Assembly: GCA_947463125.1 (NCBI GenBank)
Contig: CANHQZ010000021.1
Coordinates: forward strand, 1-35,608
Source: Flavobacteriales bacterium
GTDB lineage: Bacteria > Bacteroidota > Bacteroidia > NS11-12g > UBA955
Length of the DNA: 35,608 nucleotides
Reading direction: 5' to 3'
The notes beneath the pieces are model-generated. The model was not told the DNA's origin. It ran no database searches and was given only the letters and a program-made list of their open reading frames with translations. The position numbers and the translations under genes are program-made. This document shows positions 1 to 35,608 of this stretch, piece after piece (the stretch's first letter is position 1; every line of letters starts with the position of its first letter).

Positions 1-32
1 AGATAATTGATGCGGAGGGGGTAGCTGCTAAC

Positions 33-59
33 AAAAAAACCGGGCTGAAACAACCCGGT
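33..59 (-). terminator. Intrinsic terminator downstream of rpmH
   Basis: A 6-bp perfect stem (ACCGGG at 39-44, CCCGGT at 54-59) closes a 9-base loop. Read on the minus strand it is followed directly by seven T (33-39). This is a rho-independent terminator for minus-strand transcription leaving rpmH. The 93 bases between it and the rpmH stop hold no gene I can support. Confidence 0.7.
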
Positions 60-152
60 AATGGCTTTTTGACTGCGCAGAATGTTTTTCCTGGGCAGTT
101 TATATCGTTGCATGGGATTTGGAGGTGTCAATCTGCACCGTCCTTTCCATCA

Positions 153-314
153 TTAACCCTTGTGGCCTCTTTCGTCGGAGGTAGTGAGTTTATGGCGGCC
201 CCTGGCACGGCGCGCAGCCAGCACGCGTTGGCCATTGGCGGAGCTCATGCGCTTGCGGAAACCGTGACGGTTTCTGCGCTTTGTTTTCGAAGGTTGGTAG
301 GTACGCTTGGTCAT
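153..314 (-). CDS. rpmH: 50S ribosomal protein L34 (bL34)
   Basis: A 53-residue, very basic protein that opens [20 protein letters not shown] and continues [20 protein letters not shown], the full bL34 signature. It is a structural protein of the large ribosomal subunit. The reading frame continues 8 codons upstream, but the family start MTKRTYQPS fixes the ATG at 314. The family is usually 44-54 residues, so this is complete, with a slightly extended C terminus ([13 protein letters not shown]), common in Bacteroidota. No rnpA or dnaA follows in the window; the gene is closed by its own hairpin terminator at 33-59 and has its own upstream promoter match. Identification is essentially certain. 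Confidence 0.97.
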
Positions 315-335
315 GTCAATCCTTGATTGGGGGTG

Positions 336-366
336 CAAATTTATAAATTCCTCCGAACTTTTGCAA
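336..366 (-). promoter_or_regulatory. Bacteroidota-type promoter of rpmH
   Basis: On the minus strand TAAATTTG (343-336) fits the -7 consensus TAnnTTTG exactly. A TTG (366-364) lies 20 bases upstream as the -33 element. The -7 box ends 21 bases before the rpmH ATG, giving a short conventional leader. The element assignment is by consensus only. Confidence 0.5.
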
Positions 367-474
367 GTACTAATCGCGAATTATCCATCTATTTCATTTT
401 TATCCAATAAATCCCTCACTGCATACGTTATCCAATCAAAGCCCGTTCTGTTCCAATTTTTAAATTTATGCAGT

Positions 475-1788
475 ATGAACATTCTAGCCTTTGTATTCAT
501 CTTGCCTTCACAGGCGCACCCTTCACCCGTAAATCCGGAACTCGCCATTTACACCCAGCAAACATCCAAAAGAAGTTTGAATGTGCTGAAATTGTATTCC
601 GACAACACCTACAATTTTTGTCGCTACCGAACCAATAAAATACAGCGTGATACCGGAACCTTCAATGGCGGGAAAAGAAAATTGAAGTTTACCTCCTCAG
701 AAAGAAGACATGCTTTTAATCCGGTAACCAAAAAAACGGTTTACAAAGGGAAAAAGGGTATCTACCTGAAAAAAGGCAGAAGATTGCTTGGAAGCAGCCC
801 GGATTTTTGGATTGCCAACAATGCAGATTGCCTTAAAAACCCATGGAATTACAATCCATTAACCAAAAAGCTGGAAGACAATATAACCCAAGATGAAAAG
901 AAGTCATCCTCAGCTGCATATACTGAAACTGCCATTAATGCAGCTAAGCGATATTTCATAAACATCACAGCAGATTATGCCCGCGGTTACCACTCTGTAC
1001 TGGAAAACAATTACACAGGCCCAGGAATATATTCCACCTACATAGACGGCAAACTGGTTCCCTGGAATCAAGACACCAGCGATGCTGCCTTGTTTAACGA
1101 ACTCAATACCGTAGTGCATGAGTCCGTTCACATGAACAACAATGATCATTATGTCATCATTCCGGGTATCAACATTCCGGTAAACAGAACAGAAACCTGC
1201 CGCTCCTCTGAATTTAGCCTCATCGTGCCTAAGGATTTGCCACAGCAGATTTTCCGCTGGGGAACCTATGTATCAAAAGGCTCTACGGCTTCTTCAAACA
1301 TAAGTGGAATTTACGGACTGATGGATGAATTTTCGGCATACATGAACGGAACAAGGGCCAGCCTAATGGCAGCGGCCAAGCTTGTATCTGAAGGCAATCA
1401 TGCAAAAGCCGACATACAGCTTGACCAAGCCAGCAGAACGTACTTCGCCTGGTATGAATTTCGCCTGTTCACCGCATGGTACCTGCACTACACGCACCTA
1501 AACCACCGCGAGATTTACAATAAAATCATGGAAAACAACAACCTGCGGCTTACCTATACCCTAATTGACAATGAGTTTGAAAAAATTATTGGTGATGCCC
1601 ACCGGATTTGCATCAATGGCAACTGCGATGCCTGGAAAAACTACACCGAACGTTTTAAAAAGTATGCTGATCCGTGCATTAAGGAACTGATTAGAGAAGA
1701 AAAGTGGCTCACGGAATTCAGGTTGCAGGGCGCTACCCTACAAAACTACAGAGACTACCTCACACCGGGCCTGACGGCTTCTAACTAA
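475..1788 (+). CDS. Secreted putative HExxH zinc metallopeptidase
   Basis: I do not recognise a named family. The frame is open from a TTG at 307, inside rpmH, but the ATG at 475 opens a hydrophobic, signal-like segment (MNILAFVFILPSQA), giving 437 residues. The n-region lacks a positive charge, so a somewhat earlier non-ATG start that includes an upstream lysine is possible. The key motif is VVHESVHMNN, an HExxH zinc site at residues 215-219 counted from the ATG. About 66 residues later comes GLMDEFSAYMNG, whose Glu could be the third ligand, as in gluzincins. Eight cysteines are scattered through the protein, consistent with export. It overlaps the 3' end of metG tail-to-tail by 8 bases, and no partner gene is adjacent. 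Substrate is unknown. The HExxH and the distal Glu are seen; peptidase activity is inferred. Confidence 0.62.
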   Translation: MNILAFVFILPSQAHPSPVNPELAIYTQQTSKRSLNVLKLYSDNTYNFCRYRTNKIQRDTGTFNGGKRKLKFTSSERRHAFNPVTKKTVYKGKKGIYLKKGRRLLGSSPDFWIANNADCLKNPWNYNPLTKKLEDNITQDEKKSSSAAYTETAINAAKRYFINITADYARGYHSVLENNYTGPGIYSTYIDGKLVPWNQDTSDAALFNELNTVVHESVHMNNNDHYVIIPGINIPVNRTETCRSSEFSLIVPKDLPQQIFRWGTYVSKGSTASSNISGIYGLMDEFSAYMNGTRASLMAAAKLVSEGNHAKADIQLDQASRTYFAWYEFRLFTAWYLHYTHLNHREIYNKIMENNNLRLTYTLIDNEFEKIIGDAHRICINGNCDAWKNYTERFKKYADPCIKELIREEKWLTEFRLQGATLQNYRDYLTPGLTASN

Positions 1789-3856
1789 CCGAACTGCCGG
1801 GTTTAACAGCCTCTGAAGGAGCCACAAACACCAGCTTGCCATCGGCATCCTCGGCCATCAGTATCATGCCCTGACTATCAATGCCGCGCATTTTACGGGG
1901 CGCCAGGTTGGCCAGAAAAAGAACCTGCTTACCGACAATGTTTTCGGGCTGAAAATGCAGTGCAATACCGCTCACCACGGTGCGCTCCTCGCCTCCTACA
2001 TTCAGGGTAAGTTTGAGCAGTTTGTCGGCTTTTTCCACCTTCTCGGCCGCCTTGATTTCCGCAATGCGCAAATCCAGTTTGGCAAAGTCATCGTAGGTGA
2101 TTTCGGGCTTGGCCGCGGTTTCTTCAGGCGCAGGCACGGTTGTATTGTTTTCCATAGATTTATACTGCAGTTTTTGCAACTGCACCGCTATTTGTTCGTC
2201 TTCAATTTTGGTAAAAATCAATCCGGGTTCACCCAGGGGATGTCCTTCGGCAAAGGGTTTCAGCAAGGTGCCGTTGTTCCAGAAAGCCCTCACCACAAAC
2301 TCCAGCGGCAGCAGATTCAGCTGGGCACAAAGTTTTTCGTGAGTATGCGGCAAATACGGCTCGCAGGCAATGGCAATATTGGCCAGTATTTCCAGCGCAA
2401 AGGCCATAGCGGTTGCGGTGGCTTCAGGATCTGTTTTTTGCAATTTCCACGGCTCGGTTTCGGCCAGGAATTTATTGCCTGCGCGGGCCATGTTCATGAG
2501 GGCAGTCAAACCATCGCGAAAACGGTATTCTTCCGTGTCGGCGCACAGTTCTTTGTGCAAATCGGCAATCTCACTTCTTACCTGCCCGATTTGCGCCGAA
2601 AAATGGGCATCTGAGAAAGCGGGTGCTTTTCCATCATAAAATTTCTGTGTGAGCACTGTTACCCTGTTGGCAAAATTGCCCAGGATGGCCACCAGCTCAT
2701 TGTTTACCCGCGCCTGATAATCTTTCCAGGTAAATTCGCTGTCTTTTGTTTCAGGCGCAATGCTACACAGCACATAGCGAAGCTCATCCTGCTTACCCGG
2801 GAGCTCCTGCAGATATTCGTCGAGCCACACCGCCCAGTTGCGGCTGGTACTAATTTTTTTACCTTCCAGGTTTAAAAACTCATTCGCCGGCACATCCTGC
2901 GGCACCACAAATCCGTCACCGCGAAGGTGCAGCATGGCAGGGAAAATAATGCAGTGAAAAACTATGTTATCTTTTCCGATGAAATGTACGAGGCGTGTAT
3001 CGCCTTTCCACCATTCCTGCCAGTCATTGGGTCGCAGTTCGCGGGTGGCGCTGATGTAGCCGATGGGCGCTTCGAACCAAACATAAAGTACCTTTCCTGC
3101 CAGGTCGGCTGCATCATGCCCGGGCAAATCAGGCAAGGCCACGCCCCAGTCCAGGTCGCGGGTCATGGCGCGGGGTTTCAGACCTTCGTTCAGCCAGCTT
3201 TTACACTGCCCCAGCACATTGGATTTCCAGTGGGTATTGCCACCGATATAATCGTTCAGAAAGGACTTTTGCAGCTCATCCAATGGCAAAAACCAGTTGC
3301 GGGTAGGTCTCATTACCGGCGGCACTCCGCTGAGGGCACTGCGCGGGTTTTTTAACTCAGCGGGGCTAAGTGTACTTCCACATTGTTCACACTGGTCGCC
3401 GTAGGCGTTTTCATTGGCACAAACCGGGCATGTTCCTACAATATAGCGGTCTGCCAGGAACTGGCCGGCTTCAGAATCATAGTACTGTTCGGTTACTTCC
3501 TCGGTGAAGGCACCTTTGCTGTATAAATCGCCGAAAAACTCCCGGGCTGTCTGCTTGTGAATATCATTGCTGGTGCGGCTGTAAATATCAAAACTGATTC
3601 CAAAATCCTTGAAACTTCTGCCGATGATATTGTGGTAGCGGTCTACCACTTCCTGTGGTGTAATTCCTTCTTTCCGGGCCCTGAGGGTAATTGGCACTCC
3701 GTGTTCATCGCTGCCGCAGATAAAAATCACTTCGCGACCGCAATTTCTCAGGTAACGCACATAAATATCGGCCGGCAGGTAAACTCCGGCCACATGGCCG
3801 ATGTGAACGGGGCCATTGGCGTAAGGCAAAGCAGCGGTAACGGTAGTGCGTTTCAT
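1781..3856 (-). CDS. metG: Methionyl-tRNA synthetase with C-terminal tRNA-binding domain
   Basis: A class I aminoacyl-tRNA synthetase that charges tRNA-Met in the cytoplasm. The 691-residue protein has HIGH at residues 18-21 in the context PYANGPVHIGHVAG. A zinc knuckle starts at Cys143 (CPVCANENAYGDQCEQCG). The KMSKS loop appears as KISTS at 334-338, in the family context EGKKISTSRNWAVW. The last ~110 residues (from about 580) are the EMAP/Trbp111-like OB fold used for dimerisation and tRNA binding (FAKLDLRIAEIKAAEKV ... GMILMA). Length is normal for the long Bacteroidota form. It follows rng on the same strand after 68 bases, and a TAnnTTTG box lies 7 bases before its ATG. It overlaps the metallopeptidase gene by 8 bases at the 3' end. 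Confidence 0.97.
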   Translation of the reverse strand: MKRTTVTAALPYANGPVHIGHVAGVYLPADIYVRYLRNCGREVIFICGSDEHGVPITLRARKEGITPQEVVDRYHNIIGRSFKDFGISFDIYSRTSNDIHKQTAREFFGDLYSKGAFTEEVTEQYYDSEAGQFLADRYIVGTCPVCANENAYGDQCEQCGSTLSPAELKNPRSALSGVPPVMRPTRNWFLPLDELQKSFLNDYIGGNTHWKSNVLGQCKSWLNEGLKPRAMTRDLDWGVALPDLPGHDAADLAGKVLYVWFEAPIGYISATRELRPNDWQEWWKGDTRLVHFIGKDNIVFHCIIFPAMLHLRGDGFVVPQDVPANEFLNLEGKKISTSRNWAVWLDEYLQELPGKQDELRYVLCSIAPETKDSEFTWKDYQARVNNELVAILGNFANRVTVLTQKFYDGKAPAFSDAHFSAQIGQVRSEIADLHKELCADTEEYRFRDGLTALMNMARAGNKFLAETEPWKLQKTDPEATATAMAFALEILANIAIACEPYLPHTHEKLCAQLNLLPLEFVVRAFWNNGTLLKPFAEGHPLGEPGLIFTKIEDEQIAVQLQKLQYKSMENNTTVPAPEETAAKPEITYDDFAKLDLRIAEIKAAEKVEKADKLLKLTLNVGGEERTVVSGIALHFQPENIVGKQVLFLANLAPRKMRGIDSQGMILMAEDADGKLVFVAPSEAVKPGSSVS

Positions 3857-3863
3857 GAGGATG

Positions 3864-3871
3864 CAAAGTTA
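3864..3871 (-). promoter_or_regulatory. Candidate -7 box very close to the metG start
   Basis: TAACTTTG on the minus strand is an exact TAnnTTTG. It ends 7 bases before the ATG at 3856, so a transcript from here would have almost no 5' leader. I see no TTG at the expected -33 distance, which lowers confidence. Confidence 0.35.
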
Positions 3872-3924
3872 CATTCAGAAAGGAGCCGGAAAAGTACGAT
3901 TTTTACACGGTGTCCAATGGACTG

Positions 3925-5478
3925 TTACTCACCCACAATCGGGTGGCCGGCTTCGTCAAAAAATTCAAGGCGCGACAGACCATAGTTGGGAGCAGCTTCC
4001 AGTTTCAGCCAGCGCTTGTGTTTAAACCACCATTTCAGCCTAATGCTGATTAAACCCTGTTTGAGGTAGTTTGTCACAAGCGGATGGGCTTTCAGTTTCA
4101 GGTGTTTGTGGTTCATATTGTCCCACAAATAAGAAACCGTATTTTCCAGCCTGTTGAGCAGCTGTACGCTGCTCTCCATTCGACCTGTACCGTTGCAGGA
4201 GGGGCAGACCTCGCTGGTGGTGATTTCCATGGCCGGGCGCACGCGTTCGCGGGTGATTTGCACCAGACCGAACTTGCTCATGGGCAGAATGGTGTGTTTA
4301 GCCCGGTCGGTTTTCATGGCTGTGCGCAGCGCATTGTGCAGTTCATTGCGCTTTTTGGGATCTTTCATGTCGATGAAATCAATCACGATGATTCCACCCA
4401 TGTCCCTGAGCCTTATTTGACGTGCCACTTCCTCTACCGCTTCCATGTTCACCTTCATCACGTTTTCCTCGCGGTTTTGAGGATCAAAACTGGTATTGCC
4501 GCTGTTTACGTCTATAACATGCAGCGCTTCTGTATGCTCAATTACCAGATATGCACCACCGCTAAAGGTTACACTTTTCCCGAAGGAACTTTTGATGGCC
4601 CGGTTTATCTGAAACTGATCAAAAATGTGGGTTTTACCCTGATGGAGTTTCAGTATTTTTTCGCTGCCCGGCGAAATGCGCTGCAAATAGGTTTTAAGAT
4701 CCTGCAACATGGTCTGATCATCCACCGCAATTTGGGTAAAGGAATCGTTGAGCATATCTCTGAGCAAGGTATACAGGCGGTTGCCTTCACCCAGCACCAG
4801 ATCGGTCAGTTTTGCCTGTTTGAGGTTGTTTTTTAACTCATCCCATTTTTTGATGAGACCGCGCAAGTCTCTGTCCAGCTCCTCAATTTCAACACCTTCA
4901 CTTACCGTGCGGATGATAACGCCAAAGTTTTCGGTTTTGAGTGATGTTGCAAGATCGCGAAGACGCTTCTTCTCTGCAGGGCTGCCAATTTTTTTACTGA
5001 TAGAGATGGTATTGGTAAAGGGAACCAATACGAAATATCTTCCTGCCAGGCTGATGTCGCATGTAACTTTCGGACCTTTCGTTGACATGGGCTCTTTGAC
5101 AACCTGAACCAGAATACGGTCGCCCACTTTCAAAACCTGGCCAATCTTACCTGTCTTTACAGTCTGAGGCTCAAGATTGAATCGCTCCAGGTCGGCCTGC
5201 TGCATGTTTCCATGCTGCACCAGATGTGTAAATTTTTTTACGGATAAAACATTGGGACCAAGGTCAAAATACGTAAGAAAAGCATCCCTTTCCGCACCAA
5301 TATCAACAAAGGCGGCATTCAGGGTTGGAGAAATTTTCTTGACCTTCGCCAGATAAAAGTTACCGACCTGAAACGAGGAGCCAGAGGACTCCTTATGAAA
5401 CTCGATAAGTTTTTTACCGCTGATTAAGGCTATTTCAATCCCTGACGAATTTTTATGGATTACTAATTCGTTTGACAA
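3925..5478 (-). CDS. rng: Ribonuclease G (RNase E/G family)
   Basis: An endoribonuclease of the RNase E/G family, acting in rRNA maturation and mRNA turnover. At 517 residues it is an RNase G-length protein without the long RNase E scaffold tail. An S1 domain occupies roughly residues 38-130 (FYLAKVKKISPTLNAAFVDI). The catalytic metal ligands are Asp323 (HVIDVNSG) and Asp367 (IVIDFIDM), with the usual spacing of about 44. The zinc link CPSCNGTG is at 425-432. The start is TTG at 5478: the in-frame TAA at 5503-5505 is the stop of the small basic gene just upstream, no ATG lies between, and MSNELVI matches the family N terminus. An AAGG about 10 bases upstream may serve as a ribosome site. Probably co-transcribed with the TPR and 29-residue genes. 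Confidence 0.95.
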   Translation of the reverse strand: MSNELVIHKNSSGIEIALISGKKLIEFHKESSGSSFQVGNFYLAKVKKISPTLNAAFVDIGAERDAFLTYFDLGPNVLSVKKFTHLVQHGNMQQADLERFNLEPQTVKTGKIGQVLKVGDRILVQVVKEPMSTKGPKVTCDISLAGRYFVLVPFTNTISISKKIGSPAEKKRLRDLATSLKTENFGVIIRTVSEGVEIEELDRDLRGLIKKWDELKNNLKQAKLTDLVLGEGNRLYTLLRDMLNDSFTQIAVDDQTMLQDLKTYLQRISPGSEKILKLHQGKTHIFDQFQINRAIKSSFGKSVTFSGGAYLVIEHTEALHVIDVNSGNTSFDPQNREENVMKVNMEAVEEVARQIRLRDMGGIIVIDFIDMKDPKKRNELHNALRTAMKTDRAKHTILPMSKFGLVQITRERVRPAMEITTSEVCPSCNGTGRMESSVQLLNRLENTVSYLWDNMNHKHLKLKAHPLVTNYLKQGLISIRLKWWFKHKRWLKLEAAPNYGLSRLEFFDEAGHPIVGE

Positions 5479-5502
5479 GGGGGTTGACCTTAGTTCGGAT
5501 GA

Positions 5503-5592
5503 TTATTTTTTCTTGTGTCTGTTCTTGCGAAGGCGCTTTTTGCGCTTGTGGGTCGCAATTTTATGACGTTTTCTTTTCTTACCGCTTGGCAT
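5503..5592 (-). CDS. 29-residue lysine/arginine-rich ribosomal-type protein (AURKAIP1/COX24-like)
   Basis: A tiny gene, ATG at 5592 and TAA at 5503-5505, encoding 29 residues that begin MPSGKKRKRHKIATHKRKK and end NRHKKK. About two thirds of the residues are Lys, Arg or His. Bacteroidota genomes carry near-identical small proteins, usually annotated AURKAIP1/COX24-domain, relating them to mitochondrial mS38 and the small actinobacterial bS22; that assignment is from memory. The composition and the operon position support an rRNA-binding role. The ATG lies 2 bases after the TPR gene stop, and the stop is 24 bases before the rng start, in the same reading frame as rng. Coding status is well supported by the phylum-wide motif. 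Exact position on the ribosome is not shown here. Confidence 0.85.
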   Translation of the reverse strand: MPSGKKRKRHKIATHKRKKRLRKNRHKKK

Positions 5593-5594
5593 AT

Positions 5595-6398
5595 TTACTT
5601 GGTTTTATTTCTGTTCTGTACTTTCACCGCCAGATTCAGGTACATCCTTGCATTGACGGAATCTCCCATAAATCCGTATACGTCACTTGCCTGGAAGTAC
5701 CATACAGGGTTTTGGGGCTGCAAAGATATTAATTTTTGGCATTCTTCCGCAGCTTTTTTCCATTGTGCAGATTTTCTAAGCAAATTTAGCCTCAGAAAAC
5801 GGGTTTCCAGGTTATTGCTGTCCATGGCGATGGTTTCACGAAGGGTACCCAAAAACTTCATAGGCTGATTCTCATATTCACTCTGATACACAATGAGCGC
5901 ATTGCGCGCAGGAATGTTTTTCGGATTCAATTTCAGCACCGCATCCACCAGCCTTTTGCCCTGCTGAAAGAGATATGCCGCCACAACCGGGTTATCTATA
6001 CTTTCTGATGCTGCAAAAACGAGTGTTCTTGCAGCGGTTGTAAGGTTTTCTTCGTTGCCCTGTTTCTCTGCGAGCGCACTCTGAATAAAACTTACCAGCG
6101 GTGCATTTCCCGTTTCATTTGCCCATTTCAAGGCCTTCTGGAGGGTATCCTGCGGTAAATCCGTAAGTGGCTGAAACAATATTCTTCCCATCCACTCCGG
6201 TGGCCTGGATTCTGTGAACAGGGCATTGACAAAATCATTTCTGGAAACAGGATCCTGCGGAAGGACCTGTGCAGCCGCCGAAGCACCGGAAGCAGGTTTT
6301 AGCGTTCCTGTAGATGTTTTGAATTTTGGCAAATACAGCAAAACCAGCAATATTGCCAACAGGGCAACAATCCATAGAACGCGGGGCTTTTTTTCCAC
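5595..6398 (-). CDS. Membrane-anchored TPR protein upstream of rng
   Basis: A 267-residue protein with one N-terminal membrane segment at about residues 8-24 (VLWIVALLAILLVLLYL) after a basic start (MEKKPR), so the rest probably lies outside the cytoplasmic membrane. The C-terminal ~150 residues look like TPR helices (NPKNIPARNALIVYQSEY; NPVWYFQASDVYGFMGDSVN). The start is GTG at 6398, forced by an in-frame TAA four codons upstream. It heads a tight unit with the 29-residue gene (2-base gap) and rng. Function is unknown, and a scaffold role is only inference from the repeats. A TAnnTTTG box 4 bases before the GTG predicts its own promoter and a near-leaderless mRNA. Confidence 0.85.
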   Translation of the reverse strand: MEKKPRVLWIVALLAILLVLLYLPKFKTSTGTLKPASGASAAAQVLPQDPVSRNDFVNALFTESRPPEWMGRILFQPLTDLPQDTLQKALKWANETGNAPLVSFIQSALAEKQGNEENLTTAARTLVFAASESIDNPVVAAYLFQQGKRLVDAVLKLNPKNIPARNALIVYQSEYENQPMKFLGTLRETIAMDSNNLETRFLRLNLLRKSAQWKKAAEECQKLISLQPQNPVWYFQASDVYGFMGDSVNARMYLNLAVKVQNRNKTK

Positions 6399-6402
6399 GC
6401 GG

Positions 6403-6435
6403 CAAAATTAACCTTAAGGTTTCGAATTATGGCAA
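6403..6435 (-). promoter_or_regulatory. Candidate promoter of the TPR/29-residue/rng unit
   Basis: On the minus strand TAATTTTG (6410-6403) is an exact TAnnTTTG. A TTG (6435-6433) lies 22 bases upstream, slightly longer than ideal. The box ends 4 bases before the GTG start at 6398, and the -33 element abuts the stop of the HU gene. Confidence 0.4.
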
Positions 6436-6744
6436 TTACTTGCCTGAAACCCGCTTGGTTAGCACTTTGCTGTCCTTCACCTGAGTGGCAAATTCTTTGG
6501 CTGGTTTGAATCTTGCTACATAATGTGCAGGCACAACCAAGCTGGTATTTCGCTTAATATTGCGGGCCACTTTGGTTTTACGCAGTTTTAATTCAAAAGT
6601 TCCAAATCCTCTAAGATAGATGTTGTTTCCACCAACCATAGCGTTCTTCACAACCACAAATAAATTGTCGATGGTATCAGCAATGGCCGTCTTCTCAAGT
6701 CCGGTGCGGACTGCAATCTCATTCACGATTTCTGATTTTGTCAT
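6436..6744 (-). CDS. HU/IHF-family DNA-binding protein
   Basis: A nucleoid protein of the HU/IHF superfamily, acting as a dimer that bends DNA. The 102-residue form begins MTKSEIVNEIAVRTGLEKTA and contains the beta-arm core NNIYLRGFGTFELKLRKTKVARN, with the arm-tip proline (SLVVPAHYVARFKPAKEF). The frame continues 35 codons upstream, but that extension is hydrophobic, runs into mutY and is not family-like; the ATG at 6744 is chosen. A C-rich/G-rich run (six G on the plus strand, 6755-6760) sits just before the start. It is divergent from mutY over 67 AT-rich bases and sits 37 bases upstream of the TPR gene. Confidence 0.95.
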   Translation of the reverse strand: MTKSEIVNEIAVRTGLEKTAIADTIDNLFVVVKNAMVGGNNIYLRGFGTFELKLRKTKVARNIKRNTSLVVPAHYVARFKPAKEFATQVKDSKVLTKRVSGK

Positions 6745-6811
6745 TTCTTTTGTTGGGGGGAAATTTGTTTGAGCAAATAAAAACCAAACAAAATAAAAAA
6801 TTTGCATAATT

Positions 6812-7855
6812 ATGACAAGAATGGAATGTAGGTTGGCCGGATGGTACAATAAAAATGCCCGAAAATTGCCTTGGCGGGAAACTTCAGACCCTTACCTGAT
6901 ATGGGTTTCAGAGATCATATTACAGCAAACCCGTGTAGCACAGGGACTTCCATTTTATTACAATTTCATTACAAAATTTCCTACGGTAAAAATACTGGCA
7001 GAGGCTCCTGAAGATGCTGTTTTGAAAATTTGGCAGGGATTAGGCTATTACAGCAGAGCCCGAAACATGATGAAAGCTGCAAAAATTATCGTTGAAAAAT
7101 ACGATGGAAAATTTCCGGATTCCATAGATGAATTAAAGAAAATTTCCGGTATTGGAAACTACACCGCAGCTGCTGTTGGCAGTTTTGCCTTCAACATCCG
7201 CATTCCGGCCATCGACGGCAATGTAAGAAGGGTAGCTTCCCGGTTATACGGTTTGCATGAACCCATAGGCACGCAGGCTTCTGACGAAAAAATAAGTGAA
7301 CTGCTTTTTCAGGAAATGCAACCTTGTCCGCCGGCCCTTTTCAACCAGGCTATGATGGAAATTGGAGCAACGGTATGCACACCTGCCAATCCTGCCTGTG
7401 AGTCTTGTCCATTTGAGACGGTGTGCGTGGCAAGGGCCAACAACCTTCAAAAACTGTTGCCCGTTAAAACAAGCAAAAAAACCGCGAAAGAGGTTCGGCT
7501 GGACTATATTTTCCTGCAATCAAATTCCTGCACATGGCTGCAGAAAAGGCCTGCAGACAGCATCTGGAAAGGGCTTTACGAATTTCCTAACATGGAAGGC
7601 AGCCTCACAAAAAATGCAACAAATCCTTTTTTTGACTGGTTTAAACATCCGGAAGAAACGGAAATCATGGAGCCTGTAACGCTGAAACATCAGCTCACAC
7701 ACCAAACTATTTTTGCGACGCTCTGGCAATTTACATGCAAAGAAGCTAATATTGTAGAAGAGAAACTGAAAGACAAAATCAAGGTTAAGATTTCGGAAAT
7801 TGATGAATTTCCTGTTCACCGGCTCATGTTAAAATTTTTGGAAAAAGTAAGGTAA
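6812..7855 (+). CDS. mutY: A/G-specific adenine DNA glycosylase MutY
   Basis: A base-excision repair enzyme that removes adenine mispaired with 8-oxoguanine. The 347-residue protein has the catalytic Glu34 in WVSEIILQQTRV. The helix-hairpin-helix reads ISGIGNYTAAAVG, followed by the conserved Asp135 in PAIDGNVRRVASRL. The four-cysteine iron-sulfur loop is Cys189-x6-Cys196-x2-Cys199-x5-Cys205. The C-terminal domain from about residue 225 is the NUDIX-like 8-oxoG recognition domain (LDYIFLQSN ... GLYEFPNMEG). All key residues are present. It heads the plus-strand block mutY-ssb-gldE-gldD known from gliding Bacteroidota, with 7 bases to ssb. Confidence 0.97.
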   Translation: MTRMECRLAGWYNKNARKLPWRETSDPYLIWVSEIILQQTRVAQGLPFYYNFITKFPTVKILAEAPEDAVLKIWQGLGYYSRARNMMKAAKIIVEKYDGKFPDSIDELKKISGIGNYTAAAVGSFAFNIRIPAIDGNVRRVASRLYGLHEPIGTQASDEKISELLFQEMQPCPPALFNQAMMEIGATVCTPANPACESCPFETVCVARANNLQKLLPVKTSKKTAKEVRLDYIFLQSNSCTWLQKRPADSIWKGLYEFPNMEGSLTKNATNPFFDWFKHPEETEIMEPVTLKHQLTHQTIFATLWQFTCKEANIVEEKLKDKIKVKISEIDEFPVHRLMLKFLEKVR

Positions 7856-7862
7856 ATATGAT

Positions 7863-8330
7863 ATGATTAACAAGGTAATTTTATTGGGAAGACTGGGCAA
7901 AGACCCGGTAGTAAGGCATCTGGACAACGGACGTGTGGTAGCCAACATAACACTGGCCACCAACGATTATTATACCAAAGACGGTCAGAAAATGGAAAAT
8001 ACCGAATGGCACAACCTTGAACTTTGGGACAACCACGCCCGGCTGGCCGAGAACTATCTGAGAAAGGGCAACATCATATATGTGGAGGGTAAAATCCGCA
8101 CCGATAAATACACAGACCCTGATGGGATTGAAAAACAGATAAAAAAAATCCGTGTGCTGCAAATGCAAACCATGGGTGGGCTGAACCGTCATGAGGAGGA
8201 TGATAACCAGACAAAACCCATGGTAAACGAGCCTGAAAACAACTATCGTGGATCTGAAAATCGTCACCCAACGACATCAGAAGGACCGGAATACAGCGAT
8301 GATCTTCCATTTCCAGACTCGAACCAATAA
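7863..8330 (+). CDS. ssb: Single-stranded DNA-binding protein
   Basis: A 155-residue OB-fold protein that coats single-stranded DNA in replication and repair. The N-terminal ~105 residues are typical (MINKVILLGRLGKDPVVRHL; NTEWHNLELWDN; NIIYVEGKIRTDKYTDPDG). A short, polar, disordered tail follows. The acidic partner-binding tip DDLPF is present at 146-150, but here it is followed by five more residues (PDSNQ) rather than being terminal, which is unusual for SSB. The gene lies between mutY (7-base gap) and gldE (6-base gap), the conserved order in gliding Bacteroidota. Confidence 0.96.
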   Translation: MINKVILLGRLGKDPVVRHLDNGRVVANITLATNDYYTKDGQKMENTEWHNLELWDNHARLAENYLRKGNIIYVEGKIRTDKYTDPDGIEKQIKKIRVLQMQTMGGLNRHEEDDNQTKPMVNEPENNYRGSENRHPTTSEGPEYSDDLPFPDSNQ

Positions 8331-8336
8331 TTAAAT

Positions 8337-9680
8337 ATGGATGACCCCGGCCCTGATACGATTAACCTGCTGTCCGGCATATTGCGTCCGCTTGGGAACG
8401 GTGATATCCCCGGCCTGGTAGGTCTTGGCATCGCGATGCTGGCATGCCTGGTGGTAACTGCCATCTGTGCAGCATCCGAAAATGCATTTTTCAGCCACAG
8501 GGAAAGCGACATGGAGGTCCTGCGGGCTTCAAAACATCAATCCTCAAAAAATATTTTGCATTTGCTGGCCTACCCTAAGCATTTGCTTGCTACCATACTC
8601 GTCCTCAACAGCCTGGGAATGGTTGCGTTCGTAGTGGTATCTACCCTTTTCAATGAAATTATATTTAACCTGGAAGATAAACCCTGGCTGCGCTTCTTCA
8701 TTGATGCCATCGTTGTAACCCTGGTGATTTTAATTTTTGCCGAATTAATGCCAAAGGTCTATGCCACGCAGCACTACAAGCGTTCCGCCAGATTTCTCAG
8801 TTATCCCATGCGGGCCTTCATGTTTTTGCTTTGGCCATTTACCGGATTGCTTGTAAAAATGAGCAGTTTCATTGAAAGAAGCATCAAACAACGCACTCCC
8901 GAACTGACACCCGAAGAACTCAGCCATGCCATCGATATTGCCGCTGATCCTGCCGATGCTCAGCAGGAAAAGGAAATCCTTAAAGGCATCGTAAATATTG
9001 CGCAGATTCAGGTTCGGCAAATCATGAAACCCAGAATGGACATGATCGGGATTGAAGCGGATACCTCGTTCCATGCACTGATTGAAATCGTTAAGGAAAT
9101 GCGTTTCAGCCGAATGCCTGTATACCAGGAAAACATAGACAACATCATTGGTATACTGAACATCAAACACCTGCTGCCGCACCTGAATGAATCCGATGAT
9201 TTTGACTGGAAAAAGCTTATGACGCAGCCTTTTTTTGTGCCCGAGAACAAAATGATTGACGACCTGCTGCATGAGTTCCGGCATAACCGCAATCACCTGG
9301 CCGTGGTTGTGGATGAGTTTGGAGGAACCTGCGGTATTGTTACGCTTGAGGATATTCTGGAAGAAGTGTTTGGTGAGCTGAACGATGAGTTTGATGAAAT
9401 TCAGGAACAGTACAGCCGATTGGATGATACCACCTACCTCTTTGAAGGTAAAATTTCACTGGTAGATTTTTTGAGAATCACAAGGCTGCCTATCCAGTTT
9501 TTTGATGATGCCGGTGACGAAACCGAAACACTGGGTGGCTTTATTACCGAGCTTTCCGGCAAAATACCGGGGCGCGGTGATTCGTTTCAATATAAAAACC
9601 TATCGTTTACGGTTGATGCTGCTGATTTGCGCAAGGTTAACCGCATTAAAGTAACCCTACATGAACATACTGAAAGTTAG
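8337..9680 (+). CDS. gldE: Gliding motility-associated protein GldE (CNNM/CorC-like)
   Basis: A 447-residue membrane protein of the CNNM/CorC superfamily. The N-terminal DUF21 domain has four hydrophobic segments (about residues 27-50, 80-105, 115-140 and 155-180), including the family motif FAELMPKVYATQH. Two CBS domains follow at roughly 205-335 (VRQIMKPRMDMIGIEAD; VVVDEFGGTCGIVTLEDILEEVFGEL). A CorC/HlyC transporter-associated domain ends it (TLGGFITELSGKIPGRGDSF). GldE is known from Flavobacterium genetics to support gliding together with GldD, and the position after mutY-ssb with gldD overlapping by 20 bases separates it from generic CorC paralogues. Ion specificity cannot be told from sequence. 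Confidence 0.92.
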   Translation: MDDPGPDTINLLSGILRPLGNGDIPGLVGLGIAMLACLVVTAICAASENAFFSHRESDMEVLRASKHQSSKNILHLLAYPKHLLATILVLNSLGMVAFVVVSTLFNEIIFNLEDKPWLRFFIDAIVVTLVILIFAELMPKVYATQHYKRSARFLSYPMRAFMFLLWPFTGLLVKMSSFIERSIKQRTPELTPEELSHAIDIAADPADAQQEKEILKGIVNIAQIQVRQIMKPRMDMIGIEADTSFHALIEIVKEMRFSRMPVYQENIDNIIGILNIKHLLPHLNESDDFDWKKLMTQPFFVPENKMIDDLLHEFRHNRNHLAVVVDEFGGTCGIVTLEDILEEVFGELNDEFDEIQEQYSRLDDTTYLFEGKISLVDFLRITRLPIQFFDDAGDETETLGGFITELSGKIPGRGDSFQYKNLSFTVDAADLRKVNRIKVTLHEHTES

Positions 9681-10248
9681 CCTTATCCTTGCGGGCATTT
9701 CCCTGTCGGCATGCGGCGGACCGGATGAATACGTGCCCAAACCCCGTGCATTTCCCCGAATGACACTTCCGGTTCAGGGCTTTAAAAAATTCGATTCTGC
9801 CGGAATTCCGTATGCGTTTGAAATTCCTGTTTATTCAGCTATGGAAAAAGATACGCTGAATGTGTATACACGACAGCCTTTCTGGTTCAACCTTAATTTC
9901 AAACCCTTCAACGCCACCCTGCACCTTACCTATTACCGCTTCGGTAATCGCATTCAGTTTGATTCGCTGATTGACGATACCCGAAAACTGGTCAATAAAC
10001 ACATCCAACGGGCGGAAGACATCGTTGAGCAACCGCTCGCCACAGCAAAAGACGTAAAAGGAATGATGTTTGAAATCGAGGGAAATACTGCCACCAACAT
10101 CAATTTTTACCTGACAGACAGCGCCAGACACTTTATGCGCGGCGCATTATACTTCAACAACCAGGTTGCTTCCGATTCAACGGCACCCGTTTTGGAGCGG
10201 ATGAAAACAGATATTGGCCATTTAATAAAAACGTTTCGCTGGAAATAA
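9661..10248 (+). CDS. gldD: Gliding motility lipoprotein GldD
   Basis: A 195-residue lipoprotein. The signal peptide MNILKVSLILAGISLSACGG ends in a clear lipobox (LSAC, Cys19). Directly after it the protein carries the GldD signature region (EYVPKPRAFPRMTLP). The rest has no domain I recognise. GldD is required for gliding and for type IX secretion-dependent functions in Flavobacterium; its molecular role is unknown. The start codon lies inside the last codons of gldE (20-base overlap), so the two are translationally coupled. Thirty-two bases separate it from the PorE-like gene. Confidence 0.93.
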   Translation: MNILKVSLILAGISLSACGGPDEYVPKPRAFPRMTLPVQGFKKFDSAGIPYAFEIPVYSAMEKDTLNVYTRQPFWFNLNFKPFNATLHLTYYRFGNRIQFDSLIDDTRKLVNKHIQRAEDIVEQPLATAKDVKGMMFEIEGNTATNINFYLTDSARHFMRGALYFNNQVASDSTAPVLERMKTDIGHLIKTFRWK

Positions 10249-10280
10249 CATTGTGGTACTGAATTTGAACAGAAACTGAT

Positions 10281-12185
10281 ATGAGGGTTGCTTTACTACT
10301 AATTTTACTGCTAATGGGCTCGTGCGCCATTGCCCAGAAAGGCAATCGCAAAAAAGCCGAAACTGAATTTATGAGCGCGTTGAAAGCCTATTCAGAGGGC
10401 AATAAACAGGCGGCCCTGCAATATGTAAAAAAATCGCTGAAGGCGGATGTAACCTTCGGTAATGCCTGGTCGCTGCAGGCTGAAATAGCAGAAAAAATGA
10501 ACGATACGGTCCTTGCCCGTTCCTCTTTTGATGCCTGCCTCAAATACGAACCATTCTATCAGAATCACTATTACTATTATGCCAAATACTGCTTCAGACA
10601 AGGGCAAAACGAGAAAGCCCTTAACCTGCTGGCAAGATTCAATAATATCTCCGACGAGACCGGTTTTGACCCGGTAAATGACAAAGCTTCTGCCAGCATA
10701 AAAACTGCGGCAGAAAAGCTCGTTGAAAGCTGCAGACTGGCCATGGAAGACCTGCAGCGCATAGAAGATCTGGATATACGCAACCTGGGACCCGGGGTGA
10801 ATTCGACCAACAATGAGTACTGGCCCGGTATGTCGGTTGATGGGGAAACCCTGATTTACACCAGGCTTGTGAACGGACAGGAAGACTTTTATGTAAGCTT
10901 AAAATCAACGGATTCGTGGATCAATTCCCGTCCTTTACCCGGCAGCATCAACACCAGCAATAACGAAGGCTACACCTCGGTGAGCGCCGATGGACGCTAC
11001 ATCTTCTTTTCTGTTTGCAACCAGGATGGATTTGGCAGCTGCGATATTTTCTTCAGTTATCTGAAAGGCTACGCATGGAGCCGCAGAATGAACCTGGGCG
11101 ATCGCATCAATTCAGCCTCCTGGGATGCCCAGCCGGCCATCAGTGCAGATGGGAAAACACTCATCTTTTCGAGTGCCAGACCGGGTGGATTTGGTGGCAA
11201 AGACCTTTGGATCAGTTACTGGAAAAACGGAAACTGGACTCTACCAGAAAACCTGGGCAAAACCATCAATACCGCCGATGATGAAGAGGCACCATATCTT
11301 CATTATGACGGAAAAACCCTGTATTTCTCGAGTTCAGGACATACAGGATACGGGCAGCATGACATTTTTAGAAGCCAACTGATGGGTGAGTCTATCTGGA
11401 GTATACCCGAAAATATGGGCCGCGGAATCAACACCGATGCGGATGAAGCCGGATTCTACGTAGATTTCAAAGGTGAACGCGCATACATCGCCAGCTCACG
11501 TGCAGGTGGTTTTGGCGGTTTGGATATTTACAGCCTGAAACTGAGTGCTGATAAGAAACCCATCCCAGTAACCTATGTTAAAGGCATTATCCTTGATGCC
11601 GAAACCGGCAATGAAATTTCAGGACGCATTGAACTCATTAACCTGAGCAACAAACGAATGATGCTTTCAGATTCTTCCACCCGTTTCTTTACCACCCTGG
11701 AAACCCACGGCATGTATGGTCTTAATGTATACCGCAGCGGTTATCTCTTTTATTCGGCCAATTTTCAACCAACACCGTCTGGAATTGACTCCCCTTTTAT
11801 CGTAACCGCATTGCTCAAACCCATTAAAATGGACCAGAGCGTGGTGCTCAATAATATTTTCTTTGAAACCGATAAGTTCGATCTGAGACCGGAAAGCTTC
11901 CCGGAACTGCAAAAGCTATACACGCTGCTAAAAGCCAATCCTGATGTCATGGTTGAAATTTCGGGCCATACAGACAACCAGGGTTCAGCTGCCCACAATG
12001 CTGTTCTGAGCGAAAACCGGGCAAAATCCGTAAAAGATTATCTGGTAAAGGCAGGGATTTCTTCTGCTGCAATTAAGACGGCAGGATACGCAAGCACAAA
12101 ACCCGTTGGCGACAACAATACGGCCGCAGGCAGGGCCATGAATCGCAGAATTGAGATGAAAATTATAGGACTAACTAAAAAATAA
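10281..12185 (+). CDS. PorE-like envelope protein: TPR + PD40 propeller + CRD + OmpA domain
   Basis: A 634-residue exported protein with four parts. A signal peptide (MRVALLLILLLMGSCAIAQ) may be cut as a lipoprotein at Cys15 or after AIA. TPR-like helices span about residues 25-115. Five PD40/WD40-like repeats cover about 165-430 with recurring motifs such as SADGKTLIFSSARPGGFGGKDLW. A carboxypeptidase-regulatory-like beta domain lies at about 433-515 (VKGIILDAETGNEISGRIEL). An OmpA C-terminal peptidoglycan-binding domain ends it (VEISGHTDNQGSAAHNAVLS ... NRRIEMKI). This order is that of PorE, which ties the type IX secretion machinery to peptidoglycan in Porphyromonas. Similar multidomain OmpA proteins occur in several copies per genome, so orthology to PorE is inference. 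Its place right after gldE-gldD favours a motility/secretion role. Confidence 0.8.
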   Translation: MRVALLLILLLMGSCAIAQKGNRKKAETEFMSALKAYSEGNKQAALQYVKKSLKADVTFGNAWSLQAEIAEKMNDTVLARSSFDACLKYEPFYQNHYYYYAKYCFRQGQNEKALNLLARFNNISDETGFDPVNDKASASIKTAAEKLVESCRLAMEDLQRIEDLDIRNLGPGVNSTNNEYWPGMSVDGETLIYTRLVNGQEDFYVSLKSTDSWINSRPLPGSINTSNNEGYTSVSADGRYIFFSVCNQDGFGSCDIFFSYLKGYAWSRRMNLGDRINSASWDAQPAISADGKTLIFSSARPGGFGGKDLWISYWKNGNWTLPENLGKTINTADDEEAPYLHYDGKTLYFSSSGHTGYGQHDIFRSQLMGESIWSIPENMGRGINTDADEAGFYVDFKGERAYIASSRAGGFGGLDIYSLKLSADKKPIPVTYVKGIILDAETGNEISGRIELINLSNKRMMLSDSSTRFFTTLETHGMYGLNVYRSGYLFYSANFQPTPSGIDSPFIVTALLKPIKMDQSVVLNNIFFETDKFDLRPESFPELQKLYTLLKANPDVMVEISGHTDNQGSAAHNAVLSENRAKSVKDYLVKAGISSAAIKTAGYASTKPVGDNNTAAGRAMNRRIEMKIIGLTKK

Positions 12186-12188
12186 ATT

Positions 12189-12914
12189 ATGTCAAAACAT
12201 TTAACACCCGAACAGGAGCGCCGTATTAAGCGCGCATTTTCCAATAAGCGCTGGCCGGAAGTAGCCAGCACCATGAGCTGGAGCATTTTTAAAATCATGG
12301 CCGAATTTGTGGATGGCTATCAGGCTTTGGCCAGAATTGGTCCCTGTGTTTCTATTTTTGGTTCCGCCAGAACACAGAAGGATCACCCGCATTATAAACT
12401 GGCCGAAGAAATTGCACAAAAGCTTTCCGAAGCCGGACTTGGCATCATCACCGGCGGAGGTCCGGGTATTATGGAGGCAGCAAACAAAGGCGCCAAAGCC
12501 GGCGGCGGTCCCAGTGTAGGTCTCAACATCAATCTTCCGTTTGAACAAGACCCAAACCCCTATCAGGACCGTGACAAGGAACTCTCTTTCGATTACTTCT
12601 TTGTCCGCAAGGTGATGTTTGTTAAATATGCCCAGGGATTTGTGGTGCTTCCGGGCGGTTTTGGCACCCTGGATGAGCTTTTTGAAGCCCTTACACTGGT
12701 TCAGACCGATAAACGCGCGCAATTCCCCATTGTACTGGTAGATAAAACATTCTGGGCCCCGATGATGGATTTCATTCATAACTCATTGCTGAAACAACAT
12801 CAGTATATCAGCGAGGGAGATCTGGGCCTGTTTAAGCTGGTAGATACCGCAGATGATGCTGTTACTGAGATTCTGGAGTTCTACAGCAAATACTCGCTGA
12901 AACCCAACTTCTAA
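12189..12914 (+). CDS. LOG-family nucleotide hydrolase (TIGR00730-like)
   Basis: A 241-residue Rossmann-fold protein with the two LOG signatures: GGGPGIMEAANKGA and PGGFGTLDELFEALTLVQT (the PGGxGTxxE motif that binds phosphoribosyl and carries the catalytic Glu). Members hydrolyse nucleoside 5'-monophosphates such as cytokinin ribotides to base plus ribose 5-phosphate; older annotations as lysine decarboxylase are not supported by activity. It starts 3 bases after the PorE-like stop, so it belongs to the same transcript, though a functional link is not evident. Its last bases overlap the convergent phospholipase-like gene by 4. Confidence 0.92.
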   Translation: MSKHLTPEQERRIKRAFSNKRWPEVASTMSWSIFKIMAEFVDGYQALARIGPCVSIFGSARTQKDHPHYKLAEEIAQKLSEAGLGIITGGGPGIMEAANKGAKAGGGPSVGLNINLPFEQDPNPYQDRDKELSFDYFFVRKVMFVKYAQGFVVLPGGFGTLDELFEALTLVQTDKRAQFPIVLVDKTFWAPMMDFIHNSLLKQHQYISEGDLGLFKLVDTADDAVTEILEFYSKYSLKPNF

Positions 12915-13879
12915 TCTTTACCGTGTTCCTCACGGCCTTTCATCTGCCCTGATTTCAAGGCCTTTTCAATTTCAGCATCTTCGGGGTCAGCAGAGATTTC
13001 TCCTCCCAGGTTATCCAGGTTGGGCTGACCGGCATTTACCCAGGCCGTATACCAGAATGAGGCAACCGAGAATATTGCCTGCCGCATTCTGCGCTCAACC
13101 ATATTTTCCATCATTCGGTGGTAATCGTTGCAGAAGGGAACCGAATAGACTTCCATGGTCTGCGTACCCCTTGCTTCAAAGCTAAATTTATTCTCCGGAT
13201 GCATGGCTGTGGCTGTGCGTTCCAGTTTCAGCACGGAATCCACCAGCATATAGCTTCTGCCCATGGTACCCCAAATGTAATCGGAAGGCTTGTATAAATA
13301 TACGGCAGAGCCGGTAAGTAAATCGAATGAGTCCACAAACAATTGGGGAATTCGGCTTTCCCAAAGTGCGTGTATGCCTTCCTGTCCGGTTAGCTGCCCA
13401 TTATAATTTCGACTGCTGTGCAGCGGAACGTGGGCATCGGCTATATAATGTCCGATATCGGCACTGAGCTTTAGTATTTTCTGCAGATTTCGCTCTTCAA
13501 AGGCCTTGGTTAGCCGGCTGAGCATAGCCAGACAATGCCACGGCACAATGCCATGGCTGAGCAAGGTGTCTTCGGTATATTTTTCAATGGCTTCGTGCCA
13601 GCGATGCGGAATGGTATCCAGTGGCGCTGCTTTTTCGTAGCGGTCGCAATCCAGGTAATGCCGGCAGGCTTCTTCGGCCATCATGTAGCGGCGGCTATCA
13701 GGATCTACGCTGTGCTGAGTGATATAATCAATATGCTGTTTGTAGAATCCAAACATTTGCGGCGGCAATGCAAAAACCGCCCTGTTGTTGATGAGTCGGT
13801 GTCCGAGAAAGCCCCACGCTCCTGCCTTACAGGCAAAAAACAGCAATATCAGAAACGGAATAATCCGGATTGGAAGCAT
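12911..13879 (-). CDS. Secreted zinc-dependent phospholipase C / S1-P1 nuclease-like protein
   Basis: A 322-residue exported protein. After the signal peptide (hydrophobic residues 6-20, cleavage expected at AGA/W) the mature chain begins WGFLGHRLIN. An N-terminal Trp22 and nearby His27 are the start of the tri-zinc site in the phospholipase C/S1-P1 nuclease superfamily. Further metal-ligand motifs are HRWHEAIEKY and DIGHYIADAHVPLHSSRNYNG. The fold is all-helical and extracytoplasmic, with a phosphodiester or phospholipid substrate. Which activity applies here cannot be decided by eye. It lies 32 bases after the topoisomerase subunit gene on the same strand but has a full promoter match of its own. 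It ends tail-to-tail with the LOG gene (4-base overlap). Confidence 0.85.
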   Translation of the reverse strand: MLPIRIIPFLILLFFACKAGAWGFLGHRLINNRAVFALPPQMFGFYKQHIDYITQHSVDPDSRRYMMAEEACRHYLDCDRYEKAAPLDTIPHRWHEAIEKYTEDTLLSHGIVPWHCLAMLSRLTKAFEERNLQKILKLSADIGHYIADAHVPLHSSRNYNGQLTGQEGIHALWESRIPQLFVDSFDLLTGSAVYLYKPSDYIWGTMGRSYMLVDSVLKLERTATAMHPENKFSFEARGTQTMEVYSVPFCNDYHRMMENMVERRMRQAIFSVASFWYTAWVNAGQPNLDNLGGEISADPEDAEIEKALKSGQMKGREEHGKD

Positions 13880-13885
13880 CTATAT

Positions 13886-13916
13886 CAAATATAAGAAAAA
13901 AGATGGAGATATCAAA
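13886..13916 (-). promoter_or_regulatory. Bacteroidota-type promoter of the phospholipase-like gene
   Basis: On the minus strand TTTG (13916-13913), 19 bases, then TATATTTG (13893-13886): a full match to TTTG-N19-TAnnTTTG. The -33 element overlaps the topoisomerase stop codon. The -7 box ends only 6 bases before the ATG at 13879, so the mRNA is predicted to be nearly leaderless. Confidence 0.55.
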
Positions 13917-16536
13917 GTAAATTCAGTTGAGGCTCATCTCCCGGATTGGGCGGATTGCCTTCATTTTCTTCCTTTTCTGCAGCAATAACAGCATTTACCG
14001 GTGGCTCACCAATTCGGGCGCTTTCCAGCACTACTTTTTTCACCTTGTCTGCCGTCAGTTTCTGTCCCTGGGTTTTCCAGCCCCTAATATCCATAAAGGT
14101 ATCGGCCTGTAAGGTCCATTCTTCCTTCTCCCCTTTTTTGTTCTCGGTTGTAACCTTCACAATAGCATTTTCAACGGTGCTGGCGCAAAGCATTTGCGAA
14201 CCTTTTTCCTCCGATATAAAAGGAAACTTCTTGCTCAGTGTGGTGGTTTCTATCAGGAATCGCTTCACGAAGTAATTTTTGGTTTTACCATCCACATACA
14301 CCGTGCTGATTACCTGTTCCGGATAAAATTTCTGAATAAGATAGACCAAATCCGTTTCATAGCGGTTTATCAGTTCATAGTTGGTAAGCTCGTAGCTACC
14401 GTCTTTGTAAATCACGAGTACACGGTCATCTCCGTCAAACTCTCCCAGAAACTGGCCCCTGGCTTCACCGCTGAGGCGTCCGGTCATTTCATCAAACCAG
14501 ATTTTCACGCCGCCAAGTGTACTAACCCCTTTCTCTTTCAGATCCACACGGCGAATGGGATAGCGGGTAAGCAGGTTACCCTGAGCTGTTTTGCCTTTAA
14601 TGGCCAGCTGGGCAAAGTCATAATCAAACTGCTTGATGCGGGCATTGGCCATGCTGCTGAGGTGCACAACCACCCGTTCGGCTTCGCCATTCGGATTGGC
14701 TGTAAAGTACAGAATCTCATTTCCCGTTCCACCGCCGGTAACGTCATATTCCTTATCGCGGATAAGCCCGGTGGCATTGAAACGTTTGACCATGGCTCTT
14801 TTGGCAGCGCCGTCCCAGTAAACCACATTGTAGGTGGTGCGCTCATCATTCTTGCGCCATACATCCACATGGATCAGGTCTTTTCCGTAGAAAGTTTTGT
14901 CGCTGACCTTGGATATCATGTATTTTCCATTTTTGCGGAAAGCGATAATGTCATCAATGTCGCTGCAATCGGTAATAAATTCATCCTTCTTCAGTGAAGT
15001 ACCCACAAAACCTTCCTTCAGGTTGGCGTAGAGCTTCACGTTTGCTGCCGCTACCACATTGGCTTCAATGGTATCAAAGGTTCGGATTTCCGTTTTACGC
15101 TCCTTGCCTTTGCCATACTTTTTAATCAGGTTTTTGAAATACTCAACGGCATAATCCACCAGCGTATCCAGGTGGTGCTTTACCATCGCAATATCGTCCT
15201 CCAGGGTACGGATGTATTCATCGGCCTTGAAGCTGTCGAACTTGGAAATCCGCTTGATTTTTATTTCCGTCAGCCTGACAATATCATCTTCGGTAATCTC
15301 GCGTTTGAATCTGGGTTTGAAAGGTTCAAGCCCTTCATCGATAGCAGTGATAACGGCTTCCCATGTCTCGGCCTCTTCAATGTCGCGGTAAATCCTGTTT
15401 TCTATAAAAATCTTTTCGAGGCTGCTGAAGTGCCATTTTTCCTCCAGTTCATGCAGGTGAATTTCGAGCTCTCTTTTGAGCAAATACAGGGTATTGCGCG
15501 TGCATTCCTCCAGAATTTCATTGACCGACATGAACCGGGGCTTTTCATCCATGATTACACAAGCCAGCGGAGAGATACTTACCTCACAGTCGGTAAATGC
15601 GTACAAGGCATTGATGGCGATATCCGCACTTACGCCGGGTGCAAGCTGCACCTCCACATCCACATTAGCAGCAGTATTGTCAATTACCTTTTTAATTTTG
15701 ATTTTACCGCTGTCATTGGCTTTGATAATACTTTCGATGAGGGAGCCTGTAGTGGTTCCAAAAGGGATTTCGCGAATGCGCAGCGTACTCTTGTCTTCAA
15801 CCTCAATTTTAGCCCTAACCCTTACCCTGCCGCCCTTCTTTCCTGCATTGTACTGGCTAAAATCCGCCTGCCCACCGGTAGGAAAATCAGGAACAATCTG
15901 GGTTTTCTTACCTCTGAGAATATCAATGCTTGCTTCGCAAAGTTCTATAAAATTGTGAGGCAGAATCTTTGTACTGAGACCCACAGCAATACCTTCCACA
16001 CCCTGGGCCAGCAGCAGCGGGAACTTCATGGGGAGGGTTACAGGTTCCCGCTTGCGGCCGTCATAACTCAATTGCCATTCGGTGGTTTTTTCATTGAATG
16101 CCACCTCTTTTGCAAACGGGCTAAGCCGCGCTTCAATGTAACGAGGGGCAGCTGCGCTGTCGCCGGTGCGGACATCACCCCAGTTTCCCTGGGTGTCAAT
16201 CAGCAGATCTTTTTGCCCCAGATTTACCAGCGCATCTCCGATAGCAGCATCTCCATGCGGGTGATACGCCATGGTTGCTCCGATAATGTTGGCGACTTTG
16301 TTAAAACGGCCGTCATCCATTTCGTACATGGCGTGCAAGATTCTGCGCTGCACAGGCTTTAAGCCGTCTTCCATGGCCGGAATGGCCCGCTCGAGAATTA
16401 CATAGGATGCATAATCCAGAAACCAGTTGCGGTACTGAGCACTCACCGGCAATACCGAGCCAAGCTGACCATCCGTCTGCTCGTGGCCTGGATTGTCTGA
16501 TCCATTGTTCAATTCATCGGGGTCGTACTCGGACAT
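13912..16536 (-). CDS. parC: DNA gyrase/topoisomerase IV subunit A (ParC type)
   Basis: The DNA-cleaving subunit of a type IIA topoisomerase. It is 874 residues from the ATG at 16536; a further in-frame ATG six codons upstream is less likely because the family-like acidic N terminus starts MSEYDPDELN. The winged-helix cleavage domain has YASYVILERAIPAMEDGLKP and YHPHGDAAIGDALVNLGQ. The catalytic tyrosine is Tyr133 in PRYIEARLSP. A coiled-coil tower and a C-terminal beta-pinwheel without a clear GyrA box follow, which with the IGDALV variant favours ParC over GyrA. The position matching quinolone-contact Ser83 of GyrA is Ala here. No parE or gyrB lies next to it: the upstream neighbour is a divergent sigma-54 activator. 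The gyrA/parC choice is moderately certain; the enzyme class is certain. Confidence 0.92.
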   Translation of the reverse strand: MSEYDPDELNNGSDNPGHEQTDGQLGSVLPVSAQYRNWFLDYASYVILERAIPAMEDGLKPVQRRILHAMYEMDDGRFNKVANIIGATMAYHPHGDAAIGDALVNLGQKDLLIDTQGNWGDVRTGDSAAAPRYIEARLSPFAKEVAFNEKTTEWQLSYDGRKREPVTLPMKFPLLLAQGVEGIAVGLSTKILPHNFIELCEASIDILRGKKTQIVPDFPTGGQADFSQYNAGKKGGRVRVRAKIEVEDKSTLRIREIPFGTTTGSLIESIIKANDSGKIKIKKVIDNTAANVDVEVQLAPGVSADIAINALYAFTDCEVSISPLACVIMDEKPRFMSVNEILEECTRNTLYLLKRELEIHLHELEEKWHFSSLEKIFIENRIYRDIEEAETWEAVITAIDEGLEPFKPRFKREITEDDIVRLTEIKIKRISKFDSFKADEYIRTLEDDIAMVKHHLDTLVDYAVEYFKNLIKKYGKGKERKTEIRTFDTIEANVVAAANVKLYANLKEGFVGTSLKKDEFITDCSDIDDIIAFRKNGKYMISKVSDKTFYGKDLIHVDVWRKNDERTTYNVVYWDGAAKRAMVKRFNATGLIRDKEYDVTGGGTGNEILYFTANPNGEAERVVVHLSSMANARIKQFDYDFAQLAIKGKTAQGNLLTRYPIRRVDLKEKGVSTLGGVKIWFDEMTGRLSGEARGQFLGEFDGDDRVLVIYKDGSYELTNYELINRYETDLVYLIQKFYPEQVISTVYVDGKTKNYFVKRFLIETTTLSKKFPFISEEKGSQMLCASTVENAIVKVTTENKKGEKEEWTLQADTFMDIRGWKTQGQKLTADKVKKVVLESARIGEPPVNAVIAAEKEENEGNPPNPGDEPQLNLL

Positions 16537-16579
16537 GCAAGTGCGAAAAAACACAATATCCGCTTACACTTCCATCCGA

Positions 16580-16596
16580 GTTGTACACAATACAAC
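16580..16596. repeat. Inverted repeat in the parC / sigma-54 activator intergenic region
   Basis: GTTGTA (16580-16585) and TACAAC (16591-16596) form a perfect 6-bp inverted repeat around CACAA. It is nested inside a second pair, CATCCG (16573-16578) and CGGATG (16615-16620). The 165-base divergent region could hold an operator here. No binding protein can be named. Confidence 0.3.
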
Positions 16597-16671
16597 CACA
16601 CAGCACCGCAATAACGGATGATTTGCGCCGTTTTTTCGGCAAAAAATACTGCCATTTTGTCATATTGGCCT

Positions 16672-16679
16672 TATATTTG
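16672..16679 (+). promoter_or_regulatory. Candidate -7 box of the sigma-54 activator operon
   Basis: TATATTTG fits TAnnTTTG exactly and ends 22 bases before the ATG at 16702. No TTG stands at the usual -33 distance; the nearest TTTG (16656-16659) is only 12 bases upstream, so the promoter call is tentative. Confidence 0.35.
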
Positions 16680-16701
16680 CATTTCTGTATCCCGTCAATT
16701 C

Positions 16702-17979
16702 ATGGAACTGATACAAGTTAAACAAAGATTTGGTATTGTTGGAAACAGCAGCATGCTGAACAACGCGCTGGAAACCGCCATACGGGTGGCTCCAACGGAT
16801 ATGAACGTGCTGATACTTGGCGACAGTGGTGTGGGTAAAGAGAGTTTTTCCAAAATTATTCATCAGCTAAGCGGCCGCAAGCATGCACCCTTTATCGCCG
16901 TAAACTGCGGCGCCATTCCGGAAGGCACGATAGACAGTGAATTGTTTGGACATGAAAAAGGCGCGTTTACCGGCGCAACAGACAAACGCAAAGGATATTT
17001 TGAAACCGTAAATGGCGGTACTATTTTTCTGGATGAGGTGGGCGAACTGCCGCTGGGAACACAGGCCCGCTTACTCAGGATACTGGAAAACGGAGAATTT
17101 ATCAAGGTTGGCTCAAGTGCGGTGCAGAAAACCGATGTGCGCGTGGTTTGTGCCACCAACCGCGACCTGCTTGAACGTGCCAGACAGGGCAAATTCAGGG
17201 AAGATCTTTATTACCGCCTGGCAACCGTGCCAATAAGGGTACCCAAACTTGCCGAGCGAAGGGAAGACATTCCCCTGCTATTTCGAAAGTTTGCCAGCGA
17301 TTTTGCAGAAACCCACCGAAGCGGACACATAGAACTCAGTCCGGAAGCACAGCAATTGATTTCACAGTATTCCTGGCCCGGCAATGTGCGCCAACTGAAA
17401 AATGTAACCGAACAAATCTGCGTGCTGGAAGATGCCGGAACTTTATCTGCAGAAACAGCGGCAAAATACCTGCCTGCTGCTGAGCCCAGCCTGCCTGTAT
17501 TGCTGGGCAAAACAGAAAGTTATGGAGAAGGGCTGAGTGAGCGGGACATTTTTTACAAAGTTCTGATTGACCTAAAACGCGATGTAACCGACCTGAAAAA
17601 ACTTGTTTTTGGCATGCTGGAAAACCCTGCTCCTCCTGCAGCAGTTTCGATGCCTTCACCCACACCGATTCAAAATACAACCCACCTTCATCTGCCCGGC
17701 ACCATTGAAACACAGCAGGCAAAGCCTTTGACATCCGGCTCCGAAAGCAGCCTCATCCTTCAGCCGCAGGACGAAAACCCGATTGAAGTGGAACACGAAT
17801 ACGTCGAAGCAGTGTCGTACCCCGCCACCGACGACAACCTGAGCCTGGAAGAAAAAGAACTGGAAATGATACGCAGGGCACTTACCAAAAGCAAAGGTCG
17901 CAGAAAAAAAGCGGCAGAAGCCCTGGGAATTTCTGAAAGAACCCTGTACCGTAAAATCAAACAATATGAACTGGAGTAA
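16702..17979 (+). CDS. Sigma-54-dependent transcriptional activator (no receiver domain)
   Basis: A 425-residue bacterial enhancer-binding protein. It begins almost directly with the AAA+ domain: Walker A GDSGVGKES at 40-48, the sigma-54 contact loop GAFTGA at 87-92 (GHEKGAFTGATDKRKG), Walker B GGTIFLDEVGEL, then the R-finger region and SWPGNVRQLKN. A 110-residue linker follows, and a Fis-type helix-turn-helix ends the protein (KKAAEALGISERTLYRKIKQ). There is no N-terminal sensor or receiver domain, so activity is not controlled by a typical two-component signal. The ATG at 16702 is preferred over an ATG 28 codons earlier, because that stretch would include the -7 box. lptE overlaps its 3' end by 14 bases. 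This gene order is conserved in Bacteroidota. Confidence 0.93.
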   Translation: MELIQVKQRFGIVGNSSMLNNALETAIRVAPTDMNVLILGDSGVGKESFSKIIHQLSGRKHAPFIAVNCGAIPEGTIDSELFGHEKGAFTGATDKRKGYFETVNGGTIFLDEVGELPLGTQARLLRILENGEFIKVGSSAVQKTDVRVVCATNRDLLERARQGKFREDLYYRLATVPIRVPKLAERREDIPLLFRKFASDFAETHRSGHIELSPEAQQLISQYSWPGNVRQLKNVTEQICVLEDAGTLSAETAAKYLPAAEPSLPVLLGKTESYGEGLSERDIFYKVLIDLKRDVTDLKKLVFGMLENPAPPAAVSMPSPTPIQNTTHLHLPGTIETQQAKPLTSGSESSLILQPQDENPIEVEHEYVEAVSYPATDDNLSLEEKELEMIRRALTKSKGRRKKAAEALGISERTLYRKIKQYELE

Positions 17980-18469
17980 ATGGGTGGCTGTTTCCCTGCT
18001 GTTTGCAGGATGCGGGTTTTTTAAGGCCTATGATCCCCGAGGTACGTTTATTCCGGAGGACGTTCAAACATTCTCCGTGGATTTTTTTAACAATGAAGCC
18101 GCCATTGTCAATCCTCAGCTCAGCCTGCAGTTTACGGAAAAACTCAAAACCAAGTTTCAGTCCGAAACGAGGCTCAGACTCATCAATGGCGACGGTGACT
18201 ACAAATTAGGCGGTGTAATTAAGGATTACCGCATTGAGCCTGCCACCCGAAACGCCAATACAGGAACGGCAGAGAACCAGCTCACCATTACCGTGAGACT
18301 GGACTTTGTTTGCGAAAAACACCCTGAGAAAAATCAGAGTAAAGAATTCTCCTTTTTCCGCACATATGACGCATCCAAAAACCTGAGTGCGGTGGAAGGA
18401 GCCCTTTCGTCTGAAATTTCCGATAACATAGTACAACAGATATTTGCAGCCATTGCACTGGACTGGTGA
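17966..18469 (+). CDS. lptE: LptE-family lipopolysaccharide assembly lipoprotein
   Basis: A 167-residue predicted outer-membrane lipoprotein of the LptE family, the partner plugged into LptD for surface delivery of lipopolysaccharide. The signal peptide MNWSKWVAVSLLFAGCGFF has a lipobox ending at Cys16 (LFAGC). The mature domain shows the family pattern: FSVDFFNNEA, then LSLQFTEKLKTKFQSETRLRL and GDYKLGGVIKDYRIEP. Sequence identity within LptE is low, so the operon context is important support: sigma-54 activator, lptE, TPR protein, secG. Its ATG lies within the last codons of the activator gene, and its TGA overlaps the GTG of the next gene. Confidence 0.87.
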   Translation: MNWSKWVAVSLLFAGCGFFKAYDPRGTFIPEDVQTFSVDFFNNEAAIVNPQLSLQFTEKLKTKFQSETRLRLINGDGDYKLGGVIKDYRIEPATRNANTGTAENQLTITVRLDFVCEKHPEKNQSKEFSFFRTYDASKNLSAVEGALSSEISDNIVQQIFAAIALDW

Positions 18470-19626
18470 ACAGCGAACATCTATCCCATATCGTACAGCA
18501 ACCGGAGAGAATTACAGGGCAGGATGCCCTGGAACTGGAAGAGTTATGCCGCAAGTTTCCGGCCTTCCCCACCCCGTTTATACTGCTGGCAAGATATTAT
18601 CAGCAAACAGGCGATTACAGGGCTGAAGAAGCAATACAAAATGCCGCACTGCGGGTAACGGACAGGGCCTGGCTTTCTGATTTTGTTCTCAACCAATCCG
18701 AAGAACCTGTAACGGCTGAAGAAACCGCACTGCCTGAGGAAGAACCTTTAGCGGAGACAACCCCTGCCGATGATATTCCTGCAGAAACACACAGTCTTGA
18801 ACAGGTTGCAGAAATATCCGAAGTGGAAGCCGTTGAAGCCGTGGATAGTGAAAATCCCGCCACAGAGGAACCTGTATGGGTTGTTGAAGAGGTAATGATC
18901 ACAGAAGAAATCACCACGGAAGAAACAGAACCCTTCTCCGTTTCCACGTTATTTATTCCGGAGGACCCTGAGGAATCGGTTTTTGAGGAAATAGAAACAT
19001 TCGAAACAGGCAATGAAGCATCGATACTTGGATTTTCTCCTGCTGCGCTGAATGAAACAGAAAACTACACGGTGGAAATGGGATCCGATGGCACGGTGGA
19101 CGCCGGGGGCTTGATACTGCCATTTACTGAGCCCGAGGTTGAGGAATCCGATACACTTGCTGAAAAAGTAGAAGTCACAAAGCCTGTAATTGGCGTATTT
19201 GCCAGCTACCAGATTGAACAGTATTTCCCCAGTATTGAACCCGAAAACAATGGTAAACCCACAGATTTTTACAGCTGGCTAAACAACCCTGTCGCCGCAG
19301 GCGATGAAGACAAACCTGCTGTAGAAGACCTGCAGGAATCAGAGAACCACAGATTGCAGCAGCAGTCCATCATTGACAAGTTCATTCAGTCCGATCCCGG
19401 CGTTATCAGACCCAAAAAAGAGTTCTTTACACCGGAAACCGCTGCCAAAAAAAGCGAAAACTTGCCGGAAAATCTTGCAACTGAAACCCTGGCAAAAGTC
19501 TATCTGCAGCAGGGGAACACCGAGGGAGCCATTCTCATTTATGAACGATTGATGTTGAAATTTCCCGAAAAAAACACGTACTTTGCAGACCTTATCCAAA
19601 AAATAATACAAGAAAACAACCCATGA
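18466..19626 (+). CDS. Acidic TPR-containing protein of the lptE-secG operon
   Basis: A 386-residue protein with no signal peptide or membrane segment that I can see. A short N-terminal helical part (residues 1-60, FPAFPTPFILLARYYQQTGD) resembles a single TPR. A long, strongly acidic, Glu/Thr/Pro-rich low-complexity stretch fills about 70-230. The C terminus has another TPR-like pair (LATETLAKVYLQQGNTEGAI). The start is GTG at 18466 within GTGA shared with the lptE stop, and the gene ends in ATGA shared with secG, so translation is coupled on both sides. It is a recurrent neighbour of secG in Bacteroidota. Function is unknown. Confidence 0.87.
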   Translation: MNSEHLSHIVQQPERITGQDALELEELCRKFPAFPTPFILLARYYQQTGDYRAEEAIQNAALRVTDRAWLSDFVLNQSEEPVTAEETALPEEEPLAETTPADDIPAETHSLEQVAEISEVEAVEAVDSENPATEEPVWVVEEVMITEEITTEETEPFSVSTLFIPEDPEESVFEEIETFETGNEASILGFSPAALNETENYTVEMGSDGTVDAGGLILPFTEPEVEESDTLAEKVEVTKPVIGVFASYQIEQYFPSIEPENNGKPTDFYSWLNNPVAAGDEDKPAVEDLQESENHRLQQQSIIDKFIQSDPGVIRPKKEFFTPETAAKKSENLPENLATETLAKVYLQQGNTEGAILIYERLMLKFPEKNTYFADLIQKIIQENNP

Positions 19627-19934
19627 CCATTATTCTTATCCTCGGAATCATCGTTGCTATACTGTTAATGTTAGTTATTCTGGTACAAAACCCCAAAGGC
19701 GGCGGATTGGCTTCCAACTTCAGCCAGGGAAACCAGATCTTCGGCGTGGAAAAGACAACCGATATCGTTGAGAAAATCACCTGGGGCGGTGCCGCACTCA
19801 TTTTGGTAATTTCGCTCGTAGCTGCAGGTTTTAACACCAAAAGAAGCAGCAAGCAGGACCCCAATAAAAAGCCCGCTACTGAGCAGACCGAAACCGAAGA
19901 ATTGCCGGATATCAAGGCTAAAAAAGGCAACTAA
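19623..19934 (+). CDS. secG: Preprotein translocase subunit SecG
   Basis: A small inner-membrane subunit of SecYEG that assists protein export. The 103-residue protein has two hydrophobic segments (about residues 2-21 and 58-76) flanking the conserved loop LVQNPKGGGLASNFSQGNQI. The charged C-terminal tail (about residues 78-103) is longer than in E. coli proportionally, and Lys-rich. The ATG overlaps the preceding stop (ATGA). No groES/groEL follows, which often come next in related genomes; the next gene is an exported beta-protein after 69 bases. Confidence 0.95.
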   Translation: MTIILILGIIVAILLMLVILVQNPKGGGLASNFSQGNQIFGVEKTTDIVEKITWGGAALILVISLVAAGFNTKRSSKQDPNKKPATEQTETEELPDIKAKKGN

Positions 19935-19993
19935 GCGAAACGGGCAGATTGCCTGATTCCACCGTTGTACCGGTCTCACCTTCATCCATTTTA

Positions 19994-20005
19994 ACGTTTA
20001 AACGT
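19994..20005. repeat. Perfect 12-bp palindrome over the start of the outer-membrane protein gene
   Basis: ACGTTTAAACGT is identical on both strands and includes the first two bases of the GTG start at 20004. It may be an operator or chance in an AT-rich leader. Confidence 0.3.
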
Positions 20006-20681
20006 GGCTTTCAAAATCAGATTTTTTGGATTAGCCATTTGTTTTTCATGCTTTATTTGCACAAACGCAAAAGCACAACCGGAGCCATTTTCCGGGGGAA
20101 TAGGAGTACATGCAGGCTCCCTGCTTAAACTCCCAGGCAATTTGAGCCATGCGCCAATACTCGGTTTGCGGATTGATGGAAGAATACCTGTGTTTTCACC
20201 TTTGATCAGCATACAAACCCACACAGGATGGGAATATGCCATAATGCGTGTAGAAAGCAATAATGCCGGAAAAACGCTGCAAACGGCGCGGGCGCAGTAT
20301 CTGCGGACGGGCGTGGCAGTGAACCTGCGTTTGTATACTTCCCGAAAACAAACCGGAATAGAACTAGTAGGCGGAATGGATTATCGCGGCAAAATATACG
20401 AAAGCAGCGACTGGCAACTGACGGGGCAACAACCTGTGAGTTACTTCCCTGAAAACCAGATACTGGCACCGGTTAAGGTCAGTCGTTTTGCCGAAAATGA
20501 CAAACGAAGGTTAAATATTTATGCCGAAGTGGTGTTTAATTCGGGAAACCGGCAATCTGCCATCAATGGTATTAGCGCCGGTGTTCAATGGAACTGGTTT
20601 GCCACACAAAGAAAACAATACTTTAAAGGCACACACCGAACCCTTCAATGGGATGACATCTGGCCGGCACAATTCTTTTAG
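20004..20681 (+). CDS. Exported protein, probable outer-membrane beta-barrel
   Basis: I do not recognise the family. The 225-residue product starts at a GTG (20004) with a good signal peptide: MAFKIRFFGLAICFSCFICT, cleavage expected after AKA. The mature part has alternating hydrophobic/polar strands rich in Gly and aromatic residues (GGIGVHAGSLLKL; ISIQTHTGWEYAIM; LRTGVAVNLRLYT; AINGISAGVQWNWF) and ends in Phe-Phe, as outer-membrane barrels often do. An 8-10-strand barrel is inferred from this pattern only. It follows secG by 69 bases and may be read from the same transcript. Its stop overlaps the convergent ATPase gene by 4 bases. Confidence 0.72.
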   Translation: MAFKIRFFGLAICFSCFICTNAKAQPEPFSGGIGVHAGSLLKLPGNLSHAPILGLRIDGRIPVFSPLISIQTHTGWEYAIMRVESNNAGKTLQTARAQYLRTGVAVNLRLYTSRKQTGIELVGGMDYRGKIYESSDWQLTGQQPVSYFPENQILAPVKVSRFAENDKRRLNIYAEVVFNSGNRQSAINGISAGVQWNWFATQRKQYFKGTHRTLQWDDIWPAQFF

Positions 20682-23155
20682 ACATAGGGATTACCCCTGA
20701 ATCTTCGAATGGTCTTAAAGCTTTCAATCAAAATAAGATATAAAAAAGCTAAGGCGGGGATGATGATAAAATGCCGAATCTGCGGTAACTGAAAACTAAA
20801 AAACAATTGAAGGGCTGGTAGGCATACGATTGCTGTAAAAACAAGCAATGACGATGATAGAATCAGCGCTGGAGCCTTTCCAAGGGAAAATAATTCTGTT
20901 AAAAAGCCCCTGGAATCGGAAAGTCCGGAGACAATCATAATGTTTATTCCCAAAATAAGCGTGCTGAATGTCAGCACCCTGACCTCACCATCGGCATGAC
21001 CTTCAGACTTGCTCATCAAATAGATAAAAATAACACAGCCAAGCAAAGACATCCCTTTCAGAAAAGCATACCCAATATCACGACCGCTGAAAAACCTTTT
21101 CTTTAGGCTTCTGGGACGACGGTTCATGATGTCTGGTTCATCTCTTTCCGATTCAAATGCAATGGCACAGACAGGATCAATAATCAATTCCAGAAAGACG
21201 ATGTGTAAGGGCATCAGCAGAATAGGCAACGAAGGGAAAAATGCCGGCAGCAAGGTTAATCCAATGATGGGAATATGAACGGCAAAAATGAAAGCCATGG
21301 CTTTCTGGAGGTTGTCAAAAATTCTGCGTCCCATACGAATTCCTGCCACGATGGAAGCAAAATGATCGTCCAGCAAAACCAGTGCAGCAGCCTCCCTTGC
21401 CACGTCTGTGCCCCTGTTACCCATTGCAATGCCTATATCGGCTGCTTTTAATGCCGGCGCATCGTTTACCCCGTCACCGGTCATAGCCACCACCTCTCCG
21501 GACTGCTTCAGTGCTTTCACAATGGTAATTTTCTGAGCCGGTGTAACCCGAGCGAAAATAACAGCTTTTTTTACCTTGGTTATCAGGTCCGCATCCGACA
21601 AAACCTGTAGTTCATCTCCGGTAATAATTTCACCTTCAGGCATTCCTGCCTTTCGGGCAATGCTGGCCGCCGTAAGCGGATAGTCACCGGTTATCATGAC
21701 GGGCCTTATTCCCGCAGACAGACACGCTTTCATAGCCTCAGGAACCTCAGGTCTCAACGGATCGTAAAAGGCAGCAAAACCCACAAAAGAAAACACCAGA
21801 TCTTCCATATTGAGCGGCAGAGAGCTACCACTGATTTTGGCTATGGCCATCCCCAGAATTCGAGAGCCTTCATTGGCCATTTGCTGAAGATAACTATGCA
21901 GTGCATCTTCATTTGCAGGACGGCATAGCTTCAAAACAGATTCAGGCGCACCTTTGCAGTATACCTCTGTAATGCCAGTGTTTCGATTATTGTAGGCCAT
22001 GGCCATAAACATCCTGTCATTATCAGGAGGCATTTCCCACACCGGCTCAGCGGCTGTAAAATCAGGGGCTTGCCGGGATTTCCACTCACGTAAAACAGCA
22101 TTATCAATGGGATCGGCCGTATTATTCCGGGATGCAAGGGCGGCACAATCCAGCAAGACTCTTGCCGGTTCCGGTAATTCAAACTCATCCAGTGTAAAAA
22201 CGTTCACTCCATCCGACAATTGTGCGAGCGTCATTCTGTTTTGGGTAAGTGTTCCTGTTTTATCGGTGCATAATACCGTCGCAGAACCCAGTGTTTCTAT
22301 GGCAGATGGATTGCGGGTGAGCACCTGCCTGGAAGAAAGACGCCATGCACCCAATGCCATAAAAACCGTGAGCACAACCGGAAATTCCTCGGGCATAATG
22401 GCCATGGCAGATGAAAGACCTGTCAGCACTGCCTGAATCAGATCCTTTCGCGTGATATAAAAAACACCGATAACCACCAGACTGATGATCACGCCGGCTA
22501 TAGCCAGCTTGCGGGTGAGCGATTTCAGGTCTAGATACATGGGAGAATCGGAAGCCTTTATTCCTTCCAGGGAGAGGGCAATTCCACCCATGGCCGATTT
22601 GCCTGCGGTTCTTTCTACTTCGGCTTCGGCTGTTCCTTTTACCACCAGCGTTCCTGCATAAACCTTATTCTCTTCGGGCTTAATCGATCTGTGAACCGGT
22701 ACTGATTCCCCCGTAACAACAGATTCATCCAGCATAAGCTGTATGGAGGATATCACCACCGCATCGGCAGAAATGCGGTCTCCTTCCGAGAGCAACATAA
22801 TATCTCCGGGAACCAGTTCCCTGGAGGGAATTCTGTATGAATTACCTTCTCGGCGAACCATGACCCTCGGCGCTGACAGGGATTTTAGTGCATCCAGTGT
22901 TTTTCGGGTTTTTTTTGTCTGCAGATAGGTAATACTCATAATGACGCTGAAAGCCGTAATCAATATTACACCCTCCCGGTAATCACCAATAAATACATAT
23001 AATACACCGCACGCCAGCAGAAGTAAAAACATAGGTTCGGATACTACTTCCTTCAGTGCATGCCAGGCTGAGGAACTACGTGCAATGTTCCATTCATTGT
23101 ATCCGTATTTTTTTAAGCGGTCGGCAGCCTCCTGCCGGCTGAGTCCTTCCTTCAT
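20678..23155 (-). CDS. Cation-transporting P-type ATPase (P2-type, calcium-pump-like)
   Basis: An 825-residue inner-membrane cation pump. The N-terminal cation ATPase domain (GLSRQEAADRLKKYGYNEWN) is followed by the actuator TGES loop (DESVVTGESVPV). The phosphorylated Asp298 lies in CTDKTGTLTQNRM. The nucleotide domain has the KGAPE motif (CKGAPESVLKLC), and the hinge reads MTGDGVNDAPALKAADIGIAMG. The membrane ion-site motifs are MPEEFPVV in M4 and LELIIDP in M6, close to but not the same as the PEGLP and NLxTD of classic calcium pumps. P2-type is safe; calcium specificity is not proven. It is transcribed with the upstream lipoprotein gene (5-base gap). Confidence 0.92.
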   Translation of the reverse strand: MKEGLSRQEAADRLKKYGYNEWNIARSSSAWHALKEVVSEPMFLLLLACGVLYVFIGDYREGVILITAFSVIMSITYLQTKKTRKTLDALKSLSAPRVMVRREGNSYRIPSRELVPGDIMLLSEGDRISADAVVISSIQLMLDESVVTGESVPVHRSIKPEENKVYAGTLVVKGTAEAEVERTAGKSAMGGIALSLEGIKASDSPMYLDLKSLTRKLAIAGVIISLVVIGVFYITRKDLIQAVLTGLSSAMAIMPEEFPVVLTVFMALGAWRLSSRQVLTRNPSAIETLGSATVLCTDKTGTLTQNRMTLAQLSDGVNVFTLDEFELPEPARVLLDCAALASRNNTADPIDNAVLREWKSRQAPDFTAAEPVWEMPPDNDRMFMAMAYNNRNTGITEVYCKGAPESVLKLCRPANEDALHSYLQQMANEGSRILGMAIAKISGSSLPLNMEDLVFSFVGFAAFYDPLRPEVPEAMKACLSAGIRPVMITGDYPLTAASIARKAGMPEGEIITGDELQVLSDADLITKVKKAVIFARVTPAQKITIVKALKQSGEVVAMTGDGVNDAPALKAADIGIAMGNRGTDVAREAAALVLLDDHFASIVAGIRMGRRIFDNLQKAMAFIFAVHIPIIGLTLLPAFFPSLPILLMPLHIVFLELIIDPVCAIAFESERDEPDIMNRRPRSLKKRFFSGRDIGYAFLKGMSLLGCVIFIYLMSKSEGHADGEVRVLTFSTLILGINIMIVSGLSDSRGFLTELFSLGKAPALILSSSLLVFTAIVCLPALQLFFSFQLPQIRHFIIIPALAFLYLILIESFKTIRRFRGNPYV

Positions 23156-23160
23156 AATCT

Positions 23161-23877
23161 TTATTTAAGCTGCACCCAAACATCCAGCGTATCCCCGGGC
23201 AAAAATGCATCGCCGCTGCACTGCAGCGGATTCAGATCCCGTAAACTTTTTGAAATGATAAAATCGCTTCTGGCAGTTGCTCCGCGCAACCAGTAGTCGG
23301 AAAAAGCTTCGTCCGTAAGGGTTTCCACATAAGAAACAAGCCGCCCCTGGCGGGTAGGATCATTTACAAAAACCGAAATATCCGACCAGGTTTCAAAACC
23401 AATATGATAACCAAGAAGTTGACCTTGGGTTAGTTTATCTCCTATGAAAAATTCACGTATCGTTGCTACATGAAAAAGCATCATCCGAAAAGCCGGGTAT
23501 TGATCTGATTGTATCTCGATTTTAAATCCCGCCCACTCCTGCTCAAAACGGGTGACGGTACCCGAAATCGGGGAAAAAATTTGGATATTTGACCAATTTA
23601 TTGTATCTTTAGGAAAGAAATAATGCTTCATGCTGCGGCACTGCTCGGTAAAATCGCTGTAGTCGTGACCGGCAGAGGAGCGGAATCTGGATATTTTACT
23701 GATTTTATCCAGTTCCAGATAATGTTCCGAAAACTTTGGAATGCCCTGTGTTTCTATATTCCAGACATCTTCAGGGGTTCCATTGTTATTGTTTTTCTTT
23801 TTACAGGATGATTGCCATAACAATCCGGAATATAAAATTACCAGGGCTGACAACAGGAAAAAACGGCTATGCTTCAC
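23161..23877 (-). CDS. Lipoprotein with a degenerate M23/LytM-like domain
   Basis: A 238-residue exported protein. Hydrophobic residues 6-21 are followed by SSCKKKNNNN, so Cys25 is the likely lipidated residue, although the -3 position (Gln) is not ideal. The body resembles an M23 peptidase: GHDYSD supplies the HxxxD pattern (His71, Asp75), IFSPISGTVTRFEQEWAGFK looks like the typical beta strands, and LFHV gives one His (His136) where active enzymes have HxH. The first His of that pair is missing, so catalysis is doubtful. The start is GTG at 23877, forced by an in-frame TAA four codons upstream; it lies within a perfect hairpin. It precedes the P-type ATPase gene by 5 bases. The M23 relation is my inference from motif order. 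Confidence 0.65.
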   Translation of the reverse strand: MKHSRFFLLSALVILYSGLLWQSSCKKKNNNNGTPEDVWNIETQGIPKFSEHYLELDKISKISRFRSSAGHDYSDFTEQCRSMKHYFFPKDTINWSNIQIFSPISGTVTRFEQEWAGFKIEIQSDQYPAFRMMLFHVATIREFFIGDKLTQGQLLGYHIGFETWSDISVFVNDPTRQGRLVSYVETLTDEAFSDYWLRGATARSDFIISKSLRDLNPLQCSGDAFLPGDTLDVWVQLK

Positions 23878-23886
23878 AAAGTGAAG
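23872..23886 (-). promoter_or_regulatory. Hairpin covering the GTG start of the lipoprotein gene
   Basis: On the minus strand CTTCAC, TTT, GTGAAG form a perfect 6-bp stem with a 3-base loop. The 3' arm is the start codon and second codon of the lipoprotein gene. In mRNA this would occlude the start, so it may be a translational control element. Confidence 0.35.
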
Positions 23887-23943
23887 TTAGGTTCACCCCC
23901 AATCGAATTAAGTGCGTTCAGTCAGCCCTTCGGGCAATTCAAA

Positions 23944-25614
23944 TCAGCCGATGCGGCTTGCCAGATCGAGGCCGTGCTTGCGGGAAGTCTCGCGGGCAAT
24001 TTCGTAACCTGCGTCTGCATGGCGGATAACGCCCATTCCGGGATCGTTGTGCAACACGCGTTTCAGGCGTGCTTCGGCTTCATCGGTGCCATCTGCCACG
24101 ATTACCATGCCCGAGTGAATGCTGTAGCCCATACCTACACCGCCACCGTGATGCAGACTCACCCAGCTGGCGCCACCACCTGTATTGACCAAGGCATTCA
24201 GAATCGGCCAGTCGGCAATGGCATCGCTGCCATCCAGCATGGCTTCCGTTTCGCGGTTGGGCGAAGCCACCGATCCGGTATCCAAATGGTCGCGGCCGAT
24301 AACGATGGGCGCCTTTACCTTACCGGTTCTTACCAACTCATTAAACATCAGCCCGGCTTTTTCCCTTTCGCCTTGTCCCAGCCAGCAAATACGGGCGGGC
24401 AGGCCCTGAAAGGCGATTTTCTCGCGGGCCATAGTCATCCAGCGTTTCATGCTTTGGTTTTCCGGGAAAAGTTCCAGAATGGCCTGATCGGTTACATATA
24501 TATCTTCGGGATCGCCGCTCAGCGCTACCCAACGGAATGGCCCTTTACCCTCACAAAACAGCGGGCGTATGAAAGCAGGCACAAATCCGGGAAAATCAAA
24601 GGCATTTTTTAGTCCTTTTTCAAAAGCACGACCGCGAAGGTTATTGCCGTAATCAAAAGTAATGCTGCCGCGCTGCTGCAATTCCAACATTAGTTTCACA
24701 TGGTGAACCATGGTATCGTAACTGAGCGCAGTATATTTTTCGGGATCCAAGCGACGCAGTTTATCGGCGGCCTCCACATCCATGCCTTCGGGATAGTAAC
24801 CTATCAGCGGGTCGTGGGCACTGGTTTGGTCGGTAAGGGTTTCGGGTGCAATATTTCTGGCAATCAGCCTTTCCAGCAGTTCCACGGCATTGCAAAGCAC
24901 GCCAATGCTCACGGCAGCGCCTTTTTCCTTGGCTGCAAGCGCCATGTCAATGGCTTCATCCACGTCGCGGCTCATTACGTCCAAATAGCGGGTTTCCAGG
25001 CGTTTTCTAATGCGCCACTCTTCTACTTCCGCCACCAGCGCCACACCTTCATTCATGGTTATGGCCAGGGGCTGGGCTCCGCCCATTCCACCCAAACCAG
25101 CGGTAACGTTCAGGGTTCCTTTTAAGGTTCCGCCAAAATGCTGTCGGGCGCATTCTGCGTAGGTTTCGTAGGTCCCCTGCACAATGCCCTGAGAACCGAT
25201 ATAAATCCAGCTTCCCGCGGTCATCTGTCCGTACATAATGAGTCCTTTGGCCTCGAGTTCGCGGAAATGATCCCAGTTGGCCCAATTGGGTACCAGCTGA
25301 CTGTTGCTTATCAGCACCCGCGGGGCGTCTTTGTGGGTTGGCAAAATTGCCACAGGCTTTCCGCTCTGAACAATCAGCGTTTCGTTGTCATTCAACTCCC
25401 GGAGGGATTTCAAAATATCATCAAACGCCTTCCAGTTTCGGGCAGCTTTTCCAAGTCCGCCATACACAATCAAATCCTCGGGCTTTTCGGCCACATCCGG
25501 ATCCAGGTTGTTCTGAATCATGCGGTATGCAGCCTCCTGAATCCATCCTTTACAGTTGAGTTTGGTGCCTGTTGGGGCAGTTACGATACGTGGACCTGAT
25601 GCGGGTTGAGTCAT
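23944..25614 (-). CDS. hutU: Urocanate hydratase
   Basis: The second enzyme of histidine degradation, converting urocanate to imidazolonepropionate with tightly bound NAD+. The 556-residue chain is full length and matches throughout: [40 protein letters not shown], the NAD-binding [28 protein letters not shown], and the C-terminal [17 protein letters not shown] that carries active-site residues. No hutH, hutI or hutG lies in the window, so the pathway genes are dispersed or transcribed elsewhere. It follows tex on the same strand after 74 bases and has a TAnnTTTG box 4 bases before its ATG. Confidence 0.97.
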
Positions 25615-25618
25615 GCTG

Positions 25619-25626
25619 CAAAATTA
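25619..25626 (-). promoter_or_regulatory. Candidate -7 box very close to the hutU start
   Basis: TAATTTTG on the minus strand is an exact TAnnTTTG ending 4 bases before the ATG at 25614, so the start site would fall on or next to the ATG. No clear -33 TTG is visible at 19-22 bases. Confidence 0.35.
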
Positions 25627-25688
25627 CACATAAGTTGGCGGTTTAAGGCCGCTATTTGTTGGATTTACCAAGCCATTTCCCTTCACAA

Positions 25689-27818
25689 TCAGCCCGTAAA
25701 CTTCATCGTCAGGCTGATTCTTTTGCGTTGAGCATCCACATCCATTACGCGCACTTTCACGTGCTGTCCGAGCGAAACCACTTCTGTGGGGTGCTTCACA
25801 AACCTGTTGCTGAGCTGGCTCACGTGCACCAGTCCATCCTGCTTTACACCAATATCCACAAAGGCGCCAAAATCGGTAATATTGGTCACGATTCCATTCA
25901 GTTCCAGCCCGGGTTCCAGGTCTGAAATACTGCGCACCTGATCGCTGAAACCCACGGCCTGAAAGGCTCCGCGTGGATCAAGGCCCGGCTTTTGCAATTC
26001 CTTAATGATGTCATTCAGTGTAGGAAGCCCAATTCCCTGCAATTCGTTCACATAGTTTTCCGGCTTCAGGGTTTTTACTTTTTCCGAATCCGACAATAAC
26101 GCAGACACGGAATGTCCGGAATCGGAAGCCATGCGCCGCACAAGTTCATATCGCTCGGGGTGAACCGCACTATTATCCAGGGCATTCACAGCACCGCGTA
26201 TGCGCAGAAATCCCGCACATTGTTCGAAAGCTTTGGCGCCCAGACGGGGAACCTCTTTGAGTTGCTCACGCGTTTTGAATCCTCCTAGCTTTTTTCGGTG
26301 TTCAAGTATATTTTGTGCCAATACGGGTCCGAGTCCGCTCACATAGGAGAGCAGGTGTTTACTGGCGGTATTCAGGTTTACGCCAACTGTATTCACAGCG
26401 CTTTCCACCACTGCATCCAGGCGTTTTTTTAGCAGGGTTTTATTCACATCGTGCTGGTACTGACCTACACCAATATTTCCGGGATCAATCTTCACCAATT
26501 CAGCGAGTGGATCCATTAATCGGCGTCCAATGGAAATGGCGCCACGCACGGTTACATCCAGTTTTGGAAATTCCTCCCTGGCCACTTCTCCGGCACTGTA
26601 GATACTGGCTCCGGCCTCATTAACCATGTAAACCGGCACCTTATTACCCAAAGATTCTTTTACAAACGCTTCCGTTTCGCGTCCGGCGGTTCCGTTGCCC
26701 ACTGCAATGGCTTCAGGGTTATATTTAGAAACCCATTCCTGCAAGGTTTTTGCGGACTTTTCAACTTCTTTCTGCGGTTCGTGCGGGTAAATGGCGGTGT
26801 GGTCCAAAAAATTCCCTTTTTCATCCAGCGCCACCATTTTACAGCCGGTTCTAAAACCCGGATCGATGGCCAGCATGCGCTTTTCTCCCAGCGGCGGTGC
26901 CAGCAAAAGCTGACGGGCATTTAGCGCAAATACGGCAATGGCTTCTTCATCGGCTTTTTCAGTAGCTTTTTGCAACATTTCGCTTTGCAGCTGGGGCTGC
27001 AGCAATCTTTCCCAGGAATCTTCCAGGGCCATTTTCACCTGCTCGGTAGCATCGCAATAGCCGTGCAGCACCTGTCGGCGAATGATTTGAATGGCTCTTT
27101 CGTCATCCGGACTCACGGATATTTTCAGAAACCCCAGCGATTCGCCACGAAACATCGCGAGCAGCCTGTGCGACGGGCATTTCAGAAGATTTTCATGGTA
27201 ATCAAAGTAATCTCGGAATTTTTGTGCCTCTGTATCTTCTTTTTTCCCTCGGGTAACCTTGCATTTTAGCACACCTTCCTTTTCAAAAAGCAGACGCAGG
27301 TTGCCTCTCACGGCAACATTCTCACTTATCCATTCTGCAATAATATCGCGGGCGCCCTGCAGGGCTTCCTCCCTATTTGCTACCTGATCGTTAATAAATA
27401 TATCAATTTCCTGCCAAAAACGGTCATTTTTCTGTTCAAAAATCATGGCTGCCAGCGGCTCCAATCCCTTTTCCCTTGCGGCATCAGCCTTGCTGCGCTT
27501 TTTGGGTTTGTAGGGCAGATACAAATCTTCCAGTTGCTGCAGTTCTGTTGCTGATTCGATGGCCTGTTTTAAATCGGGAGTAAGCTTGCCCTGTTCCTGA
27601 ATCTGCTGAAGAATGAAACTGCGTCGTTTCTCCAGCTCCTGCAGCTCTTCCCACAAATCCTTGATGCGCTGTATCTGCACTTCATCCAGATTTCCGGTTA
27701 CTTCCTTGCGGTAACGGGAAATGAATGGCACGGTGCTGCCCTCGCTAAAAAGACGAAGCGTGTTTTTGACCTGTGATTCGCGAACATTCAGGACAGAAGC
27801 AATGCGTTTTTCGAACAT
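25689..27818 (-). CDS. tex: Tex-family transcription accessory / RNA-binding protein
   Basis: A 709-residue bacterial relative of eukaryotic Spt6, thought to bind nucleic acid and transcription complexes. Domains in order: N-terminal Tex helical region (VPFISRYRKEVTGNLDEVQI), a YqgF/RNase H-like domain at about 315-440 (MLAIDPGFRTGCKMVALDEKG; GNGTAGRETEAFVKE), helix-hairpin-helix motifs at about 470-560 (LNTASKHLLSYVSGLGPVLA), and a C-terminal S1 RNA-binding domain at about 630-705 (LNGIVTNITDFGAFVDIGVK). Length is close to normal for the family. It lies 39 bases after gluQ and 74 bases before hutU on the same strand. Confidence 0.96.
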   Translation of the reverse strand: MFEKRIASVLNVRESQVKNTLRLFSEGSTVPFISRYRKEVTGNLDEVQIQRIKDLWEELQELEKRRSFILQQIQEQGKLTPDLKQAIESATELQQLEDLYLPYKPKKRSKADAAREKGLEPLAAMIFEQKNDRFWQEIDIFINDQVANREEALQGARDIIAEWISENVAVRGNLRLLFEKEGVLKCKVTRGKKEDTEAQKFRDYFDYHENLLKCPSHRLLAMFRGESLGFLKISVSPDDERAIQIIRRQVLHGYCDATEQVKMALEDSWERLLQPQLQSEMLQKATEKADEEAIAVFALNARQLLLAPPLGEKRMLAIDPGFRTGCKMVALDEKGNFLDHTAIYPHEPQKEVEKSAKTLQEWVSKYNPEAIAVGNGTAGRETEAFVKESLGNKVPVYMVNEAGASIYSAGEVAREEFPKLDVTVRGAISIGRRLMDPLAELVKIDPGNIGVGQYQHDVNKTLLKKRLDAVVESAVNTVGVNLNTASKHLLSYVSGLGPVLAQNILEHRKKLGGFKTREQLKEVPRLGAKAFEQCAGFLRIRGAVNALDNSAVHPERYELVRRMASDSGHSVSALLSDSEKVKTLKPENYVNELQGIGLPTLNDIIKELQKPGLDPRGAFQAVGFSDQVRSISDLEPGLELNGIVTNITDFGAFVDIGVKQDGLVHVSQLSNRFVKHPTEVVSLGQHVKVRVMDVDAQRKRISLTMKFTG

Positions 27819-27857
27819 AAAGTCACGAAAATACCATTTCAGCAGTGCCGGATTTCC

Positions 27858-28685
27858 TCAAATTATTGACAATGGAAAATCCATCAATTCCTGAATTTTA
27901 AGGGTAGCCCCTTCCGGAACCGAGTATCCCATCCAACGTGCAAATTCGGTGATAAGGGAATCAGGTTGATTGCGTGCCGCGTTGCCGCCGGATTTGGATA
28001 ATTTTTGTCCCTCCGTGTCCAGCAACAATTCATGGTGATGAAACTGAATTTTATCAAAAGCCACAATTTCGGCCGCCAGAGCTATTTCCTTCTGAATTTG
28101 GGTGGAATATTTCAGGTCATTACCCCGAAAAACATGCGTTATGCCATAATCAATATCATCGCAAATACTGCCGATATGGTATGCCGAAATGCCTTCTTTT
28201 CGCAGTACAACCGGATCTCCGGAATCCACTCCGAATGCACTGCGATTGAAACGAACTGCACTAACATCTTCCTGAAAAACAAGCCCTTTCGACCTGCATA
28301 TTCCGGGGTAATCACCCGAAAAACCCTGCTCCGCGAGTGATTTCCGGCTGCAATTGCACACATACGTAAAACCCTTATCTGATAAAGTTTTTATCAATTC
28401 AACATACCGGTCGGTACGGTGTTTTTGTGACCATTTTCGGTAAAAATCATCGGGGCCTGACGGTCCGATATCCCAATCCAAACCCAATGCTTCAAGATCT
28501 TTAAAAATGGCTTCCACAAACTCCGGTTTTGCCCTGTCAGAATCAAGATCATCCAGGCGCAGAAAAACCTTTCCGCCCCGTTGTCTGGCAAAAAGCCAGT
28601 TCAGCAAGAAATTATAAAAATTACCGCGGTGCAAATATCCGCTGGGTGTAGGAGCCAACCGGGTAATGATTTCAGTTTTTTTCAT
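27858..28685 (-). CDS. gluQ: Glutamyl-Q tRNA(Asp) synthetase-like protein
   Basis: A 275-residue protein that matches the catalytic half of glutamyl-tRNA synthetase and lacks the anticodon-binding domain, as GluQRS (YadB) does. That enzyme attaches glutamate to queuosine in tRNA-Asp. The first motif reads APTPSGYLHRGNF; the HIGH equivalent is HRGN, with an unusual Arg. The zinc-binding pattern is CNCSRKSL ... YPGIC, and the KMSKS loop is KLSKSGG. The ATG at 28685 is preferred over a GTG two codons upstream. It overlaps the 3' end of the helicase gene by 14 bases and is probably co-transcribed with it and tex. No queuosine genes lie in the window. Confidence 0.88.
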   Translation of the reverse strand: MKKTEIITRLAPTPSGYLHRGNFYNFLLNWLFARQRGGKVFLRLDDLDSDRAKPEFVEAIFKDLEALGLDWDIGPSGPDDFYRKWSQKHRTDRYVELIKTLSDKGFTYVCNCSRKSLAEQGFSGDYPGICRSKGLVFQEDVSAVRFNRSAFGVDSGDPVVLRKEGISAYHIGSICDDIDYGITHVFRGNDLKYSTQIQKEIALAAEIVAFDKIQFHHHELLLDTEGQKLSKSGGNAARNQPDSLITEFARWMGYSVPEGATLKIQELMDFPLSII

Positions 28686-30849
28686 GGGCACGGCTTTGGG
28701 TTACCCAACGCAGCATTCCAAAACTGTAACTATCGTCCAGTAAGCTTTTCACAGACGAGAGATTTGGCTCCGGTGCTTTTTCCATGGCTTCGGTTATTTC
28801 CTGAATCTGCTCGGCGGTGAGCAATTCTTCCAGTGACAATTTGCCTGCCGCAATGCAATGGCCCAGGTGGGTTTCCACCGTTCCCGGCGTAATGCCTCGC
28901 ATTTGTGCAATATCTTCTATGGAGTGGCCTTCGCGGTGCAGTTGCAATGTCACTTCCTGTGATTCGCCTTTGGGCGCTTTTCCCGGTTTTGAATCTGCTT
29001 TTACGGGCGCTCCCGGTGCCTCGCGAACAATCTTTTTATCTCCCGTGTACAATGAAGCACCATTCAGGCGCATGCCATAAAGGTTGTTCAGGCTAAACCA
29101 GAGACGTTCCAGCAAAGTATCGGCTTTCTCAAAATATTTCTTTACGCGTGACCGAACAGAAAGTGACTGATGTAGCGCTGTCAGCGGCAATATAACCCTG
29201 CTGTGAAGCTGTTCGGCAAAATAATCTGCTCCTTTGGTAATGCGGTCTGCCAGCTTTGCCACCTGCTGCTCATCTTCAAAGTCATGGGGAAAAATCAGCA
29301 TAATTTCGCTGCGAAAACGAAGCGCCACTTCCTCAATTCCCATGAGTTCGGCAGACCAGTTATCGGTTTTCTCAAATACTTCCTTTGGCAAAGCGGAAGT
29401 CAGCTCTCTGTTCTCATCGCGCCAGCCCTGCATTTGAAACAGCGGTTCTTCAAAATTGAAAACTTTGAGCAGTCTTGCTCTTACATAGGCTTGCTGTTCC
29501 TGCCAAAGACGGTCTTCAAGTGCAGCACGGCCCGGCCTTACAGAACTAAACTCCACGATGCGTGCATCGCACTGAATGCTGCGCGAAGTAATTTCACTTT
29601 TCAACACCAGCCCATCCATGCTCCGGCATCGGCTGAGGGCCACATACACCTGACCGGGCGCAAAGGATTTTCCTGCATCAATCACCGCCTTATCGAAGCT
29701 CAAACCCTGACTTTTATGTATTGTTATCGCCCATGCCAGACGTATGGGATACTGCACAAAACTGCCGAGAATTTCTTCATCCAGTTTGTCGCCGGCTTTG
29801 CTGAGTGCATATCGTTTATTCTCCCAGGTTTCGGACTTTACCTTAATAATTTCACCCGTTTCCTGAAACTCCACTTCTATGTGCGCCTCTTCAATTTTAT
29901 GAATAACCCCGATTTTACCGTTAAAATATTGCTTTTCGGATGAGGTGTCGTTTTTCACAAACATAACCTGAGCACCTATTTTCACCCGCAAGGCACTTTC
30001 AGTGGGATACAGGTTTTCAGGAAAATCCTTGTGAATTTTGGCAATCAGGTATTTTTCCTCACCCTCCAGTTTTTTCAGCGCCTCTTCATTCATGCGATCG
30101 GCAGTGGCATTGTGAGTGGTGAGCGTTACAAAGCCTGCTTCCTTTTCCGGCTGAAAATCCGGTTGATAGTATTGCATGAGGGTTTCATAGTCATCACGGT
30201 CAAATTCGGCATGCCGGATGCGGTTCAGTAAACCCACAAACTGTCGGTCGGTCTGTCTGTGAACGGTTTCAAGCTCCAGTTGCACCGGATTTATTTTTTT
30301 ATAGGCGTGGGAATCGAAGAAATAACGGCCTCCGTAATATTGCCCCAGGAGACCCGCCTCATCCTCTTTCACGACGGGCGCCAGCTGGTACAAATCTCCA
30401 ATCAGCAGCAACTGCACACCACCGAAGGGTTCGGCATTTCTTCTAACAGTTCTCAGAGACAAATCAATGGCGTCCATAATATCCATGCGCACCATGCTTA
30501 CTTCATCAATCACCAGCAGTTCCAGTTCCCGCAGCAGTTCCAGTTTCTGCGCGGGATAGCGAAAATGCCGCATCATCATGAGCGTATTGTTGGCCAGATT
30601 GGGATCGACGGGATCTGCCGAAGGAATAAACGCCTTGGTGGGCAGGCCAAATAAGGAATGCAGGGTAACACCACCGGCATTGATGGCCGCGACGCCTGTT
30701 GGCGCAGCCACCACATACCTTTTTCCGCAGGAAGGAACAACGGTTTTTAAAAAGGTGGTCTTACCGGTTCCTGCTTTTCCGGATAAATAAATGTGGGCGC
30801 GGGTAGAGGAAACAAATTCAGAAGCTAAATCAAACATAAAATCACTCAT
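28672..30849 (-). CDS. PIF1/RecD-like superfamily 1 helicase with C-terminal HTH
   Basis: A 725-residue ATP-dependent DNA helicase. From the ATG at 30849, Walker A is GKAGTGKT at 24-31, followed by PTGVAAINAGGVTLHSLFGL, Walker B in LLVIDEVSMVRMDIMDAI, and the downstream sensor motif LLLIGDLYQLAPV. A UvrD/RecD-like C-terminal motif is AWAITIHKSQGLSFDKAVID ... VYVALSRC. The last ~75 residues hold a winged-helix-like segment (HREGHSIEDIAQMRGITPGT), as found in RQC/HTH_40 tails. The frame continues 24 codons upstream, but that segment is Cys/Phe-rich and unlike the family. PIF1-like enzymes act in replication, G-quadruplex unwinding and recombination. It is the first gene of the helicase-gluQ-tex group and is divergent from the AraC gene. 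Confidence 0.92.
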   Translation of the reverse strand: MSDFMFDLASEFVSSTRAHIYLSGKAGTGKTTFLKTVVPSCGKRYVVAAPTGVAAINAGGVTLHSLFGLPTKAFIPSADPVDPNLANNTLMMMRHFRYPAQKLELLRELELLVIDEVSMVRMDIMDAIDLSLRTVRRNAEPFGGVQLLLIGDLYQLAPVVKEDEAGLLGQYYGGRYFFDSHAYKKINPVQLELETVHRQTDRQFVGLLNRIRHAEFDRDDYETLMQYYQPDFQPEKEAGFVTLTTHNATADRMNEEALKKLEGEEKYLIAKIHKDFPENLYPTESALRVKIGAQVMFVKNDTSSEKQYFNGKIGVIHKIEEAHIEVEFQETGEIIKVKSETWENKRYALSKAGDKLDEEILGSFVQYPIRLAWAITIHKSQGLSFDKAVIDAGKSFAPGQVYVALSRCRSMDGLVLKSEITSRSIQCDARIVEFSSVRPGRAALEDRLWQEQQAYVRARLLKVFNFEEPLFQMQGWRDENRELTSALPKEVFEKTDNWSAELMGIEEVALRFRSEIMLIFPHDFEDEQQVAKLADRITKGADYFAEQLHSRVILPLTALHQSLSVRSRVKKYFEKADTLLERLWFSLNNLYGMRLNGASLYTGDKKIVREAPGAPVKADSKPGKAPKGESQEVTLQLHREGHSIEDIAQMRGITPGTVETHLGHCIAAGKLSLEELLTAEQIQEITEAMEKAPEPNLSSVKSLLDDSYSFGMLRWVTQSRAHEKN

Positions 30850-30945
30850 AACAAAAAAATTAAAAATAAGGCCGAATATACAACACACAGCAGATATGGA
30901 AAAATAACATTGTGCGAGCACCGTACTTCCATTTATTTTTGTTAA

Positions 30946-30953
30946 TATATTTG
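30946..30953 (+). promoter_or_regulatory. Candidate -7 box of the AraC-family gene
   Basis: TATATTTG matches TAnnTTTG exactly and ends 31 bases before the ATG at 30985. No TTG sits at the -33 spacing. This lies in the 135-base AT-rich region between the helicase and araC-type genes. Confidence 0.35.
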
Positions 30954-30984
30954 ATGTCAGCTTCTTTGCCTTTTTGATAAACCC

Positions 30985-31866
30985 ATGGTAAATTCATCAA
31001 AAAACAATTCTAGTCACATACAGCAATTCGCCTTTAAACAAGGGCTTACACAGGAATTTGAAATTGCAGATTTATGTGAATTATACAAAAACAGCCATTC
31101 TCTGCTCACTGTACCGCACAGAACCGAATTCTATCACATTTTATGGTGTCTGGAAAACGAATCTATCCACCAAATTGATTTTAGCCCCGTTGCAACGAAA
31201 CCGGGAAGTGTCATATTCATCCACAAAGACATGGTTAAACAATTCAATGACAAAAACACCGGCAAGGGGAAAATGATTTTATTTACGGATACCTTTTTCA
31301 GCACGCAGCAGCAGCACATTCAATTTTTAAATACTACCGCACTTTTCAATGACTTTTTTCGCGTGGCTCAAATCGATAATACAAATGAAAATATTACCAC
31401 TATTCTCAGACAAATTGAACACGAATACAGTCAAATATTTGACCATCACAAACCTGTCATTCTTCAAAATTTACTGCACAACCTGCTGATGCAATGTGAA
31501 CGGGAATACCGTAAAAACCATATGCAAATAATCACCCATGGTATAGAACTAAACACACTGGTCTCTTTCAAACATCTCCTGGAAAAACATTACCAGAAAA
31601 CAAAGCTGGTCTCATTTTATGCATCAATGCTCAATATCACCGAAAAGAAACTTGCCCAATACACCCTCAAAACGGTGGGTAAAACACCAAAAGATATTAT
31701 AAACGAGAGGGTTATACTGGAAGCAAAAAGACTTCTTGCCCACACGCATTTAAACATAAAGGAGATTGGTTTTCAGCTTGGATTTGACGAGCCAACCAAT
31801 TTTGTGAAGTTTTTTAAAAAACAAGAATCTATTCTACCAGGAGCGTTCAGAGAACAGTATATATAG
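30985..31866 (+). CDS. AraC-family transcriptional regulator
   Basis: A 293-residue regulator. The N-terminal ~170 residues form a cupin-like sensory part (HRTEFYHILWCLENESIHQI; KPGSVIFIHKDMVKQF). The C-terminal ~100 residues are the double helix-turn-helix: LVSFYASMLNITEKKLAQYT for the first half and NIKEIGFQLGFDEPTNFVKF followed by FFKKQESILPGAFRE for the second, the standard AraC signature. The ligand is unknown. The next gene, 82 bases downstream on the same strand, encodes an NTF2/SnoaL-like protein, a plausible target. The coding sequence is visibly more AT-rich than neighbouring genes, which suggests separate acquisition. Confidence 0.93.
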   Translation: MVNSSKNNSSHIQQFAFKQGLTQEFEIADLCELYKNSHSLLTVPHRTEFYHILWCLENESIHQIDFSPVATKPGSVIFIHKDMVKQFNDKNTGKGKMILFTDTFFSTQQQHIQFLNTTALFNDFFRVAQIDNTNENITTILRQIEHEYSQIFDHHKPVILQNLLHNLLMQCEREYRKNHMQIITHGIELNTLVSFKHLLEKHYQKTKLVSFYASMLNITEKKLAQYTLKTVGKTPKDIINERVILEAKRLLAHTHLNIKEIGFQLGFDEPTNFVKFFKKQESILPGAFREQYI

Positions 31867-31948
31867 ACATAAAATTACCATATAAACGCTGATTTTCACC
31901 ATTTTAAACATTCATTATCAATGCATTTTCGAGAACTCATATATCCTT

Positions 31949-32668
31949 ATGGCTTTCTCCAAAAAAGAATCAGCTATCTCGTTTTTGAAACATAGTAAAA
32001 CGCGAAGTCCGGAGGCATTACGCTGGATTCATCCGCAGAAATATAAATGTCACATAGGAACCTCAGGAATAGGCATGTTGGGATTTGCTGAAAAAATGCT
32101 AAGGCAGCAAAAACAGGGATATGAAATTCATCCATTTAAAACACTGCAAGATGGCAACTATGTTGCTGCTTTTTCAACCCATCAGGAAACGCTGCCGGTT
32201 ATTTATATCGATATTCTGAGGTTTTACGGGGACAAAATCATTGAACACTGGGAAAACCACATTAAGTTCGGAGATTCCGCCATAGTCATTGAAATACTTT
32301 CAGATTCTGACAATGAAAGCATATCAGGCAAGGGACAAAACAAAAAACGCGCGCAGGAATTAATTCATGAGGGATTGGTGTTAAAAAATGTAAATATGTT
32401 TAAGACCGCGATAAACACGGATCACTTTTCCTACATAAACCTAAATTCAGATCTTGGCATTTTGCATGTTAACCAATTCCCCTTAATAGCACGTTCACTG
32501 AAAAAAAAATCATACCACAGCGTACTCAACGTCATCGCCGAAGGGAGCCTAGCACTGGCTTGCAGCGAGGGTAGTATAAACGAAGTTCCCTGCATACTGA
32601 TAGATATATTCAAATTTCACAAAAAGGAATTGATACAACTTGTGCAGCTGAACTCAGAAAGCAAGTAA
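31949..32668 (+). CDS. Tandem NTF2/SnoaL-like domain protein
   Basis: A 239-residue cytosolic protein that reads as two NTF2-like folds in series. The first (about 1-110) follows the predicted SnoaL-like pattern: ALRWIHPQKYKCHIGTSGIG, then LQDGNYVAAFSTHQ, then IYIDILRFYGDKIIEHWEN. The second (about 130-235) is weaker but has the same layout: NTDHFSYINLNSDLGIL, VIAEGSLALACSEG, CILIDIFKFHKKELIQLVQL. SnoaL-like proteins include small-molecule isomerases/cyclases and uncharacterised stress proteins; substrate cannot be guessed. It is low in G+C, like the AraC gene before it. Its TAA sits in an inverted repeat shared with the stop of the convergent mutase gene. Confidence 0.75.
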   Translation: MAFSKKESAISFLKHSKTRSPEALRWIHPQKYKCHIGTSGIGMLGFAEKMLRQQKQGYEIHPFKTLQDGNYVAAFSTHQETLPVIYIDILRFYGDKIIEHWENHIKFGDSAIVIEILSDSDNESISGKGQNKKRAQELIHEGLVLKNVNMFKTAINTDHFSYINLNSDLGILHVNQFPLIARSLKKKSYHSVLNVIAEGSLALACSEGSINEVPCILIDIFKFHKKELIQLVQLNSESK

Positions 32669-32681
32669 TCCCGGGGATTAC
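32665..32681. repeat. Inverted repeat spanning both convergent stop codons
   Basis: GTAATCCC (32665-32672) and GGGATTAC (32674-32681) form a perfect 8-bp inverted repeat around one G. It contains the TAA of the SnoaL-like gene and the stop (TTA on the plus strand) of the mutase gene. It could act as a bidirectional terminator, but there is no T-run on either side. Confidence 0.4.
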
Positions 32682-35608
32682 ATGTTTCTTCGGTACTGGC
32701 CACCCACTTCAAACAAAGCCTGCGTTATCTGGCCCAGCGTACAAACCTTGGCCGCTTCCATCAGTTGTTCAAAGACATTTCCGTTTTGTACCGCCGTTTC
32801 CTGAATGGCTTTCAGTGCTGCCTGCGCAGAATCTGCGTTGCCTTTGTGCAGGTTTTTAACAGTTTCAATCTGGCGGTCTTGTTCTTCTTTGGTGCTTCGG
32901 ATAACTTCCTGTGGCAAAACAGTGGGAGAACCTTTGCTGCTGAGGAATGTATTCACGCCGATAATGGGCAGTTCTCCGGAGTGTTTCAGGGTTTCATAAT
33001 ACAGGCTTTCCTCCTGAATTTTGCTGCGCTGATACATGGTTTCCATGGATCCAAGCACACCACCGCGTTCGGTGATACGATCAAACTCAGTCAACACAGC
33101 CTCTTCCACGAGATCCGTTAATTCTTCAATGATAAAACTGCCCTGCAGGGGATTTTCGTTTTTGGCCAGACCCAATTCACGGTTAATAATCAACTGAATG
33201 GCCATAGCACGGCGCACGCTTTCTTCTGTAGGCGTGGTAATGGCTTCATCATAGGCATTCGTATGAAGGCTGTTGCAGTTGTCGTAAATTGCATAGAGCG
33301 CCTGCAAAGTAGTGCGAATGTCGTTGAAGTCTATTTCCTGCGCATGCAAACTGCGGCCGCTGGTTTGAATATGGTATTTCAGCATCTGGCTACGCTCATT
33401 GCCTCCGTATTTCAGCTTCATGGCTTTTGCCCAAAGGCGTCTGGCCACCCTGCCGATAACCGCATATTCCGGATCGGTGCCGTTGCTGAAGAAGAAACTC
33501 AGGTTGGGTGCAAAATCATCAATGTGCATACCTCGGCTGAGGTAATATTCCACATACGTGAAACCATTTGCCAGGGTAAATGCCAGCTGGGTAATAGGAT
33601 TGGCGCCCGCTTCGGCAATGTGATAGCCCGAAATGCTTACGCTGTAAAAATTCCTGACTTTGCCGGTGATGAAATGCTGCTGTACATCACCCATCAGGCG
33701 CAGTGCAAACTCGGTACTGAAAATGCACGTATTCTGGGCCTGATCTTCTTTCAAGATATCTGCCTGCACCGTTCCACGCACCTGGCTCAACGTGAATGCC
33801 TTGATTTCATCATACACTTCACGCGGCAACACCTGATCGCCGGTCACGCCCAGCAGCATGAGGCCAAGTCCGTCATTGCCCTCGGGCAAATCGCCATGGT
33901 ATGTGGGTCTTGGAACCCCTTTTTGCGCATAGATAGCCGCAATTTTCGCTTCGACTTCTTTTTCCAGGCCATGCTTTTTGATATACAATTCGCACTGCTG
34001 ATCAATAGCCGCATTCATGAAGAAAGCAAGCATCATGGGAGCAGGACCATTGATGGTCATGGAAACCGACGTTTTGGGATCGGCCAGGTTGAAGCCGCTG
34101 TATAGCCTTTTGGCATCATCCAGGCAGCAAATACTTACACCTGCATTCCCAATTTTACCATAAATATCGGGACGTGTGTCGGGGTCGCGGCCATACAATG
34201 TAACACTGTCAAACGCCGTGCTTAGGCGCTTTGCGGGCATCCCCAGACTCACATAATGAAAACGTTTGTTGGTTCTTTCAGGTCCGCCTTCGCCCGCAAA
34301 CATCCGCGTAGGATCTTCTCCCTCGCGTTTAAACGGATAAATACCGGCAGTGTACGGAAAAAATCCAGGCGTATTTTCCTGCATGGCCCAGCGAACCTTG
34401 TCGCCCCAGCTTTGCATACGTGGCATGGCTACCTTTGGGATATCCAGATGACTCAGGCTTTTGGTGTAATTGGGTACACGAATTTCTTTACCCCTCACAT
34501 AATAAACATAGTGTTCGTCTTTATACTTCTGTTCCTCCGCATGCCAGCCCTGAATCATATCCCACACATGCCCGTCCAAACTGCGTTTCAGCGCATCAAA
34601 TTCGGCCATCAGCACTTTCAGTGTATCAAAGTTTTGTTTCCCTTCGCACTGCTGTTTTACAGCAGTAAAAAATGCTTCTGCTCCTTCTACCACTGGCCTT
34701 TCAATGCCCGAAAGCGTTTCTATGGAGCGCCAAAGGCTGTACATCGCATCGGCAATGGCACTTTGCTTTTTTACATGCTTATCGTAATTGCGGTTGTTAT
34801 CACTGATTTCGCTGAGGTACCGTGTGCGGGCCGGTGGAATGATGAAGATTTTTTCGCTCATTTCCGTGGCCGATTTCCACTGGCTATGCAAAGGTGCGGC
34901 TGTTTTGGCTGCAATGGTCTGCATCAATGAAAGGTACAGCGTATTCATGCCCGGGTCATTAAACTGGCTGGCAATGGTGCCAAAAACCGGCATGGTATCC
35001 GTGTCTTTATCAAACAGCTTATGGTTGCGCTGGTATTGCTTCCGAACATCACGCAGGGCGTCCAGTGCACCGCGTTTGTCAAATTTATTCAGCGCTACTA
35101 CATCGGCGTAATCCAGCATATCGATTTTCTCCAGCTGGGTAGCGGCGCCGTATTCGGGTGTCATCACATACAGACACACATCGCTGTGTTCGGTAATTTC
35201 CGTATCGCTCTGCCCGATGCCGCTGGTTTCTACAATGATGAGGTCATAGCCGGCCACTTTCAGGATATTTACCGCCTCATCCACATGTCCGCTGAGCGCC
35301 AGATTGGCCTGACGGGTTGCCATACTGCGCATGTAAACCCTGTCATTGTGTATACTATTCATGCGAATACGGTCCCCGAGCAGGGCTCCGCCGGTTTTGC
35401 GCTTACTGGGATCTACGCTGATTATTCCGATGTATTTTTCAGGAAAATCGGCCAGAAAACGGCGCACCAGTTCATCCACCAATGAGCTTTTTCCTGCTCC
35501 GCCGGTGCCGGTAATCCCCAAAACCGGGGTTTTTACACCTGCCGCTTTTTCGCGGATTTGAGACAGCACAGCAGCATGCTTTTCCGGGTGATTTTCAGCA
35601 GCCGATAT
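32678..35608 (-). CDS. icmF: Fused GTPase-acyl-CoA mutase, IcmF type (N terminus beyond the window)
   Basis: A partial gene: the frame is open to the window edge, so the GTG at 35569 is internal and the N-terminal B12-binding domain expected for IcmF lies outside. The visible ~976 residues begin with the MeaB-like G-domain chaperone (P-loop [29 protein letters not shown]). A linker follows, then the B12-dependent mutase TIM barrel from about residue 400 ([60 protein letters not shown]). IcmF enzymes rearrange branched and linear acyl-CoAs with adenosylcobalamin while the fused GTPase guards cofactor loading. The Tyr codon at 34337-34339 and the Gln codon at 33734-33736 mark the two substrate-selecting positions. 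The substrate cannot be fixed from sequence alone. Confidence 0.9.

Follow-up and report, generated by a model that had tools for sequence, protein, structure and literature searches.

The question raised by this stretch of DNA (35,608 nucleotides from a member of the Flavobacteriales, referred to below as the window) is what is encoded by a very short and strongly basic reading frame located between a gene for a TPR protein and rng, and how it is related to these neighbors. The initial annotation, which named no strand, had described it as an ATG-to-TAA frame of 29 codons, about two thirds of which are Lys, Arg, or His. This was borne out on the minus strand, where positions 5592 to 5503 translate into MPSGKKRKRHKIATHKRKKRLRKNRHKKK followed by the stop codon. 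The peptide contains 11 Lys, 6 Arg, and 3 His (20/29 residues; 17/29 for Lys and Arg alone), and translation of the plus strand at 5503-5592 revealed no comparable frame. The arrangement was also as first described in every detail: the TPR reading frame ends with TAA at position 5595, leaving 2 bases before the ATG at 5592, and the TAA of the short frame (5505 to 5503) is followed, 24 bases on and in the same frame, by the TTG start codon of rng at 5478. The features of the region, listed in their order along the minus strand, are:

6436 to 6744, minus strand: gene of an HU/IHF family DNA-binding protein (PF00216, E = 1.7e-22), with which the conserved string HU - TPR - bS22 - rng begins
5595 to 6398, minus strand: 267-residue reading frame of a TPR protein with a putative N-terminal membrane anchor (MEKKPRVLWIVALLAILLVLLYL...) and weak TPR Pfam matches, directly upstream of the bS22 gene
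5503 to 5592, minus strand: predicted bS22 gene, 29 codons plus TAA, assigned by its match to Flavobacterium johnsoniae bS22 in PDB (7jil_5) and by conservation
5479 to 5502, minus strand: spacer of 24 bases separating the stop codon of bS22 from the start codon of rng; the bS22 frame is open through it here and mostly not in relatives
3925 to 5478, minus strand: rng, encoding a ribonuclease E/G family protein with a TTG start (TIGR00757, E = 1.8e-129; PF10150, E = 4e-95), directly downstream of the bS22 gene

The TPR reading frame begins with a hydrophobic stretch at its N terminus. The start codon of rng (position 5478 in the window) is often TTG or GTG, not ATG, across the genomes of the order.

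To identify the peptide, its 29 residues alone were compared with all solved structures using phmmer, and three chains were retrieved. These were 7jil_5, the bS22 chain of a ribosome that comes from F. johnsoniae according to PMC9976891 (E = 2.3e-10, with identity at 26 of 29 residues); 9i5v_10 (E = 4.4e-10), which its depositor named AURKAIP1/COX24 domain-containing protein; and 8fmw_V, bS22 of Borrelia burgdorferi (E = 3e-6). The F. johnsoniae protein, from the same phylum, aligns over the full length and differs in three substitutions (I12V, L21A, and K23A) and in its size of 30 residues, the window protein having one C-terminal Lys fewer. The 9I5V chain 10 also matches over the full length, though it deviates by S3N, I12M, and R22K and carries one extra Lys at its end. 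The Borrelia protein (PDB 8FMW chain V, bb0822) belongs to another phylum, starts with GUG, and shows several substitutions, yet it aligns end to end, is likewise short and basic, and was, like the window gene, overlooked by annotation. A profile built from ten bS22 sequences found only the same three structures (7jil, 9i5v, and 8fmw); it had taken in two of these three chains, and only the 9i5v match is independent.

Since it is orthologous with F. johnsoniae bS22, the window gene almost certainly encodes bS22, a small, helical, and highly basic component of the 30S subunit, and appears to be an ordinary orthologue. The assignment, made from sequence comparison, agrees with three observations: (i) the peptide is similar over its full length to a chain modelled in a ribosome, (ii) it is about 30 residues long, more than half Lys and Arg, and encoded by a single-copy gene, and (iii) it is conserved under purifying selection. 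The ribosomal role proposed in the initial annotation is thereby supported, both by the 7jil_5 and 8fmw_V matches and by the published structures (PMC10618245, PMC10085706), and bS22 is an already known protein that is found in nearly all Bacteroidota. Judged by its composition alone, the peptide might be a short basic molecule with another role, for example nucleic-acid binding or antimicrobial-like; however, such a role is highly improbable given that a nearly identical protein has been modelled in a ribosome and that the sequence is conserved phylum-wide.

The conservation was assessed in genomes sampled over the phylum, where the peptide is present in 376 of 395 genomes and 168 of 171 genera, with one copy per genome almost everywhere and a single match in the window's own genome. 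Among close relatives, it was found in 38 of 39. The initial annotation had suggested checking whether the peptide and its position are kept across Bacteroidota; besides the peptide itself, the neighborhood proved to be conserved class-wide. All 29 residues are identical in 42 loci of the same order, which comprise 32 distinct DNA sequences and were drawn from two collections, so that some loci probably represent the same genomes twice. In this set, the numbers of variable sites at codon positions 1, 2, and 3 are 7, 0, and 27, respectively, and the first-position changes are synonymous because the protein never changes among the 42 loci. This pattern is the signature of strong purifying selection acting on the bS22 protein, and the 29-codon frame is a genuine gene, far beyond chance.

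The initial annotation had further pointed to a resemblance to AURKAIP1/COX24-type proteins. This part of the proposal holds for position and structure, as reported by others (PMC10085706, PMC10618245), but not at the level of sequence profiles. The window peptide gave no match up to E = 10 to Pfam COX24_C (PF08213), the model for mS38 and AURKAIP1, to which the bS22 of Mycobacterium smegmatis used as a control scores 46 bits (cut-off 23). Nor did it match, even at E = 10, the NCBIfam model of the actinobacterial type, NF047430 ribo_bS22 (curated cut-off 34 bits), with 62.6 bits for the same control, whose sequence had been confirmed by an exact match to solved chains. The F. johnsoniae peptide and another Bacteroidota copy likewise had no match to COX24_C or ribo_bS22, and genome-level searches agreed. 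The actinobacterial bS22 (M. smegmatis; NF047430, PF08213) and mitochondrial mS38 are basic proteins occupying the same small-subunit pocket (PMC10085706, PMC10618245), the former also being similar in size to the window protein, whereas the window peptide has no detectable match to their profiles. The link from the Bacteroidota protein to its actinobacterial and mitochondrial counterparts rests on published structural superposition, not on sequence profiles.

Structural work places bS22 in a pocket formed by helices h2, h27, h44, and h45 of 16S rRNA, where it touches helix H68 of 23S rRNA when the subunits join (PMC10618245). The F. johnsoniae and Mycobacterium proteins occupy the same pocket as that of Borrelia, and mS38 of mitochondria and eL41 of eukaryotes are regarded as analogs of bS22 (PMC10618245). 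The bS22 proteins of Cutibacterium acnes and F. johnsoniae superpose, with 37% identity (PMC10085706). By homology, we infer that the window protein would sit in the h2/h27/h44/h45 pocket of this organism's ribosome. It would be expressed from the HU - TPR - bS22 - rng string, using start and stop codons of its own, fold as a bent helix, and stabilize the 30S core and the subunit interface, and RNase G would be translated from its own start.

A different relation between the two genes had been proposed in the initial annotation, namely that read-through of the bS22 stop codon fuses the peptide to RNase G, which could tether the nuclease to 30S precursors. In the window, no stop codon separates the bS22 TAA from the TTG of rng, and the frame is open through eight codons into rng. 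However, among the 81 loci in which rng lies within 700 bases of bS22, the two genes are in frame in 29 and shifted in 26 and 26, an even spread as expected without selection; the slight in-frame excess stems from the window's own genus, which was sampled several times. Even close relatives sharing the same in-frame 24-base gap have the frame shut by additional stop codons, as at four loci from the window's genus (L031, L039, L041, and L042). Moreover, the spacer ranges from 10 to more than 600 bases, and the bS22 stop is a plain TAA in most loci and TAG or TGA in others. As a conserved mechanism, read-through is already refuted by these observations, and we assign next to no probability to a functional fusion. 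Two apparent long fusions encountered in the search were rejected: that of 478 codons (genome G030) is a long frame without stops in GC-rich (67%) DNA and is not gene-like ahead of the bS22 start, and that of 244 codons (G385) is a TPR gene running into unknown bases (X) just before bS22.

If bS22 and RNase G are translated separately, the conserved adjacency of their genes is still to be considered. In the phylum sample, rng follows bS22 in 17 of 17 loci returned from the same class, and this adjacency extends throughout the order. Upstream of bS22, most same-class loci have the HU and TPR genes, and the TPR gene adjoins bS22 in nearly all of them. In other classes, rng is located elsewhere and does not adjoin bS22. 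There, nine loci (L061, L065, L069 to L072, L074, L078, and L079) have bS22 after the HU gene and/or a TPR-like protein with no rng beside it, and in further loci the neighbors differ altogether. Because HU - TPR - bS22 is kept in other classes without rng, this part of the string has a wider distribution than the link to rng; it looks older or more widely kept, its greater age being deduced from this distribution. RNase G is known to act on the 5' end of 16S rRNA in Escherichia coli, and the ends of the 16S core are near the bS22 pocket. Together with the bS22-rng adjacency in all 17 same-class loci and in those of the order, and with the retention of HU - TPR - bS22 in other classes, this might suggest that the four genes constitute a functional module for 30S maturation, RNase G being assisted in trimming the 16S rRNA ends by the membrane TPR protein or by bS22. 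Such a module seems rather unlikely, since rng lies elsewhere in other classes and the conserved order may reflect mere co-expression of growth genes. Equally, it is a doubtful and quite speculative proposition that the string is a co-regulated 30S maturation module for finishing 16S rRNA in Bacteroidota, through joint action of RNase G, bS22, and the membrane-anchored TPR protein. The conserved gene order is compatible with a ribosome-maturation unit, as suggested in the initial annotation; such a module would add to, not replace, the identification as bS22.

Not every ribosome of the phylum depends on the protein, because it is absent from all seven genomes by which family f37 was sampled (G147, G195, G199, G309, G328, G344, and G388) and from four genomes of one genus (g88 of family f25: G227, G274, G286, and G348), other members of which have bS22. 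These eleven genomes are nearly complete and contain rng; the family f37 loci examined are of 60 to 67% G+C. A bS22 profile search at E values up to 10 in ten of the eleven genomes found no diverged copy, a 13-residue match inside a 305-codon frame being probably due to chance. The absences may represent natural losses of a ribosomal protein. A search for viral copies gave pattern matches, none of which was confirmed.

As an ordinary case of a well-conserved gene for a known ribosomal protein, the finding matters mostly for annotation. Because of its small size, bS22 of Bacteroidota can be overlooked, and it escapes the Pfam and NCBIfam models tested; a 30-residue profile built on sequences of this phylum would recover it from almost all genomes. 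Its class-wide neighborhood with RNase G and its absence from one whole family offer simple ways into the question of its function. The 30-residue sequence of the F. johnsoniae chain is present in PDB entries 7jil, 9oz9, 9ozn, 9ozz, and 9p0e, in which it is named both 30S S22 and 50S L38. As bS22 (30S) and bL38 (50S) are treated as different proteins (PMC10618245), the two names for an identical chain are apparently a labelling clash in PDB.
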